Assembly: GCA_016194975.1 (NCBI GenBank) | Contig: JACQAM010000022.1 | Location: forward strand, 62,001 to 126,000 | Direction of reading: 5' to 3' | Source: Bacteroidota bacterium | GTDB taxonomy: Bacteria > Bacteroidota > Bacteroidia > Palsa-965 | Length of the DNA stretch: 64,000 bases | In this document: one piece after another, positions 1 through 64,000 of the stretch | How the letters are laid out: every line of letters starts with the position of its first letter | Numbering within the stretch: position 1 is the first letter of the stretch | Notes under the pieces: generated by a model | Database searches by the model: none | The model's input: only the letters and a program-made list of their open reading frames with translations | Told to the model about the DNA's origin: nothing | Position numbers and translations under genes: made by a program

Positions 1-2
1 AA

Positions 3-1052
3 TCGATGGTAACGGAAGAGATCGGTCTGAATGAAGAATTGAAAAAAGAAAATATTGTTTCTGTTGAAACCGATCTCGGAGAATTCATACAGCAGCTTGA
101 TGGCGAAGCGCCCTATCACATCGTAACGCCGGCCATGCACAAAACAAAAGAAGATGTGGCCGAATTGTTTCACCGAAAAATGAATACGCCGGAAGGATTA
201 TCTCCTTCGGAAATCACGCAATGGGTGCGCGTATATCTGAAAAAGAAATTCAGGGAAGCGGGGGCGGGAATTACCGGCGCGAATTTTCTTGCTGCCGACA
301 CGGGCGCCATCAGCATCACGGAGAATGAAGGCAACGCCATGATGAGTTTTTCTGCGCCGAAAATTCACATTGTGATTACGGGGATTGATAAAATAATTCC
401 TTCATTCAAGGATCTCGATCTTTTCAATTCGCTGCTCGCATCGTATGGAACGGGACAACAGATCTCTTCTTATAATTCCATCATCAGCGGGCCGAAACAG
501 CAGGGAGAAACAGACGGTCCCGAAGAATTATATCTCGTGCTGCTTGATAACGGAAGAACCAATGCGCTTGAAAAAGTAGATCAGCGTCGCGCGCTCGGGT
601 GCATTCGCTGCGGCGCGTGCCTCAACGCGTGCCCTGTATATGTGAGCGCAGGAGGCCACGCGTATGCGAGCGCATACCCGGGACCGATCGGCGCAGCTCT
701 TTTGCCGAATATTTTTCCCGACCATTCTTATGATCATCTCAGCAATGCATCGCCACTCTGTGGAAAATGTACAGAGGTGTGCCCGGTGAAAATCGATGTG
801 CACAATTTGCTTTTGCTGAACAGGAGAGATGCTGCTGCTACGGGCCGCGCAACGAAAACAGAAAATGTAATGTGGTTTTTCTGGAAGGGCGCCATGATGA
901 AAAGAAGCAAGATGGATAAAGGCGGAGCGAAGCTGAAGAATTTCATGTTGCGACAGTTCTTCAGAAAATCGTGGGGCGACAGAAGAGAACTACCGCAGGT
1001 TGCACAGAAATCTTTCAACCAGATGTGGAGAGAAAGAAAAGGAATCAGGTAG
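3..1052 (+). CDS. lutB: LutB-like lactate utilization iron-sulfur protein (5' end outside window)
   Basis: The frame is already open at base 3, and the first ATG (base 6) is probably internal, because LutB/YkgF proteins are about 450-480 residues and only about 350 remain. Two ferredoxin-like cysteine clusters are visible: CIRCGACLNACP near bases 600-635 and CGKCTEVCP near 760-790, as expected for two 4Fe-4S clusters. The part before them (HIVTPAMHK, GANFLAADTGAI, TENEGNA) matches the LUD domain. Family members act with LutA and LutC in oxidation of L-lactate to pyruvate in the cytoplasm. The partner genes would lie upstream of the window. Family assignment is firm; the substrate is inferred from the family. 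Confidence 0.88.
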   Translation, partial: SMVTEEIGLNEELKKENIVSVETDLGEFIQQLDGEAPYHIVTPAMHKTKEDVAELFHRKMNTPEGLSPSEITQWVRVYLKKKFREAGAGITGANFLAADTGAISITENEGNAMMSFSAPKIHIVITGIDKIIPSFKDLDLFNSLLASYGTGQQISSYNSIISGPKQQGETDGPEELYLVLLDNGRTNALEKVDQRRALGCIRCGACLNACPVYVSAGGHAYASAYPGPIGAALLPNIFPDHSYDHLSNASPLCGKCTEVCPVKIDVHNLLLLNRRDAAATGRATKTENVMWFFWKGAMMKRSKMDKGGAKLKNFMLRQFFRKSWGDRRELPQVAQKSFNQMWRERKGIR

Positions 1053-1125
1053 AAAATAAAAAATACAAATCCCAAATTCCAACCGGTCACAATTCCTTGT
1101 TTGGCATTTTTCTTTTGAAATTTTA

Positions 1126-1737
1126 TCAGATGCTTCCCAAAACGATCAGCACAGCAAATACGATCGCAAAGAGCAGCAGAAGTCCGCCGTAATAAAATAA
1201 TCCTACTACGCCCACGCCAAGTAACCAGCAGACAAGATCGATCCAGAAGCGATTGGTAACGCCCTCTTTCAGATAGACCGCGAGCGGAGAAAGAAGAATG
1301 GCAAGTAAAACAAGAATGAGTTGATTGGTATCGCCTCCGCCGCCCGGAGAGGAATTGCTATTTGATTTTTTTCCCGGAGGCAAATATTTTTTCAGAATTT
1401 GTTTTACAGGATTCTTTTTTTCCGGAGCAGAATTTTCCGGGAGATTTTTTTTGTGATTGGAATTTACTGCGGCATTATTTTCCGGCGATGGCCTATCAGC
1501 AACAACAATATTTTCCCGAACATTCAATGCCGGCTCCTGTTTTGCCTGAAGAGCGGTCGGTGTTTTTTCAATTGCCGGATCATTGTCTGCCGGTAAAGAG
1601 TGCTTATTTACCTGGACGAAAAATCCTTTACCGTAATGGCGCTTGTCAACTGTGATGCGCCCGTTGTACGAACAGGAAGAGCCAACAATGGCCAGAACAA
1701 AAAGCAAAGGAAGGTGTGCGTGGAAAAAGTTTTTCAT
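1126..1737 (-). CDS. Lipoprotein with C-terminal YqaE/Pmp3-like membrane domain
   Basis: About 203 residues from MKNFF; an ATG two codons upstream (1743) is equally possible. The N-terminus has a lipoprotein signal ending in VGSSC. A long Lys/Pro/Asn-rich low-complexity linker follows. The last 65 residues hold two hydrophobic helices with LAILLSPLAVYLKEGVT, the hallmark of the YqaE/Pmp3 (UPF0057) family, normally a free-standing protein of about 55 residues. Here it looks fused to a lipid-anchored linker. Convergent with the preceding lutB-like gene. Role unknown; Pmp3 proteins are linked to membrane potential and stress in other organisms. Confidence 0.72.
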   Translation of the reverse strand: MKNFFHAHLPLLFVLAIVGSSCSYNGRITVDKRHYGKGFFVQVNKHSLPADNDPAIEKTPTALQAKQEPALNVRENIVVADRPSPENNAAVNSNHKKNLPENSAPEKKNPVKQILKKYLPPGKKSNSNSSPGGGGDTNQLILVLLAILLSPLAVYLKEGVTNRFWIDLVCWLLGVGVVGLFYYGGLLLLFAIVFAVLIVLGSI

Positions 1738-1890
1738 AACCATTAATTTATTTGCAAATATAATCAGGCAGAAATAGTTGCGCGCCTGCTAATAACAATT
1801 CCGGGTGCAAATGTTCATAACAATTAACAGCAAAAAAGGCAGATGTTCAAAATTCAACGTAACAACATTTCTGCAATCCGCGTTTTATTG

Positions 1891-2154
1891 ATGAACTTTG
1901 AGAAAAGACCCCCAAGGAGAATGACCCGAGAAGAATTCCGTTCGATTAACGACCAACCCTGCCGCTTCAAGTTAAAATCGGGCGGCGAGGTATTTGGAGT
2001 GATCTGGGAAAAGCCGCAGCCCGGAGGGGAAAGCTATTATTTTGCGACGCTCAGCGAAAGATTCAGCAGGTTCGGTTCGATCGGAATGCTCATTCGGCTG
2101 GACGACATCGTGGGCGCTGAATTACTCAGCAACAGCGGATCGCTCGTGGGCTGA
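1891..2154 (+). CDS. Hypothetical small protein
   Basis: About 87 residues from MNFEKRPPRR; the frame is open further upstream (to 1843) but the extension has no protein-like character. It is soluble and has a segment (CRFKLKSGGEVFGVIWE, then LIRLDDIVGAELL) that reads like a small beta-barrel of LSm/SH3 type. I do not recognise the family. It ends directly against the 3' end of the converging T9SS gene with no spacer. The start choice is moderately uncertain. Confidence 0.55.
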   Translation: MNFEKRPPRRMTREEFRSINDQPCRFKLKSGGEVFGVIWEKPQPGGESYYFATLSERFSRFGSIGMLIRLDDIVGAELLSNSGSLVG

Positions 2155-3555
2155 TCAATAGACGATCAGTTTCTTCACCACTATTTCATCACCATCATTA
2201 ACACGGACAAAATAAATTCCAGGAATAAATTCTTTGCGGATATTCATTAAGCCCTGCGAATTTTCCGTTTGTTCAAAAAAGATAAGATTCCCGTCTGCGG
2301 AAAAAATTTCAACGCGCAGATCTTTTCCCGGAGCAATGATCGAAAAATTTCCACCAGAGGGATCCGGGAATATTTTTATTGCTGAAACACTTCGCTCTTC
2401 CACACCGGCCCACCCTCCATTATCCACGTGCAATAAACCAAACTGATCATCGCCGGAAATATTTCCTGTGCCGCCAATGAAAAATCCGCCGCCAAGTGCA
2501 GGAATAATTTCATAACCGATATCGATCCCTGGCCCGCCATACGGATTGGCCCACAATAAATTTCCGGCAGTATCGGTTTTGAAAACAATGATATTGTTTG
2601 GTCCCGGCGAATAACTCTGGCTGTAACCTGTGCCGATAAAACCATCTGCAACTTCGCAAACAGAAAACGCCGCATCAGGAAGATTGCCTCCCTGTTTTCT
2701 GAACCAGATCGTATTTCCATTCAGATCGATCTTGTGCAAAAGAAAATCGAACCACGAAAAAGGAGTGGATTGCGATTCACCGAAGAGAAGAAGATTACCA
2801 TCACTCAGTAAAATAACATTCTGGCATCCGTCGGCAAGCGTATCATTATAACTGTAAGTGCTGTCCCACAAAATATTTCCGCCATTCTGAAAACGAACAC
2901 CTTCAATATTGTAATCGGCCATCGCTGATCTTTTTGTATCGCCGAAAACCACAAAGCCAGAATCGGGCAACGCACAAATGCTATGGCCAACATCATTGAA
3001 CATTCCGCCCACATTCGCAGACCAGACATAATTTCCATTTGCATCCACCACCAACACATAAATATCATTCGAACTGAAAGCGTCACTCACAAAACCGGTC
3101 ATCGCAATTTTTCCATCTGCCAATACTGTCATTCGGTTGATGCATTCATTGAGAGGGCCACCGTAATTTCTTTGCCAGAGAATATTTCCACTCGTATCTA
3201 CTTTCATCAGCAATGCATCAATGCCGTTCGAAGTAGTGTATGTTTCCCCGCACATCAGCAGATTTCCGTCAGAAGAAATTTCTATTCCCGATGCATCATC
3301 GTCGAGCGAACCACCATAGGTTCGTGTCCATAACATATTTCCGAAACGATCTGTTTTGCAAAGGCGGACATCGGTATGATGAGCAATTGTATCGGTTGTG
3401 TAGCCCGCCTCATAAATTGTGCTGTCGGAATATTGGCGAAGATCTCTTCCGCAATCAGGCAGGCCGCTTCCGAAATAAGTTTCGAAAAAAACATTCTGCG
3501 CCGGAAAATATTCTGAGAAGAAAAGAAACAGAACTACAAGGGAAATGCGCGACAT
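2155..3555 (-). CDS. Secreted beta-propeller-like protein with T9SS type A sorting domain
   Basis: About 466 residues. The start is ATG at 3555 (MSRISLVV), giving a signal peptide ending at FPAQ; an in-frame TTG two codons upstream lies inside the -7 box (3559-3566) and is rejected. The body has repeats of the form KtDxxGNxLWxrtYGG at about 45-50 residue spacing, a common layout in Bacteroidota exported proteins. The last 80 residues (IKIFPDPSGGNFSI ... GIYFVRVNDG ... KKLIVY) form a T9SS C-terminal domain, so the protein is expected to cross the outer membrane and be anchored or released. Ligand unknown. Confidence 0.85.
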   Translation of the reverse strand: MSRISLVVLFLFFSEYFPAQNVFFETYFGSGLPDCGRDLRQYSDSTIYEAGYTTDTIAHHTDVRLCKTDRFGNMLWTRTYGGSLDDDASGIEISSDGNLLMCGETYTTSNGIDALLMKVDTSGNILWQRNYGGPLNECINRMTVLADGKIAMTGFVSDAFSSNDIYVLVVDANGNYVWSANVGGMFNDVGHSICALPDSGFVVFGDTKRSAMADYNIEGVRFQNGGNILWDSTYSYNDTLADGCQNVILLSDGNLLLFGESQSTPFSWFDFLLHKIDLNGNTIWFRKQGGNLPDAAFSVCEVADGFIGTGYSQSYSPGPNNIIVFKTDTAGNLLWANPYGGPGIDIGYEIIPALGGGFFIGGTGNISGDDQFGLLHVDNGGWAGVEERSVSAIKIFPDPSGGNFSIIAPGKDLRVEIFSADGNLIFFEQTENSQGLMNIRKEFIPGIYFVRVNDGDEIVVKKLIVY

Positions 3556-3558
3556 AAA

Positions 3559-3566
3559 CAAAGTTA
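3559..3566 (-). promoter_or_regulatory. Bacteroidota -7 box TAACTTTG
   Basis: Read on the minus strand this is a perfect TAnnTTTG, three bases before the ATG at 3555. The transcript would begin at or next to the start codon. Confidence 0.55.
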
Positions 3567-3605
3567 ATCCGCCTCGTTCATATTCAATGCAGGAATTCCG
3601 TTAAA

Positions 3606-4025
3606 TTGCATATTGTCTTGCGGCTAATATTCTTTTTTCTCACTGTGATAATGTGGACTTCCTGTTCTGAACCGCAGACTGCGACCTCGTGCTCAAAAGT
3701 GAATTACTCGCGGCGATCGAAAAAAAACGACACCGGGCAGGAGCCCGACAAAAAACATTTTCATCTTTTCACGAAGGCGGCAAGCACAGACCGGAAAACA
3801 AAACGCAGCGCAAAACGGGCCGAGAAGGGAGAAAAAAAAGAAAGAGATAAAACAAAACCCGAAAAAAAATTTCAGTTGTTCCGAAGAAAAAAACAAGGAG
3901 AGCACGACGCCGCCGACCAGGACAAAGGAACGTTCAAGCCGAATGATGCAAAAGAAAAAAAGACGAGGAAGAAAAGATCGAAGCATCCGCAACTCGGTTT
4001 GTGGCCGAACGGGCATCCCGGTTAA
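3606..4025 (+). CDS. Lysine-rich putative lipoprotein
   Basis: 139 residues from a TTG start. The hydrophobic leader ends in MWTSC, consistent with a lipoprotein signal. Everything after it is highly charged, about one third Lys/Arg with many Glu/Asp, with no recognisable fold (KKNDTGQEPDKK, KRAEKGEKKERDK, RRKKQGEHD). It probably is disordered in the periplasm. Its stop codon overlaps the stop codon of the converging acyltransferase gene by four bases. No family recognised; the TTG start and low complexity keep confidence moderate. Confidence 0.55.
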   Translation: MHIVLRLIFFFLTVIMWTSCSEPQTATSCSKVNYSRRSKKNDTGQEPDKKHFHLFTKAASTDRKTKRSAKRAEKGEKKERDKTKPEKKFQLFRRKKQGEHDAADQDKGTFKPNDAKEKKTRKKRSKHPQLGLWPNGHPG

Positions 4026-5173
4026 ACGCGCGTTTTCACAATGGCAAAACGCGATTTGAATTTCATGAAAGGTTTTTCAATGAGTTCGTAACTGATGATG
4101 GGAATGATGAGCGAAAGAAAAATGATCGCCGGCCAGAACATATACCAGTGCGTCATGAACGGATGTTTTTCGGTTACCTTATTGATGAAAATATTGAGAA
4201 TGATATTTCCCCAGAGATAAATTCCGAAACAACATCGCCCGAGATAATTCACCGGGTGTTTCGGCCCCCAGCGCAAAGCCGCATCTTCATTGAAAACATA
4301 ATTCAGCATCATCATGCCGAACAACAGCAGGTAAAGATATTTTTTGAAAAGCATATCGAACAACGTGTTCCACTCATTCAGGTCATCATAAGAAAGCAGC
4401 CAGATCATTGAAATGTAAACCAGAAGACGAGCATACACCGGCACTTTCAATTTGAACGGACGATGAAAAATAATCCACGCACCAAGTCCGCCGAGCGCAA
4501 GCGCATCGATGCGCGAAAATGTATTCAGGTAACCGTGGTACCAGCTCCATCCGTGAATGGAACAGTAGGCGCGGAACCCGATGCTGAAAATGATCACCGT
4601 GAGAAAAACAGAAGGAAGTCTTTTGATCGGGAAGAGCGCAACAAGGAAAGGCCACAGGAGATAAAAATGTTCTTCCACGCAAATGGACCAGAAATGTGCG
4701 AAGGGGAAAGTCCACTGTTCTGTTGCGATCGTGCGGAAATTATTATAAAAAAAGATCACCGGCTTGTATTCCGGTTTTGCAAATCCTGTCCAGTAAATGA
4801 GCAGCGGCGTAATTGCAATTATAAAATAATACAGCGGCCAGATCCTGAAAATTCTACGCAGGTAAAATTTAGGAATATCAATTTTTCCGGTTGAACTTTT
4901 TTCACGCAGCATGAGATATGTAATGAGAAATCCGCTGATCATGAAAAACATGTCGACACCGAAATTGAAATTTCCGATGATGTGATGCAGGCGATCGCCG
5001 AACCAGTTGTAGGAATGCGCATCCGCATTTCCGCGCAGGGGCGCAGGCGTTCCGTACCAGCCCGTCCACCCGTCCCACGCATGCACGATCACGACCATGA
5101 ACGCGGCCGCGAAACGCAGCGCATCCATCTGCGCGAAGTGAATTGGTTTTTTATTTTCTGCGAGAGTGGTCAT
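4022..5173 (-). CDS. Acyltransferase family 3 membrane protein (OafA/YrhL type)
   Basis: About 383 residues from MTTLAENKK; a longer frame to 5221 exists, but homologues begin near the motif IHFAQMDALRFAAA. Around ten membrane helices are visible. Family marks are VVIVHAWDGW (the conserved His of the O-acyltransferase active site), DMFFMISGFLITYLML and YLRRIFRIWPLYYF. These enzymes move acyl groups onto cell-surface sugars in the inner membrane. It is the last gene of the minus-strand run that begins with the lipocalin-like gene at 7297. The acceptor cannot be told from the sequence. Confidence 0.9.
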   Translation of the reverse strand: MTTLAENKKPIHFAQMDALRFAAAFMVVIVHAWDGWTGWYGTPAPLRGNADAHSYNWFGDRLHHIIGNFNFGVDMFFMISGFLITYLMLREKSSTGKIDIPKFYLRRIFRIWPLYYFIIAITPLLIYWTGFAKPEYKPVIFFYNNFRTIATEQWTFPFAHFWSICVEEHFYLLWPFLVALFPIKRLPSVFLTVIIFSIGFRAYCSIHGWSWYHGYLNTFSRIDALALGGLGAWIIFHRPFKLKVPVYARLLVYISMIWLLSYDDLNEWNTLFDMLFKKYLYLLLFGMMMLNYVFNEDAALRWGPKHPVNYLGRCCFGIYLWGNIILNIFINKVTEKHPFMTHWYMFWPAIIFLSLIIPIISYELIEKPFMKFKSRFAIVKTRV

Positions 5174-5224
5174 GGGGAAAGCCGCGCCAAGATACGGGTA
5201 AACGCAACAATGGAAAAACAACGA

Positions 5225-5677
5225 TCAACGCACGATCACCAGCGCGATACCGAAAATCAAAGTGAAAATTCCCATTCCAATCATGAGCAAAGCAAGCCCG
5301 GGCCCGCCGGGAAAAAGAATATTTGTTTCCGGATCAATAGGATCATAATGAACTTTCACAACCGGCGTAATTTTTTCCAGGAGTTTTTCTGCATCTTTTT
5401 GCAGGAATCCCTTTTCTCCTTTGAGAATTTCGATCGGGAAAACCGTATTGCCGGTAAAACTTTTTCCATTCACGCTGAAACGATATTTCGCCAGGATCAC
5501 TTTATTCGCCCTTCCGCCGGAAGAAAGTTTTCTCGGGCCAGTTTTTTTTGAAATCAGCTCGCCATCACAAATTGTCCATCGGCTCATTCTCCTCCACATC
5601 CGGAAAAGTTTTGCGCCATAATAAACAGCCATCGATCCGACGAGCAACGCAAAAACAAAAAGCATCCACTTGAGCAT
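5225..5677 (-). CDS. DUF3592 membrane protein
   Basis: 150 residues with one helix at each end (residues about 3-22 and 125-148) and a beta-rich centre (CDGELISKK, VILAKYRFSVNGKSFTGN, VKVHYDPIDPETNIL). That arrangement, with the V.yDP.nP motif before the second helix, is typical of DUF3592. The function of the family is unknown. It lies between the acyltransferase and the anti-sigma-like gene on the same strand, with about 43 bases to the latter, so co-transcription is likely. Confidence 0.8.
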   Translation of the reverse strand: MLKWMLFVFALLVGSMAVYYGAKLFRMWRRMSRWTICDGELISKKTGPRKLSSGGRANKVILAKYRFSVNGKSFTGNTVFPIEILKGEKGFLQKDAEKLLEKITPVVKVHYDPIDPETNILFPGGPGLALLMIGMGIFTLIFGIALVIVR

Positions 5678-5720
5678 GGAGAAAAATTATTCTCAAATGT
5701 AGGAATGAAAAAGAAGAGAA

Positions 5721-6317
5721 TTATTTCATCTGATTATTTACTTCGTTCAGCTTCTGAAAATCATTATTCTGAATAATACCTTTCGCTTTTTTTCCGCCCC
5801 CGCCCGCTTTGGAAAGCGTGTCAGTATGCGCCGGCTTCGATGCGGGACGGATAGAATCATTTGATCCAATGGAATCGATGCCGCTGCCGAATGAAGATTT
5901 TTCATTTGCAGAATCTTTTTTCTGCGCATCGTTCATCACCGAATCGACAGGAAGAATTTTATTTTCGGTATCGTGGTGATGCGGGATCAGAAAGAACCAT
6001 ACCGCCGCCGCCGCAATGATTCCTGCCACAGCAAAAGCCCACCACCATTTTCTGATGAAGGAAATTCTGTTGACGGAAGGAGAATAATTTTCCAGCGACG
6101 CCAATGGAATTCCAGCGCAAGCTGCCGCAATATGCTGTTTGAGAATTTTTCTTCCACTTTCTTTCATCGCCATTGTAGTTTGTTTCAGCCATTCAAATTC
6201 ATCACGCAGTTCTTTATCGAGCGATAATTTTTTTTCAAATGCAGCACGCTCTTCATCTTTCATTTCCCCGAGGAGAAAACGATCAAAAAACACATAAATA
6301 TTTTCGTCGGCCGCCAT
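5721..6317 (-). CDS. Putative anti-sigma factor (single-pass membrane protein)
   Basis: 198 residues. The N-terminal 70 residues (FDRFLLGEMKDEERAAFEKKL ... ELRDEFEWLKQ, split here) have the helical 'low-score zinc-less' anti-sigma pattern often encoded next to Bacteroidota sigma factors. One membrane helix (WWWAFAVAGIIAAAAVWFFL) sits near residues 90-110, followed by a Ser/Asp/Lys-rich periplasmic tail. It starts three bases after the stop of the ECF sigma gene, so translational coupling is likely. The role is inferred from context and N-terminal pattern; no HxxxCxxC zinc motif is present. Confidence 0.7.
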   Translation of the reverse strand: MAADENIYVFFDRFLLGEMKDEERAAFEKKLSLDKELRDEFEWLKQTTMAMKESGRKILKQHIAAACAGIPLASLENYSPSVNRISFIRKWWWAFAVAGIIAAAAVWFFLIPHHHDTENKILPVDSVMNDAQKKDSANEKSSFGSGIDSIGSNDSIRPASKPAHTDTLSKAGGGGKKAKGIIQNNDFQKLNEVNNQMK

Positions 6318-6320
6318 TTG

Positions 6321-6872
6321 TTATTGAGTTTCTGAACCGGAATAAATGGTTTTCAGTTTCTGAAGGCATTTATATTTCTGCGATTTTGCATTGTCGGCGT
6401 TCGTGTAACCGAGATCTGTTGCTATCTCCTCCATATTTTTTTTGAAATAATAAAAGAGCAACAATAATTTTCTGCAACCAACGCCCAATCGCGACAAACT
6501 TATTCTGAGTTGTTGGTGAATTATTTCATTCGAAGATTTCTCCTCCATCATCACGTCTTCTGCTTTTTCAAAATCAGTCAACCGGATATTTTTCTTTTTC
6601 TTTTCTAATTGTTTCAGCCATTTATTCCTGCACACGGCGTAGATCCACGTTTTGAGAGAGGAATGCAATTCAAATTTTCCCGACGAGAGTTGTTCGAACA
6701 AAACCACCGACGCCTCCTGGAAAAGATCGCGCGCGTCTTCTTCCCTGCCGTTGTTGTTGATCACGAAATAGCGGATCATATTGAAATGCTGAACGTACAA
6801 TTTCCGGAACGCAGCCGACTCTCCTTTGCGGAGAAGCTCAATAAGTTCGTTATCGTGGGTGTCAACACTCAT
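6321..6872 (-). CDS. RNA polymerase sigma factor, sigma-70 family (ECF-like)
   Basis: 183 residues with region 2 (KLYVQHFNMIRYFVINN ... REEDARDLFQEASVVLFEQL, then LKTWIYAVCRNKWL) and region 4 (LSRLGVGCRKLLLLFYY, MEEIATDLGYTNADNAK). No region 1.1 or 3, as in ECF factors. Its ATG overlaps the stop of the upstream lipocalin-like gene (ATGA at 6869-6872) and the anti-sigma-like gene follows at three bases, so the three form a tight unit. It probably responds to an envelope signal through that partner. Confidence 0.92.
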   Translation of the reverse strand: MSVDTHDNELIELLRKGESAAFRKLYVQHFNMIRYFVINNNGREEDARDLFQEASVVLFEQLSSGKFELHSSLKTWIYAVCRNKWLKQLEKKKKNIRLTDFEKAEDVMMEEKSSNEIIHQQLRISLSRLGVGCRKLLLLFYYFKKNMEEIATDLGYTNADNAKSQKYKCLQKLKTIYSGSETQ

Positions 6873-7297
6873 TTGTAATCGACTACTGCTACTCGTTTAA
6901 AAACCACGTCTTCCATTTCAACTTCCGAACACATGTATTCTCCGAGAACCATAATAGAATCATTCAACGAAATAATCGGTTCGGTATGATCACAGAGAAT
7001 TCCCCGCATATCGGGAACGGTTTTCGCGGCGTAAACTAAAATCGAATCGGGAACAACAAATTTCCACGATCCGACCTGGTATGGCTTTCCATCCACGGTT
7101 TCTTTATAATCCCCGTTATCCAGGAAAGAATACACGGGAAAAAATCCTTGCATATCACAGTTCGTTTTTACTCCGCCCACAGTACTCGAAGCGCTCACCA
7201 GCTTCCAGTTGCCAACCACATTTTTTCTTGTTGCCACAAGAACGAAAGAATAAAACGGGAAGACGATCCAAAGAAAAGGAATAAGAAGTTTTTTCAT
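6869..7297 (-). CDS. Lipocalin-like secreted protein
   Basis: 142 residues with a signal peptide-like start (LLIPFLWIVFPFYSF). The motif VVGNWKLVSAS followed by strands (YSFLDNGDYKETVDG, VGSWKFVVPDSILVY) resembles lipocalin-like domains common in Bacteroidota. It heads the unit with the sigma and anti-sigma-like genes and shares an ATGA overlap with the sigma gene. A perfect -7 box sits about 33 bases upstream of the start. Function unknown; a sensing role with the sigma factor is only suggested by position. Confidence 0.68.
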   Translation of the reverse strand: MKKLLIPFLWIVFPFYSFVLVATRKNVVGNWKLVSASSTVGGVKTNCDMQGFFPVYSFLDNGDYKETVDGKPYQVGSWKFVVPDSILVYAAKTVPDMRGILCDHTEPIISLNDSIMVLGEYMCSEVEMEDVVFKRVAVVDYK

Positions 7298-7329
7298 AGT
7301 GCAATTTGTGGTTTATACCGGATATCGTC

Positions 7330-7337
7330 CAAAGGTA
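7330..7337 (-). promoter_or_regulatory. -7 box TACCTTTG for the sigma-factor operon
   Basis: On the minus strand this reads TACCTTTG, a perfect TAnnTTTG, with about 32 bases to the ATG at 7297. Confidence 0.55.
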
Positions 7338-7417
7338 ACCCGATAAAAAGAAAAAAATATTTTCAGCCAACCGGTTACCTTTTGCATCGTCTCGGCATTA
7401 AGAAGAAAAACCAGGAC

Positions 7418-9217
7418 ATGAAAAAGCTAATTATCCCTGCATCCCTGATCGCCATTGTGGTCATTGCAGTATCTGTTTATCATTCAAAGAATGTTCAGCC
7501 CGCTTCGGGCGCAGGCGCAAGCATGATAGCGCCCGCGCGCACCACAACCACGATCGCGCAGGACACGCGTCACCCGTACGAGGAAAGTTTTTCGGCGCTG
7601 AATATTCCGGAAAGCGAGAAACAACATTTTACGCTCAATGCAAGATCGGCGCAGGTGATCGTGGGAAACAGCGGCACCATTATTTCCATTCCGGAAGATG
7701 CATTCGCAGACAAGAATGGAAATCCTGTTACAGGAAAAGTGAAAATGCAGATCGTGGAAGGAATAAGCAATGCCGACATTATGAAAATGAATCTCGGCAC
7801 AATGAGCGACCAGGGGCTTCTGCAAACAGGAGGAATGGTTTACATGAATGCGCTTTCCGAGAATGGCGATACGCTTTCATTGCAGAAAGGAAAAGAATTA
7901 GAAGTGGAAATTCCGGCAGCACATGTAAAAGAGGGAATGAAATTGTGGAATGGAGAAGTTCAGAAAGACGGAAGCCTGTTATGGAAAAATCCGCAGGATC
8001 TGAAAAACGGATTGCGCGATGTGCCGGTGGAAAATATAGATTCTTCATTGGCAAAAGCCGGAAAGAAATCGAAATATAATTTGGATTCTCAAAACGAAAT
8101 GTTCCTGGCGCGCCGTGCCGCGTGGGGCTATACCTATTGGGGAAATGCAGGCAACATTACCGATTCATCACTCATCGACGCGTATAAAGTTTTGGGAGCC
8201 GACACACTTTTTCATTGGAAAACAGGAATGAGCGGAGTGGATTCTGTTGTAAATGTTTTGATGGATTACAGGACAAGAGGATACGATGCGGGAGATGTTT
8301 CGAATCAATTTTCCGACACCTCCAATGTAGTTTTGACGTCGAACAATTTTTCGAACGGCTCTCTTGTTCATCTCGACGACAAAAAATTTGAGCACACGAA
8401 TATTTCTACTGCAGAATTCCGTTCGCGTTTGCCTTTCATTCGCCAGGCGTGCGATCAGAAGATCATGAATTGCTATACTGATAATCCGAATCGTGCATTG
8501 TGGAAAAGCGATGGAGCTGCCGCAGATTCTCTCGATAAAATTTCCTGTCCGTTGGCAGAAGTATTCCGCGAATTTGCAAAACTGAAACAGGACAAGATCG
8601 ATCCGAAAGATCCGCACACAGTGGCCGCGCTCGATAATGCAAGAAATATTGCATTGCAGAATTATTCGCGCAATGTTCGTAATGACGATGTAACTTTGGG
8701 AGGAAAATACGGAGGATTCGGATCTTATTCTTTCGGAATGAAAAAATTAGGATGGGCGAATGTAGATCGCTTAATGCACAATTGCGGGGCGAATGATGTG
8801 GCGACTTTTTTCAACGCGCATCTTGACGGAATTAATTCCAATGAAAATCCTCAGGTATCACTGCTCATTCCCGACCAGGAAATTTTTATTCCGGGATACA
8901 AACGCCCGAACGGCGATTATTCGTTTACGCATGGAGAACAGGAGCAGGAAGCATTTTATCCGAAAGGAACGACGGCATATATTTTTGCAAGAACAGGAGA
9001 CGGAAATAAATTGCGCTACGTGCTGAAAAAATTTGTGATGGGCGAAAATAAAATTGAAAATGCAACACTCGCGCCCGGAACAGAAAATGAAATGATACGT
9101 GCGCTGGGAAATCAGCCGGTGAATGACGATGACAATACGATCATCGACGACTGGACCACGAGAAATCTGAAAAGCGGATGGGGGTGTATTTGTGCAGGTG
9201 AAGAAAGGGCCAAATGA
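7418..9217 (+). CDS. Hypothetical exported protein
   Basis: 599 residues from MKKLIIPASLIAI, an uncleaved or cleaved hydrophobic N-terminus; the upstream open frame overlaps the divergent lipocalin-like gene and is not credible. Residues about 80-170 contain GTIISIPEDAFADKNGNPV and GLLQTGGMVYMNA, a recurring domain in Bacteroidota exported proteins that reads like a beta-sandwich (ZU5-like). No T9SS tail is visible. The last residues (GWGCICAGE) hold two cysteines. It is followed by a strong terminator. Function unknown. Confidence 0.75.
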   Translation: MKKLIIPASLIAIVVIAVSVYHSKNVQPASGAGASMIAPARTTTTIAQDTRHPYEESFSALNIPESEKQHFTLNARSAQVIVGNSGTIISIPEDAFADKNGNPVTGKVKMQIVEGISNADIMKMNLGTMSDQGLLQTGGMVYMNALSENGDTLSLQKGKELEVEIPAAHVKEGMKLWNGEVQKDGSLLWKNPQDLKNGLRDVPVENIDSSLAKAGKKSKYNLDSQNEMFLARRAAWGYTYWGNAGNITDSSLIDAYKVLGADTLFHWKTGMSGVDSVVNVLMDYRTRGYDAGDVSNQFSDTSNVVLTSNNFSNGSLVHLDDKKFEHTNISTAEFRSRLPFIRQACDQKIMNCYTDNPNRALWKSDGAAADSLDKISCPLAEVFREFAKLKQDKIDPKDPHTVAALDNARNIALQNYSRNVRNDDVTLGGKYGGFGSYSFGMKKLGWANVDRLMHNCGANDVATFFNAHLDGINSNENPQVSLLIPDQEIFIPGYKRPNGDYSFTHGEQEQEAFYPKGTTAYIFARTGDGNKLRYVLKKFVMGENKIENATLAPGTENEMIRALGNQPVNDDDNTIIDDWTTRNLKSGWGCICAGEERAK

Positions 9218-9251
9218 TTTTGAGAAGCACCGGCCCATCTCAGATCGGGAA

Positions 9252-9279
9252 AACACTCTTCGGGGTGTTTTTCTTTTTT
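9252..9279 (+). terminator. Rho-independent terminator with UUCG loop
   Basis: AACACTC / GGGTGTT form a seven-pair stem around TTCG (9259-9262), followed by TTTTCTTTTTT. It ends the transcript of the 7418-9217 gene. Confidence 0.8.
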
Positions 9280-9303
9280 AAAAAGTACAATCGAATTTTC
9301 TCC

Positions 9304-9311
9304 TAATTTTG
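9304..9311 (+). promoter_or_regulatory. -7 box TAATTTTG
   Basis: Perfect TAnnTTTG, 30 bases before the ATG of the outer-membrane barrel gene at 9342 and directly after the preceding terminator. Confidence 0.5.
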
Positions 9312-9341
9312 ATTCGCCGCCCCACGGAAATCAAAATTACC

Positions 9342-10040
9342 ATGAAACAGAAAAATATTTTTCTCACCGCGGCATTTCTCATTTTATTTTTTTCACTTCA
9401 CGCGCAGTTCCGTGCCGGGGTCGGTTTATGCGGCGTGTCGTCAGACATAAAGGGCGCCGATTTTCTCGACGGTGATAATGATTTCAATAAAGCGGGATTT
9501 TCTGCGGGACTTATTCTTAATTCATTCATTGATGAGCAGAACAGTTTCCAGTTTGAACTGAATTACATTACCAAGGGCACTATGCAAAAATCCGATTCGG
9601 CAAACAATCATTATTTTAAACTTGCGCTCGATTATGTAGAAGTTCCGTTTGTTTATCGCCATCGAATGGATTTTGTTCTCAATAAAAAAGAAAGAAAAAA
9701 TTTTGAAATTGAATTCGGCGCATCTGTCGGGCGCCTGGTAAAGATCAGGGACATTTACAATAATTATTACCAGACGTACAACACGGATCAATTTCATTAT
9801 ACAGACGTGAGCATTTTGCTCGGGCTTAATTACCACATCAGCGAACACTTTTATGCCGGGCTTCGCTATTCGAACAGCGTGATTCCGGTGATGGATAAAA
9901 ACAAAGCGCTGTTTGCGCGGCGATTTACGATCAACAACGGAAACAATATGGTTTACCAGTTGGGAGTGCATTATGTTTTTGGAAATCCGAATAAAGCGAA
10001 GGAGCACGACGGAAGCGAAGGCGACAGCGGAAACCAATAG
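9342..10040 (+). CDS. Outer membrane beta-barrel protein (PorT-like family)
   Basis: 232 residues starting MKQKNIFLTAAFLILFF with a signal peptide ending HAQ. After it come alternating strands typical of the small eight-stranded barrels of the outer-membrane beta-barrel families in Bacteroidota (FRAGVGLCG, NSFQFELNYITKG, LDYVEVPFVYRHR, FYAGLRYSNSV, MVYQLGVHYVFG). The final residues (VYQLGVHYVFG then a charged tail) place the last strand before a soluble end. It probably sits in the outer membrane as a structural or binding protein; substrate unknown. Confidence 0.75.
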   Translation: MKQKNIFLTAAFLILFFSLHAQFRAGVGLCGVSSDIKGADFLDGDNDFNKAGFSAGLILNSFIDEQNSFQFELNYITKGTMQKSDSANNHYFKLALDYVEVPFVYRHRMDFVLNKKERKNFEIEFGASVGRLVKIRDIYNNYYQTYNTDQFHYTDVSILLGLNYHISEHFYAGLRYSNSVIPVMDKNKALFARRFTINNGNNMVYQLGVHYVFGNPNKAKEHDGSEGDSGNQ

Positions 10041-10103
10041 TCGTTTTTCAAGGAGGGTTTTGTTATATTAGTAGGGACAATTCCCACTAAAAAAATCTGC
10101 AAC

Positions 10104-13100
10104 TTGAAAAATATTTACACCTTCTTTCTTGCCGCCCTGTTCTCTTTCGCGCTGAACGCACAGCAATACCTCAATCAAAACGGGCTCAACAACCGCAACG
10201 CGCAGAAACCGGCGAACTTTTATGATGTGCAGCGCGCATTCAATTCCTATTGGGAAAATAAAACACCGTCGGATACGGAATCGGAAAATGCCGAGGACGA
10301 CGGCTACCAGCAATTTAAACGCTGGGAATCTTTTGCAGAACAGCGCACTTTTCCGAGCGGGAATTTTCCTTCCCCCGAAATTCTTTTCCAGCAATACCAG
10401 GCGTATAAAAATCAATACCCGCATTCGAATATGAATGTGGCCTCTGCCAACTGGTCGTTCTTCGGGCCCAATGTAATTCCCGGAAACGGCGGCGGCGCAG
10501 GAAGAATAAATTGCATTGCATTCGATCCTGCAAATTCAAATATCATCTGGATCGGCGCCGCTTGCGGAGGATTATGGAAATCTACCGACGGAGGAGTAAC
10601 GTGGTTTTCAAATACAGATCTTCTTCCTGCGCTGAGCATTTCTGATATTGTCATTGATCCTTCCAATCCGCAAACGATGTACATCGCAACCGGCGACAAA
10701 TACGGAATTTATTACCAGTACGAAGTGTGGGGACATTATTCCGCAGGAGTTTTGAAATCAACAGATGGCGGGTTGTCCTGGAACACAACCGGGCTGAATT
10801 ATGCGCTCATGAATCTTACGCTCATCCAGCGCCTGATCATCGATCCTTCCAATGCCAGCATTCTTTATGCAGCCACCAACCAGGGAATTTTCAAAACCAC
10901 CGATGCGGCAGTAACGTGGAGCAGCATCCGTTCGGGAAAATTTTATGATATGGAAATGAAACCTGGAACATCAGGTACGCTTTACGCAGGCGACAGCACG
11001 GGCGTGATCGTTTCCACCAACAGCGGGGGAACATGGAATTATGTGCCGACTGTTACATCAACCGGAAGAACTTCCATTGCTGTAACTCCGGCAAATGTGA
11101 ATGTAGTTTATGTTTGGAGCGAAGGCGGTGGATTTTATTATTCCAATAATTCAGCAACATCATTTATCGTGCGAACAGATCCTTCTTCCAGTTGCACGCC
11201 TTATGGATATTACGACATGGTGCTTGAAGTTTCTCCCACGAATGAAAATATTCTTGCCACCGGCGGACTCAGTGTTGCCAAAACTACCAATGGAGGAGTG
11301 GCATGGACAACCACTTCCGACTATAACTGGCCGAATACAAATTATGTTCACGCCGATAATCACGCTTTGAAATTTCTTCCGGGAAGCGCTACTAATTTTT
11401 TTTCCTGTAACGATGGAGGAATTTTTAAAACCACCGATCAGGGAAATACGTGGAGTGATCTCAGCGGAGGAATTGCCATCAAACAATATTATCGCATCGG
11501 CGGTTCTGCGCTCACGCCTTCGCTCATATACGGGGGCGCGCAGGACAACGGAACAGACCAGGTGACAGGAGTGAGTACGGCGAATCATGTTTACGGCGCA
11601 GATGGTGAAGAATGTCTCGTGGATTATTCCGATGACAATATTGTTTTTGTTTCTTATCAGAACGGAGCATTCCAGCGATCAACCGACGGAGGCGCATCTT
11701 TTTCTCCTACGAGTGCATTTGGCTGCGACTGGACTTCGCCGCTCATTATGGATCCTTCGAATCACGACATTATGTACATGGGATCGACTGATGTATTGCA
11801 ATCGACGGATAACGGAGTAACGTGGAATAATATTTCCAATGGTGCATTTGATGGCGGCTGTTTGTATTCGCTGGAGATCTGTCAGAATAATCCGCAGTGT
11901 ATTTATGCTGCAACGTTCGGGCACATTTACAGAACAACTAATGGCGGAGTAACGTGGACGAATATTACCGGAACACTTCCTGTTGGAAGCGCTGCGATTT
12001 CAGGAATTACAATAAAAGATTCTGATCCGAATTCGGCGTGGGTAACGTTCTCCGGATTTTCTGCGCCCGATAAAGTTTATTATACCAATGACGGAGGAGC
12101 ATCATGGTCGAATGTTTCGGGAACACTTCCGAATATTCCTGCGAACTGCATCGAATACCAGAACGGAAGTAACGATCTTCTTTATCTCGGAACGGATCTC
12201 GGTGTTTTTTATATGGACGCTACCATGAACGACTGGCTGCCGTACAATAATGGAATGCCCAATGTGATCATTGATGAACTGGAAATAAATTACGGAGTGA
12301 GCAAACTCCGCGCGGCAACTTACGGAAGAGGAATATGGGAAAGTGATCTGCAGGTTTCTTCATTGGTAAATCTTGATGCAAGTGCGTTCGGTATGTCCTA
12401 TCCTCCGACTACAACATGCGACACCGCGATCGCGCCCGTCATACGCATACGCAACGCGGGCGTGGACACGATCTTCAATGCAGAACTTCATTACAAAATG
12501 GATGCGCAATCGTGGCAGGTTTACAACTGGAGCGGAACACTTGCTTCTTTAGCAATAGCGAATATAACTTTGCCTGTTTTCAATCTCACTGCGGGCGCAC
12601 ACACGCTCGTGGCGTACACAGCAAATCCGAATTTACTTGCAGACATGAACAACAACAACGACACGATCACGCGATCGTTCACAATTTTATCGAATGCCGT
12701 TGGCGCAACTCCGCCTCCGGTCGTTGAAGGATTTGTGAATAATATTTTTCCGCCGGCAAACTGGCAATTAGAAAACTCATCCGCGCTCTGGTCGAGATCG
12801 GTTGCGTGCGGAGGATATACCGCGAACGGGCAAAGTGCGATGGCAGATTTTTATAATATTTCATCGGGCACAGATGTGCTTGCAACTCCTTTCATCGATC
12901 TTACAAATTCTGTAGCGCCGATCACCCTGTATTTTGACGTGGCCTATGCGCCCTACGATCCGACTTATCTCGACAGCATGTTCATCGATCTTTATTCTGA
13001 TTGTGGCGGAACGGAAACGGTGCTGTACAAAAAAGGATATCTCTCGCTTGCCACTGCGCCTGCGCAAGCCACACCGTTTGTTCCCGCGCCCGCGCAATGG

Positions 13101-13502
13101 AGAACAGACACGCTTCATCTTGATTCACTTGCCGGCCATTCTCCAATGAGAATTCGTTTTATTGCCAAGAGTGGATACGGAAACCAATTGTATATCGACA
13201 ACATCAACATCAGCGGAAATGCAGTGGGAATTTCACCGCAGAATTCCACTTCAGAATTTTCTGTTTATCCGAACCCGGCAGATAATGCGGTGAACATCGA
13301 ATGGTCGTCCGGCCGCGGCGGAGAAATTCTTTTCGTGATGTATGATGTGACCGGGAAAGAAATTCTGCGCAAGCAGGAGAACGCATCACCGGGAATAAAC
13401 CGGTTCACGATCAATACTTCCGATCTTCCTTCAGGAATTTATTTGTTGAGGGCAAATGAGAACGGGATCCTACACACGCAAAGAATTTCTGTTGCGAAAT
13501 AA
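10104..13502 (+). CDS. Large secreted BNR/VPS10-type propeller protein with T9SS sorting domain
   Basis: 1132 residues from a TTG start that puts a good signal peptide (IYTFFLAALFSFALNAQ) at the N-terminus. Residues about 115-750 hold many sialidase-like BNR motifs (STDGGVTW, KTTDAAVTW, TTDQGNTW, STDNGVTW, TTNGGVTW), which predict one or two beta-propellers. Then come CARDB-like and jelly-roll-like segments (residues about 760-1050) and a T9SS type A tail (FSVYPNPADNAVNIEW ... GIYLLRANENG). No sialidase catalytic residues can be claimed. A cell-surface binding or adhesion role is plausible but unproven. Confidence 0.85.
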   Translation: MKNIYTFFLAALFSFALNAQQYLNQNGLNNRNAQKPANFYDVQRAFNSYWENKTPSDTESENAEDDGYQQFKRWESFAEQRTFPSGNFPSPEILFQQYQAYKNQYPHSNMNVASANWSFFGPNVIPGNGGGAGRINCIAFDPANSNIIWIGAACGGLWKSTDGGVTWFSNTDLLPALSISDIVIDPSNPQTMYIATGDKYGIYYQYEVWGHYSAGVLKSTDGGLSWNTTGLNYALMNLTLIQRLIIDPSNASILYAATNQGIFKTTDAAVTWSSIRSGKFYDMEMKPGTSGTLYAGDSTGVIVSTNSGGTWNYVPTVTSTGRTSIAVTPANVNVVYVWSEGGGFYYSNNSATSFIVRTDPSSSCTPYGYYDMVLEVSPTNENILATGGLSVAKTTNGGVAWTTTSDYNWPNTNYVHADNHALKFLPGSATNFFSCNDGGIFKTTDQGNTWSDLSGGIAIKQYYRIGGSALTPSLIYGGAQDNGTDQVTGVSTANHVYGADGEECLVDYSDDNIVFVSYQNGAFQRSTDGGASFSPTSAFGCDWTSPLIMDPSNHDIMYMGSTDVLQSTDNGVTWNNISNGAFDGGCLYSLEICQNNPQCIYAATFGHIYRTTNGGVTWTNITGTLPVGSAAISGITIKDSDPNSAWVTFSGFSAPDKVYYTNDGGASWSNVSGTLPNIPANCIEYQNGSNDLLYLGTDLGVFYMDATMNDWLPYNNGMPNVIIDELEINYGVSKLRAATYGRGIWESDLQVSSLVNLDASAFGMSYPPTTTCDTAIAPVIRIRNAGVDTIFNAELHYKMDAQSWQVYNWSGTLASLAIANITLPVFNLTAGAHTLVAYTANPNLLADMNNNNDTITRSFTILSNAVGATPPPVVEGFVNNIFPPANWQLENSSALWSRSVACGGYTANGQSAMADFYNISSGTDVLATPFIDLTNSVAPITLYFDVAYAPYDPTYLDSMFIDLYSDCGGTETVLYKKGYLSLATAPAQATPFVPAPAQWRTDTLHLDSLAGHSPMRIRFIAKSGYGNQLYIDNINISGNAVGISPQNSTSEFSVYPNPADNAVNIEWSSGRGGEILFVMYDVTGKEILRKQENASPGINRFTINTSDLPSGIYLLRANENGILHTQRISVAK

Positions 13503-13518
13503 GCCGGCGCGTTCCAGT

Positions 13519-13550
13519 TTTGCGAATGTGTATAAAATTGATTATTTTTG
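13519..13550 (+). promoter_or_regulatory. Promoter of vapBC (TTTG - 20 - TATTTTTG)
   Basis: TTTG at 13519-13522 and TATTTTTG at 13543-13550 are separated by 20 bases, a near-ideal Bacteroidota promoter. The vapB ATG follows 20 bases later. Confidence 0.6.
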
Positions 13551-13570
13551 TGTATAATGAAAATCCGCAA

Positions 13571-13762
13571 ATGAGAACCAATATTGTATTGAACGACAAA
13601 CTTCTGAACGAAGCCATGCGTCTGAGCCATTCACAAACCAAGAAAGAAGTAGTGGAGCGGGCGCTTGAAAATTTTGTAAAATACATGAAGCGGAGAAAAA
13701 TGAAAGATCTTTTCGGAAAGATAAAATGGGAAGGAAATCTTAACGATATGCGCAGATCATGA
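13571..13762 (+). CDS. vapB: VapB-type antitoxin
   Basis: 63 residues from MRTNIVLNDKLLNEA; the open frame extends upstream to 13520 but runs across the promoter. The opening strand plus helices (LLNEAMRLSHSQTKKEVVERAL) match the ribbon-helix-helix antitoxins of the DUF2191/VapB group, which bind their own promoter and neutralise a PIN-domain partner. Its stop overlaps the vapC start (ATGA 13759-13762). Confidence 0.88.
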   Translation: MRTNIVLNDKLLNEAMRLSHSQTKKEVVERALENFVKYMKRRKMKDLFGKIKWEGNLNDMRRS

Positions 13763-14160
13763 ACCGTACCATGGTCGACACTTCTGTTTGGATTGATGCG
13801 ATCAACGGAGTAAAAAACAAGCAATCAAAATTGCTGCATGAACTGATCGAAGACGACGCCGGGGTTGTGTTGTGTCCCGTTATTATTCAGGAAATTCTCC
13901 AGGGAATAAAAAGTGACCAGGAATATAAGTTGGTGAAAGAAAATATTTTTGGATTTGAAATTATTTCACTCGATCCTGTTGAGGTTGCAGTTGGTGCGGC
14001 AGAACTATTCCGTGAAATGAGAAAAAAAGGAATTACAATCAGGAAGAGTAATGATTGCACCATTGCTTATTACGCCATAAAAAGCAATTCAACGCTTCTG
14101 CATAAAGACAATGATTTCCTTCGCATTGCCCGCCACACTAATTTAAAAATCTTCGGATGA
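13759..14160 (+). CDS. vapC: VapC-type PIN-domain ribonuclease toxin
   Basis: 133 residues with the four acidic positions of PIN nucleases: D7 (MVDTSVWID), E45 (VIIQEILQG), D99 (KSNDCTIAYYA) and D117/D119 (HKDNDF). Such toxins cut tRNA or rRNA when the antitoxin is degraded. It is complete and appears intact. The stop overlaps the start of the following secreted-protease gene by four bases, which ties that gene to the toxin's transcript. Confidence 0.92.
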   Translation: MNRTMVDTSVWIDAINGVKNKQSKLLHELIEDDAGVVLCPVIIQEILQGIKSDQEYKLVKENIFGFEIISLDPVEVAVGAAELFREMRKKGITIRKSNDCTIAYYAIKSNSTLLHKDNDFLRIARHTNLKIFG

Positions 14161-15812
14161 AAAATATTATTCCTACACTCCTGCTGGTTATTATTTGCAC
14201 CGACGTATTCGCCTACAGCAAATACTGGGTGAAATTCACAGACAAAAACGGAACGCCCTACTCTACTTCCAATCCATCGGCGTTTCTTTCTCCGCAAAGT
14301 ATTCAGCGAAGAACAAACCAAGGCATTGCCGTTACGTGGTATGATCTTCCTGTGAATCCGTCTTACATCAACCAGGTGCTTGCTACCGGCGCGGTCACGT
14401 TCAATTATTCTTCCCGCTGGCTGAATGCAATTTCCATTACCACGACCGATGCGGCAGCGCTCACCGCCATAAGCGGACTTTCATTTGTGATCAGCACTTC
14501 TCCGGTACAGCGGTTCGAAAATCCTGTTTCAGGAAGAGAAAAACCGAATGACGAGGAAATATTTTCGAATGAAAATTTACGTGAAGGCGCCCCACAGCAG
14601 GTTGTGTTAAATTACAACTATGGAATTTCCTACAACCAGGTACACCAGATCAATGTCGACTGCATGCACAGCGCAGGTTACAATGGCGCCGGAGTGGTGA
14701 TTGCGGTGCTCGATGATGGATTCATGAATGTGAATACCATTGGCGCATTCGACAGTCTCCGCACGGATAACCGCATTCTCGGCACGTATGATTTTGTTGC
14801 AGGCGTCACGAACGTTTACGGTGTAGGTGGACATGGAACGATGTGTCTTTCCGATATGGCAGCGAATATTCCGGGCCAGATGATAGGCACTGCACCGAAA
14901 GCGTCTTATTATTTATTGCGCACAGAAGAAGCAGCAACCGAATATATCATTGAAGAAGATAATTGGGTAGCGGGCGCTGAATATGCCGATAGTGTTGGCG
15001 CAAATATTATTTCCACTTCACTTTATTACACGCAATTCGATGATGCATCACAGAATCACACGTACGCGGATATGAACGGGCGCACTTCTGCATGCGCGAT
15101 TGCGGCTGTGTTCACGGCGCGCGTGGGCATGCTCACATTTGCGTGCGCAGGAAATTCCGGAACATCGGCGTGGTATTACGTAGGAACTCCTGCTGATGCA
15201 GATTCAATTCTTGCTGTTGGCGCAGTAGATGCAAGCGGAACACTCGCAAATTTTTCTTCACGCGGACCTTCATCTGACGGAAGAATAAAACCGGACATCA
15301 GCGCATGTGGCGTGAATGCGATCGTGGTGAACACGAGCGGAAATGTAACTGCGGCAAGCGGAACTTCATTTGCAACGCCATTGTCTGCAGGAGGCGCAGC
15401 GTGTTTGTGGCAGGCGAATCCTTCGTACACGAATATGCAATTGCGTCACGCGATACAGATGAGTTCGAGCCAATGGGCGGCGCCCGACAACAACAAAGGA
15501 TATGGCATTCCCGATTATTGTTTGTCGAATATTATTCTGAATGCAAATACAAATGAAACGGAAGAAAATATTTTCAGCATTTATCCAAATCCGAATAACG
15601 GGGAAATGATCTTTTCATTGGCGAATTCAACCGAACACGGCGTGATAGAAATTTATGACGCAACGGGAAAATTAGTGCAGACGATAAATGTGAATGCAGG
15701 AGAAAAAAATATTCCGGTGAATGAAGAAGGCCTCGGCGAAGGAATTTATTTTGTCCGGGTGAAAAACGGCGAAACAATATTGCTTTCACAAAGGTTCGCG
15801 ATCGTGAAATAA
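14157..15812 (+). CDS. Subtilisin-like S8 serine protease with T9SS sorting domain
   Basis: 551 residues with a signal peptide (NIIPTLLLVIICTDVFAYS), an N-terminal propeptide-like region, and the S8 triad: D186 in VIAVLDDGF, H226 in GGHGTMCLSDMA, S404 in SGTSFATPLSAGG. The tail FSIYPNPNNGEMIFSL ... GIYFVRVKNGE is a T9SS type A domain, so it is exported through the outer membrane. The ATG overlaps the vapC stop (ATGA). The exact cleavage specificity cannot be read. A catalytic set this complete argues for an active protease. Confidence 0.93.
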   Translation: MKNIIPTLLLVIICTDVFAYSKYWVKFTDKNGTPYSTSNPSAFLSPQSIQRRTNQGIAVTWYDLPVNPSYINQVLATGAVTFNYSSRWLNAISITTTDAAALTAISGLSFVISTSPVQRFENPVSGREKPNDEEIFSNENLREGAPQQVVLNYNYGISYNQVHQINVDCMHSAGYNGAGVVIAVLDDGFMNVNTIGAFDSLRTDNRILGTYDFVAGVTNVYGVGGHGTMCLSDMAANIPGQMIGTAPKASYYLLRTEEAATEYIIEEDNWVAGAEYADSVGANIISTSLYYTQFDDASQNHTYADMNGRTSACAIAAVFTARVGMLTFACAGNSGTSAWYYVGTPADADSILAVGAVDASGTLANFSSRGPSSDGRIKPDISACGVNAIVVNTSGNVTAASGTSFATPLSAGGAACLWQANPSYTNMQLRHAIQMSSSQWAAPDNNKGYGIPDYCLSNIILNANTNETEENIFSIYPNPNNGEMIFSLANSTEHGVIEIYDATGKLVQTINVNAGEKNIPVNEEGLGEGIYFVRVKNGETILLSQRFAIVK

Positions 15813-15816
15813 TTCA

Positions 15817-15832
15817 CTACATCATCATGTAG
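15817..15832. promoter_or_regulatory. Operator-like inverted repeat CTACAT-CATC-ATGTAG
   Basis: Perfect six-base arms around four bases, 22 bases before the TAATTTG box (15855-15861) of the histidine kinase gene. The same core (CATCATGTAG) stands at the matching place before the propeller gene at 21213. It may be a binding site of the NarL-type regulator encoded at 18911; this is inference. Confidence 0.5.
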
Positions 15833-15868
15833 GTTTACCTTCGGGAACATTCTGTAATTTGCACACGA

Positions 15869-18800
15869 ATGAAAACCCGTTCCCGCCGGATTATTTTTCT
15901 TTTCTGTTTTTTTCTTTGCAGCATTTCTGCCATTGCGGGGCTGCAGCCCATCTTCCGCCACCTCGGCGCTGAAGAAGGAATGACCTCCGGCTACACGAAT
16001 TGCCTTTTTAAAGATCACTATGGTTTTCTCTGGATAGGAACGGCAAACGGATTGAATCGTTTCGACGGAAAAAATGTTGTTCAGTATGTTCATCGCGACA
16101 ACGATTCTCTTTCACTCGGGACGAACGAAGTGGATGATATTTGTGAAGATGATCGCGGAATGCTATGGATCGCAACCAAGGGGGGGCTCAGTGTTTTTGA
16201 TCCCGAAACAAAAAAATTCAGCAACTATTCCAGCGAAGGAACCGGCGACGGGCAAATATTATTTTATAAAGGCGTGCGCTCTGTTTGTTTTTTCGATCAC
16301 AGAATATGGATGGGGCTTGCAGATGGAATTGTTTGCGCCACAACGGACAAAATAAAATTCACACTCATTCCGAAAAAAGATCTTCATGCAGAGAACAAGG
16401 GCGTTCATTGTGTTCCGAAATGTATGTGGAGCACGAAACATGGCTTGTGGATCTCCACGTTCACCGGCGTTTATTTAACCACCGACGGACAACATTTTTT
16501 CTGCAGTGAAAATAATCCGCAGAATATTCCTCTTCTCAACCGCGGATTCATTGGCGGAATGCAAACAGAAGGAGATTCCCTGATCTGGTTTGTCAATTGG
16601 AGATTTCCGGGATTGTACAGGTACAATATATTCACGCACGTCCTTGATTCTGTTCACGCCGAAGGCATGCACGGCATTAATTTCATGTCTATCTGTCGCA
16701 TCGACAAAGATCATTTCTGGGGAGGAACCATTACCGATGGAATTATTTCCATTGACATTCATTCCGGAAAAAAATATTTCATCATGCCGCATCGTTTCGA
16801 TCCGAATTCAATGTCGGATGCAGAAATACAGGGGATCATGATGGACGAAGAAGGAACTGTTTTTATTGCTACCAAGCGCGGAGTTGATTATGCAAATCCC
16901 GTGCAGACACAGTTCCGTGTTTACCGGAATGATCCGGCCGATTCGACTGCGTTTCCTTCGCAGGCCCCCATCGCTATTGAAGAAGATGCGGCCGGAATGT
17001 TATGGATGGGAACAATGTCGAACGGACTTTATTCGCTCGATCCCACAACCGGACGCTGTACACGATTTCCTTTAACGGGAGATTTCAATCGGGTATGGAA
17101 TATTTTTTCGGATGAAAATAAAATTCTGGTCAGCACCGATGGAGGGTTGTGCTGGCTCGATATGAAGAATAAAAAAGTAACACTGTTTGATGTTCCGGAT
17201 ACATTGCGCGAATATCTTTCAGGATATGTCACCTTCATGTGCCGAGATAAACAGAATTGTTACTGGTTCGGATTGTGGCAAACCGGAATTCTCAAATATG
17301 ATCCGGTGAGCAGGAATGCAATTTTATTTTCGAAAGCAGACCGCACACATCATCTCGAAACGGCCTCGCCTACGGATGCATTTATTGACGAGAATAATAA
17401 TCTGTGGTACTCGCACATTGAATCGCCTTCTATCACGCGAATGAATATTTCCGATTTCCATTCGCAGACTTTCACGATCTCTTCCAACCGCAATGGACAC
17501 ATCAGCGGATTTTTGCAGTGCATGGAACGCGACAACAATGGAAATATATGGACGGGTTCTTCGCAGGGAGGACTTTACCGTTATGATGCGGCGCAAAATA
17601 TTTTCCGTCAATATGATCAGGCCGATGGACTTTCGAATAATTATATCATCTGCATTCAGAAAGATAAAAAAGGAATTTTATGGATTTCCACTGCGAATGG
17701 ATTGAATCGTCTAGATCCTGCAACCGGGAAGATAAGCGCGTTCTCTGTTTCCGACGGGCTTCCTTCCAACCAGTTTGTCGACAATCCGGCAACGATCACG
17801 TCGAGTGGAAAATTATTTTTTGGCTGCGACAATTTTCTTGTAGCATTCGAGCCCGACAGCATTATTCAGAATCCGCATTTTCCACCGGCGAAAATTTATG
17901 CGTATGAAATTTCCGGCATCAGCCATGACCTGCGGAAAGATGAAAAGGAAATTTTTCTTTCTTATAAGGACAAGTCGGTGAATTTTATTTTCGGCGCAAT
18001 AAATTTCATCGATCCCGAAAAAACAAATTTCGCATACAAGCTTGATGGATTCGACAAGGATTGGAATTTCTGCGGAAAAGAAGAACACATCACGTACACG
18101 AATCTTCCGCCCGGCGATTTTATTTTCCGTGTGAAGGCGACCAATCGTTTCGGGGAATGGAATACCGTAGAGCAAACGCTTCTCGTTCACGTGGACGGGC
18201 CATTCTGGAAAACGTGGTGGTTCTTTATGCTGTGTGTTCTTTCGGGAATTGCAGTCACTGCGCTCGCGTATTACATGCGCCTGCGCCAGGTGATGCGCCT
18301 GCAGGAGATCAGGAATAAAATTTCAAAAGATCTGCACGACGAGATCGGCTCATCGCTCAGCAGTATTTCCATTTACAGCGAAGTGGCAAAAAAAATGTCG
18401 GCAGAAAAAGCACCGGATATTTCGGAGATCATTTCCAACATCGGCGACACGGCGCGTTCTGCAATGGAAAACATGAGCGATATCGTATGGGCGATAAACC
18501 CGGTGAATGACAAATTCGACAGCGTAGTGAATCGCCTGCAGTTATTTGCGAAACAACTTTTCGAAGCCAAACAGATCAGCTTTGAATTATCAGTCCCGGA
18601 AACGCTGGGTGATGTGCGGCTCACGATGCAGCAGCGAAGAAATGTTTATCTCGTGCTGAAGGAAGCGGTGAATAATGTGGCAAAATATTCCGAAGCAGAA
18701 AATTGTTCCGTCACCATCAGGCGCACCGACAAAAAAATAAATGTAGAAGTAAAAGATGATGGAAAAGGTTTTGCAGAAACAGGGCCATCGCTTGGCGGAA

Positions 18801-18907
18801 ACGGATTGCTCAATATGAAACAGCGCATCGAAGAGTTGAATGGAATTTTCAACATCATTTCCGGAATTCAGCAAGGCACTACTATTTCATTTCAATTCGA
18901 ATCCTGA
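15869..18907 (+). CDS. Propeller-sensor histidine kinase (Reg_prop, Y_Y_Y, HisKA_3)
   Basis: 1012 residues. After a signal peptide come about 14 two-component-regulator propeller repeats (GFLWIGTANGLNRFDG, GMLWIATKGGLSVFD, KGILWISTANGLNRLD), then a Y_Y_Y domain (residues about 690-770), one membrane helix (WWFFMLCVLSGIAVTALAYY, near 780-800), a HisKA_3 dimerisation domain with H823 in SKDLHDEIGSSLSS, and a HATPase (NNVAKYSEAENC, DDGKGF, GNGLLNMKQRIEEL). It should sense a periplasmic ligand and phosphorylate the regulator encoded three bases downstream. Unlike hybrid HTCS proteins it has no receiver or AraC domain. Confidence 0.93.
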   Translation: MKTRSRRIIFLFCFFLCSISAIAGLQPIFRHLGAEEGMTSGYTNCLFKDHYGFLWIGTANGLNRFDGKNVVQYVHRDNDSLSLGTNEVDDICEDDRGMLWIATKGGLSVFDPETKKFSNYSSEGTGDGQILFYKGVRSVCFFDHRIWMGLADGIVCATTDKIKFTLIPKKDLHAENKGVHCVPKCMWSTKHGLWISTFTGVYLTTDGQHFFCSENNPQNIPLLNRGFIGGMQTEGDSLIWFVNWRFPGLYRYNIFTHVLDSVHAEGMHGINFMSICRIDKDHFWGGTITDGIISIDIHSGKKYFIMPHRFDPNSMSDAEIQGIMMDEEGTVFIATKRGVDYANPVQTQFRVYRNDPADSTAFPSQAPIAIEEDAAGMLWMGTMSNGLYSLDPTTGRCTRFPLTGDFNRVWNIFSDENKILVSTDGGLCWLDMKNKKVTLFDVPDTLREYLSGYVTFMCRDKQNCYWFGLWQTGILKYDPVSRNAILFSKADRTHHLETASPTDAFIDENNNLWYSHIESPSITRMNISDFHSQTFTISSNRNGHISGFLQCMERDNNGNIWTGSSQGGLYRYDAAQNIFRQYDQADGLSNNYIICIQKDKKGILWISTANGLNRLDPATGKISAFSVSDGLPSNQFVDNPATITSSGKLFFGCDNFLVAFEPDSIIQNPHFPPAKIYAYEISGISHDLRKDEKEIFLSYKDKSVNFIFGAINFIDPEKTNFAYKLDGFDKDWNFCGKEEHITYTNLPPGDFIFRVKATNRFGEWNTVEQTLLVHVDGPFWKTWWFFMLCVLSGIAVTALAYYMRLRQVMRLQEIRNKISKDLHDEIGSSLSSISIYSEVAKKMSAEKAPDISEIISNIGDTARSAMENMSDIVWAINPVNDKFDSVVNRLQLFAKQLFEAKQISFELSVPETLGDVRLTMQQRRNVYLVLKEAVNNVAKYSEAENCSVTIRRTDKKINVEVKDDGKGFAETGPSLGGNGLLNMKQRIEELNGIFNIISGIQQGTTISFQFES

Positions 18908-18910
18908 GCC

Positions 18911-19558
18911 ATGAACAAAAAAAAGATCCGTGTTTGCATTTTTGAAGACAACAGCGCTTTGCGCAATAGTCTTTCTGTACTCATCCGCTCCGACAGCGAA
19001 CTGGAATTTGCCGGTGCATTTCCCAATGCAATAAAATTGGCGGACGATATAAAAGAAACAAAACCCGATGTGATCCTGATGGATATCGGCATGCCGGGCA
19101 TTTCGGGAATAGAAGCAGTGAAGATTGTGCACAAAAATTTTCCGGAAATAAAAGTGGTGATGCAAACCGTGTTCGACGACGACGATAAAGTTTTTCATTC
19201 CGTATGTGCGGGCGCAGTGGGCTACCTTCTGAAAAAAACAGCGCCGCTTCAGTTTCTCGAAGCAATAAAAGAAGCGGCAGCCGGCGGCGCGCCCATGACC
19301 CCATCCATCGCAGTGAAAGTGTTGCAGCTTTTCCGCACGCATCATGCCCCCGCGACAAAATCTGAAGTCGATCTCAGCGCGAGAGAAAAAGAAATTCTTT
19401 CGTCGCTCACGAACGGATCGAGCTACAAGATGATCGCTGCCGAGCTTTCCATCAGCATTGATACGGTTCGTTTTCACATCAAGAATATTTATGAAAAACT
19501 ACACGTGCATTCCATGACGGAGGCGGTGGCAAAAGCTTTGCGTGATAAACTGGTCTGA
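18911..19558 (+). CDS. NarL/LuxR-family response regulator
   Basis: 215 residues. The receiver domain has D58 in VILMDIGMPGISG as phosphate acceptor, with acidic FEDN near residue 11-14 and a KK pair near 110. The C-terminal helix-turn-helix (LSAREKEILSSL ... MIAAELSISIDTVRFHIKNI) is of the LuxR type. It follows the kinase by three bases and is surely its partner. Candidate operators are the CATCATGTAG elements at 15817 and 21162. Confidence 0.95.
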   Translation: MNKKKIRVCIFEDNSALRNSLSVLIRSDSELEFAGAFPNAIKLADDIKETKPDVILMDIGMPGISGIEAVKIVHKNFPEIKVVMQTVFDDDDKVFHSVCAGAVGYLLKKTAPLQFLEAIKEAAAGGAPMTPSIAVKVLQLFRTHHAPATKSEVDLSAREKEILSSLTNGSSYKMIAAELSISIDTVRFHIKNIYEKLHVHSMTEAVAKALRDKLV

Positions 19559-19568
19559 AAAAAATAAT

Positions 19569-21155
19569 TTGAAAAACAAACCTTCATCACCGACGCAAAA
19601 AAAATTTCAGCAGAGAAAAATATTTTTCCTGGTGAATTTTCTTTTTTCTTTTTCTTTCATGCGTGCGCAGGTAGTTTTCCAGGAAACGCTGGGAAATGGT
19701 ACGTTCGATCAGAAGACGGCGCACCAGACATTCGATGGCGGCTATATCGTGATGGGAGGGCAATATAACGGCGGAACATATCTCAGCAAACTGAACGCAA
19801 CCGGAAATCTGCAATGGTCAAAAACATATTCCGGTTGTTATGGAATTTACGTGATTCAAAGTCACGACAGCGGCTACGTAATTGCCGGACAACTCTATTC
19901 TTCCGGCAGCGCCTCGGTAATGATAAAAACAGACAAGACGGGAAATATTCAATGGACGAATACTCTTTCATGCGGCCCGTACGATTATCTCGAGTGTGTG
20001 AAAGAAACAATTGATCGCTGCTTTATTTTTTCCGGATATGCTTCTCTTTCCACCAACACAGATGTTTTTCTTATAAAAGCAGATTCGCTTGGAAATATTC
20101 TCTGGTCGAAAACAGTCGGAACATCAACCAATGAAGACGGAATTTCCCTGGCAGCATTACCAAACGGAGAAATTTTTATTTCGGGAGTAACAAACGGATT
20201 CAGCAGCGGAGATTTTTATCTCGCGAAAACCGACGCATCGGGAAATGTGCTTTGGTCGCGTTCATATGGAGGAACAGGGTTGGAAGAGGTCTATGCAATG
20301 GATGCAACAAAAGAGGGAGGAGCGATCATGACGGGATTCACAGAAAGTTTTGGATCGGGACTCAGAGATGTTTACGTAGTGAAAACCGATTCGGCAGGAA
20401 ATATGGATTGGTCAAAAACTTATGGCGGTGCCAATTTTGATCATGGCCTCGGAATAAAAGAATGTTTTTACGGAGGATTCGTGATCGGCGCAATGACAAA
20501 AAGTTTCGGTTTTGGAAATAACGATGCGTACCTGATCAGGACTGATGCGAATGGAAATGTATTGTGGTCGAATGTGTATGGTGGATCAGGAATGGAACAG
20601 ATCTGGTCTATTGACGAAACAAGCGATCATGGTTTCATTCTCGCAGGAAATACGGACAGTTTTATTTCTTCACCGCAGGCCTATGTAATAAGAACAAATA
20701 ATCTCGGACTCACCGGGTGCAATGAAATGATGAACGTTCCCACTCTTGTTACGCAACCGCCCACGGTTGTCACGAATTTATTTTCCACGAGCACCCCGGC
20801 AGGAAATATTATTTCCAACCCGATTGTAGCCGGAGCAGGCCCGGGACAATCCATTCTCTGCGCATCGGCATTAGGAATTTCATCTTTGCAGAATAATATT
20901 TCCGCACTGAATATTTTTCCTGATCCGGCGAATGATAATTTTTCAATAAGTTTTGTTTTAGAAAATCCGTCGCCCGTAATAATTTCATTTTACGATGCGG
21001 AAGGAAAAATGGTGCGTGAAGAAAACGAAGGAACATTTGTACCGGGAGACCAAAGCGTGATGATGAATGGCGCCGATCTTCCGTGCGGACTCTATTTCAT
21101 TCTTGTGGAAGCGGGCAATACGCAATTTTCGCAGCGAATTCTCATTGAGCATTAA
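19569..21155 (+). CDS. Secreted repeat protein with T9SS type A sorting domain
   Basis: About 528 residues from a TTG at 19569; a GTG at 19542 would overlap the regulator. The hydrophobic leader ends at SFMRAQ. The body has KtDxxGNxxWsktyGG repeats (KTDKTGNIQW, KADSLGNILWSK, KTDASGNVLWSRSYGG, RTDANGNVLWSNVYGG), the same type as in the gene at 2155. The tail LNIFPDPANDNFSISF ... CGLYFILVEAGN ... RILIEH is a T9SS sorting domain. The start is uncertain; the function is unknown. Confidence 0.85.
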   Translation: MKNKPSSPTQKKFQQRKIFFLVNFLFSFSFMRAQVVFQETLGNGTFDQKTAHQTFDGGYIVMGGQYNGGTYLSKLNATGNLQWSKTYSGCYGIYVIQSHDSGYVIAGQLYSSGSASVMIKTDKTGNIQWTNTLSCGPYDYLECVKETIDRCFIFSGYASLSTNTDVFLIKADSLGNILWSKTVGTSTNEDGISLAALPNGEIFISGVTNGFSSGDFYLAKTDASGNVLWSRSYGGTGLEEVYAMDATKEGGAIMTGFTESFGSGLRDVYVVKTDSAGNMDWSKTYGGANFDHGLGIKECFYGGFVIGAMTKSFGFGNNDAYLIRTDANGNVLWSNVYGGSGMEQIWSIDETSDHGFILAGNTDSFISSPQAYVIRTNNLGLTGCNEMMNVPTLVTQPPTVVTNLFSTSTPAGNIISNPIVAGAGPGQSILCASALGISSLQNNISALNIFPDPANDNFSISFVLENPSPVIISFYDAEGKMVREENEGTFVPGDQSVMMNGADLPCGLYFILVEAGNTQFSQRILIEH

Positions 21156-21161
21156 CCCCAC

Positions 21162-21177
21162 CTACCCCATCATGTAG
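21162..21177. promoter_or_regulatory. Operator-like element CTACCCCATCATGTAG
   Basis: CTAC and GTAG arms with the same CATCATGTAG core as at 15823-15832, and the same distance (23 versus 22 bases) to the -7 box. Confidence 0.5.
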
Positions 21178-21208
21178 TTGAATGGCTTTCTCATGCGGCC
21201 TATGTTTG
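21178..21208 (+). promoter_or_regulatory. Promoter (TTG - 20 - TATGTTTG) of the orphan propeller gene
   Basis: TTG at 21178-21180, 20 bases, then TATGTTTG at 21201-21208; the ATG follows after four bases, so the mRNA is probably leaderless. Confidence 0.6.
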
Positions 21209-21212
21209 CTTC

Positions 21213-21839
21213 ATGAAAAACCCAACAAACATTCTCCGCAAAACACAGCTGCTCTGCCTGCTGTTCCTGCTCACACTTCAGCTAAGCGCGCAAGTCGTGA
21301 CAGACGAGTACCGCGAACTGATCGATTCCAATGCCGTGATCACTTCTTCTTCCGAAGATCAGAATTACCAATGGATCGGAACCGATAAAGGCCTCTGGAA
21401 AATCAATAAAAAAACGAAGAAAGCCATTCATTACGACACGGAAAATATTCCGCTCGAAAGTAATTTCATCACTTCAGTTTGCTGCTGTGCCAATGGAAAT
21501 GTGTGGATAGGCACGCCCAAAGGAGCGATCCGATTCGATGGATTTGCTTTTCTCACAGTGAATGATGAGAACTCCGATCTGCCGGACAATTATATTACTT
21601 CCATTGTGCAGGAAAAGAATGGTACATTGTGGATTGGCACCCGGTATGGCGGCCTTGTAAAAATCGACCGTAACAAATACACCGTTTACGATCACACGAA
21701 CTCCGCAATCAAAAACGACCACATCTGTAAATTATCGCTCGACGTGAATGGAAATATTCTCGTTGATGTATTCATGAACGGACAGGTCAGCGCCGATGAA
21801 CTTGTAACACGCCCCGGAATGGTTTCTGTAAATCAATGA
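21213..21839 (+). CDS. Orphan two-component-regulator propeller protein (secreted)
   Basis: 208 residues with a signal peptide ending LSAQ and three to four Reg_prop repeats (YQWIGTDKGLWKIN, GNVWIGTPKGAIRFDG, GTLWIGTRYGGLVKID). This is the sensor-type repeat of the kinase at 15869, but without membrane helix or kinase and too short for a closed seven-bladed propeller. It has its own promoter with the same operator-like element. It may be a decoy, a ligand scavenger, or a remnant of a larger gene; no frameshifted remainder is visible downstream. Confidence 0.75.
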   Translation: MKNPTNILRKTQLLCLLFLLTLQLSAQVVTDEYRELIDSNAVITSSSEDQNYQWIGTDKGLWKINKKTKKAIHYDTENIPLESNFITSVCCCANGNVWIGTPKGAIRFDGFAFLTVNDENSDLPDNYITSIVQEKNGTLWIGTRYGGLVKIDRNKYTVYDHTNSAIKNDHICKLSLDVNGNILVDVFMNGQVSADELVTRPGMVSVNQ

Positions 21840-21885
21840 TAACAGCAAAAAATTTTGTTACAACATTTCAAAAAAATATTACCCG

Positions 21886-23778
21886 ATGAAAAAAATATTC
21901 TTATTCATTCTTTCAAATTTCATTCTCATATTTTCCTTCGCACAATCTTCGCGCCTTGTTCTTGCTGAAGACTGGACGAGCGATAATTGTCCGCCATCGG
22001 CACCGTCAGATAATTATTTTGCCAATCTCATCGATCCGGACCCGACCAAAGTGGTGAAAATTACAGATCACGTTTCATGGCCCAATGGAAACGAACCCAT
22101 GTACACGCAGGATGCGGCAGAAAATAATGCACGTGTACTTTATTACAGCGTTCCGCATGTGCCGTATGCGCGCATGAACGGAAGCCCGAATAATGGAATG
22201 GACTGGCCTTACAATTGGAATCAGAATCGTGTTGACAGCGCGGCCTCTATTGTTTCCCCGTTCAGCATTGATGTATCACACTACTTCAATAGTGCGCACG
22301 ATTCTGCTTTTGTAATGATGATCATCACTTGCACACAAAATGTGATGATGGCTACTCCCGTATTTCAATGTGTGATGGTCGAAAAGCATATTCACTTTGC
22401 AACTGCGCCTGGAACGAACGGCACCACCGATTTTTTTGATGTGATGCGGAAAATGTATCCGAACCAACTCGGCACCGCGATCGCAACTTCATGGATAGTT
22501 GGACAAACAGACACCTTACGCTACGCTGTTCCTGTTCCGAATTATATTTATGACATCAACCAGGTTGCATTTATAGGATTTATACAGGATAATTTTACGA
22601 AAGAAGTTTTGCAGGCAGGAGCAGACCAACCTAATCCTGCTCTACTTGATGCCGGCGTGACATACATCAATGGAATTTCGCAAGTAGGATGCAATGGAAA
22701 TATTTCCCCCGTGCTCACGATAAATAATCTCGGCACCGACACGATCACCTCACTGCTGGTTAAATACCAGGTTGACAATGGCCCGTGGAATTCTCAATTA
22801 ATCAGCAACACCATTCTTCCCGGATGGTATTTGTTGTACAATATTCCCGTGCAGAATTTTTCTCCGGGCGCACACACGATACGCGCGCAAACTTCTTCTC
22901 CGAACGGTCTCACGGATCAGAACATCTGGAACGACGGAACATATTTTGATTTTGTGATACTCTCCGCCCCGGTAACGATTCCAATGACTGAAGATTTTGA
23001 AAGCGGAATTTTTCCGCCGTCCAACTGGAGCATTCTCAATTTGGATCACGATACCACGTGGATGCGTGCGAATGTAGGCGGGTTTGGTGCGAGCGCGCAT
23101 TCGGCAGAGATGAACTTTTACTATTATGCAAATCCCATGGGACAGGAAGATTTTTTATTCTCACCGCAGGTTGATCTTTCTGCAACCATTGGAAATATTT
23201 ACCTCGATTTCAATGTGGCTTACACCTCCTATGATTCTGCTTTTCATGATTCGCTCGTGATCGAAGTTTCTATTGATTGCGGAACGAGTTGGCAGCGCAT
23301 TTATGGAAAAGCAGACAGCTCACTGATGACGGCGCCCGACACGCTGAATAATTTTGTTCCCACCGCCGATCAGTGGAGAGCAGAACATATTGACCTTAGC
23401 GCGTACGCCGGCTCGCCCGCGCTCGATGTTCGTTTCAAATCCATTAATGCTTTTGGAAATAATCTTTACATCGACGACATCAATATTCACGACAGTACAT
23501 CGGCGAATTCCATTGTGGAAATGCAGCACCATACCTCATTCAGTATTTATCCGAATCCGAATAACGGGGAAATGAATTTTGTTTTTCCTGCGGCCGGAAA
23601 AAATTCCTTCCTGGAAATTTTTGATGCAACAGGAAATTGTGTGAGCCGGAATGAAATTGTTGCGGGAACAAAAAATCTTTTTGTAAGTGAATGTTTTCTG
23701 CCCGACGGAATTTATTTGTGCCGTATATTTTCAGACGGGAATATAACCGGAACGGAAAAAATGGTGATCACAAAATAA
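21886..23778 (+). CDS. Omp28-like secreted protein with T9SS sorting domain
   Basis: 630 residues. After the signal peptide, VLAEDWTSDNCPPSAPSDN resembles the start of Omp28-type thioredoxin-like domains, where CxxC would be expected but CPPS is found. The part to residue about 260 fits that domain. Then come a CARDB-like segment (residues about 265-360), a jelly-roll-like segment (about 365-540) and a T9SS type A tail (FSIYPNPNNGEMNF ... GIYLCRIFSDGN). The middle and end resemble those of the 10104 protein, which suggests shared building blocks. Function unknown. Confidence 0.78.
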   Translation: MKKIFLFILSNFILIFSFAQSSRLVLAEDWTSDNCPPSAPSDNYFANLIDPDPTKVVKITDHVSWPNGNEPMYTQDAAENNARVLYYSVPHVPYARMNGSPNNGMDWPYNWNQNRVDSAASIVSPFSIDVSHYFNSAHDSAFVMMIITCTQNVMMATPVFQCVMVEKHIHFATAPGTNGTTDFFDVMRKMYPNQLGTAIATSWIVGQTDTLRYAVPVPNYIYDINQVAFIGFIQDNFTKEVLQAGADQPNPALLDAGVTYINGISQVGCNGNISPVLTINNLGTDTITSLLVKYQVDNGPWNSQLISNTILPGWYLLYNIPVQNFSPGAHTIRAQTSSPNGLTDQNIWNDGTYFDFVILSAPVTIPMTEDFESGIFPPSNWSILNLDHDTTWMRANVGGFGASAHSAEMNFYYYANPMGQEDFLFSPQVDLSATIGNIYLDFNVAYTSYDSAFHDSLVIEVSIDCGTSWQRIYGKADSSLMTAPDTLNNFVPTADQWRAEHIDLSAYAGSPALDVRFKSINAFGNNLYIDDINIHDSTSANSIVEMQHHTSFSIYPNPNNGEMNFVFPAAGKNSFLEIFDATGNCVSRNEIVAGTKNLFVSECFLPDGIYLCRIFSDGNITGTEKMVITK

Positions 23779-23786
23779 ACACGCCC

Positions 23787-25133
23787 TCATTTATCCTTAC
23801 AACTGCAGCCGGAATCGGCCCACGGCTCTTTACGCGAAATTGTTTTTGAAATATTTTCTTCGCCCGCCTTTGCATAGTATCCGTCGCATTTCTCCAGCGC
23901 ATTTTCCAGTTCTTTATTCTCGTGTTTCCCATAATGATAAACGGCGAATTCAATGTGATTGGTCTTCGACTCATGACGAATTAATTTCTGTTCTGTTTTC
24001 TTCAATTGAAATTCCGCATCGCTGAAAAGAATGATCTGCGTTCGCACCGACGGATCGTGCAAACTATCGGCGAGCGCGTATCCTGCAGAAAGCGCCTTAT
24101 CAATATTCGTGGAGCCGCCCTCTTCAAATGAAGAAAGCAAAGTTCCGACGAGCGAAGTGTCATTGACATAAGAAGAACGCAGTAACACTTTTATTCCTGA
24201 TCCGAAAGTGATGAGCGTGATTTTTGTATTCGTCCCGTTTTCCGCGATGTAATTTTTCAATTCTGTTTTCAGTTCATCCATATATTTTCCTTCGTACATG
24301 GAACGCGAAACATCAACAAGCATGATCACATTATCGGCCGGAACATTTTCTATTTTATGTGAAGCAGCCGAATCTTTTGTAAGCAGAAAATCGTCCATGT
24401 AATAGTAGGAACAGAAATCGAGCTCGAGCGAAAGATTGCGTTTTATGTAATAAGAAAGGGAACGGCTGTGAAGTTTGTGATGTGCATTGCACGATTGGCA
24501 GCAACCAAAACATCCGAGGGTGAGATATTGTTCTCCTCCACTTGCAATGTAATAGCCGCTTATTTTATTCCAGTTCGTATCACACAACATCGACAGGGTT
24601 GTCATCACGATCTGCGGTTTCCTGTCATCAGTTGTTCCCATTGGCGCATAAGCATCGGAAGAAAAAAGTGCGCCCACACTTCCGGCGTTGAATGAAGAGA
24701 GCACATCGACCTTCAGAAAAAATTCCAGGTAATATTTTTCTCCGGCTACCATCGGCTCTTTCAATTTTGTTTGCATAAAATCCATGTAATCGTCCACGTC
24801 ATCATCATCAATAGAATGGCCATTGGTTTCCATTTTGGTGTAGAGCATCAGCCCCACTCTTCCTTTTCCCGAATGAGCCGCGCCTGCAACAAATCGATTG
24901 TATTCATCACCCACTATCGCATCGCCATTCCAGTAATCAGGACAACCCGTGGAAGGATGTGTCCACCCGGGAAGAAATTCCGAGGGCATATTTTTATCGT
25001 CGCAGAAATTATTCATGGGCAACGTAGTAAGATAATCTTCGAAGCCCGGATTGGAAATAAGATTATTCTGCGCCGGAAGAAAATGCGCGGAGGCGATGAG
25101 AAAAAAGATAAAAAGAAAAAAATTTCTGTTCAC
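23787..25133 (-). CDS. Secreted von Willebrand factor A domain protein
   Basis: 448 residues with signal peptide (LFIFFLIASAHFLPAQ). Residues about 22-235 (NLISNPGFEDY ... EKYYLEFFLKVD) form a carbohydrate-binding-like jelly roll found before OmpA or VWA domains in Bacteroidota. Residues about 265-430 are a VWA domain with the metal site DVSRS (IMLVDVSRSMYEG), then GGSTNIDKAL and LFSDAEF. No T9SS tail is seen. Cys pairs (CFGCCQSC, CSCKD) are numerous. It is probably a periplasmic or surface adhesion protein. Convergent with the Omp28-like gene. Confidence 0.82.
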   Translation of the reverse strand: MNRNFFLFIFFLIASAHFLPAQNNLISNPGFEDYLTTLPMNNFCDDKNMPSEFLPGWTHPSTGCPDYWNGDAIVGDEYNRFVAGAAHSGKGRVGLMLYTKMETNGHSIDDDDVDDYMDFMQTKLKEPMVAGEKYYLEFFLKVDVLSSFNAGSVGALFSSDAYAPMGTTDDRKPQIVMTTLSMLCDTNWNKISGYYIASGGEQYLTLGCFGCCQSCNAHHKLHSRSLSYYIKRNLSLELDFCSYYYMDDFLLTKDSAASHKIENVPADNVIMLVDVSRSMYEGKYMDELKTELKNYIAENGTNTKITLITFGSGIKVLLRSSYVNDTSLVGTLLSSFEEGGSTNIDKALSAGYALADSLHDPSVRTQIILFSDAEFQLKKTEQKLIRHESKTNHIEFAVYHYGKHENKELENALEKCDGYYAKAGEENISKTISRKEPWADSGCSCKDK

Positions 25134-25274
25134 GCGCAGTTTTATGGTTGACTAAAAATAGTCATTCTCCAACCCGTAAAACCAAAATGGACAAGCCGGC
25201 ATGGGCCGGAAAAAATTTCTGTATCTTTTTTACCGGCGCGTCATTAGGAAGACAGAATTCAAAACCGACTCGCC

Positions 25275-25703
25275 ATGAAAAAGAACCTCCTCCTCCTGCT
25301 ATTTGCCGCATTTGCATTATGCGGCGCGCTCAACGCACAAGCCGGTGCGCAAAAATGGAAACTCACTGATGATGCAGGCCAAGTTGCCTATGTCACCATA
25401 TATCCATTCACCTACAGCGGAACTTTTAATGAAACAGATGATAGTCCGGGATGGTGGATAGGTTGCGAAGGCGGAGGCAGCATTCGCATTCCAATAAGCG
25501 GCACCATTGCAAAAAGCGATTATGGCGATTCATGGACGTTTACTATTTCATTGGGCGGATGCGGATGCACCGTGCAGGGACAAGCGGAAGGAAATTCCAT
25601 AGGAAGTTTTCCTGATGCGAGTTTTGTAAGCGGAACTTACAGCATGAGTTCTTCGTGCGGCATGACCAACTCGCAGCACAACTGGATCGCAGAACCGATG
25701 TAA
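25275..25703 (+). CDS. Hypothetical secreted protein
   Basis: 142 residues with a clear signal peptide (NLLLLLFAAFALCGALNAQ). The mature part is Gly- and Ser-rich and beta-like, with cysteines at CEGGGS, GGCGCT and SSCGM that could form disulfides. No family recognised. The next gene lies 48 bases downstream on the same strand. Confidence 0.62.
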   Translation: MKKNLLLLLFAAFALCGALNAQAGAQKWKLTDDAGQVAYVTIYPFTYSGTFNETDDSPGWWIGCEGGGSIRIPISGTIAKSDYGDSWTFTISLGGCGCTVQGQAEGNSIGSFPDASFVSGTYSMSSSCGMTNSQHNWIAEPM

Positions 25704-25751
25704 AAAAATAATTCACGAAATAATTCACAAACAAAAAGAAAGGAGCACAAC

Positions 25752-26231
25752 ATGACCTGGTTCATCATCGCCGCCGTTGTATTGCTGATCATCATCATTT
25801 CGGCAAACTCATCCGGCAAATCAAGAAAAGAAACGGATGATTTTTATCGCGCGATCGTGCGCGGAGAATTGAAATCGGTTTATGCGAACCGGCATCCCAG
25901 TCCGCTTCCGCAACCTTTCCAGAAAATTGCAGATAAATATAATCAGGAGAATATAAAATTGCTCGACGGGGACGATGAGATCACGGCGCAGAAGATCCGG
26001 AAGCTTCTTATTTCTGCCTGTACGAATGAAAACAGGAACCAGCCCGTGTTTAATAAATTGCTGGAAGAATTATCGCGACGCGGGAAAGAAGTGAAAGCAA
26101 AAGGCGGGCAGCAACTTGTTTCAGCAATTAAACAACGGGTCTCCTATCTCTGCGGCGACGACTATCTTCTTTATCTCTACTACATGGATCGCTTCGACGC
26201 TCCTCATGCGGAGAATGAAAACGGGGAATAA
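25752..26231 (+). CDS. Hypothetical membrane-anchored protein
   Basis: 159 residues. One N-terminal membrane helix (FIIAAVVLLIIIISANS) followed by a soluble helical domain (DDFYRAIVRGELKSVY, ITAQKIRKLLISACT, YLLYLYYMDRF). It has a real Shine-Dalgarno sequence (AAAGGAG about 9 bases before ATG), unusual for the window. No family recognised. It converges on the gene at 26240 with eight bases between the stops. Confidence 0.62.
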   Translation: MTWFIIAAVVLLIIIISANSSGKSRKETDDFYRAIVRGELKSVYANRHPSPLPQPFQKIADKYNQENIKLLDGDDEITAQKIRKLLISACTNENRNQPVFNKLLEELSRRGKEVKAKGGQQLVSAIKQRVSYLCGDDYLLYLYYMDRFDAPHAENENGE

Positions 26232-26239
26232 TATATTGA

Positions 26240-26764
26240 TCAGATGATGTGAAAGGAATCGTAGAACACAGCGAACGAGGGTTGCAAATCTTTCAGCTGA
26301 TCTTTCGGACAGGTTTGAACTGTTATGTATGCATAACGTCCTTTGCGGTACACGAAAATCATCTGCACCATGGTCACACCGTTTTTATCAATGGTATATG
26401 CGCCACCGTAAATATCATCGGCGCCCACCGCAGCGGCATCGGCGCCGGTAATGCTCCGGCTTTCTTCCGACATGAAATTTTTGCTGAAACCCGCAGCAGG
26501 CATAAAACTTTCGAGGTATTCGAGATGTTGTTTTGCTGTTACGCCTTCGTCTAATTTTTTAAGGTTCACATCAAAGATGCCGGTGCCATCGGCATTCGAT
26601 GACCGGAAGGCGGTTTCTCCTTTGTCGAATGATTGCTGATCCCAGCCTGCGGGAATATTGAGCGCGAATCCCGCAACAGAGTCGGCATAAGTTGTAGTTG
26701 TTGTTTGCGCCGTGAGAACGGAGAACGGAGAGAGGAGAATGGAAAAGATCAAAAATTTTTTCAT
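26240..26764 (-). CDS. Secreted PsbP-like protein
   Basis: 174 residues, signal peptide ending LTAQ. The mature part (YADSVAGFALNIPAGWDQ, FDVNLKKLDEGVTAKQHLEYL, TVQTCPKDQLKDLQPSFAVFYDSF) has the pattern of PsbP-like folds: a strand with 'f.l.iP.gW', helices, then a closing strand and helix. In Bacteroidota such proteins are exported with unknown roles. The 18-base sequence at 26786-26803 upstream is repeated before the minus-strand gene at 32672. Confidence 0.62.
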   Translation of the reverse strand: MKKFLIFSILLSPFSVLTAQTTTTTYADSVAGFALNIPAGWDQQSFDKGETAFRSSNADGTGIFDVNLKKLDEGVTAKQHLEYLESFMPAAGFSKNFMSEESRSITGADAAAVGADDIYGGAYTIDKNGVTMVQMIFVYRKGRYAYITVQTCPKDQLKDLQPSFAVFYDSFHII

Positions 26765-26785
26765 GGCGATGAGGGTGTTTGAAAA

Positions 26786-26803
26786 ACTAAAGTAGAAATA
26801 TTC
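26786..26803 (-). promoter_or_regulatory. Shared 18-base promoter-like element
   Basis: Identical to 32690-32707. Minus strand contains TACTTTAG, one base off the -7 consensus, 18-22 bases before the start in both cases. Confidence 0.4.
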
Positions 26804-26880
26804 CGACAGCAGTCAAAAAAAGAGTTCAGTGACGTAAAAGAAAATACTGTGCCAAATTAGCGGAACAGAAATTTCGGAAG

Positions 26881-26910
26881 TTCGTATTAGCTTCGTTTTT
26901 CTTACTTTTG
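26881..26910 (+). promoter_or_regulatory. Promoter of tRNA-Cys (TTCG - 18 - TACTTTTG)
   Basis: TACTTTTG at 26903-26910 is a perfect -7 box 19 bases before the tRNA; TTCG at 26881-26884 fits the -33 box with one mismatch. Confidence 0.5.
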
Positions 26911-26929
26911 ATTCCCTTTTTAATTAAAA

Positions 26930-27000
26930 GGTCCTGTGGCCGAGAGGCTAGGCTCAGCTCTGCAAAAGCTGCTACAGCAGTTCGAATCTGCTCGGGACCT
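26930..27000 (+). tRNA. tRNA-Cys (GCA)
   Basis: 71 bases fold into a cloverleaf: acceptor GGTCCTG/CGGGACC, D stem GCC/GGC, anticodon stem CAGCT/AGCTG with loop CTGCAAA (anticodon GCA), T stem AGCAG/CTGCT with TTCGAAT. The discriminator base is T, as expected for tRNA-Cys. CCA is not encoded. Confidence 0.95.
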
Positions 27001-27032
27001 CTTAAAAAAAGCCGCCAGTAAAAAAGCGGCAG

Positions 27033-27064
27033 TCGGCAGTCAGAAACGATTGCCGATTTTTTTT
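27033..27064 (+). terminator. Terminator after tRNA-Cys
   Basis: TCGGCA (27033-27038) pairs with TGCCGA (27051-27056), followed by eight T. A GCCGC/GCGGC hairpin lies just before it. Confidence 0.75.
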
Positions 27065-27106
27065 GTAAAATTTCTTATCGCATTTATCGAGAAACGATCC
27101 TGATAC

Positions 27107-27649
27107 TCATTTCGCCTGCAACTGACTCAATTCCTGGTCGGCGGTATCGCGGATTTCTACCTCTGCAAAATGCAATTGTTCTTTGAGTGACTGGTAAATT
27201 TTTTCGTAGTCGCCATCACCATCGAAAACAGAAGCATGCACAGGAAATAAAACGGCCGGATCATCATAGGATTTGAAATCTTTCAGCTGATCCATGATTT
27301 GTTTGTAAGAAACCAAAAGCTGATCCAATTCTGATTTTGCAGCAATCATTTTATCGGATGTCATTGGAAAATCATTTTTTATTGCTTCAATATCTGCCGC
27401 CACTTCCTTCGATTCATTATCTACAAATTGCCGCAGTTTGTCTTTATAAATTGTCCCTCCTTGTTGTTCCACCCACATCATCGCATCCACCCACGATTGG
27501 TCGAGTAACTTATTACACTGATTTATTCTTTCAAAATCGGCAAAAGTTGTTTTTTCGAAATGTCCGAGCACTGCATTTTTTTCATTATTCGCCCGGGGAA
27601 CACAGGAAAAAGCAAGGACGATAAATAGCAGTGTAAAATATTTTTTCAT
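27107..27649 (-). CDS. Hypothetical lipoprotein
   Basis: 180 residues with a lipoprotein signal ending in VLAFSC. The mature part is helical (ERINQCNKLLDQSWVDAMMW, SELDQLLVSYKQIMDQL, YEKIYQSLKEQLHFAEVE) and hydrophilic. No family recognised. It starts two bases after the stop of the esterase gene, so the two are probably one transcript. Confidence 0.68.
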   Translation of the reverse strand: MKKYFTLLFIVLAFSCVPRANNEKNAVLGHFEKTTFADFERINQCNKLLDQSWVDAMMWVEQQGGTIYKDKLRQFVDNESKEVAADIEAIKNDFPMTSDKMIAAKSELDQLLVSYKQIMDQLKDFKSYDDPAVLFPVHASVFDGDGDYEKIYQSLKEQLHFAEVEIRDTADQELSQLQAK

Positions 27650-27651
27650 GT

Positions 27652-28968
27652 TTAATGTGTGATGAGGACTTTTAAAGGTACAATTTCACCGGAGGTGTCG
27701 AATGAAACGAAATAAATTCCGGCAGGAAAATTTTCTGTGCGAAGCAAAACCTCACGTGAATGAGCAGGAATAATTACCGAACCCATTTCCTGCCCGAGTT
27801 CATTGGTGAAAAAAAGTTTTCCGTTCATAGGCGTAAAACCTCCGAAACTTATTTTAAGATCATCGTGATTAATTGCCGCAGTCATCGACACGGGCTGCTG
27901 ATCGAAAATGGAAACGTAAGGAGCATTGGCGCAGGAATCAATTCTTCCGACAACAGCATTGGTATAGCTGTAACATGAATTGCACATGATCCGTTTGAAA
28001 AAACAACTCGATCGCTGAACAATAAGTGAATCGGGATAACCGCAATGATTTCCACTTCCGTTGATGATGTTCAATTCAGAACAACCGCCGTTCCGCGTTA
28101 TTGAATTGTGCATTGCCGACGATCCGTATATCGTGTAAAAAACATTTCCCCAGCAACCGAATATGTTTCCGGAATAGATGGGCACTACGCAATCGAATTC
28201 ATCATGAAAACTTATCATCGGAATTTTCATCATCGAAAGCAATGAAGTGTCACCGGGAATGGCGCCGCAATTGTCAATGACGCCGCGTACAGAATATTTT
28301 CCTGCGAATTGATTACCGGAAGTGTCGAGCGCACCGAGAATATTTTCTGCATCGGGAGCAAACGCATTCGCGTCTTCCTGCGTCCACGCAGAGGCGCACA
28401 CTGCCGCGATGGATCCCGCGCTCGGGCCACCGACAAAAAAATGATCGGGATCAACGCCCCAGTAAAATTTATTTTCACTCACGTAACGCATCGCAGCACG
28501 AACGTCCTGCGCGGCTTCATAAGTTGCATCTCTCAGTAAAGAAGAATCTGCTCCGCAGGAATCGGTAATGCTGTTGCCTGTTGTGTTCGGGCAATTCCAC
28601 CCCATTCTATAATCGATAGTAGCGCAAACAAATCCGCGCCGCGCAAATTCTTCGCAATAATAAGTAAGCGTTTGCCGCGATCCGAGTAAAAATCCGCCGC
28701 CGTGTACCATGAGAATGAATGGGCGTGCGGTAAGCGAATCGTCAGTGAAGGAAGGATAAAAAATATCCATCTTCAGCGCTTCTGTATTGCCGGTAGAAAA
28801 ATTTTTCGCGTAACCATAGATCATCCCGGTATCATAACGCAATTGTGATAAACTGAAATAAGGCGATTCTGAAAATCTTCCGTCAATGCAATACTCGTCC
28901 TGCTGCGAAAAAAGAGAAGCGGAGAAAAGTAGAAAATGAATAAAAAAAATGCAAATACGGGTTTTCAC
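27652..28968 (-). CDS. Secreted alpha/beta-hydrolase (carboxylesterase-like) with T9SS sorting domain
   Basis: 438 residues from a GTG start; a -7-like TAATTTTC lies four bases upstream. Signal peptide ends SLFSQ. Esterase marks: HGGGFLLG (oxyanion HGGG), a GxSxG nucleophile in VGGPSAGSIAAV, an acid in ISFHDEFDCVVP, and a His in GNHCGYP. The tail (GKLFFTNELGQEMGS ... GIYFVSFDTSGE ... KVLITH) fits a T9SS domain, although its first strand is atypical. It is likely a surface or secreted ester hydrolase. Substrate unknown. Confidence 0.85.
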   Translation of the reverse strand: MKTRICIFFIHFLLFSASLFSQQDEYCIDGRFSESPYFSLSQLRYDTGMIYGYAKNFSTGNTEALKMDIFYPSFTDDSLTARPFILMVHGGGFLLGSRQTLTYYCEEFARRGFVCATIDYRMGWNCPNTTGNSITDSCGADSSLLRDATYEAAQDVRAAMRYVSENKFYWGVDPDHFFVGGPSAGSIAAVCASAWTQEDANAFAPDAENILGALDTSGNQFAGKYSVRGVIDNCGAIPGDTSLLSMMKIPMISFHDEFDCVVPIYSGNIFGCWGNVFYTIYGSSAMHNSITRNGGCSELNIINGSGNHCGYPDSLIVQRSSCFFKRIMCNSCYSYTNAVVGRIDSCANAPYVSIFDQQPVSMTAAINHDDLKISFGGFTPMNGKLFFTNELGQEMGSVIIPAHSREVLLRTENFPAGIYFVSFDTSGEIVPLKVLITH

Positions 28969-28998
28969 TTATGAAAATTACGAAATGTGCAGTCAACT

Positions 28999-29349
28999 TC
29001 AACCTTCGATCGTAACGGAAACATCATCTACCGCCGCATTCATCGGGGGATTTATTTTTTTCACGGTAACGGAAAATAATTTTACGGCCGGATATTTTTT
29101 CCGCAATGAATTAATTATTCGCTGTGCAGCGTGTTCAATGAGTTTAGAACGAACGGACATTTCTGTTTTTACACATTCATAAACTCCGCAATAGTCAACC
29201 GTATCTTCCAGCGCATCTGTTTTTGCCGCGCGCGCAAGATCCGTTTCAATTTTTACATCCACCAAATATTCTCCGCCGATTTTCGCTTCTTCAGGAAGAC
29301 AACCGTGGTAGGCGTAGAGGCGAATTCCGTTTACGTGAATTGTTCCCAA
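28999..29349 (-). CDS. folB: Dihydroneopterin aldolase
   Basis: About 116 residues from a TTG at 29349 (then GTIHVNGIRLYAYHG); a longer reading to 29391 adds a low-complexity stretch made of TTGAATTTTGAA-like repeats and is not credible. Family marks are YAYHGCLPEEAKIGGEY, the strand VDVKIETDL, the LIEHAAQRI helix, and K in VTVKKINPP. FolB converts 7,8-dihydroneopterin to 6-hydroxymethyl-dihydropterin in folate synthesis; it is cytoplasmic and normally an octamer. It sits between gltX and the esterase gene. Confidence 0.9.
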   Translation of the reverse strand: MGTIHVNGIRLYAYHGCLPEEAKIGGEYLVDVKIETDLARAAKTDALEDTVDYCGVYECVKTEMSVRSKLIEHAAQRIINSLRKKYPAVKLFSVTVKKINPPMNAAVDDVSVTIEG

Positions 29350-29391
29350 TGAAATTTTGAATTTTGAATTGTGAATAAAGAAGCAATTCAA

Positions 29392-29407
29392 TCCCGAAGC
29401 CTCGGGA
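29392..29407. repeat. Short palindromic element TCCCGA...TCGGGA
   Basis: Six-base arms around AGCC, between folB and gltX. Same arms as the 18-base palindromes at 42657, 42737 and 46666. Confidence 0.55.
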
Positions 29408-29420
29408 CAAAACTCGGAAT

Positions 29421-30956
29421 TTATAATTTGTTTAGTGCAGTATTCAATCTTCTGACCACTGTCTCTTTGCCAAGCAACGCCACCATCTCAAATAACACCG
29501 GCCCTCCTCCTGCTCCACTCACGCATACGCGGAAAAGCTGCATCACGCTTCCGGGATTTGTGGAAGTTGCTTCTGCGGTTTTTTTGAATACAGTTTCACA
29601 ATCAACAGCACCCCACGCCGACATATTTGCAAAAGTTTCTTTCACCGCCGCAATGAATTTTTTAGAATCGTCGTTCCAGCGTTTTTTGATCACGCCCTCA
29701 TCATACGCCACCGGATCTTCGAAAAAGAATTTCCCCTGATCGTAGATCTCATGGACGAAATTTATTTTCTCTTTCATCAGATGGCAAACCTCGACAAGAA
29801 ATTTTGAATTTTGAATTTTCAATGTTGAATCTGCGGAAAGTAATTCAGCTAATTCTTCGTCACTGTGTTTGCGCAGATACGATTGATTGAACCACTTCGT
29901 TTTCTCCGCATCGAACTTCGCTCCCGATTTACTAACTCGTTCCAATGAAAAATCGTTGATCAATTCTTCTTTCGAAAATAATTCCTGGTTTCCACTGGGA
30001 TGCCAGCCGAGCAACGCCAGCATATTGATGAACGCTTCGGGAAAATATCCTGCTTCGCGATAACCGGTGAACGATTCCATTTTACCTTCAGCATTTTTCA
30101 GTTCTCCGCTCAATGGAAAAACAGGAAATCCCAAACGATCGCCGTCGCGCTTCGATAATTTTCCATTTCCATCGGGGCGCAACAGCAAAGGCAAATGCGC
30201 GAATTGCGGCATTACATTTTCCCAGCCGAGATAACGATAAAGCAAAACATGCAGCGGCGCCGATGGCAACCATTCTTCTCCGCGAATGACGTGAGAAATT
30301 TTCATGAGGTAATCGTCCACCACATTTGCAAGATGATAAGTAGGCATGCCATCGCTCTTGAAAAGAACTTTATCATCGAGTTGTGAAGAATGCACCACCA
30401 CCCAGCCGCGGATAAGATCATGCAAACGAATTTCTTCGGCGCGCGGAATTTTTATTCTCACCACATAATGTTCACCGGCGTCAATTCTTTTTTTCACTTC
30501 GTCTTCCGAAAGTGTCAATGAATTTTTTAATTCCTGCCGCGTGATCGCGTTGTAAGCAAATTCATGACTCATTTTTTTATAACGTTCGCGCTGCTCATCC
30601 AGTTCTTCCTTCGTATCGAATGCATAATAAGCATGGCCCGCATCAATGAGTTGCTTCGCGTACTGCGCATACACGCCCGCGCTCTTGCGCTCACTCTGGC
30701 GGTAAGGCGCGCACGATCCATCACCGAAACCAATTCCTTCATTCGGCTCAATGCCGCACCATTTCAATGCTTCAATAATATATTCTTCGGCGCCGGGAAC
30801 GAATCTTTCTGTATCGGTATCTTCAATTCTCAGAATGAAATCGCCGTTATTTTTTTTTGCAAAAAGATAATTGTACAATGCCGTGCGCACACCACCCATG
30901 TGAAGAGGGCCCGTTGGACTCGGAGCAAAACGCACGCGAACTTTTTTATTTTCCAT
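29421..30956 (-). CDS. gltX: Glutamyl-tRNA synthetase
   Basis: 511 residues, the normal length. The class I signatures are RFAPSPTGPLHMGGVRTAL (HIGH motif as HMGG) and KLSKRDGD (KMSKS motif as KLSKR). Catalytic region features FILRIEDTDTERFV and AHLPLLL are intact, and the C-terminal helical anticodon-binding region follows. It charges tRNA-Glu. A TATCTTTG box lies five bases upstream of the ATG. It is divergent from the rRNA methyltransferase gene; the shared 130-base gap holds a 16-base inverted repeat. Confidence 0.97.
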   Translation of the reverse strand: MENKKVRVRFAPSPTGPLHMGGVRTALYNYLFAKKNNGDFILRIEDTDTERFVPGAEEYIIEALKWCGIEPNEGIGFGDGSCAPYRQSERKSAGVYAQYAKQLIDAGHAYYAFDTKEELDEQRERYKKMSHEFAYNAITRQELKNSLTLSEDEVKKRIDAGEHYVVRIKIPRAEEIRLHDLIRGWVVVHSSQLDDKVLFKSDGMPTYHLANVVDDYLMKISHVIRGEEWLPSAPLHVLLYRYLGWENVMPQFAHLPLLLRPDGNGKLSKRDGDRLGFPVFPLSGELKNAEGKMESFTGYREAGYFPEAFINMLALLGWHPSGNQELFSKEELINDFSLERVSKSGAKFDAEKTKWFNQSYLRKHSDEELAELLSADSTLKIQNSKFLVEVCHLMKEKINFVHEIYDQGKFFFEDPVAYDEGVIKKRWNDDSKKFIAAVKETFANMSAWGAVDCETVFKKTAEATSTNPGSVMQLFRVCVSGAGGGPVLFEMVALLGKETVVRRLNTALNKL

Positions 30957-30961
30957 AATTG

Positions 30962-30991
30962 CAAAGATACATCTCTGTACTTGGATTCAAA
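30962..30991 (-). promoter_or_regulatory. Promoter of gltX (TTTG - 18 - TATCTTTG)
   Basis: Minus-strand TATCTTTG (30962-30969) and TTTG (30988-30991) with an 18-base spacer; ATG five bases after the box. Confidence 0.65.
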
Positions 30992-31080
30992 GATTCAAAC
31001 CGCTGCGCTATGCAAAGATTATTCAGCGGGAAATAAATTTCAATCTTTGAATCTTTGAATCATTGAATTTTTGAATCTTT
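30984..31080. repeat. 16-base inverted repeat and heptamer-like array between gltX and the methyltransferase gene
   Basis: 30984-30999 is the exact reverse complement of 31046-31061; the right arm belongs to a run of TTGAATC-like units (31041-31080). The left arm includes the gltX -33 box. Confidence 0.6.
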
Positions 31081-31085
31081 ACCAA

Positions 31086-31985
31086 ATGCAACTCCTCTCT
31101 CCTACTCACTGGAAAGATTACGAACTCCTCGACAGCGGCGAATTTGAAAAGCTCGAACGGTTTGGAAAATATATTACCATTCGCCCCGAGCCGCAAGCTG
31201 TTTGGGATAAAACGCTTTCGAATTCAGAATGGGAAAGAACAGCGCACACGAAATTTGTTCCGCGGAGTTCTTCCGCCGGAGAATGGAAGATGCTGAAGAA
31301 AATGCCGGAGCGCTGGAATATTTCCTATGAATTTCCTGATCACAAAAAGATCACACTTCGTCTCGCACTGACATCTTTCAAACACGTTGGCGTTTTTCCC
31401 GAGCAAGCGGTGAACTGGGATTTTATTTATTCGGCTATAAAAAAAATGTGCGCAGACCCTCCCCCACCGGGGGACCGAGGAGGTGAGCTTGGGGCGCCCA
31501 AATTTTTAAATCTTTTCGCGTACACCGGGGGCGCATCACTCGCGGCGCGCGCAGCAGGCGCAGACGTAACGCATGTTGATTCTATAAAGCAAGTGGTGAC
31601 GTGGGCGAATGATAACATGGCACTTTCGAATCTCGATAATATCCGCTGGCTGGTGGAAGACGCGTTGAAATTCGTGAAGAGAGAAATTCGCAGGGGAAAT
31701 AAATATCACGGAATAATTTTAGATCCGCCGGCTTATGGCCATGGCCCCAATGGAGAAAAATGGAAGTTGGAAGAAAATATAAATGAGATGGTGAAGGGTG
31801 TGGTAGAATTGCTCGATGAGAAAGAACATTTTTTAATTCTCAACGCCTACTCGCTCGGATTTTCCGCAATGATCCTCGAGAATTTATTTTCAGGAAGAAA
31901 AGTAGAAACCGGAGAATTATTTTTGAAAGCTAAAAGCGGATCGGTTCTTCCATTGGGAGTTTTCGGAAGGATGGAGAAGATTTAG
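31086..31985 (+). CDS. Class I SAM-dependent rRNA methyltransferase (RlmI-like)
   Basis: 299 residues from MQLLSPTHWKDYELLDSGE; the frame is open five codons more, but the alignment of homologues starts here. SAM motif NLFAYTGGASLAARAAG, acidic VDSIKQ, and the catalytic-type motif LDPPAYGHGP are clear, as in RsmD/RlmI-like enzymes that act on 23S rRNA. Between residues about 124 and 139 a GC-rich Pro/Gly stretch (DPPPPGDRGGELGAPK) is inserted where homologues have a short loop. The exact target base is not certain. Confidence 0.85.
   Translation: MQLLSPTHWKDYELLDSGEFEKLERFGKYITIRPEPQAVWDKTLSNSEWERTAHTKFVPRSSSAGEWKMLKKMPERWNISYEFPDHKKITLRLALTSFKHVGVFPEQAVNWDFIYSAIKKMCADPPPPGDRGGELGAPKFLNLFAYTGGASLAARAAGADVTHVDSIKQVVTWANDNMALSNLDNIRWLVEDALKFVKREIRRGNKYHGIILDPPAYGHGPNGEKWKLEENINEMVKGVVELLDEKEHFLILNAYSLGFSAMILENLFSGRKVETGELFLKAKSGSVLPLGVFGRMEKI
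31460..31474 (+). repeat. GC-rich hairpin inside the methyltransferase gene
   Basis: TCCCCC-ACC-GGGGGA, in frame, in a Pro/Gly insertion of about 45 bases. Confidence 0.5.
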
Positions 31986-31994
31986 AGGAACAAA

Positions 31995-32672
31995 TTATTT
32001 CCCTGTATTTTCTTCTTTGAGAATGTACACTCCATTAACCAACGAATAAGTTCCTTCTTTTTTGTCTGTATCACACAAATTAGAATCATTCTGCAAGTCA
32101 GCATTTTTAATTACGATCGAACCGTTCTTTGTAAATGAAATTTCGCATTTATAATAACAACTTGATTCGGGATTTGGCAGATCATTGATCATTACTTTTT
32201 GTAGCGAGTCATCAAGTGTCGTATCATTTAGTATTTTTTCCGCCGACATAGCAGCAGATTTATCGTAACTCCAGGAAGATTCAAAATACTTCACGTCGAA
32301 AATTTTCTGTTTCGAATCAGGATTCCATATTTGCATAAAAGAAAAACTGTAATTGCCCATTCTATTGTACATCACAAATGTTCTCCTGCAGTCAATAATA
32401 ATTTCAGGATGCCCTATGCCATCCAGTTGTTTTGCTGAAATAATGCACGTGTCAGAATTATATTCATTTTCGTCCTTGTCAATAAATAAACTGTCGACTT
32501 TGCTTTTATGTTTGATGAGTAAATAATAGTTGAACGCCACTTTGACGGCTGTCATTTTCAAAGAATCATTGCGACCAATCAAAACAGAATTATCACGGTT
32601 TTGTCCGTAAGAAATTTGCCGAAGCAAACCAAGCAAAATAACTGTGACAAAAAACAGGCGCTTCAAAGCCAA
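31995..32672 (-). CDS. Hypothetical secreted protein
   Basis: 225 residues from a TTG start with a signal peptide (LFFVTVILLGLLRQISYGQ). The rest is beta-rich (FNYYLLIKHKSKVDSLFIDKD, TFVMYNRMGNYSFSFMQIW, YKCEISFTKNGSIVIKN). No family recognised. It converges on the methyltransferase gene and shares the 18-base upstream element with the 26240 gene. Confidence 0.6.
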   Translation of the reverse strand: MALKRLFFVTVILLGLLRQISYGQNRDNSVLIGRNDSLKMTAVKVAFNYYLLIKHKSKVDSLFIDKDENEYNSDTCIISAKQLDGIGHPEIIIDCRRTFVMYNRMGNYSFSFMQIWNPDSKQKIFDVKYFESSWSYDKSAAMSAEKILNDTTLDDSLQKVMINDLPNPESSCYYKCEISFTKNGSIVIKNADLQNDSNLCDTDKKEGTYSLVNGVYILKEENTGK

Positions 32673-32689
32673 AGTGAATTAAGGATAAC

Positions 32690-32707
32690 ACTAAAGTAGA
32701 AATATTC
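32690..32707 (-). promoter_or_regulatory. Shared 18-base promoter-like element (second copy)
   Basis: Identical to 26786-26803, 18 bases upstream of the TTG start at 32672. Confidence 0.4.
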
Positions 32708-32872
32708 ATTCCGCACTTCGCAAATCCGCACTTCGCCTTTTCGTCCCGAAGCTGTTCGCATTCGCAATTCGATCCCCCGCGAGTATGGAATAGGTGTGCA
32801 GGCTTCATCTTTTTTAACAAGCAACCCCTTCGAATCAGTAACTTTCATACAGGGATTGCGTTATTAATACAC

Positions 32873-32880
32873 TAAATTTG
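32873..32880 (+). promoter_or_regulatory. -7 box TAAATTTG and strong ribosome site before DUF4175
   Basis: Perfect TAnnTTTG 13 bases before ATG; GGAGGAG lies between the box and the start, one of the few strong Shine-Dalgarno sequences here. Confidence 0.5.
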
Positions 32881-32893
32881 TTGGAGGAGTAAC

Positions 32894-35800
32894 ATGGAAA
32901 TAAAGGGAAGCAGCTACGAAGTATTAATCGCGAAACTCGACGAGTTCATCCGCAAGTATTACAAAAATCAGTTGATACGCGGGTTGCTTTATGCGGGCGG
33001 AATTCTGTTGAGCGGGTTTCTCATTCTTGCAGTGCTGGAATATTTCGCCCATTTTGAGTCGCCGGTACGCCTTACCATTTTCTGGGGATTTCTTTCTGCA
33101 GCGGCCTATGTACTCACCCGGTTTGTTGCCATTCCATCATTCAAATTAAACCGCATCGGAAAAATTATTTCGCACGACGAAGCAGCATCTATTATCGGAA
33201 AACATTTTTCGAATGTGCAGGACAAGTTGCTCAATGTGCTTCAACTCCGGCGGAACGTTTCGACAGACGGAGCGAGTCCCGCGCTCATACATGCGAGCAT
33301 CGATCAGAAAATAAAAGAGCTGAAACCGGTTCCTTTCGCAGCGGCTATTGATCTTAAAGAAAACAGGAAACACGCAAAATTCATTCTCATTCCTTTCTTC
33401 ATCATTCTCGTTATTCTTTTTACCAATGCAGGAATGCTGGTTGAAAGTACGCGCCGGCTCGTGCACCCGGGCGAGGCGTATGAGACCATGGCTCCGTTTC
33501 GTTTCATCGTGAATGGAAATCAGCAGATGAAAGCTGTGGAGAATGAAGATTTCAAAGTGAATGTGAAACTTACGGGGCAGGAAATTCCGGAAACAGTTTA
33601 TTTGCTTGTCGATGGAAATGAATATAAACTCGAAAGAGAAAGCACGATCAATTTCAATTATATTTTCAGGAATATTCAGAAAGCAAAAACATTCCGCCTC
33701 TCGGCCGATGGATTTACTTCTAAGGAATACACGGTTGATGTTTTGCCGAATCCAATTGTCCTCAATTTTGATGTGTCGCTTCATTATCCGAAATACATTG
33801 GCAAAAAAGATGAAGTGATCCGCAACACCGGCGATCTTGTTGTTCCGTGTGGAACCACGATCACCTGGAATTTCAATACACGCGCTACCAAAAAGTTCAC
33901 GTTCAACATTGGCGATACTTCGTATGCGTTGCATTCAACGACAGAAAATATTTTTTCTTTCTCGAAGCGTTTACTCGAGAGCCGCAATTATTCTCTGCAC
34001 CCTGCCAATGAATTCATGAGCAGCAAAGATTCCATCCGTTACAGCATCAATGTCATCCCCGATCTTTTCCCGATGATCAGCGTCGATGAGAAAAAAGATT
34101 CCGCCTCGTCACTCAAACTTTATTTCAACGGGGAAGTGAAAGATGATTACGGATTCTCGCGTCTTGTTTTCCAGTATCACGCGCTCAACAAAAAAGATTC
34201 AACGGGGAAAATTCTCGATGAGAAAACACAAACGGTGAATCTGCCGGTGAACATTTCCCAGCAGCGCGACCAGTTCTATTATTTCTGGGATCTCGGAAAA
34301 CTCGGCATCAGTGCCGGCGATGAGATAGAATATTATTTTGAAATATGGGATAACGATGGAGTGCACGGAGCAAAATCAACGCGCACGCAGCGAATGATCT
34401 TTCACGCCCCCACCAAAAAAGATCTCGAAGAGCAGAACGATAAAAATAATCAGCAGACCTCCGATCAGCTTGAGCAGAGTTTGCAGGATGCACAGGCGTT
34501 GCAAAAAGACATAGACAACATGTATAAGAAACTCATGGAGAAGAAAAATCTTTCATGGGAAGACAAAAAGCAAATCGAAGATCTGAAAAACCGCCAGCAG
34601 GATCTGCAGCAGAAAATAGATGCACTCAAGCAGAAAAATGCAGAGAACACAAATCAGCAGCAGGAATTTCAGCCGAATGATCCCAATGCCGCAGCAGAAC
34701 AACAGCAGATCCAGGATCTCTTCGATCAGCTTTCCACTGAAGACATGAAAAAGATGGTGGATCAATTGCAGCAGTTGTTGCAGAATTCCGATAAAGACAA
34801 AACGCAACAGGCGCTCGATAAGATGAAACAGGAAAACAAGGATGCGCAGAAAGATCTTGATCGAACATTGAATCTTTTTAAAGACATGATGGTGCAGCAG
34901 AAATTAGACGATGCAATAAAAGAGTTGAATCAGATGCAGCAACAACAGGACTCGCTTGCAAAAAAATCGGATCAGAATAATCTGAATAAACAAGACAAGG
35001 AGGATTTGAAAAAAGCACAGGACTCGCTCAATAAACAATTCAGTGATTTCCGCCAGAAAATGGATCAGATCGAACAGATGAATAATGAACTGGAAGTTCC
35101 TCACAACATTCCCAATACTGATCTCCAGGAAATGCAGATTCAGCAGCAGCAACGGGAAGGCACGCAGAATCTGAATGAAGGTTCTCCGAAAAAAGCATCG
35201 CCAAGTCAGAAAAGTGCGGCGCAGAAAATGGAAGAACTTTCACAGCAACTTGCAGAGGCACAAAAAGAGATGAATGCAGAAGAGCAGTCGGAAGACATGC
35301 AGGCCATTCGCCAATTACTTTCCAATTTGTTGCAGCTTTCGTTCGACCAGGAAGCGCTCATGAACCAGGTGAAGAATACCAATGTGAATGATCCGCAGTA
35401 TCCCGATCTTGCACGTCAGCAGAAAAAACTGAAAGACGATTCGAAAATGATCGAGGATTCACTTCTTGCGCTCAGCAAACGCAATCCACTCATTTCTCCA
35501 ATGGTAAATCGCTCCATAACGGATATCAATATGAATATGGAACGTTCGCAGAATGCACTCAGCGATCGAAATGTGGGCGAAGCGCAGGCACGCGAACAAC
35601 TCACTATGAAATCCATCAATGATCTTGCATTGATGCTGAATCAATCGCTCGAGAGTATGATGGCGCAGCAGAATCAGCAGAATAAATCGCAGTGTAGCGG
35701 AGGAAAATGCAACAAGCCGGGCAATGGAAAGAAAAATAAACCGGGCATGTCGAGTTTGAGACAAATGCAACAGCAGGTGAATGACCAGATGATCAAACTG

Positions 35801-36244
35801 CAGGGACAGGGAAACGCAAGTGCAGAAGAACTGGCTAAACTTGCGGCGCAGCAGGAATACATTCGCCGCATGCTGGAAGAAGCAGCAAAAGATAATCCTA
35901 AAGAAGAAGGCGGACCCAAACCGGGCGGACAAACTCAAAAGGACATGGAAGAATCCGAATCGGATCTCGTGAATAAGCAGATCACCGCAGAAACCATTAA
36001 ACGCCAGCAACAGATTCTCGACAAGATGCTGGAGTATGAAAAAGCCGAAAAAGAGCGTGAAATGGATAATGAAAGGCAATCAAATGAAGCAAAAAATGAG
36101 CAGGAGAGTAACCCTAATGGATTTTCTGAGTATAACAGGCAGAAACAGAAAGAAGCAGAGCTTTTGAGGACCGTTCCCCCGGCGCTTTCTCCTTTCTATA
36201 AGAACAAAGTGAACGTCTACTTTAATGGCGTAGAGCAAAAATGA
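32894..36244 (+). CDS. DUF4175 membrane protein with long Gln-rich coiled coil
   Basis: 1116 residues. Two membrane helices near residues 25-75 (LIRGLLYAGGILLSGFLILA) and a third near 155-178 (KFILIPFFIILVILFTNAG). Residues 180-500 form Ig-like beta domains (FRFIVNGNQQMKAVENED, VNVKLTGQEIPETVYLLVDG). Residues about 510-1090 are an extremely Gln/Lys/Asp-rich coiled coil (QDLQQKIDALKQKN, QQQIQDLFDQLSTEDMKKM). This matches DUF4175 of Bacteroidota, of unknown function. It overlaps the next gene by four bases (ATGA) and heads a conserved-looking run to mnmG. Confidence 0.88.
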   Translation: MEIKGSSYEVLIAKLDEFIRKYYKNQLIRGLLYAGGILLSGFLILAVLEYFAHFESPVRLTIFWGFLSAAAYVLTRFVAIPSFKLNRIGKIISHDEAASIIGKHFSNVQDKLLNVLQLRRNVSTDGASPALIHASIDQKIKELKPVPFAAAIDLKENRKHAKFILIPFFIILVILFTNAGMLVESTRRLVHPGEAYETMAPFRFIVNGNQQMKAVENEDFKVNVKLTGQEIPETVYLLVDGNEYKLERESTINFNYIFRNIQKAKTFRLSADGFTSKEYTVDVLPNPIVLNFDVSLHYPKYIGKKDEVIRNTGDLVVPCGTTITWNFNTRATKKFTFNIGDTSYALHSTTENIFSFSKRLLESRNYSLHPANEFMSSKDSIRYSINVIPDLFPMISVDEKKDSASSLKLYFNGEVKDDYGFSRLVFQYHALNKKDSTGKILDEKTQTVNLPVNISQQRDQFYYFWDLGKLGISAGDEIEYYFEIWDNDGVHGAKSTRTQRMIFHAPTKKDLEEQNDKNNQQTSDQLEQSLQDAQALQKDIDNMYKKLMEKKNLSWEDKKQIEDLKNRQQDLQQKIDALKQKNAENTNQQQEFQPNDPNAAAEQQQIQDLFDQLSTEDMKKMVDQLQQLLQNSDKDKTQQALDKMKQENKDAQKDLDRTLNLFKDMMVQQKLDDAIKELNQMQQQQDSLAKKSDQNNLNKQDKEDLKKAQDSLNKQFSDFRQKMDQIEQMNNELEVPHNIPNTDLQEMQIQQQQREGTQNLNEGSPKKASPSQKSAAQKMEELSQQLAEAQKEMNAEEQSEDMQAIRQLLSNLLQLSFDQEALMNQVKNTNVNDPQYPDLARQQKKLKDDSKMIEDSLLALSKRNPLISPMVNRSITDINMNMERSQNALSDRNVGEAQAREQLTMKSINDLALMLNQSLESMMAQQNQQNKSQCSGGKCNKPGNGKKNKPGMSSLRQMQQQVNDQMIKLQGQGNASAEELAKLAAQQEYIRRMLEEAAKDNPKEEGGPKPGGQTQKDMEESESDLVNKQITAETIKRQQQILDKMLEYEKAEKEREMDNERQSNEAKNEQESNPNGFSEYNRQKQKEAELLRTVPPALSPFYKNKVNVYFNGVEQK

Positions 36245-36669
36245 CCCATGCAGAAGAAATGATCAGGGAGCAAAAAATATCGTTCCCGTCTGTTGCCGAC
36301 AACATTGGACTTGTAGAGAAACTCGTAAACGAGATTTGTGTTTCCCACCATGTGCCCGAAGACCACTACGGAAATATTCTCGTCGCAGTTACCGAAGCAG
36401 TGAACAATGCCATTCAACACGGAAATAAACTCGACCCCGGAAAAAAGGTTGACTTGAGTTTTTCTGCCGATGAGCGGCGTCTTTCTTTCCAGGTTTCTGA
36501 CCAGGGAGAAGGATTTAATTTCACGAGCCTGCCCGATCCTACCAATCCGGAAAATCTTGAAAAACCAAATGGCCGCGGCGTGTTCCTCATGAAACATCTT
36601 GCCGATAAAGTGGAATTCTCCAATGAAGGAAGAACAGTGCTGTTGAATTTCAATATTTCCGGAAACTAA
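36241..36669 (+). CDS. RsbW-like ATP-binding protein (anti-sigma regulatory kinase family)
   Basis: 142 residues of a single GHKL ATPase domain: N box AVTEAVNNAIQHGNK, G1 SDQGEGFNF, G2 GRGVFLMKHLADKVEFSN. This is the layout of serine-kinase anti-sigma factors, but no sigma-B partner is here. In Bacteroidota such genes stand between DUF4175 and ybeY; the target is unknown. Its start overlaps the DUF4175 stop. Confidence 0.88.
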   Translation: MTHAEEMIREQKISFPSVADNIGLVEKLVNEICVSHHVPEDHYGNILVAVTEAVNNAIQHGNKLDPGKKVDLSFSADERRLSFQVSDQGEGFNFTSLPDPTNPENLEKPNGRGVFLMKHLADKVEFSNEGRTVLLNFNISGN

Positions 36670-36729
36670 TAGCGGCTTCTTTTTACTTTGACCGCAAAAC
36701 CCTCCATTTCTAAAAAACGAATAAATGAT

Positions 36730-37185
36730 GTGGCGAAAAAGAATATTGTTTTCCCCCGGTTTAATTTTTATTCCCGCCATCAGAAATTCTTACTGCGAAA
36801 AAAGAATCTTATTGGCGCGTGGTTAATCACGGTTGCTGCATGTCACAAAAGGAAGATTAGTCAGCTTGATTATATTTTTGTTTCAGATTCAGAATTGTTG
36901 CTGATGAATAAAAATTTTCTGGGGCACAATTATTTTACAGACGTGATCACGTTTGATTATTCCACTGGATCTGGAATGAAAAATTTGGTAAGCGGAGAAA
37001 TATATATCAGCGTTGATCGTGTGAAGGAAAATGCTTCGAAATATAAAATTGAATTCCACGAGGAACTTCACCGCGTTATGGCACATGGATTGCTGCATTT
37101 GTGCGGACTTCGCGACAAGTCATTGACCCAGGTTTTGTCAATGAGAAACGCCGAAGAAAAAGCGTTAGTTTTACGCAAGTTCTAA
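36730..37185 (+). CDS. ybeY: rRNA maturation factor / endoribonuclease YbeY
   Basis: 151 residues from a GTG at 36730. A TTG at 36688 would give 165 residues but lies within a TACTTTG -7-like box, so I prefer the GTG. The metal-binding motif reads EELHRVMAHGLLHLCGLRDK; the third ligand position is D/K rather than H, as is usual in Bacteroidota YbeY. The preceding YFTDVITFDYS strand is typical. YbeY acts in 16S rRNA 3'-end maturation. The gene lies between the RsbW-like gene and mnmG. Confidence 0.9.
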   Translation: MAKKNIVFPRFNFYSRHQKFLLRKKNLIGAWLITVAACHKRKISQLDYIFVSDSELLLMNKNFLGHNYFTDVITFDYSTGSGMKNLVSGEIYISVDRVKENASKYKIEFHEELHRVMAHGLLHLCGLRDKSLTQVLSMRNAEEKALVLRKF

Positions 37186-37196
37186 ATTGTCTCAAC

Positions 37197-37646
37197 ATGA
37201 AAAAAGTAATTACACTATTTTCCTGCTTAGCTGTTTCGTTTGCATTTGCGCAAACAAAGACCACTAGCACTACCACAACGACCACAACCGCATCAAGCAC
37301 AGGTGCTCTTTCTGAAAAGGCAAAACAACTTTGTAAAACATGGACGTTATCCAAGACCGAGAATTTCGGCGATCAACACGACCCAACTGCAGAGCAAAAA
37401 GGAGATAAACTCAGCATAATGGATAATGGGCAATATCAATTTGTGTATAACGGAACTTCAGAAAGCGGAACGTGGACGCTGGACAAATCTAATGTTTGGC
37501 TTACACTCACCTCTTCTACCGGGACCGTAAAAAAACTGAAGATCCTCGAGCAAACGGAAACATCTCTAAAAGTGGATTACCGTGATGAGATCGACATTCA
37601 CAATTTTCTTTATTATTCGGCAGGTTCTTCCTCAAAAAAACAGTAA
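37197..37646 (+). CDS. Lipocalin-like secreted protein
   Basis: 149 residues. Signal peptide ends FAFAQ, then a Thr-rich spacer, then the lipocalin-like motif LCKTWTLSKTENFGD and strands (YQFVYNGTSESGTWTLDK, VWLTLTSSTGTVKKLKIL). It starts 12 bases after ybeY and interrupts the ybeY-mnmG neighbourhood. An earlier in-frame start overlapping ybeY is not credible. Function unknown. Confidence 0.72.
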   Translation: MKKVITLFSCLAVSFAFAQTKTTSTTTTTTTASSTGALSEKAKQLCKTWTLSKTENFGDQHDPTAEQKGDKLSIMDNGQYQFVYNGTSESGTWTLDKSNVWLTLTSSTGTVKKLKILEQTETSLKVDYRDEIDIHNFLYYSAGSSSKKQ

Positions 37647-37703
37647 TTCCGAAATTTTCCACTACAAACATTTCTTAGAATAGACTGGTATTTTTCTTAA
37701 GCG

Positions 37704-37711
37704 TAACTTTG
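37704..37711 (+). promoter_or_regulatory. -7 box TAACTTTG before mnmG
   Basis: Perfect TAnnTTTG, six bases before the ATG; no clear -33 box. Confidence 0.5.
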
Positions 37712-37717
37712 TGCGCA

Positions 37718-39583
37718 ATGCTTAAGGAATATGATGTTATTGTTGTTGGCGCTGGCCATGCGGGCTGTGAAGCTGCTGCTGCTGCTGCCAATCTTGGATC
37801 CAGCGTTCTTCTGATAACGATGAATATGCAGACCATTGCACAAATGAGCTGCAATCCTGCAATGGGAGGAATTGGGAAAGGACAAATAATTCGGGAGATC
37901 GATGCATTAGGAGGATATTCCGGAATTGTTTCCGACAAGACCGCCATTCAATTCAGAATGCTTAATAAATCGAAAGGCGCGGCCATGTGGAGTCCGCGCG
38001 TTCAGAGCGACAGAATGCGTTTCGCGGAAGAATGGCGTTTGATGCTGGAGGCCACCCCCAATCTAGATTTCTGGCAGGACATAGTTTCTGCGCTTATAAT
38101 AAAAAATGGTGCAGTGGAAGGCGTTGTTACCGGAATGGGAATTGAAATAAAATCCAGGGCTGTAATTCTTACTAATGGAACATTTTTAAATGGAATTATT
38201 CATATTGGAGAAAAACAATTTGGCGGGGGCCGTAGCGGAGAAAAATCTTCATTAGGAATAACCGAGCAGATGAATCAATTAGGGTTCAAAAGCGGGAGAA
38301 TGAAAACAGGAACCCCACCGAGGGTAGACGGACGATCGCTCGATTATACGGTTATGGAGGAACAAAAGGGCGATGTGGCACCGGCTAAGTTTTCTTTCTC
38401 CGATGAAACAAAACCGTTAGATGAGCAGCGGTCTTGTCACATTACTTATACAAATCAAGAAGTGCACGATATCCTGCAAACAGGTTTTGAAAAGTCGCCA
38501 ATGTATTCCGGGAGAATTCAAGGAATAGGTCCTCGCTATTGTCCATCCATTGAAGATAAGATTACCAGATTTGCGGATAAGGACAGACATCAAATTTTCG
38601 TGGAGCCAGAAGGCTGGAGGACTATTGAAATTTATGTGAATGGATTTTCCACTTCGCTTCCAGAAGAAGTACAAATAAAAGCTTTAAAAAGAATAAAGGG
38701 CTTTCAACACGCTAAACTCTTCCGTCCTGGTTATGCAATAGAGTATGATTATTTTCCACCTGTTCAGCTCTACCAAACTTTGCAGACTAAATTGGTTAAA
38801 AGACTCTTTTTCGCTGGGCAAATTAATGGAACTACTGGATATGAGGAGGCGGCATGTCAGGGATTAATGGCCGGAATAAATGCCCACCTGTTGGTTCACA
38901 CCTCCGAAGAATTCATTCTCAAAAGATCTGAAGCTTATATCGGAGTTTTGATTGATGACCTTGTTACAAAAGGTACAGACGAACCGTACAGAATGTTCAC
39001 TTCAAGAGCTGAGTATAGAATTTTACTTAGACAAGATAATGCTGATGTAAGGCTGACACCAAAGGGTTATCATATAGGATTAGTTTCTCGAAAAAGGATG
39101 AATGCACTAAATGGGAAGATTTCTGAGGCCAATAGTATTATCGAACATTTTAAAAGCCAAAGCGTTTTGCCCAATGAAATTAACGCATTCCTGGAAGGAA
39201 AAAACTCAGTACCAATTAAATCTAATCAGAAATTATTCAATGTGCTTTCTAGGCCGGGAATCGATATCAATTCGATGATCGGGAGCATTCCTGATCTTAA
39301 GGAAAAATTTACCACGTATTTACCCGAACATATTACGTACGCTGAGATATTAATGAAATATGAAGGATACATCAAGAGAGAAAATGAACTTGCATTAAAA
39401 TTATCGAGATTAGACAGCCTGATAATTGATTCTTCGTTCGATTACGAACCGATGACCTCACTATCATATGAAGCGAGAGAAAAATTATCAAAATTAAAAC
39501 CCACTACCATCGGACAGGCCGCGAGAATCAGCGGAATTAGCCCTGCGGACATTTCCATACTTCTGGTTTACTTAGGCCGTTGA
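37718..39583 (+). CDS. mnmG: tRNA uridine-5-carboxymethylaminomethyl(34) synthesis enzyme MnmG (GidA)
   Basis: 621 residues from MLKEYDVIVVGAGHAGCEAA, the FAD-binding GxGxxG motif. Further marks: MSCNPAMGGIGKGQIIREID, TGTPPRVD, FFAGQINGTTGYEEAACQGLMAGINA, and the C-terminal helical domain that contacts MnmE. With MnmE it modifies the wobble uridine of several tRNAs. The 3' half is visibly richer in A and T than the 5' half. It is followed by a 371-base gap with parS-like palindromes, recalling the gidA-oriC neighbourhood of many bacteria. Confidence 0.97.
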   Translation: MLKEYDVIVVGAGHAGCEAAAAAANLGSSVLLITMNMQTIAQMSCNPAMGGIGKGQIIREIDALGGYSGIVSDKTAIQFRMLNKSKGAAMWSPRVQSDRMRFAEEWRLMLEATPNLDFWQDIVSALIIKNGAVEGVVTGMGIEIKSRAVILTNGTFLNGIIHIGEKQFGGGRSGEKSSLGITEQMNQLGFKSGRMKTGTPPRVDGRSLDYTVMEEQKGDVAPAKFSFSDETKPLDEQRSCHITYTNQEVHDILQTGFEKSPMYSGRIQGIGPRYCPSIEDKITRFADKDRHQIFVEPEGWRTIEIYVNGFSTSLPEEVQIKALKRIKGFQHAKLFRPGYAIEYDYFPPVQLYQTLQTKLVKRLFFAGQINGTTGYEEAACQGLMAGINAHLLVHTSEEFILKRSEAYIGVLIDDLVTKGTDEPYRMFTSRAEYRILLRQDNADVRLTPKGYHIGLVSRKRMNALNGKISEANSIIEHFKSQSVLPNEINAFLEGKNSVPIKSNQKLFNVLSRPGIDINSMIGSIPDLKEKFTTYLPEHITYAEILMKYEGYIKRENELALKLSRLDSLIIDSSFDYEPMTSLSYEAREKLSKLKPTTIGQAARISGISPADISILLVYLGR

Positions 39584-39703
39584 GAACCATTTGCAACTAT
39601 TGATTTCTTATCAATGCAATGTGTGAATTTTGAAGAGCTAATTCCTCAATGATTATTCTTGCATTTAGCCGAAAACGAAATACCATTCCGATAAGTTTAT
39701 TTG

Positions 39704-39719
39704 AGTTTCACGTGAAACA
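39704..39719. other. parS-like site 1
   Basis: AGTTTCACGTGAAACA matches the parS consensus TGTTTCACGTGAAACA at 15 of 16 positions. Confidence 0.75.
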
Positions 39720-39832
39720 GAGCCATGTCCGCTTCGGAATAAATGGCATTGATAATTTACATAATATTTCTATAAATAATTGATTAAAAATTAGTTATAT
39801 ATATTCTAAAAATTAATAATATACTAAAAACT

Positions 39833-39868
39833 TAATAATTATTGTTCCACGTGGAACAATAATTATTA
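39833..39868. other. parS-like site 2 inside a 36-bp perfect palindrome
   Basis: The core TGTTCCACGTGGAACA (39843-39858) is a parS variant, and symmetry continues for ten more bases on each side, so 39833-39850 is the exact reverse complement of 39851-39868. Confidence 0.78.
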
Positions 39869-39879
39869 CCATAATAAAT

Positions 39880-39888
39880 TGTGGATAA
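39880..39888 (-). other. DnaA box
   Basis: TGTGGATAA, the exact complement of the TTATCCACA consensus. Confidence 0.55.
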
Positions 39889-39913
39889 AAATAATAAATA
39901 AATTATCATAAAT

Positions 39914-39930
39914 ATACTGTTATACAGTAT
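39914..39930. promoter_or_regulatory. Inverted repeat ATACTGT-TAT-ACAGTAT
   Basis: Seven-base perfect arms, 24 bases before the methyltransferase start; possible operator. Confidence 0.4.
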
Positions 39931-39954
39931 GTTTATGTACTTTTAAAAATCTTT

Positions 39955-40833
39955 ATGAATAAAATATCAAGCTGTCCAATTTGTCATGAAAAAAAGTCCG
40001 ACAGAGTATTTGTCTGTATGGACTTCACTGTATCAAAAGAAGAATTCGATATCAGGAGATGTTTGTCATGTGGATTCACATTTACTGATCCCAGGCCCGA
40101 CAATAAGGATCTTGGAAAATATTATGAATCCGAAGAATACATTTCTCATTCCAATAAGAAGAAGGGATTTATTAGCGCAGTCTACCAGCGAGTGAGGAGG
40201 ATAACTCTGAACAGAAAGCTGGATTTGATAAATAAAATTCGAGCTAAAAGTAAACTTCTTGACATCGGCTGTGGGACAGGTGAATTTTTGAATAAATGCA
40301 AGGTAGATGGATGGAATGTTGTGGGTGTTGAACCAAGTTCTCTCGCAAGGAAACAATGCGTAGAAAATTTTCATCTTGATGTCAAACAAGAAGAAGAATT
40401 AAAAAGCTTGCCAAAAAACTCTTTCGACGTTGTTACAATGTGGCACGTTCTTGAACATGTGCCGGGATTGAACGAGAGAATTCAGGAAATAAAAGGAATC
40501 CTGAAAGATAATGGTGTGCTTATTATCGCGGTTCCCAACAGAAATTCGTTTGACGCCGATTACTACAAGGAATTCTGGGCGGCTTATGATGTTCCCCGCC
40601 ACCTTTGGCATTTCAATGCGAATGATATGAGAAAATTAATGGAAAAGAATGAAATGAAAATAGAGCAGATTCTTCCTATGAAATTTGACAGCTATTATGT
40701 TTCACTGCTTAGCGAAAAAAATAAAACAGGTAAGATGAATTTATTAAGGGCGTTTATCAACGGGTGGAAATCAAACCGAAAAGCCGGCAAGGAACGCTAT
40801 TCAAGTTTAATTTATATCATCCGCAATCAATAA
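39955..40833 (+). CDS. Class I SAM-dependent methyltransferase with N-terminal zinc-ribbon
   Basis: 292 residues. The N-terminus has CPICHEK and CLSCGFTFTDPRP, a four-cysteine zinc-ribbon-like module. The methyltransferase motif I is LLDIGCGTGEFLNKC, followed by the acidic GVEPS and WHVLEHVPGL. This form is common for methyltransferases of glycan or lipid pathways and is often found after mnmG in Bacteroidota. The gene is AT-rich like the preceding gap. Substrate unknown. Confidence 0.85.
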   Translation: MNKISSCPICHEKKSDRVFVCMDFTVSKEEFDIRRCLSCGFTFTDPRPDNKDLGKYYESEEYISHSNKKKGFISAVYQRVRRITLNRKLDLINKIRAKSKLLDIGCGTGEFLNKCKVDGWNVVGVEPSSLARKQCVENFHLDVKQEEELKSLPKNSFDVVTMWHVLEHVPGLNERIQEIKGILKDNGVLIIAVPNRNSFDADYYKEFWAAYDVPRHLWHFNANDMRKLMEKNEMKIEQILPMKFDSYYVSLLSEKNKTGKMNLLRAFINGWKSNRKAGKERYSSLIYIIRNQ

Positions 40834-40835
40834 TT

Positions 40836-41207
40836 ATGAAAGGATTCTATTCCATTATTCTCCTTGTTATTTCAAATTCATTTATGACTTTGGCCTGGTA
40901 CGGCCATTTGAAATTCAAAGATTGGAATTGGTTTATGAAATCGGGATTAATCGGATTTATTCTGATCAGTTGGGGAATTGCGTTTTTTGAATATTGTTTT
41001 CAGGTTCCGGCGAATCGTATAGGTTTTAAAGATTTTGGTGGACCTTTTTCGATGCTGCAGTTAAAAGTGATCCAGGAGGTGGTTTCTCTTTTGGTTTTCT
41101 CATTCTTTGCCGTGGTTGTGCTTAAGCAAGGAGGACTTCAATGGAATCACCTCCTCGGATTTTTTTTCCTGGTACTGGCTGTATTTTTTGTGTTTATAAA
41201 GACGTAA
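40836..41207 (+). CDS. DMT-family small membrane protein (DUF486)
   Basis: 123 residues from MKGFYSIILLVISNSFMTLAWYGHLKF, two bases after the methyltransferase stop. Four membrane helices and the markers AWYGHLKFKD, WGIAFFEYCFQVPANRIGF and LKVIQEVVSLLVFSFFAV are characteristic of DUF486, a branch of the drug/metabolite transporter group. Substrate unknown. Confidence 0.92.
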   Translation: MKGFYSIILLVISNSFMTLAWYGHLKFKDWNWFMKSGLIGFILISWGIAFFEYCFQVPANRIGFKDFGGPFSMLQLKVIQEVVSLLVFSFFAVVVLKQGGLQWNHLLGFFFLVLAVFFVFIKT

Positions 41208-41279
41208 TAAATTTTCACCGCTATTTTTTTTCGGCAATAATAATCGATGATTTTTGTTCTAATCTTTCCCCGATCTTAA

Positions 41280-42443
41280 ATGGAGCTATCCTATATTCTG
41301 AATCATTTGGGCGAAGACCGCGAAAATTATTACAACGCGGTAACTCCTCCATTGATGCTGAGCTCTAATTTTTCATTTCGGAATACTTCGGAGATGAGAG
41401 AAAAACTGAAAACAGAACTTTCTACTCCATTTTACACACGAGGATACAATCCTACTGTCGGCATCCTGAGAAAAAAACTATCCGCATTGGAAGGCGCCGA
41501 AGATGCCCTTGTTTTTGCAAGCGGAAGTGCTGCAATAGCTGCCGCTGTAATGTCGGTCGTAAAATCAGGCGATCATGTAGTGTGCGTAGCAAAACCCTAT
41601 TCGTGGACCGGAAATCTATTATCAAAATATTTAAACAACTTCGGGATCACTGTTTCCTTCGTGGAAGGACATGATCCCGGAAATTTCCGTAAAGAAATTA
41701 TTCCGGCTACAAAACTTATTTATCTCGAAAGTCCGAATTCACTGACCTTTCAGTTGCAGGATATTGAAGCAGTAAGCAACATTGCAAAAGAAAAAAATAT
41801 TACCACCATTCTCGACAACACTTACAATTCCCCGCTCAATCAGCAACCAATGAAAATGGGAATTGATATTGTAGTTCATTCAGCCACAAAATATCTCAAC
41901 GGCCATAGTGATGTTGTTGCCGGCGTTGTTGTGTCTGATAAAAAACGCATTGCGAAAATGATGGCGGAAGAATATATGACGCTCGGCGGAATAATAAGCG
42001 CACACGATGCGTGGATGATGATCCGCGGATTACGCACGCTCGAGCTCCGCGTGAATCGCTCGTCATCGTCGGCACAATTGATCGCGGAATGGATGGAGAA
42101 ACACCCGAAAATTGAAAAAATATATTATCCTTTTCTCAAAAGCAATCCTGATTTTTCATTGGCAAAAAAACAAATGAAGCAGGGCGGAGGATTAATGTCT
42201 GTTCTTTTAAAAACAAAGGAAGTTGCCGGCGTAGAAAGATTCTGCGATGAATTGAAATATTTTCTGCTCGCTACTTCCTGGGGCGGACACGAATCACTTT
42301 GCTTCCCGATGTGCGCACTTGGAAATGCTGAAAGTTTTAAAAATAAATCTTCATTGCCATGGAATCTTGTCCGACTTTACATCGGCCTGGAAGATCCGGA
42401 AGTACTCAGAAAAGATCTTGAGTCGGCCCTCGGCAAAGTCTGA
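41280..42443 (+). CDS. PLP-dependent trans-sulfuration enzyme (Cys/Met metabolism family)
   Basis: 387 residues. The PLP lysine is K204 in HSATKYLNGHSDVVAG. Phosphate and ring contacts TRGYNPTV, FASGSAAIAA, ILDNTYNSP and the tail region ATSWGGHESL are all there. The family includes cystathionine gamma-synthase, cystathionine lyases and methionine gamma-lyase; SLGGxxSL-like motif appears as WGGHESL, which does not decide between them. Cytoplasmic tetramer expected. A shared terminator stands after the gene. Confidence 0.9.
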   Translation: MELSYILNHLGEDRENYYNAVTPPLMLSSNFSFRNTSEMREKLKTELSTPFYTRGYNPTVGILRKKLSALEGAEDALVFASGSAAIAAAVMSVVKSGDHVVCVAKPYSWTGNLLSKYLNNFGITVSFVEGHDPGNFRKEIIPATKLIYLESPNSLTFQLQDIEAVSNIAKEKNITTILDNTYNSPLNQQPMKMGIDIVVHSATKYLNGHSDVVAGVVVSDKKRIAKMMAEEYMTLGGIISAHDAWMMIRGLRTLELRVNRSSSSAQLIAEWMEKHPKIEKIYYPFLKSNPDFSLAKKQMKQGGGLMSVLLKTKEVAGVERFCDELKYFLLATSWGGHESLCFPMCALGNAESFKNKSSLPWNLVRLYIGLEDPEVLRKDLESALGKV

Positions 42444-42489
42444 ACAAACTGAAAAAATAATTTCTTAATTACCATGTTGAATTCGTGAA

Positions 42490-42530
42490 TAAAAAATGCC
42501 CCTCATTTTACCAATGAAGGGCATTTTTTC
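42490..42530. terminator. Bidirectional terminator
   Basis: A-rich arm, GCCCxTCATT stem with one mismatch, loop TTACC, then T-run. It can serve the + strand PLP-enzyme gene and the - strand tRNA-Arg. Confidence 0.8.
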
Positions 42531-42607
42531 TGGTGACTCCGGAGGGATTCGAACCCCCAACCAACAGGACCGGAACCTGTCATTCTATCCAGTTGAACTA
42601 CGGAGCC
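42531..42607 (-). tRNA. tRNA-Arg (CCG), CCA encoded
   Basis: Acceptor GGCTCCG/CGGAGTC with one G-U pair, D arm GTTC...GAAT, anticodon stem ACAGG/CCTGT with loop TTCCGGT (anticodon CCG), T arm GGGGG-TTCGAAT-CCCTC. CCA occupies 42531-42533. Copies of its first 28 bases lie upstream. Confidence 0.93.
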
Positions 42608-42656
42608 AAATTTTTTTTACTTGCTTGTCAATCTAAAGTTTTTATCATTCTATCCA

Positions 42657-42674
42657 TCCCGATAGCCATCGGGA
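42657..42674. repeat. Palindrome in tRNA fragment, unit A
   Basis: TCCCGATAGCCATCGGGA, one mismatch from perfect symmetry. Confidence 0.7.
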
Positions 42675-42736
42675 GAACTACGGAGCCAAATTTTTTTTAC
42701 TTGCTTGTCAATCTAAAGTTTTTATCATTCTATCCA

Positions 42737-42754
42737 TCCCGATAGCTATCGGGA
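42737..42754. repeat. Palindrome in tRNA fragment, unit B
   Basis: TCCCGATAGCTATCGGGA, perfect 18-base palindrome. Confidence 0.7.
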
Positions 42755-42888
42755 GAACTACGGAGCCGGGTTTTTAAAACTGAAAAATCCGCAGTAAAGA
42801 TACAACCCCTGAAAGAATTTCTGCATCCACACAATAAACGCCACTTTTTGCAGTTATTATCACGCGGCAAATTCTTAATTTCGTTCTG

Positions 42889-45255
42889 ATGCACATCATC
42901 ACCAGTTTCTTCTTACAGAAGAAAAACCTCTGTTTCTTTTTTCTTCTTTTCAGTTGCATTCTTTACTCGCAGGATGTTCCCATCGGCGGCTGGAAAATGC
43001 ACTTGCCGTACATTTCCTGCAGGTATGTTACGGGATCTTCTTCATCTATCTGGACCGCTACGGACAATGGACTTTTCAAACTCAACAAATCAGATTATTC
43101 GGTAGAACGCATTACAAAAATTGACGGACTGAGTGATCTGAATGTCGGCGCCATAAATTATAACGCTGCGAATGATCTTCTCGTGGTTGGATATAAGAAT
43201 GGGAACATTGATCTCGTTCACGGAACAACCATCACGAATCTGAACGACATAAAACGTGCACAGATCATCGGCGATAAAGCGATACACAATATTTTTTTCG
43301 TGGGAACGCTCGCCTATCTTTCCACCGGTTTCGGAATTGTGGTGATCGATACACAACGCAACGAAGTAAAAGATACATACTACATCGGCCCTAATGGAAC
43401 TTACGTGGAAGTGTATGACATCACCACCGATGGCATTACTCTTTATGCAGCAACAGAACAGGGAATTTATTATGCACCCATCAACTCTCCTTTCCTTTCC
43501 AATTTTGCAACCTGGCAAACTTTCACCAATATTCCCAATGCAACTTCAGCCGGACATTTTCCTAACCTGGTTTTCTTTAATAATCATCTTATCGCAAATT
43601 ACGAACCCACTTATCCTGTTTATACACTCGACCGCGGAATAATTTTCACTTACGATATTGCTGCGAACAATTGGGATACTCTTTACGATTCAATAAATGT
43701 CCGCGATCTGTATGTGAGCGCTGATAATAAAGTTTATGCGGCTTCGAATTATTTCACGTTTGCTTTTGACGCCTCACTCACCAGCTTCAGCGAACTTTTT
43801 TATTCCATTGATAATTTCGGGCCACTGTTCCCGAGAAATATTTTTGTCGAGCAAAATGGCGATACGTGGGAAGCGGATGAAGAATATGGTTTGGTGAAAA
43901 TGATCACTCCCACACTCGGACAATCATATTATCCGAATGGGCCGGTAAGCATTAGCGCGTATGCAATGACAGAAGAAAATGGAGAATTACTTACCGTGAC
44001 CGGCGGGCACGATGATGCATGGAATAATGTTTACAACAATGAAGGAGTCTCTCTTTACAATAATAGTTTGTGGACAGACTACACCAAAAAACAGGTTTCC
44101 GCTTTCGATACAATTTCCGATCTGCTCGCTTGCGCAATTGATCCGAACGATCCGAATCATTACTGGCTCGGATCATGGGGAAGAGGATTGGTGGAGATGA
44201 ATGGATCCTCCGTTGCGCATGTGTGGGATAATTCCAATTCTACACTTCGTTCAAAATCGCAGTACCAGTGGGTGGGAATAGGAGGGTTGCAATATGATGA
44301 CAATAATAATTTGTGGGTGGTGAATTCGTATGCACTCACCATGCTCAACGTTTACAAACCAGATGGAACCTGGCAGGCATTTGATTTCTCCGGCTACATT
44401 CCCGACGGCGAAACCGGAAGCCAGATGATGATCACTTCAAAAGGACAAAAATGGATCATTCTTCCGCGCGGCGAAGGCATGCTTGTTTTTGATGATAACG
44501 GAACGCTCACCAATACCAGCGACGACAGAAAAATAAGATTGGGTTTCACTGCAGGATCAGGCGGACTTCCCGGATCTGAACTTTATTCAATGGCAGAAGA
44601 TGATGATGGTGAAATATGGGTGGGAACCGATCAGGGTGTTGCTGTTTATTATTGCGCAGAAAATATTTTTACTCCCGGCGCGTGCGATGCACAACAGATC
44701 CTGATCACACAGGATGGAAATGTGCAGATCTTGCTTGAAACACAAGTGGTGACAAGCATCGTGGTTGATGGCGCAAACAGAAAATGGATTGGCACAGAAG
44801 GCGGCGGAGTTTTTCTCATGTCGTCTGACGGGCAAAAAGAACTCGAACATTTCACAGCAGACAACAGCCCGCTTCTTTCCGACGACATCACCTCGATGGC
44901 CATTGATAAAAAAACCGGCGAACTTTTCATTGGCACTTCCAAAGGAATTGTTTCTTATCGCGGCGAAGCAACGGAAGGCGGAGAAACAAACAGCGATGTG
45001 TATGCATTCCCGAACCCGGTGTCGCCGGATTACCACGGAACAATTGCAATTACAGGACTCGTGAAAAATGCTGATATAAAAATTACCGATGTAAGCGGAC
45101 AACTTATTTATAAAACAACAGCGCTCGGCGGACAGGCAATCTGGGATGGAAATAATTTTAAAGGAGACCGTGCTGCAAGCGGAGTTTATCTCGTTTACAT
45201 TTCGAATGCAGATGGATCACAGAAAGCGGTGACTAAAATTCTGCTTATTAACTAA
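42889..45255 (+). CDS. porZ: Type IX secretion system protein PorZ
   Basis: 788 residues with signal peptide ending ILYSQ. The start of the mature protein, VPIGGWKMHLPYISCRYV, then VERITKIDGLSDLNVGAINY, LNDIKRAQIIGDKAIHNIFF and YLSTGFGIVVIDTQRNEVKD match the PorZ N-terminal propeller; further Reg_prop-like blades follow (GEIWVGTDQGVAVYY), and the tail (YAFPNPVSPDYHG ... SGVYLVYISNADG) is a sorting-type domain. PorZ is part of the T9SS attachment complex at the cell surface, helping to deliver anionic LPS to cargo in Porphyromonas. It precedes the GxxExxY gene and recO. Confidence 0.9.
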   Translation: MHIITSFFLQKKNLCFFFLLFSCILYSQDVPIGGWKMHLPYISCRYVTGSSSSIWTATDNGLFKLNKSDYSVERITKIDGLSDLNVGAINYNAANDLLVVGYKNGNIDLVHGTTITNLNDIKRAQIIGDKAIHNIFFVGTLAYLSTGFGIVVIDTQRNEVKDTYYIGPNGTYVEVYDITTDGITLYAATEQGIYYAPINSPFLSNFATWQTFTNIPNATSAGHFPNLVFFNNHLIANYEPTYPVYTLDRGIIFTYDIAANNWDTLYDSINVRDLYVSADNKVYAASNYFTFAFDASLTSFSELFYSIDNFGPLFPRNIFVEQNGDTWEADEEYGLVKMITPTLGQSYYPNGPVSISAYAMTEENGELLTVTGGHDDAWNNVYNNEGVSLYNNSLWTDYTKKQVSAFDTISDLLACAIDPNDPNHYWLGSWGRGLVEMNGSSVAHVWDNSNSTLRSKSQYQWVGIGGLQYDDNNNLWVVNSYALTMLNVYKPDGTWQAFDFSGYIPDGETGSQMMITSKGQKWIILPRGEGMLVFDDNGTLTNTSDDRKIRLGFTAGSGGLPGSELYSMAEDDDGEIWVGTDQGVAVYYCAENIFTPGACDAQQILITQDGNVQILLETQVVTSIVVDGANRKWIGTEGGGVFLMSSDGQKELEHFTADNSPLLSDDITSMAIDKKTGELFIGTSKGIVSYRGEATEGGETNSDVYAFPNPVSPDYHGTIAITGLVKNADIKITDVSGQLIYKTTALGGQAIWDGNNFKGDRAASGVYLVYISNADGSQKAVTKILLIN

Positions 45256-45292
45256 GCGGGAAGATTACAGATCTGCGGGAATACAGATTACA
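45256..45292. repeat. Left inverted repeat of the GxxExxY cassette
   Basis: GCGGGAAGATTAC (45256-45268) and GGAATACAGATTACA (45278-45292) recur as exact reverse complements at 45872-45884 and 45847-45861. It begins at the base after the porZ stop. Confidence 0.85.
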
Positions 45293-45348
45293 GATCGGAA
45301 GGATCTAAGATATTTTCAGATTATTTATTCAGGCGAAAACAATTCATA

Positions 45349-45356
45349 TACATTTG
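45349..45356 (+). promoter_or_regulatory. -7 box TACATTTG before the GxxExxY gene
   Basis: Perfect TAnnTTTG, 16 bases before the ATG, so the cassette carries its own promoter. Confidence 0.5.
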
Positions 45357-45372
45357 CACAAAATAATATTAT

Positions 45373-45819
45373 ATGAAAGCCACTTACAAAAGTAATTTTA
45401 TTCATGCAGATTTAAGTTACAAAATCATTGGATGTGCAATGTCGGTTTACAATTCTCTCGGGCCCGGGCATCTTGAAAAAGTTTATCAGAAAGCTTTGGG
45501 AATTGAACTACGAAAAGCAGGATTGAATGTAAACGAAGAAGTAATGTGTGATGTCTATTACGATGGAATAAAAGTCGGACAGTCGCGCGCTGATTTTCTC
45601 GTTGAGGAAAAAATTCTGATTGAGATAAAAAGAGGGAGTTCCATGATTCCTGCAGATTTTAATCAACTGAAGAAATACCTGGCTGCAAAAAATCTTGAAC
45701 TCGGACTTTTATTCAGATTCGCTCCCGAACAATTAATCTATAAGCGAGTTGTTAATCTTTCCGGGTATTCAAAAGTTGAAGAACCAAATAAAAACTATCA
45801 ATTGCGCAACACTGCTTGA
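45373..45819 (+). CDS. GxxExxY protein
   Basis: 148 residues; the family motif is GPGHLEKVYQ, with the further conserved stretches ADFLVEEKILIEIKRG and FNQLKKYLAAKNLELGLLFRF. The fold (strand, ADF, IEIK) resembles PD-(D/E)XK nucleases, but no activity has been assigned that I know. The gene lies between porZ and recO, within two-part inverted repeats, and has its own promoter. This fits a mobile or captured gene. Confidence 0.9.
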   Translation: MKATYKSNFIHADLSYKIIGCAMSVYNSLGPGHLEKVYQKALGIELRKAGLNVNEEVMCDVYYDGIKVGQSRADFLVEEKILIEIKRGSSMIPADFNQLKKYLAAKNLELGLLFRFAPEQLIYKRVVNLSGYSKVEEPNKNYQLRNTA

Positions 45820-45846
45820 CGATAAAATCGCGCATCTGGTTTTATT

Positions 45847-45884
45847 TGTAATCTGTATTCCGTAAAAATTCGTAATCTTCCCGC
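45847..45884. repeat. Right inverted repeat of the GxxExxY cassette
   Basis: Counterpart of 45256-45292; ends one base before the GTG start of recO. Confidence 0.85.
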
Positions 45885-45885
45885 T

Positions 45886-46611
45886 GTGCTTACGACCACC
45901 AAAGGAATTATTTTCCATACCGTCCCTTATTCCGACAGCCGCGTCATTGCAAAAATTTATACGGAGAATTCCGGAGTGCAGTCGTTCATCATTTCTGTTT
46001 CGAGAAGTAAAAAAGCCAAAATAAAAAACAGTTTTCTTCAACCACTCACGCTCGTTGAAGTTGTTTCCGATCAGCGCGAAAGAAAAGAACTGCATCACGC
46101 GCGTGAGATTTCCTGCTTTTCTCCTTATCAGCACCTGCAGGACGATGTTGTAAAAACCAGCATTGCTCTTTTCATTGCAGAAGTGCTTTACAAATCAGTA
46201 AAAGAAGAAGAAGCAAATCCCCAATTATTTTCTTTTCTCGTGCACTCGCTGCAGATCCTCGACCTGAAACACGAAGGCGTTGCAAATTTTCATTTGTGTT
46301 TTCTCGTCCAGCTTTCAAAATTCCTGGGATTTTATCCGCAACCGAATTCTGCCGGTGAAAAAAGTGTGTTCGATCTGCGCGATGGGATTTTTCGTCCGCA
46401 TATTCCGCCGCATCCGCTTTTTCTCGAAGTGAATGAATCGCGCTTGCTGGAAAATATTATGTCGCTCTCATTCGAAAATATGCAAACACTTTTACTGAGC
46501 GGCGAGATCCGCGGAATGATGGTGAAACATTTACTGCGGTATTATGAATTGCATTTACATTCCATGAATGAAGTAAAATCGCATCATATTTTGGAAACGG
46601 TTCTCAACTGA
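45886..46611 (+). CDS. recO: DNA repair protein RecO
   Basis: 241 residues from GTG. The OB-fold start TTTKGIIFHTVPYSDSRVIAKIYTENSG and the strand FIISVSRSKKAK are typical, as is the helical part (LFIAEVLYKSV, LKHEGVANFHLCFLVQLSKFLGF). No zinc-finger cysteines are seen, as in many Bacteroidota RecO proteins. RecO loads RecA on SSB-coated DNA together with RecR. The right repeat of the GxxExxY cassette ends directly before the start, so its expression signals may lie within the cassette. Confidence 0.93.
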   Translation: MLTTTKGIIFHTVPYSDSRVIAKIYTENSGVQSFIISVSRSKKAKIKNSFLQPLTLVEVVSDQRERKELHHAREISCFSPYQHLQDDVVKTSIALFIAEVLYKSVKEEEANPQLFSFLVHSLQILDLKHEGVANFHLCFLVQLSKFLGFYPQPNSAGEKSVFDLRDGIFRPHIPPHPLFLEVNESRLLENIMSLSFENMQTLLLSGEIRGMMVKHLLRYYELHLHSMNEVKSHHILETVLN

Positions 46612-46623
46612 AGTATTCCGGCG

Positions 46624-46719
46624 GGAGGATTACGGATAGTACAGATTCTGTGTCGGTCATCGCGATCCCGAATTTATTCGGGAGAAGCGATCCTGCGCGG
46701 GGCTTTTTCGTAATCCCCC
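46624..46719. repeat. Small non-coding element with imperfect ends and central palindrome
   Basis: GGAGGATTACG (46624-46634) and CGTAATCCCCC (46709-46719) pair at 10 of 11 positions. The palindrome TCCCGAATTTATTCGGGA stands at 46666-46683. It fills the gap between recO and the converging BNR gene and may also stop transcription. Confidence 0.6.
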
Positions 46720-46728
46720 TATCTGTTC

Positions 46729-49700
46729 TTATTTTACTTTCACCGCATCAGCCGTTTTCTTCTTCGCCATTTCATTGAACTGCGGAATTTTTTCTTTCTC
46801 AATTTTCTTCAGCGCATTCAATTGAACATCGATCAGCGCACTGATATCATCAAAGGCAACATACGATTGTTTCGTTGGCGCCGCATCCACGGAAGAAACC
46901 GCACTTCCTATCCCTGCCAATTGATCGTTGAGGCGGATCGGGTAATTCAGCAGATCCTGTCCGGCCACTGCTTTCGATTGCACGAGCGCATCTTCAATTT
47001 TCTGCAGCGAATCAAGAATAGGTTTTGAAATTTTTCTCATCTGCGAAGCGAACGCCGTGTCTTCGATACTTCCGCTGTAAGAATTAATCTGCGCGCGAAT
47101 GGAACGCAGGTCATTGATCGCCTGGTGTGTTTCCGATAATTTTTTATTGATCTTCAACAGTAAAGCAAGTTGTTCATCGAGATCTTTTTGTGTCACTTTG
47201 AAACGCGGATCTTCTTTGATCACGAAATTCTGTTGCGCAACGAGTGAATCGCCAATGAAAAATTTCACCGAAAAATTTCCCGGAGAAGCAACAGGGCCGA
47301 TCGTTGATCCCGCCCACATCGGGCCCGGCTTGTCGAGTTTTGTAGCATCGGGATAACGCATGTCCCAGGTGAAATGATTCATTCCCGAATCGGCAGGCAA
47401 TCCCTGGTGACGCGGAATTTTTTTGTCTTCATAAAAATCTTTTGAAATTTTTATCGGCTCACCATCCTCGTTTTTTAAATTGCTGAAAGATTTTACTGTA
47501 TCGCCATTCGCAGTGAAGAAGATCATTTTCATTTCTTTTTTCGGTTTGTTCTTCAGAAAATAAGTTATCGAAACTCCCGAAGGGGCATTTTGTCCTTCCT
47601 GCATTCCATCATAATAATAACTTCCGCCTTCGGTACGCATCGCATCATCGGGCTTGAAAAGATAAACTGCTGTTTTTGTCAATAGAAATTGTGCATCGTA
47701 AAATGGAGTGAGATCATCCAGGATCCAGAACCCTCTTCCGTGTGTGGCAATAACAAGATCATGTTCGCGCGACTGGATCCGGATATCGTGCACAGGAGTA
47801 TTCGGTAAATTCAATTGCAGCGATTCCCATTTTTCTCCATCGTTGAATGAAACATAAACACCGGTTTCCGTTCCGGCATACAACAATCCTTTGCGCATCG
47901 GATCTTCGCGCACCACTCGTGTGTAATCATTCGCGCGGATTCCATTCGTGATGAGCTTCCATGTTTTTCCGTAGTCAGTTGATTTCAGCAGGTATGGTTT
48001 TGTGTCATCACTTTTGTAAGCAGTAGCCGATACGTAAACAGTTCCCGCATCAAAATGCGAAGGTTCAATTATGGTGATGAGTGAAAATTTCGGAAGGAGA
48101 GAAGCCGGCGTAACGTTCGTCCAGTTTTTTCCATCGTCTTTCGAAACATAAATATATCCATCGTCACTTCCCGTCCACAGTACACCTTTCTGCGCGTCAC
48201 TTTCTGCGAATGCAAAAATGTCGGCATAAATTTCTGCACCGGTATTGTCTTTCGTGATCGGGCCGCCACTGGGTTTCATGGTCGTTGAATCGTGACGCGT
48301 GAGATCGGGAGAAATAATTTCCCAGGAATTTCCTCCGTCAAAACTTCGGTGAACATATTGCGAGCAAACAAAAAGTTCGTGCGGATCGTGCGGAGAAAAT
48401 GCAATGGGATACGTCCACTGGAAACGATATTTTTTTTGCGCCGATCCGCTTCCGATAGCAGCAACAGGATAAACAGAAATATCGCGGTACTGATGTGTTT
48501 CGTCATTGTAGCTACTTAAGTTTCCATCGTACTCTCCTCCGTAAGTGATGTGCGAATCTGAAGGATCAGGAACAATGTATCCCGATTCTCCTCCTGCAAC
48601 ATTGTGCCAGTCTTCTCTTCCAATGGAATAACCATCTGTTTTTGCAGCAATGCGAATGGAAGAATTATCCTGCTGATCGCCGTAAACGTGATAAGGATAA
48701 TCGTTGTCGAGATTCACGTGATAGAATTGCCCGGTAGGAAGATCGGCTTCTGTCCAGTTGCGCGCCCCGTCAATTGAAATTTCCGGGCCACCATCGTCGC
48801 CGATGATCATGCGCATCGCATCATCAGGATCAATCCACAGATCGTGATTATCGCCGTGGTGATTATTGATGAGTTGTGGAAAAGTTTTTCCTCCGTCAAT
48901 GGATTTCCACGATTGCACATTGAGTACATAAACCACATTTGCATTTTTCGGATCGCAGAAGATCTGAGAAAAATACCAGGGACGTTGTTTGAGATTATTG
49001 TCCGTCGACATCTGCATCCAGTGATTTCCACCATCCATACTTTTGTAAACGCCGCCGTTCGTTTTATTTTCTACCAATGCAAAAAGTAAATTTCCATTCG
49101 TGGGAGAAATGCTCACAATGATTTTTCCGTCGAGGCCGGTTGGCAATCCCGCATTCTCAGAAATTTTTTTCCAGGTATCGCCGCCATCCATGCTCTTGTA
49201 AAGTCCGTCTCCTTTTCCACCGCTCTCGAGTGAATAAGGCGTTCTTCTCGATTGCCACATGCTTGCGTAAAGGATCAGCGGATTCGTAGGATCCATTTTA
49301 ATATCTACACAACCGGTGGAATCATTCACGAATAAAATATTCTCCCACGTTTTTCCGCCGTCTTTACTTCTGTAAACGCCGCGTTCTTTATTCACACCGA
49401 AAATTTTTCCCTGGCAAGCCGCGTAAACCAAATTTTCATTCTGCGGATGAACAACGATGGTCCCGATCGCATAACTTTTTTCAAGGCCGGTATGTTTCCA
49501 CGATTTTCCCGCGTCTGAACTTTTGTAAACACCATCGCCGAAAGAAATATTACTGCGCATTTCCACTTCGCCCATTCCCACATAAAGAATATTCTGATTC
49601 GACTGAGCAACTGCAATTGCACCGACAGACGACGAATGAAATGTTGTATCGCTGATGCAATTCCAGCTTTGTCCGCCGTCAATTGTTTTCCACACGCCAC

Positions 49701-49893
49701 CGCCTACCGCGCCTGCGTAATACGTGTTGCGGTCGCCGCGCAGGCCCGCTACCGCGAGCGTACGCCCCGCGCGGAAAGGCCCGATGCTTCTCCACTTCAT
49801 TCCATTGGGGGAATTAGTGAGAAGAGGATCTGAAGTTTGTGCGAAGAAAATAGAAGAGAAAAGAATGGAAGAGGAGAGGAGGAGATTTTTCAT
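46729..49893 (-). CDS. Secreted BNR/VPS10-type propeller protein
   Basis: 1054 residues from MKNLLLSSSILFSSIFFAQ (signal peptide); an upstream start at 49932 overlaps the -7 box. Residues about 30-720 carry BNR motifs (KTIDGGQSW, KSSDAGKSW, KSMDGGDTW, KSIDGGKTF, RSFDGGNSW, KSTDYGKTW). A C-terminal beta domain and helical segment (residues about 760-1050, LLLKINKKLSETHQAIND) follow. No T9SS tail is present. The set-up matches 'glycosyl hydrolase, BNR-like' proteins of Bacteroidota, for which sialidase activity is not established. Likely periplasmic or outer-membrane bound. Confidence 0.85.
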   Translation of the reverse strand: MKNLLLSSSILFSSIFFAQTSDPLLTNSPNGMKWRSIGPFRAGRTLAVAGLRGDRNTYYAGAVGGGVWKTIDGGQSWNCISDTTFHSSSVGAIAVAQSNQNILYVGMGEVEMRSNISFGDGVYKSSDAGKSWKHTGLEKSYAIGTIVVHPQNENLVYAACQGKIFGVNKERGVYRSKDGGKTWENILFVNDSTGCVDIKMDPTNPLILYASMWQSRRTPYSLESGGKGDGLYKSMDGGDTWKKISENAGLPTGLDGKIIVSISPTNGNLLFALVENKTNGGVYKSMDGGNHWMQMSTDNNLKQRPWYFSQIFCDPKNANVVYVLNVQSWKSIDGGKTFPQLINNHHGDNHDLWIDPDDAMRMIIGDDGGPEISIDGARNWTEADLPTGQFYHVNLDNDYPYHVYGDQQDNSSIRIAAKTDGYSIGREDWHNVAGGESGYIVPDPSDSHITYGGEYDGNLSSYNDETHQYRDISVYPVAAIGSGSAQKKYRFQWTYPIAFSPHDPHELFVCSQYVHRSFDGGNSWEIISPDLTRHDSTTMKPSGGPITKDNTGAEIYADIFAFAESDAQKGVLWTGSDDGYIYVSKDDGKNWTNVTPASLLPKFSLITIIEPSHFDAGTVYVSATAYKSDDTKPYLLKSTDYGKTWKLITNGIRANDYTRVVREDPMRKGLLYAGTETGVYVSFNDGEKWESLQLNLPNTPVHDIRIQSREHDLVIATHGRGFWILDDLTPFYDAQFLLTKTAVYLFKPDDAMRTEGGSYYYDGMQEGQNAPSGVSITYFLKNKPKKEMKMIFFTANGDTVKSFSNLKNEDGEPIKISKDFYEDKKIPRHQGLPADSGMNHFTWDMRYPDATKLDKPGPMWAGSTIGPVASPGNFSVKFFIGDSLVAQQNFVIKEDPRFKVTQKDLDEQLALLLKINKKLSETHQAINDLRSIRAQINSYSGSIEDTAFASQMRKISKPILDSLQKIEDALVQSKAVAGQDLLNYPIRLNDQLAGIGSAVSSVDAAPTKQSYVAFDDISALIDVQLNALKKIEKEKIPQFNEMAKKKTADAVKVK

Positions 49894-49929
49894 TGGAGAA
49901 TTTATTTTTTTGGTGTTTGTGGAATAAGC

Positions 49930-49937
49930 CAAAGGTA
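49930..49937 (-). promoter_or_regulatory. -7 box TACCTTTG for the BNR gene
   Basis: Perfect box on the minus strand, 36 bases before the ATG at 49893. Confidence 0.5.
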
Positions 49938-50106
49938 TTTTTTTCTAATGAGTTTTTTGAAATCGGTCAATGGTAAATCTTCACTCGCTGTTTCGTCTTC
50001 CCCGCCACTTAACTCATAAGAATAGTGGATAATCAAATTTATCTCGCTGAGCGAAATGCCAATGAAGTGAATGTTTCCTTCAAAACTTTCGTGCCCTTTG
50101 GTATTT

Positions 50107-50140
50107 CGTAACTTTTAGTATCCTTTTCGTATTTCGTACT
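50107..50140. repeat. 34-base direct repeat, copy 1
   Basis: Matches 54801-54834 except for three adjacent bases (TCC here, GGA there). It overlaps the last bases of the phosphatase gene. Confidence 0.75.
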
Positions 50141-50795
50141 ACAGATAAAGATCAATCAATTCCCTCACAGCCCCATTGCCACCATTCTTCGTCAGTACGA
50201 CATTCACGATATTTTTTATCGCGTCAACAGCATCCGCCGGGCAGGCAGAAAATCCTACCGTGCGCATCACTTCTTCGTCATTCACGTCATCGCCAATGAA
50301 ACAGATATTTTCCGGTTTGATGTTCAGCGCGGCGCACCATTTATTCAGCGTTTCCATTTTAGGAACCTGTGAAACTTCAACGTGAGAAATATTCAGGATC
50401 TCTGCACGTTTGGCAATTATTTTACTCGTATATCCGTGTGAAATAATTCCTGTTTCAATTCCGCGTTTTTTCAACCTGCGGATCATCAATCCATCCTTCG
50501 CATTGAATTTTTTTATCTCGTCGCCATTCTCCGTGTAATAAATTCCGCAATCGGTAAGCACACCATCCACATCCATGATCACGAGTTTAATTTCCTTACT
50601 GCGCTGCTCTTCGCGCAATTCAAGATCTGTTTTCAGAAGGAGATCCGTGGTGATGGAAAATTTTTCGGCGATGTGCGGAATGTCATCCGGCAGCGGACGT
50701 GCGAGATCTTTCATTCCGAGTTCGGAAGAAATTTTTCCTGCTTCGAGATTATTTTTCCGGAGAAGAAAAGAAATATTTGCGGCGTACAAAGACAT
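50139..50795 (-). CDS. HTH-fused KdsC-like HAD phosphatase
   Basis: 218 residues from MSLYAANISFLLRKNNLE; the longer frame runs through an intergenic hairpin. Residues 60-218 are a HAD hydrolase of the KdsC type: nucleophile D75/D77 in IMDVDGVLTD, motif II in IISHGYT, motif III in IGDDVNDEEVM. KdsC releases phosphate from KDO-8-phosphate in LPS synthesis. Residues 5-58 read like a shortened Cro/C1 helix-turn-helix (NISFLLRKNNLEAGKISSEL ... IAEKFSITTDLLLKTD) lacking most of the recognition helix. The substrate could instead be a related sugar or N-acylneuraminate-9-phosphate. Confidence 0.85.
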   Translation of the reverse strand: MSLYAANISFLLRKNNLEAGKISSELGMKDLARPLPDDIPHIAEKFSITTDLLLKTDLELREEQRSKEIKLVIMDVDGVLTDCGIYYTENGDEIKKFNAKDGLMIRRLKKRGIETGIISHGYTSKIIAKRAEILNISHVEVSQVPKMETLNKWCAALNIKPENICFIGDDVNDEEVMRTVGFSACPADAVDAIKNIVNVVLTKNGGNGAVRELIDLYL

Positions 50796-50809
50796 TTGTT
50801 GAGATATGC

Positions 50810-50866
50810 TTTGCGCCCTTGTGCCTTTGCGGTTCAGGTTCACCGCTAAGGCGCGAAGACGCCAAG
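50810..50866. repeat. Imperfect long hairpin between aroF and the phosphatase gene
   Basis: Two arms of about 26 bases (CTTTGCGCCCTTGTGCC.. and its counterpart) around CAGG; most mismatches would be G-U pairs in RNA. It looks like a dispersed CTTTGCG-type intergenic repeat. Confidence 0.55.
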
Positions 50867-50873
50867 TGTAAAT

Positions 50874-51872
50874 TTAGATAATCTTTCTTCCGATTGAATT
50901 AGCAACTGCTTTCAATGAATTGGCGAGCACACGGAACTCATCGTGATTCAATTGCTGACTCGCATCACTCTTCGCCACTTTCGGATTAGGATGAACTTCA
51001 ATCAACAATCCGTCCACGCCCATTGCGCAGCACGCGCGCGCGAGATCGGGCACACCATACGCATAACCGATCGCGTGCGAAGGATCGAGAATGATCGGGA
51101 GATTGGAATATTGTTTCATCCACGCGGCGCCACAGAGATCGAGTGTGAATCTTGTTTTTGTTTCGAATGTTCTTATTCCGCGTTCACACAGGATCACATT
51201 TGGATTTCCGCCGGCAAGAATAAATTCCGCGCATTGTAAAAATTCCTGCAGCGTTGTTCCGAATCCGCGTTTCAGTAAAACAGGTTTCTGTGTTTTGCCG
51301 CAGCGTTTCAGAATTCCGTGATCGTACATCGACTTCGCGCCGATCTGGATGATGTCAGCGTATGCGATGATGTCTTCCACTTGTGTCGCGTCTCGCACTT
51401 CGGTGATAATATTGAAACCATATTTCTCTCTCATTTTCGCAAGCAGTTTCAATCCGTCAATTCCCATTCCCTGGAAAGTGTAAGGCGAAGTGCGCGGTTT
51501 GTATGCGCCGGCACGCAGAGTGGAAATGCCGAGTTCTTTTAAAAGTTGCGCGCTCTGTTCGATCTGTTCTTCCGATTCTACCGAGCAGGGGCCTGCGATG
51601 AGCGCCGTGTGATTCGTATGACCACCGATGGTTGTATTTCCGAATTTAACTGTACGTGTTTCTTTTTTCCACGCGCGCGATGACAATTGCATATCGTCGT
51701 TGAGAACGGTAACGCGATCAGTTTCACTTTGGAATTTTGCATCAAGTTCTTTTGTTGCCGATGGAGTGATGAGCGTGAATTTCTCTTCGCAGTGAATACA
51801 GAACGCTTTGAGTTCTTTCGCGATCTCATTGGCGCGGGATTCGGTTATGTTATGTTTGAGTTCTATGATCAT
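50874..51872 (-). CDS. aroF: 3-deoxy-7-phosphoheptulonate (DAHP) synthase, type I-beta with N-terminal regulatory domain
   Basis: 332 residues. Residues 1-70 form a ferredoxin-like (ACT-like) domain (MIIELKHNITESRANEIAKE) as in the Thermotoga enzyme, which mediates feedback control. The barrel has AGPCSVESEEQI, LRAGAYKPRTSPYTFQG, LLKRGFGTT, LCERGIRTFET and LDPSHAIG, all family signatures. It makes DAHP from PEP and erythrose-4-phosphate, the first step to aromatic amino acids. It lies 27 bases after the restriction gene on the same strand. Confidence 0.95.
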   Translation of the reverse strand: MIIELKHNITESRANEIAKELKAFCIHCEEKFTLITPSATKELDAKFQSETDRVTVLNDDMQLSSRAWKKETRTVKFGNTTIGGHTNHTALIAGPCSVESEEQIEQSAQLLKELGISTLRAGAYKPRTSPYTFQGMGIDGLKLLAKMREKYGFNIITEVRDATQVEDIIAYADIIQIGAKSMYDHGILKRCGKTQKPVLLKRGFGTTLQEFLQCAEFILAGGNPNVILCERGIRTFETKTRFTLDLCGAAWMKQYSNLPIILDPSHAIGYAYGVPDLARACCAMGVDGLLIEVHPNPKVAKSDASQQLNHDEFRVLANSLKAVANSIGRKII

Positions 51873-51899
51873 TTTTTCCGTAAAAATTTTGAGTTCGGG

Positions 51900-52652
51900 T
51901 CAAATAGCCGAATTTAAGATTACGATCTTTTCCCAATCAATGCTTCCATCTGCCTTACAGAATTCTTTCGAAAACTCTAACGTAAATTTGTTTATCATTT
52001 TAGAATATGATTTTTGGTATTCATCGTTTTTCTCTTTTGCCTTATGCCCGAGAGGTTCGATAATGTCCAGGTAAAGTTTACTGTCGCCAGAAATGAATTC
52101 CCAAAACTTTTGTCCACAATATTTGAAATAAATTCCTTTTCTATCCGAATTTTTTTCTTTGCCGTAGCAACAGCCATTTATTGCTATAACATTTAATTTG
52201 GAATTACTTGTCCGTAACGTTTTTCTCGCGGCATTAAATTCAGAAATCATTTTGTTTATCTGACTTCCGTTTCCCCAACTTGGACCAGATTTAATATTAA
52301 CAATATACCTTATTCCATCTAAATCAAACTCAAGATCAATTCCCGCAATTCCCGATTTTTTCCCACCATATACTTTTTCATTAATATAAATAGCGAGACC
52401 CTCAAGCCATGCCCCAAATATAGTTTCCTCGTGTGATGAAATATGCGCGTCAGTTAAATTCTTTACAATCGCCTCCGAAGTAAGAATATATTTTGCTTTA
52501 AATAAATATGGATTTTTCTTTTTAAGAACCGTTTTGAGTTTCAGTTTGTCCAAACTGTCAATTCTTATTTTATGAAAATCACCAATATTGTCTTCAACAT
52601 ATTTAACAACATCTGAAAGATTAAATTTTTCTAATTTCTTTCGATTAGGCAT
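51900..52652 (-). CDS. Type II restriction endonuclease, PmeII-like
   Basis: 250 residues. I recall the pattern NPYLFKAK, SSHEETIFGAWLEGLAIYI, GIDLEFDLDGIRYIVNIKSG, PSWGNGSQI and IIEPLGHKAKE from the PmeII family. The segment D106 ... N119-I-K121 fits the PD-(D/E)XK nuclease core with N in place of the usual acidic residue. It starts within the last codons of the methyltransferase gene (8-base overlap). It is clearly more AT-rich than its neighbours, which suggests transfer. Recognition site unknown. Confidence 0.82.
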   Translation of the reverse strand: MPNRKKLEKFNLSDVVKYVEDNIGDFHKIRIDSLDKLKLKTVLKKKNPYLFKAKYILTSEAIVKNLTDAHISSHEETIFGAWLEGLAIYINEKVYGGKKSGIAGIDLEFDLDGIRYIVNIKSGPSWGNGSQINKMISEFNAARKTLRTSNSKLNVIAINGCCYGKEKNSDRKGIYFKYCGQKFWEFISGDSKLYLDIIEPLGHKAKEKNDEYQKSYSKMINKFTLEFSKEFCKADGSIDWEKIVILNSAI

Positions 52653-53532
52653 TTGTGAGTTTTTTTGCTTTTTTGGACTTAATTTTCGTCTTGTATTTTG
52701 CTTTCGGTTCCATCAAATATAATTCGGTCGGGCTAATTGATCTTTTCACAATTTCAAAGTAATCAGACAAAATTTCAATTCCAATGGAATTTCTTTTCAA
52801 TCGCTGAGCAATTTCAATTGTGGTTCCTGAACCCATGAATGGATCTAAAACCAGATCATATTCTTTTGTAAAAAGTTTTATAAACCAGGCAGGAAGCTCC
52901 TCCGGAAATGCTGCACTATGATTTTTGTTATTGCATTCAGTTGCCAAATGCAAAACGTTGGATGGATACGCTTTGTCTCGATTAACCCAATTAGAAATAT
53001 TTTTTCCGAAACCGCTTCCAACTTTCGAATTGTCTCTTGTTTTGTCTGTCTGACTTAAGTTTTTTAATCGAGTTTTTGCCCAATCTCCCATTGGCACCAT
53101 GACTTCTTCTTGGTACATATTAAACTTCTTGGTCTTATTAAACTGGATCAGCCTTTCCCAAGAGTCTCTAAAACGATTAGGCCATTTTCCCGGGTAAGAA
53201 TTTTTTTTGTGCCAAATAAATTCTTCGGTCCAAAACCAGCCCTGTTTCCGCATTTGAAGAATCAACTCCATTACATAAGTGTGCCTTTCACCGTTAGATA
53301 CTTTTTCTTTAATGTTTAAAACAAAAGTTCCATCGGGCTTTAACACACGCAATAGTTCATGCGAAATTGGAAGAAACCAGTCAACATATTCATCCGGACT
53401 GATTCCGCCATAAGTGTTTTTTCTGCTGTCAGCGTACGGCGGCGAGGTAAAAATGAGATTAACAGAATTAGTCCGTAGTTTTTTCAATTCTTTTGCACAA
53501 TCCCCTAAGATCAAATTAGCTTTAACTTCCAT
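52645..53532 (-). CDS. Type II DNA methyltransferase (beta group, likely N4-cytosine)
   Basis: 295 residues. Motif IV is TSPPYADS (T29-Y33) near the N-terminus and the SAM motif LDPFMGSGTT is near residue 235, so the order is IV - target region - I (beta group). SPPY is typical for N4-cytosine methyltransferases, but N6-adenine is not excluded. It protects DNA from the partner nuclease encoded downstream with an 8-base overlap. AT-rich like its partner. No controller gene is seen. Confidence 0.9.
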   Translation of the reverse strand: MEVKANLILGDCAKELKKLRTNSVNLIFTSPPYADSRKNTYGGISPDEYVDWFLPISHELLRVLKPDGTFVLNIKEKVSNGERHTYVMELILQMRKQGWFWTEEFIWHKKNSYPGKWPNRFRDSWERLIQFNKTKKFNMYQEEVMVPMGDWAKTRLKNLSQTDKTRDNSKVGSGFGKNISNWVNRDKAYPSNVLHLATECNNKNHSAAFPEELPAWFIKLFTKEYDLVLDPFMGSGTTIEIAQRLKRNSIGIEILSDYFEIVKRSISPTELYLMEPKAKYKTKIKSKKAKKLTNA

Positions 53533-53616
53533 AAGGGCTAAATTACAATGAGAAAAGATTACTCATTCAAGTTTTGAAAAATCTTTCCAACAATTAAAAT
53601 AGCGGATAAGAATTAT

Positions 53617-54621
53617 TCAAGCTTCTCCCTTCACAAGGTTGAAGAAGGTGAGTGCGCCGGTCACTTTATTTTCATGGTCAACAACAGGCAAATAGGTGAT
53701 GGCGAAATTTTTTGATTTGATGAGTCGCAACAATTCTTTCACCGTAGCATTTTCATTCACGGTAACAGGAGTACGATTGACCACATCATTTTCCGTAATG
53801 GAATTAAGCGCGTTTATTTTTTTCAGCATTCCTTTTCTCATGTCGGCGTTGCTGATTATTCCTTCGAACTTATTTTTTTCGTCGGCGAGGATCGTGAAAC
53901 CAAGAGCGAAATCTTCTATACTGCGGAGAATATTTTCAAGGGAACGTTCATTCGGTTTCAGCACCGGAATTTCTCCACGGGTCATCATGAAATCTTTCAC
54001 CATGAAATGCGATTCGTTCTCATGTGCTTTTAAATTCAGCAATGCGCTTCCCACAGTTTCCGCTTTGAAAAGATAAGAGCCGCTCACGCTCGCGTACACG
54101 CCCATGTTGCGCAGGATGAAAGAAACTTCCCCGTTCACTCCGCCGTCAACATGAATTCTTTTTTCCGGGAATTTTTTTCTGAACATCCGGATTTTCCTGA
54201 AAATTTCTTTGTTGAATTCTCCGCCGCTTTTTCCGGGAATGGTTGCCATCATGAGAATGAAGTCAAAGCGATCGGCATATTCGGTGAAGACATCAATTTC
54301 AGAAACAGAAGTGATGGCGAGGCCCAATTTCCCTTTAATTCCGGATGGAACAACCAATTTGCCGGGAAGATCTTCATATTGGAAGGTGACAAAATCACAG
54401 GGAGTTTTTTCCAGCAACGGAAAATATTTTTCCGGAGTTTTTGAAATGATATGAAGATCAACGGGCGTTTTGCTCCATTGACGGATCTTCGAAATATCTT
54501 CGAAAACTTTCGGCTCATCGTTACAATCCACATGAAAAAGATCGATGCGGTGTGCGTCGAGATCTTCTACAACTTCTTTCAGGTCGCGTGATGTAGAATA
54601 AATGGAAGCGGAGATTTTCAT
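53617..54621 (-). CDS. Ribulose-phosphate-3-epimerase-like barrel fused to two CBS domains
   Basis: 334 residues from MKISASIYSTSRDL. Residues 1-200 match ribulose-phosphate 3-epimerase: H30 and D32 in FHVDCND, H57 in VDLHII, the loop MATIPGKSGGEF (125-136) and D159 in HVDGGVN, so metal ligands appear intact. Residues about 208-334 are a tandem CBS pair (FMMTRGEIPVLKPNERSLEN ... TPVTVNENATVKELL), the usual adenine-nucleotide sensor. KdsD has SIS-CBS; an epimerase-CBS fusion is not one I know. A perfect -7 box precedes it. Not near other pentose genes. Confidence 0.82.
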   Translation of the reverse strand: MKISASIYSTSRDLKEVVEDLDAHRIDLFHVDCNDEPKVFEDISKIRQWSKTPVDLHIISKTPEKYFPLLEKTPCDFVTFQYEDLPGKLVVPSGIKGKLGLAITSVSEIDVFTEYADRFDFILMMATIPGKSGGEFNKEIFRKIRMFRKKFPEKRIHVDGGVNGEVSFILRNMGVYASVSGSYLFKAETVGSALLNLKAHENESHFMVKDFMMTRGEIPVLKPNERSLENILRSIEDFALGFTILADEKNKFEGIISNADMRKGMLKKINALNSITENDVVNRTPVTVNENATVKELLRLIKSKNFAITYLPVVDHENKVTGALTFFNLVKGEA

Positions 54622-54636
54622 TGGAGAAATTCTGCC

Positions 54637-54644
54637 CAAAGGTA
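54637..54644 (-). promoter_or_regulatory. -7 box TACCTTTG for the epimerase-CBS gene
   Basis: Perfect TAnnTTTG on the minus strand, 15 bases before the ATG. Confidence 0.5.
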
Positions 54645-54800
54645 TGTATTTGGCTGGTAAGCTATGCGATGGATGGAATATCGGATCTGTTTTTCAATGG
54701 GCTTTTCTCTTGTTCTTTTTGCCTGACCAAACCAATGCTAATGGCTACGAAAGTGAACAAGCTGCAATGATCACCACAGTTTTAGTACGCATTCGTATTA

Positions 54801-54834
54801 CGTAACTTTTAGTAGGATTTTCGTATTTCGTACT
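54801..54834. repeat. 34-base direct repeat, copy 2
   Basis: See 50107-50140. It ends at the last base of the SpmA/B-type gene's stop codon. Confidence 0.75.
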
Positions 54835-56075
54835 CAATGCCAGAAGGCATAACTGATGAGTATCGCTGCAATGATCCCTGCGAGGTCTGCTATCAATCCT
54901 GCTCCCACAGCGTAACGTGTTTTCTTTATTCCAACAGAACCGAAATACAATGCAACAATATAAAATGTGGTGTCGCCCGAAGCGTACATCACCGAAGAAA
55001 GTTTTCCCACAAAAGAATCGGGACCGTACGTCGTTTTATTCTTGAGCAGTTCAGCTACCAGCCCCTGTGTTCCGCCACCGCTCAATGGTTTCATTATAGC
55101 AACCGGAATGGTGGGAGTGAAATCTGTATTCACCCCGAGTTTGTGAAAGAACCAATCGAATCCTGCAACGAGATAATCCATCGCACCACTTGCACGGAAA
55201 ACACCAATGGCGATGAGCATTGCAACCAGATAAGGAATAATTTTTATCGACGTGTTGAATCCTTCTTTCGCACCGTCAATGAAAACGGAGAACACGTTCA
55301 GTTTTTTTATTACGCCACCGAAAATAAAAAGTATGATCACCGAAAAAAGAATGAAACTGCTTTCTACATTCGAGATGGTTGTTCTTCGCTCCGGCGTCAT
55401 GTGCGAGAAGGCCCAGATCATAAAAAAAACAAATGCGGTTATCCCGAGCAGCCACGAGAGTAAAACTTTATCGAACAATTTTATTTTCTGCCGGATCGCA
55501 ACAAAAATGAGTCCGCAGAGTGATGCACAATAAGAAGCGATCATGATGGGAACAAAAACGCAAGTGGTATCGGCCGATTGAAAAGAGGCTCTCAGCGCGA
55601 GAATGCTCACAGGGATCAAACAGAATCCGGCCGTGTTCAGCGCAAGAAACATGATCATGGAATTACTCGCTGTTTCTTTTTCGGGATTTATTTCCTGCAT
55701 CGATTGCATCGCTTGTAATCCGAGTGGCGTTGCTGCATTTCCGATGCCGAGCATATTCGCAGAAAAATTCAGAATGATGTGTCCATGCGCAGGATGTCCT
55801 TCGGGAATTTCAGGAAATAATCTGCAGAAAAACGGCCCGATGAGTTTGGCAAGAAAACGTATTGCCCCCGCTTTCTCACCCACGCGCAGCAGGCCCATCC
55901 ACATAGTGAGCGCGCCTGTGAGGCCGAGTGCGACTTCGAATCCTGTTTTTGCAGAATCGAATGTGCCCGACATCATGCTGGAAAAAACAACCGTGTCGCC
56001 GAGGAAGATCAGTTTACAAAGCGCGACGATGAATGCAACAAGAAAAAATCCAACCCAGACGTAATTCAATGCCAT
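54834..56075 (-). CDS. Nucleoside-recognition (Gate) membrane protein, fused SpmA/SpmB type
   Basis: 413 residues from MALNYVWVGFFLVAFIVALCK. Two Gate domains, each like SpmA or SpmB: first half FEVALGLTGALTMWMGLLRVGE, NMLGIGNAATPLGLQAM; second half IIPYLVAMLIAIGVFRASGA, KPLSGGGTQGLVAEL and SGDTTFYIVALYFGSVGI. About ten membrane helices. In Bacteroidota the fused form is common; the substrate is unknown, spore function not relevant here. Confidence 0.9.
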   Translation of the reverse strand: MALNYVWVGFFLVAFIVALCKLIFLGDTVVFSSMMSGTFDSAKTGFEVALGLTGALTMWMGLLRVGEKAGAIRFLAKLIGPFFCRLFPEIPEGHPAHGHIILNFSANMLGIGNAATPLGLQAMQSMQEINPEKETASNSMIMFLALNTAGFCLIPVSILALRASFQSADTTCVFVPIMIASYCASLCGLIFVAIRQKIKLFDKVLLSWLLGITAFVFFMIWAFSHMTPERRTTISNVESSFILFSVIILFIFGGVIKKLNVFSVFIDGAKEGFNTSIKIIPYLVAMLIAIGVFRASGAMDYLVAGFDWFFHKLGVNTDFTPTIPVAIMKPLSGGGTQGLVAELLKNKTTYGPDSFVGKLSSVMYASGDTTFYIVALYFGSVGIKKTRYAVGAGLIADLAGIIAAILISYAFWH

Positions 56076-56184
56076 GAAGTAAAAATAATAAGATAGGAGA
56101 GCGGAGGGCGGAGCCCAGGGCAAACTTTACAACAAGCTAATTGTGAATATCTGATTTTCCGATTGCAGATTCCATGAAAAAATC

Positions 56185-57186
56185 TCAGAGTGAATAGGCG
56201 AGCGAAGCCACATCTTTCAACCGCGCAAGTTCATCGGCATGCCGCTGCAATAATTTTTCCGCGATCTCTTCTTTCACCACCACGTCGAGCGGATCATTCT
56301 TGTAACCGATCATCACGTACACTTTATTCTCTGTGTAAGAAACCGCAACTGCTGTAGCAAAAAGTTTATTCAATTCCAGCAGGTTCACCATGCGTGCGTG
56401 CGTGACGATGAGCGCCGCACCTTTGGTGTCGGTGGTGTAAACCGAAAAATTTTCATCGAAAGAATCATTCCCGGCTATTACTTTTTTCAGGGTGGAATTG
56501 CGGGAATATTTTTTCTCGGTGAGTTCAGCCCATTCATCCACTTCGCCTGAAACTTTTTTCTTCTTCGGAAAAACCCATACATCACAGGGAAAAATTACAG
56601 GACAGTGAATGCGGAAAAAATATCCGTAGAAATGATTCGTTGGCGATTCACGCTGCAGTACTACGCCCGAGCGCGCATCGCGATTGTCCTGCGACTCGGT
56701 TTGCAATGCGATCTGGTAAACTTCCGAAACCACTTTTCCCGAAGGGCCGAAGAGATAATCTTCCCGCTCAATGCGGTTTGCTTTATCACGGAATAATCCG
56801 CTCTTGCGTATATCTTCATTCATCAACCGGTGCGACGAAGCATTCACCCATCCCGGCAAAACGTGCGGAACAATTCTCCGCAACATAAGCCGCTTGTATT
56901 TTCTTGAGATCGTTTCGCGATCAGGAAATTTAAATGTGATCCACGCAACGAAACCAAAAAAACCGAGCGTGGAAACGAGCATCACAATGTAGGGCCATGC
57001 ACGATCATTGTAATTTTCAAGTTCAATCATGAAAGCCATCCACGTCATAACACCCACGTAAAGCAATGAAGCGGAAATCCACAGCGCGGGTTTACGCCGG
57101 AGAACAACGCGTTGCCTTTCGAGTTTCTGCAAACGTTCCTGTTCCTCCTGCGTGAAGAGTGAAAAGTATGTGCGTTGTGAAGACAT
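56185..57186 (-). CDS. DUF3137 membrane protein
   Basis: 333 residues with two membrane helices near residues 35-53 (ALWISASLLYVGVMTWMAF) and 63-83 (WPYIVMLVSTLGFFGFVAWI), then a soluble domain (RIEREDYLFGPSGKVVSEVYQIALQ split here, ENFSVYTTDTKGAALIVT). This layout, with EDYLFG and F.VYTtD, matches DUF3137. Function unknown. A TACCTTTC -7-like box lies 16 bases upstream (57203-57210). Confidence 0.82.
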   Translation of the reverse strand: MSSQRTYFSLFTQEEQERLQKLERQRVVLRRKPALWISASLLYVGVMTWMAFMIELENYNDRAWPYIVMLVSTLGFFGFVAWITFKFPDRETISRKYKRLMLRRIVPHVLPGWVNASSHRLMNEDIRKSGLFRDKANRIEREDYLFGPSGKVVSEVYQIALQTESQDNRDARSGVVLQRESPTNHFYGYFFRIHCPVIFPCDVWVFPKKKKVSGEVDEWAELTEKKYSRNSTLKKVIAGNDSFDENFSVYTTDTKGAALIVTHARMVNLLELNKLFATAVAVSYTENKVYVMIGYKNDPLDVVVKEEIAEKLLQRHADELARLKDVASLAYSL

Positions 57187-57297
57187 GGATTTGTTGAGCA
57201 GCGAAAGGTAGGTAATTTGCCCATGTGCTAATGGGGGAATTTGCCAATGAATTACTGATTACAAATGACAGATTCAAGGATGAACGACAAAATCAAG

Positions 57298-58149
57298 TCA
57301 AGATGTCCACTGCAGTTTTTTCAATTGTGCCGGACTCACGTTAAATGATTTTTCAAAATTCATTCTCGATTCCATATCACTTCCCGGGGCGGAAAGCGAG
57401 AGCTCTTTAATATTTTCTTTATTGAGAAGTGCGGTGACGGTTGGTGTACAAAGATCAAAATGCAGATGATTCACCGGGCATTCGTAAGGCCACGAACTGG
57501 AAATAAGAACAGGCACTGGAGCTTCATTATTAGAAAAAATCACGGAATGAATGTTTTTCATTTTCAGAATTTGCGGTGGAATATCCGTGAAAAGATTATT
57601 GGCAAGATCGAGAACGGTGAGACTATCCATTTCTGCAATGGATGCCGGCAATGTTTTCAAATTATTTACGCGAACCATCAGCACTTCAAGACTTTTCATT
57701 CTTGAAATTTCTTCCGGAATTGTATCTGCAAATGAAACGCCGATGGCGAGGCCTTTCAGTTTGTCGAGGCAACATATTCCCATTGGAAAATCATCGAAAT
57801 TGAAATAAGAGAGCTCGAGGTATTTTAAATTTTTCAATTCTTTCAGGCGTAAAGTGTCAATGCGAATCTTCAGTGGCGCCTGGAGCGAATCGGTTTTCTT
57901 TTCCCGGCAAAATCTTCCCTGTACCGAAAGATGCTCTACATTTCTCAGCAACATAATTTTATCATCGGGAAAAACAGAGTCGCTGTAATTTTCATACTCA
58001 ACAAATGTTGCGCGGAGCGGATTTTTCAATGCGGTTTCGATGGGTTTGCCGCGCTTTTCACTGTACATCGCTTTTTCCGCCGGAGTTTTTTCTGCGTGAA
58101 TGGCAAGAGGGAAGAGTAAAAAAAGTGAAAGAGAAAAAATTCTGTTCAT
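57298..58149 (-). CDS. Secreted leucine-rich repeat protein
   Basis: 283 residues with signal peptide (FSLSLFLLFPLAIHAEK). Five to six LRR units are visible (LKNLKYLELSYFNFDDFPMG, LDKLKGLAIGVSFADTIPEE, MKSLEVLMVRVNNLKTLPAS, MDSLTVLDLANNLFTDIPPQ). No T9SS tail. LRR surfaces bind proteins; the partner is unknown. It is the last minus-strand gene before the divergent SMC-type operon. Confidence 0.82.
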   Translation of the reverse strand: MNRIFSLSLFLLFPLAIHAEKTPAEKAMYSEKRGKPIETALKNPLRATFVEYENYSDSVFPDDKIMLLRNVEHLSVQGRFCREKKTDSLQAPLKIRIDTLRLKELKNLKYLELSYFNFDDFPMGICCLDKLKGLAIGVSFADTIPEEISRMKSLEVLMVRVNNLKTLPASIAEMDSLTVLDLANNLFTDIPPQILKMKNIHSVIFSNNEAPVPVLISSSWPYECPVNHLHFDLCTPTVTALLNKENIKELSLSAPGSDMESRMNFEKSFNVSPAQLKKLQWTS

Positions 58150-58318
58150 GGTGGAAATTTATCATTTAGCTAACAAAACTGTCCATTTTTACAACCAGGA
58201 ATTCATAAATCTTATCAACAAATCAAACAAGTTTTCAGAATGAAAAATAGAAATTTCTCCAATGAAACCAATCTATCCACATTCTATCAACACGGCGTTT
58301 TTCTCTCTGCAAGAAGAA

Positions 58319-58326
58319 TAAATTTG
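58319..58326 (+). promoter_or_regulatory. -7 box TAAATTTG of the kleisin/KITE/SMC operon
   Basis: Perfect TAnnTTTG seven bases before the ATG at 58334; T-rich tract 17-20 bases upstream as possible -33 region. Confidence 0.55.
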
Positions 58327-58333
58327 TGTGCTT

Positions 58334-59731
58334 ATGGAACAACTCTCTCTTCTTCCACCTGCGCTGCGCACCTCACGCGCGCTGCACTTCCCGAAAATTC
58401 TCCGCGATCGTTACAATCTTCTCGTCCCGCGACAGGAAGACGGACTCATCGTTCTCGCACTTTACCAGAAAGTCCGCGCGGGTACTATCGAGCGCACTTT
58501 TCCCGAACGCATCATCACCGAAACGATCAAGCAGGTGCTCGATGAACTCGGACAAGGATCGGCACGCGGAGAAGAAACACAGAAGTATGATGAGACGCTG
58601 CACCGTTTGCTCCGCCACTTTCTCGACAAAAACATTGAAGAAAAAAATTACCAATTGAGTTCGTACGCAGAAAATTTCTGCGATCTGCTCGAGCGCGAAG
58701 TGCACACTGCGATCAATCCTTCGCAGATCCAGAAAACTTTCAACGACCTGGTGATGCTGCTGGGAATGAAACTCGAGAACATCGAGGATTTTCGCCATTG
58801 GTATCACACCCAATTTTTCAAGCACAAGAACGACATCAGCGCACAATTGCGCGCGTTGCAGGCCCAGATCGAAGACACCGTTGAGCAGCTGAATGATCTC
58901 GTGAAAAATGAAGTGGAGAATTTCCGCGATATGCTTATTGCATGTGAAGCTTTGCTCGATCGAATCAAAGAACAGGCGGATAAACTTTCAAGCGCATTCT
59001 CCTCGAAGGACGACATCAAGCAGATGCTCGATGATTCGGGGCTGAGCGATGAATTTGAATTCCGCACGATGAAACGCGAGGTGAGAAATTATTTCAAGGA
59101 CATTGAATACCGGCTCATCAATGTGAGTCACACCATCGACCGCATCAAGCCGAAGATCAATAAACTTTATAATGATTTTGAGAAACGCGAATTCGACCGG
59201 AAGATTGAAACGTTCCTGGTTTATCTTTTCAAAAATTCGACAAGCAAATTTTATCGCACCAAAAAATTAAAAGACCGCAAAGTACACGAGGTGGATATTT
59301 TTCTTCCGAAGAATATTGCGGAAAAAGAAATGTACATGGATCGTTCGCGGCTGATGGATGTAGAATACATGCAACTGCTCGAGCCACCGGCCATTCAATT
59401 GCTGAATCACGAATTCGATGTGGATGATCTTCACCGCCAGGCAGAGGATCGCCGCCGACAGATAGAGCGCGACAAGAAGATCGAAGAATGGTTCAACATT
59501 ATTTCTGAAGACCTGGCAAAAAATAAAAAAGTGAATTTCGGAGATTACTATTACCGCATTCTGCAGAAGGAAAATGATTTTGAGGCAGCCGTCAAGGAAG
59601 CGAATCTTGTACTCAAAGAATTTTCTAAAATGGAAAATGTGGAAGTGACCGTGAATGAAGAATTTCAATTCGACTCAAAACAACCCAACATCGCGCTATG
59701 GAAGATGCAGCTAAAAAATACAGTTTCCTAG
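58334..59731 (+). CDS. MksF/JetA-like kleisin subunit
   Basis: 465 residues from MEQLSLLPPALRTS (a GTG two codons upstream is less likely). Residues about 20-110 form a winged helix (RDRYNLLVPRQEDGLIVLAL), the centre is coiled coil (LQAQIEDTVEQLNDLVKNEVE split here, LLDRIKEQADKLSSAF), and the C-terminus a second winged helix (NFGDYYYRILQKEND). This is the architecture of the kleisin of MksBEF and of Wadjet JetA. It links the two SMC heads. It overlaps the next gene by 34 bases. Assigned mostly by its place in the operon. Confidence 0.75.
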   Translation: MEQLSLLPPALRTSRALHFPKILRDRYNLLVPRQEDGLIVLALYQKVRAGTIERTFPERIITETIKQVLDELGQGSARGEETQKYDETLHRLLRHFLDKNIEEKNYQLSSYAENFCDLLEREVHTAINPSQIQKTFNDLVMLLGMKLENIEDFRHWYHTQFFKHKNDISAQLRALQAQIEDTVEQLNDLVKNEVENFRDMLIACEALLDRIKEQADKLSSAFSSKDDIKQMLDDSGLSDEFEFRTMKREVRNYFKDIEYRLINVSHTIDRIKPKINKLYNDFEKREFDRKIETFLVYLFKNSTSKFYRTKKLKDRKVHEVDIFLPKNIAEKEMYMDRSRLMDVEYMQLLEPPAIQLLNHEFDVDDLHRQAEDRRRQIERDKKIEEWFNIISEDLAKNKKVNFGDYYYRILQKENDFEAAVKEANLVLKEFSKMENVEVTVNEEFQFDSKQPNIALWKMQLKNTVS

Positions 59732-60399
59732 AAACGGAAGAAGCGGATAATCTTTTCGCTGAACTTGATTTCGCTCTCAAGAGCGGGCAACACGTGCAGA
59801 ATTATCCGCACCAGGTGGAGCTTTATAATTTTCTCGAGAAATTCGAAGAAGACATCCGCCTCTATTACCGGAATCTTTTCAAGGTGAATCTCGCTGCGAA
59901 AGGATCGGATTACACAAGATATTTTTATCTCGAGATCGATGATGAAAGCCGTGGCATTGTGAAATCGCGTTCGAAAAAACTTTCGCCGGAATATACTTTG
60001 CTCGGAATTCTGTTGCTGAAGATCCATCGCATCGACAAATATTTCATCAACGACATTTACATTCCCGATCTCATCCAACTCATCAAGAGCAACGAAGAGT
60101 ACAAGAATTTCATCTACAATCTTTTTGCAAAACGCCGGGAAAAAGAAGCGACTGACATTGATGAAAACACCATTGACGAATGGGTGCGCAATGCGCTGCA
60201 GAATTTTGAACGAATGGGATGGATCCATTTCGATCCGCGCAATAAAGATATTTTCGAGATCATGCCTTCGATCGATCGGCTCTTCACCATGTATTCTTAC
60301 GAGATCCACAACATCGATCGCCTCATTGACGAAACAAACACCATCACCGAAAAAACAGGAGGATTGTATCCTGTGGAAGAAGGTGAGGACAACGAATAA
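59698..60399 (+). CDS. MksE/JetB-like KITE subunit
   Basis: 233 residues, acidic, with tandem winged-helix character (ADNLFAELDFALKSGQHVQN, VELYNFLEKFEEDIRLYYRN, YTLLGILLLKIHRIDKYF, IDEWVRNALQNFERMGWIHF). DUF4194/MksE proteins have this size, place and fold; they bind the kleisin and DNA. Start ATG is inside the previous gene (34-base overlap), so translation is coupled. The stop lies in a hairpin. Confidence 0.75.
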   Translation: MEDAAKKYSFLETEEADNLFAELDFALKSGQHVQNYPHQVELYNFLEKFEEDIRLYYRNLFKVNLAAKGSDYTRYFYLEIDDESRGIVKSRSKKLSPEYTLLGILLLKIHRIDKYFINDIYIPDLIQLIKSNEEYKNFIYNLFAKRREKEATDIDENTIDEWVRNALQNFERMGWIHFDPRNKDIFEIMPSIDRLFTMYSYEIHNIDRLIDETNTITEKTGGLYPVEEGEDNE

Positions 60400-60440
60400 A
60401 TTTTTGTCTGCCTTCGACAGGCTCAGTCTGACAAAAATTT
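60398..60440. repeat. Inverted repeat between the KITE and SMC genes
   Basis: AAATTTTTGTC (60398-60408) and GACAAAAATTT (60430-60440) pair exactly; inside, GCCT and AGGC pair around TCGAC. It overlaps the jetB-like stop codon. The core CTTCGACAGGCTCAG is known to me as a widespread dispersed intergenic sequence. Confidence 0.65.
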
Positions 60441-60461
60441 CAAGAAGAACAAAAAAACATT

Positions 60462-63400
60462 ATGAAACAATATCCAAGAATCTATTCACTCTCCACTGTA
60501 GGAGTTATCTATCACAACAACTGCGATTATCTTCTGCATCCGCTTCGCACGGATTTCACCGGCGGTTCCGGTTCGGGAAAATCGGTGATCGCCGATCTGT
60601 TGCAACTGATCTTCGTTGCGAAAAAAGAATTCTGGGAATCCAGTACCGATGTCATGACCACGGAAAAACGAACCGTGGAAGGCATTGTGCTCAAGCAAGG
60701 CGGTGAGCAGGGAAATTTCGGCTATGCTTTTGTGAATGTGGAAGTGGAAAAAGGAAAATTCTTTGTCGTGGGTACGCACGTGCAGACGAACGCGCGATCC
60801 ATTTATCCGTTCATCATCCAGAAGGGATTTGACTTCGGGCCGGAGGCAGAGAACAATCTGGACCCGATGGATAAATTTTTATTGTACAAAGATTTTCTCA
60901 TCAACAACCAGATCCTTCCCATTGACAAACTGAAAGAGGTTTTTGATAAACGTGGTTATAATCTCCGCCACTTCAATAACCGTACTGCGGAATTTCACCG
61001 CGTGCTTTACAACAACCAGATCCTTTCGCTCGATCTCAGCCACGATGAAAAGAAGCTGAAGAATTTCGCGCAGATCATACAGTCCTTCTCAAGGGGAAAA
61101 GGTGTTGGCGCAAAATCAGAAGACCTGAAAAATTTCCTGTTCTCGAATGACGATGATCAGAATAAAGAATATGAAAAACGCAAAAAGGAAATTGAAGAAG
61201 CGCATGAAGAATACAAACGCCGGTCACGCGTTTACGAAATTGTGAAGCTGAAAAAAGATCGCCTGTTGGCATTGCTCGAAGACAAAAAGAAACGTGATGT
61301 GGCACAAGTGCGCGCTGTTACGATGGAAACAACGTGGGCTTATCACCAGAAAGATGTGGTGGGCCGCGATCTCATTCGCACACAAAAAGAAACCGCGCAT
61401 GTGAATCTTCAGCAGATTTTGCTCGAGCAAAGAGTGAATGAATTGAATACCGAAGCGGTGGAACGTGAGCTCGACTCGATCACGGGTGAGCGCGAACGCC
61501 TGACGACGGAGTTGGAAACAAAAAAGAAATCGCGTGAATTCGCGGAGAAGAATCGCGCATCGTATGAAAAGGCGTACGGAATTTCACAGCAGGAATACGA
61601 TGAGGCCAGTGCGCGATGGACCAAAGTTAAATCAGTGGAAGGATGGATACGTCTTTACAAATCCATCGATGAGGTGCGCGAGCAATTTGCAAAGCAGGAT
61701 AAAGTGGCGCGCGATAAAGAACGGCTCGAAGAATTTGAGAATTTCCTCGACGAACGCGGCATCACGAAAAATTTTCTCGATTCAACATGGGCAACTGATT
61801 TCAGGATGGCGCAGGTGGAGAACGACGGCATCATGGATAACCTGAACGAAGAAATTTTCCGCCTCGAACAAGTGCTTCCGCTTTTCGACAGCCAGAAAAA
61901 AGATTCTGTTGTGCAATGGGCTATCAAGAACGCAGGAAAACTCACGAGGGAAGAAGAGTCGGTGCTGATGCATTTTAAAACGCTGAGTACAAAAAAACCG
62001 TACGATGTAAAAGACGGAGCGCGTTTCATTCCTGATCCTGCCGGTATTTACAAAAATTTAAAACCAACCGACAAAGACGCGAATGGTTTCTGGGTGGATC
62101 TTGCCGGTGTGATGGAATATGTTCCGCTTGTTTCGAAACAACTTTTCAATAATCCGAAAACGATCGAGCAGGAATTGCAGAAATACGGAGATACGATCGG
62201 AAAAGAACTGGAGAAACTTACGGCCGAACGCGAGCATCATCGTTTGCTGCGCGATCAGCTCATAGAAGCAGGATTCAACCAGGCGCTCTCCGATATTTTC
62301 ATTCGCAGGGAAGAACTCGCGCGATTTGTTGCGGATGAAACGATGGTGATGACAAAAGATGAATTTGAAGTGACGATGGATCTTTTCACGAATCCGCAGA
62401 ACAATATGCGCCTGCAATACGAGGAAGCGAAGAAGAACTGGGAAGATGCGCATCAGAAATTACGCGAGGCCGATGATATCATTGCAAATTCACAGGGAGC
62501 TTTGATCGCGCTCGAAGGACAATTGCGCCAACTCGATCTCACTCAACTTCCCGACAAAGAACGAGAACTGAAAAATTTCAAACAGGAACGCAAAGCAGCC
62601 GATGAACGTTTTGCAGAATGGCAGAAGGATGCGAACACGTATCTGAAACCGGCTGATGCGGAAACAAGTCATGCGCAGGTGAACAAAGAAGTTCGCGCCA
62701 TTGAAAAAGAACACGGCTCAAGTTCGAAAATGCTTTACAACGCGTTCACGCAACGGCTGCAGGAAATTTCGCGCAAGCAGGGATCGCTCGAGCAACGCCT
62801 CATCGGGTTGATGGAACAAATGCCTACGCTCGATTCGCGTTTCAATGAAGTGCACAAACGTTACACGGAACTCATTGGAGAATTCAAAGCGGAAGAAGCG
62901 ACAGATATCGTGGAAGAATCGCAGGTGAATAAAGCAAAAGTTACCGTGATCACCACGCAGAAATCGTATGAATCGAATTTCGAAACGATTTTAAAAGATG
63001 ATAAATTCAATATTGATGATGAACGTTTGAAGGGCGATCACAAATATGATTTTCAATCGCTTGCTGAAGTGATGTTGCCGAAGATCATCAAGGATCCGAA
63101 CAACGTGGAGAATGATCTTGCGAGCGATGTGGAAGAACACCTCAAAAGTATCAATGAGAAAATGAACGAGATCAACGATCACAAGTTGAAGATCATCAAT
63201 GGAATTTTCTCGAAGATCGAAGAAGTGTACAGCGAATACCGCGATCGTATTGATGACATCAGGGAATTTTTCCGCCAGAATAAAATTTCCGGCGGACACT
63301 ACGTGGAAATTAATTTTGATCCGTCGAAAGCTTACCCGATCCAGTGGATACGTTCGCTCAATAAAAACATCGCGGCGAAAGCGCAGAATGTCGGCCTCTT

Positions 63401-63950
63401 TAAAATGTTCGAGACAGACAATGAAGGAGCGGATGCAATTATTTTAAAAGCATTCCTCGAACACAGCGATGGAAAAAATGTGAAACCCGACATTCGCAAA
63501 CTCACGAATCCGAAATCCTATTTCGATCTTTCTATTTCACTGAAAACTCCAAGGGGAGAAGATGCGCCGGGATCGAACGGGCAGAACTACACGATGCTTG
63601 CGTTGCTTTGCATTGCGCGTCTCTCGATCATTGACAGTGATAAACTCACAGGAGCCGATCGTAAAATAAAACGCGGCGTTCGTTTCATGACCATCGATGA
63701 AGTAGCGGGACTCGGTGAGAATTTCGATATGCTGTATGAACTCGCGAAGAATTACGATTACCAGATTCTTACGATGACGATCGATCCGATAGGTCGATTC
63801 CAGGAAGGCAAGCAGAATATTTACACGTTGCGGAAAAATAATAACCCGGAATTCCACAACATCAATCCGACTCCGCTTGCACAATTCAGTTACGATAATA
63901 TTGTGGAGACGCTGGAAGATTACATTGGTGCACTGCAGACGCAGAATTAA
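60462..63950 (+). CDS. MksB/JetC-like SMC ATPase
   Basis: 1162 residues. Walker A is GGSGSGKS at residues 34-41. Long coiled coils run from about 200-380 and 540-860 with a non-coil middle (KKPYDVKDGARFIPDPAGIY) in hinge position. The Walker B-like RFMTIDEVAGLGE has D1079-E1080. The signature loop reads PGSNGQNYTML (near 1037-1046) in place of the SGGQ-type motif. Together with the kleisin- and KITE-like genes it forms a condensin-like complex that would move along and compact or test DNA. In Wadjet a fourth gene (jetD, Toprim-type nuclease) follows; only 50 bases remain here. Confidence 0.85.
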   Translation: MKQYPRIYSLSTVGVIYHNNCDYLLHPLRTDFTGGSGSGKSVIADLLQLIFVAKKEFWESSTDVMTTEKRTVEGIVLKQGGEQGNFGYAFVNVEVEKGKFFVVGTHVQTNARSIYPFIIQKGFDFGPEAENNLDPMDKFLLYKDFLINNQILPIDKLKEVFDKRGYNLRHFNNRTAEFHRVLYNNQILSLDLSHDEKKLKNFAQIIQSFSRGKGVGAKSEDLKNFLFSNDDDQNKEYEKRKKEIEEAHEEYKRRSRVYEIVKLKKDRLLALLEDKKKRDVAQVRAVTMETTWAYHQKDVVGRDLIRTQKETAHVNLQQILLEQRVNELNTEAVERELDSITGERERLTTELETKKKSREFAEKNRASYEKAYGISQQEYDEASARWTKVKSVEGWIRLYKSIDEVREQFAKQDKVARDKERLEEFENFLDERGITKNFLDSTWATDFRMAQVENDGIMDNLNEEIFRLEQVLPLFDSQKKDSVVQWAIKNAGKLTREEESVLMHFKTLSTKKPYDVKDGARFIPDPAGIYKNLKPTDKDANGFWVDLAGVMEYVPLVSKQLFNNPKTIEQELQKYGDTIGKELEKLTAEREHHRLLRDQLIEAGFNQALSDIFIRREELARFVADETMVMTKDEFEVTMDLFTNPQNNMRLQYEEAKKNWEDAHQKLREADDIIANSQGALIALEGQLRQLDLTQLPDKERELKNFKQERKAADERFAEWQKDANTYLKPADAETSHAQVNKEVRAIEKEHGSSSKMLYNAFTQRLQEISRKQGSLEQRLIGLMEQMPTLDSRFNEVHKRYTELIGEFKAEEATDIVEESQVNKAKVTVITTQKSYESNFETILKDDKFNIDDERLKGDHKYDFQSLAEVMLPKIIKDPNNVENDLASDVEEHLKSINEKMNEINDHKLKIINGIFSKIEEVYSEYRDRIDDIREFFRQNKISGGHYVEINFDPSKAYPIQWIRSLNKNIAAKAQNVGLFKMFETDNEGADAIILKAFLEHSDGKNVKPDIRKLTNPKSYFDLSISLKTPRGEDAPGSNGQNYTMLALLCIARLSIIDSDKLTGADRKIKRGVRFMTIDEVAGLGENFDMLYELAKNYDYQILTMTIDPIGRFQEGKQNIYTLRKNNNPEFHNINPTPLAQFSYDNIVETLEDYIGALQTQN

Positions 63951-64000
63951 TGTGCTAATGAATTAATATGTAAATGTGCGAATGCCACACAAGTGTTCGC

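Follow-up and report, generated by a model that had tools for sequence, protein, structure and literature searches.

REPtrons consist of a single-copy gene, encoding an HuH tyrosine transposase, that lies between inverted copies of a dispersed palindrome (PMC3116915, PMC6006769, PMC8266576). In TIRtrons, or TIRYTs, a tyrosine transposase gene stands between long terminal inverted repeats that also occur as dispersed copies (PMC3733652). In the 23S rRNA IVS of Coxiella, three tandem heptamers (GACAGAT) precede the S23 ORF (PMC4990558). The spreading of its own palindromes is so far known only from an enzyme family unrelated to the one considered here. Here we analyse a GxxExxY gene enclosed by inverted repeats in the gap between porZ and recO, and we consider it probable that it belongs to a system that resembles REP/RAYT pairs but relies on an unrelated enzyme, with GxxExxY recognising its cognate palindrome and spreading it.

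The element lies in a window of 64,000 nucleotides (the whole stretch of DNA that was analysed), between the plus-strand host genes porZ (42889-45255; NF052228 match) on its left and recO (45886-46611; TIGR00613 match, GTG start at 45886) on its right. It measures 629 bp, and the GxxExxY gene (45373-45819, plus strand, 148 aa) is the sole gene inside. The left arm (45256-45295, plus strand) is made up of an outer part (GCGGGAAGATTAC, 45256-45268), a 9-nt spacer (45269-45277), and an inner part (45278-45295), and it is one copy of a dispersed repeat of approximately 40 bp with the consensus GGGAGGATTACAGATTTTTACGGAATACAGATTACAGAT. The right arm (45844-45884, minus strand) is an inverted copy of the left-arm repeat, with its inner part at 45844-45861, a 10-nt spacer at 45862-45871, and its outer part (GTAATCTTCCCGC) at 45872-45884. 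A preliminary description of this DNA had reported exact reverse-complement repeats of 13 (outer) and 15 (inner) bases with spacers of 9 and 10 bases, fitted precisely between the two host genes, and both statements are correct to the base: the outer arms match exactly over 13 nt (14 nt when A45255 and T45885 are included), the inner arms match exactly over 15 nt (GGAATACAGATTACA, 45278-45292; TGTAATCTGTATTCC, 45847-45861) and over 18 nt at 94% when extended, the left arm starts at the base after the porZ stop, and one base (45885) lies between the right arm and the recO start codon. The preliminary description also credits the GxxExxY gene with its own promoter; the -7 promoter consensus of Bacteroidota is TAnnTTTG, and on comparison with it TACATTTG (45349-45356, plus strand) can be read as a candidate -7 box of the gene.

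The identity of the enclosed gene, also proposed in the preliminary description, was confirmed by matches to TIGR04256 (115.9 bits, cut-off 35) and PF13366 (112.7 bits, cut-off 22), PDDEXK_3 being the only Pfam match of the protein. In window numbering, the G-x2-E-x2-Y motif (G32, E35, Y38), D74, E84, and K86 are invariant and Q98-x3-Y102 is nearly so; the residues of the window protein fall in the invariant columns of alignments A1 and A3, and the D...ExK active site is intact. The AlphaFold2 model of the window protein is good (pLDDT 87), and its best match among solved folds is 4ic1 (Z 10.5), the Cas4 protein SSO0001, followed by lambda-type exonucleases (LHK-Exo, lambda exo), restriction enzymes, and Hjc. 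Judged by HMM matches, motif, and predicted fold, the product is a predicted PD-(D/E)XK nuclease of the Cas4/RecB/lambda-exonuclease type, the fold giving the type of nuclease and not its function. While the window protein resembles Cas4, RecB, and lambda exonuclease in its nearest solved folds, in weak Cas4 HMM matches, and in the D, ExK, and QxxxY residues, it is smaller, it has only two cysteines, neither of them conserved and too few for the four-cysteine iron-sulphur cluster of Cas4, and no CRISPR or phage recombination genes adjoin the gene. A search of PDB chains by sequence with GxxExxY returned no match. A role in a defence system was considered and set aside, PADLOC giving only weak Cas4 matches.

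GxxExxY is present in 40 of 59 relatives, with 20 matches in one of them. When the flanks of other GxxExxY genes were compared, as the preliminary description had suggested, most genes were found to be enclosed by similar repeats, cognate rather than identical. The first set consisted of 80 GxxExxY loci from relatives (26 genomes, 19 families); for each gene, we scored the best inverted repeat spanning it and compared this with similarly sized ORFs of those loci. A second, independent set was drawn from a genome collection, mainly of Bacteroidota with some records of other phyla, the scan of which needed an alignment of closer sequences because a diverse alignment held no sufficiently conserved stretch. 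At a threshold score of at least 16, 57/80 GxxExxY genes were flanked as opposed to 9/325 control ORFs in the first set (Fisher p 8e-41), and 38/74 as opposed to 6/298 in the second (p 5e-25); because related species are not independent, these p-values overstate significance, yet both sets show a large contrast (51-71% of GxxExxY genes against 2-3% of control ORFs). Approximately 29% of the GxxExxY genes of the first set and 49% of the second lack a clear inverted repeat at this threshold. The second set contains misbinned contigs that enter into its taxonomic range, and single records of an odd phylum were not relied on; one record titled Rhizobium (L154) is syntenic with Flavobacterium loci and is probably such a contig. 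The few high-scoring controls are mostly other small repeat-associated genes, encoding for the most part four-helix-bundle (23S rRNA IVS) proteins, with one IS200-type transposase and one GIY-YIG nuclease. Mainly phage-borne carriage of GxxExxY was also considered and not retained, as only 3 relatives turned up in viral contigs with the query used.

The flanked units have a common architecture, with a median length of approximately 517 bp and arms of a median of 38 bases in which a 7-9-base unit usually occurs three or four times in direct orientation (for example CCACGGATT-TTCACAGATT-ATGCACAGATT). Direct 5-mer repeats occur in 87/95 arms (36 expected, maximum 49), most commonly at a spacing of 8-10 bases, and the commonest outer terminus is (A/G)CC(A/G)C. 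GxxExxY lineages differ in their repeat motif, clade motifs including ACGAA, CATAG, CAGATT, CGCAAAG, and CACTAAA, and the motif goes with the protein. Arm similarity tracks protein similarity (0/2000 permutations), and in non-syntenic pairs from different genomes (113 elements) the Mantel rho is 0.343 (0/1000 permutations), in comparison with 0.081 (55/1000) for control sequence lying 70-120 bp beyond the arms. The arms of a given gene have further copies at 8.4/Mb in its own genome versus 0.57/Mb in other genomes; 47 such copies were observed, against a permutation mean of 5.9 and a maximum of 26 in 5000 permutations, and one locus (L133) alone contributes 11.

The genome that carries the window provides an internal example of this specificity. 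It has four near-complete GxxExxY genes and one fragment; all four are enclosed by long inverted repeats, the repeat differs from gene to gene, each repeat is dispersed, and each gene is single-copy with its own repeat. The fragment (L254, at G000:C8:251287) is a decayed remnant of approximately 40 codons between CACAGAG-type arms; it is an internally deleted derivative and shows how internal deletion yields a short derivative.

Copies of the window repeat were counted by searching its own genome with element and hairpin queries. The element query hit two paralogous GxxExxY genes besides the element itself, as well as approximately 40 short arm matches, and the hairpin query gave 52 matches, which by our count correspond to approximately 28 places; the same query gave no match in 13 relatives, 6 of them congeners. 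The window repeat is not a chance occurrence, given this restriction to its own genome and an inverted-repeat score (20.5) that is equalled or exceeded in about 2% of control ORFs. A second repeat family, cognate to the C3 gene, has 18 matches in the genome and none in the 13 relatives. Short copies of the window repeat are mostly hairpins of 110-150 bp with ends GGGAGGATTAC...GTAATCCTCCC and two-part arms as in the window; as single strands they fold strongly (z -11 to -15), and 16/19 lie mostly outside long ORFs. Three of them (L234, L236, L247) also have their loop in common, in either orientation, and were therefore copied as units. In another window-type hairpin (L244:1111-1432), the loop contains a palindrome of the CCACAAAGACACAAGG type. 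The lack of copies in congeners, the loops common to several copies, and the nesting of one family in another are signs of recent spread. No GTAG or CGTC foot is present at the repeat ends, and the aligned arms begin with GGGAGGATTAC. Compensatory covariation was not detected in the hairpin arms (16/132 against a shuffled fraction of 0.10), which gives no support to recognition of a folded hairpin; what the two arms keep is an identical repeat sequence. A RAYT was considered as mobiliser of these repeats and rejected, as the genome has three Y1 transposases and none of the three loci has a window-type motif nearby.

The suggestion in the preliminary description that the element might be a self-contained mobile unit stands in part: its insertion fits, and the junction is empty in relatives, but what has multiplied is the short hairpin and not the gene-bearing unit. 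In all eight relatives in which both neighbours were found, porZ and recO are contiguous and the gene is absent, the junction being otherwise intact. The gap measures 0-76 bp in seven of these; in the eighth (G006) it measures 227 bp (L143:1274-1501) and contains a three-fold tandem palindrome of approximately 57 bp. The gap of another congener, G001 (L142:1423-1501), contains a different short hairpin of approximately 75 bp, and the presence of unrelated palindromes at porZ-recO in these two congeners indicates that this junction is a landing place, or insertion hotspot, for palindromes. Syntenic partners without the gene were also found at other loci (e.g. L105, L066, L069, L071, L128, L202, L211), and in the deoC-aldehyde dehydrogenase cluster and at cysD-cysN insertions occupy different junctions in different genomes. 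The empty site at L066 (L066:14295-14317) keeps GCGGTTAA, a sequence similar to the termini of the arms in L105, where that junction carries an element; it may be either a scar or a preferred target. Target-site duplications were not seen by eye at the ends of hairpins or elements, and the relatives are too diverged for exact sites. In Flavobacterium, one GxxExxY gene occupies one locus in at least seven records with a dN/dS of 0.04-0.10, a pattern that points to long vertical retention of a working protein under strong purifying selection, as in RAYTs.

Comparison with the systems outlined above places the element nearest to the REP/RAYT pair (TnpA-REP; REPtron). In both, the palindrome that flanks the gene in inverted orientation is also dispersed between genes as two-armed hairpins, there is one full-length gene per repeat type (here four genes and four repeats), and gene and repeat co-evolve. 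The enzyme, however, is a predicted PD-(D/E)XK nuclease and not an HuH tyrosine transposase (Y1_Tnp, PF01797), and its arms, approximately 40 nt in length, lack the GTAG foot and consist of direct 7-9-nt units. TIRtrons likewise enclose a gene in terminal inverted repeats of a dispersed family, but their HuH tyrosine transposases have a fold unrelated to that of GxxExxY. The 23S rRNA IVS is a compact selfish element with a small ORF, and the Coxiella heptamers are like the arm units of GxxExxY; it differs in encoding a four-helix-bundle protein without a nuclease domain and in its site, rRNA helix 45. In contrast to an insertion sequence (DD(E/D) transposon), the unit encodes no DDE transposase, its sole gene being PDDEXK_3. 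The REP/RAYT pair is a closer likeness than a simple insertion sequence, because each gene is single-copy with its own repeat, it is the hairpins that have multiplied, and the Flavobacterium locus has been retained vertically.

The principal competing explanation, which we regard as unlikely, is that an unknown transposase of the host or of a mobile element recognises the repeat ends and that GxxExxY is a beneficial passenger, the cargo of a large MITE. Four-helix-bundle genes, which have no nuclease fold, share the same repeat architecture, so that a third party could act on both, and neither a target-site duplication nor any junction marks GxxExxY as the integrating enzyme. A passenger is not expected to determine the ends, however, and clade-specific repeats argue against this explanation: the motif follows GxxExxY phylogeny at non-syntenic loci, and each gene within one genome has its own repeat. 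The lack of a window-type motif at the three Y1 transposase genes also speaks against it. It is somewhat less probable still that GxxExxY is a homing-type selfish nuclease that cuts element-free intergenic sites into which repair then copies the element, with repeats that mark or protect it and hairpins left as deletion remnants. The compact single-gene unit, the empty sites, the vertical retention in Flavobacterium, the internally deleted remnant L254, and the likeness of GCGGTTAA at the L066 empty site to the L105 arm ends would all suit such a nuclease, but homing is site-specific, and hairpins at some 28 unrelated sites, several with the same loop, are not what independent deletion remnants would produce.

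The repeats might instead be regulatory or structural (terminators, RNA stems, or supercoiling sites), that GxxExxY maintains or processes in the service of the host, selfish spread playing no part. Strong folding, a mostly intergenic location, and purifying selection on the gene agree with such a role, which we nevertheless judge very improbable since the family is missing from all congeners searched, copies have loops in common, and one family is nested in another. Coincidence, with ordinary intergenic hairpins happening to flank the gene, would draw on the abundance of intergenic hairpins in these genomes and on the unrelated hairpins at porZ-recO in relatives, but it is already refuted by the counts for control ORFs in both sets, and its probability is negligible.

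Under the preferred REP/RAYT-like reading, the 629-bp unit would be the autonomous, gene-bearing member of a nuclease-palindrome pair, and the 110-150-bp hairpins its non-autonomous members. The GxxExxY protein would bind the 7-9-nt units that recur in its cognate repeat and cut at the palindrome, which could be either duplex DNA or a hairpin that becomes exposed in single strands during replication; the palindrome, released or copied, would then be inserted again at a different intergenic position. Such moves would be rare for the gene-bearing version and more frequent for the hairpins. Recognition of duplex units and recognition of either arm singly are equally possible. The data establish the association of gene and repeat, its specificity, the dispersal of the repeat, insertion, and constraint on the gene; from these we infer catalysis and transposition, with the nuclease as the agent that both reads the short units and brings about their dissemination.

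If this is so, a very common Bacteroidota family of unexplained role would gain a function, many bacterial intergenic repeats would gain an origin, and REP-like sequences would have a second, non-HuH route. With a short recognition unit particular to each protein lineage, GxxExxY would, in addition, offer a large natural collection of sequence-specific nucleases with a code readable from the flanking DNA. Among open-licence papers, two of which mention the family without treating repeats, we found no published account of GxxExxY with repeats, although absence from the literature is not thereby certain. The chances seem evenly balanced that GxxExxY constitutes a new class of stand-alone DNA-mobility nuclease, that it accounts for many intergenic palindromes, as its footprints, in Bacteroidota and some other phyla, and that the S23 four-helix-bundle genes form a parallel system.

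Four-helix-bundle genes (TIGR02436 / 23S rRNA IVS) were found within inverted repeats of short tandem units, different for each gene, at L263-L266 (G000 C7, C23, C4), L108, L119, L162, L175, and L181, and these elements amount to a parallel system with a non-nuclease protein. At one further locus (L099:7501-7794), the inverted repeat TGTCACCCTGAGCTTGTCGAAG lies on both sides of an ORF for a GIY-YIG nuclease, and this is possibly a third enzyme type with cognate palindromes.
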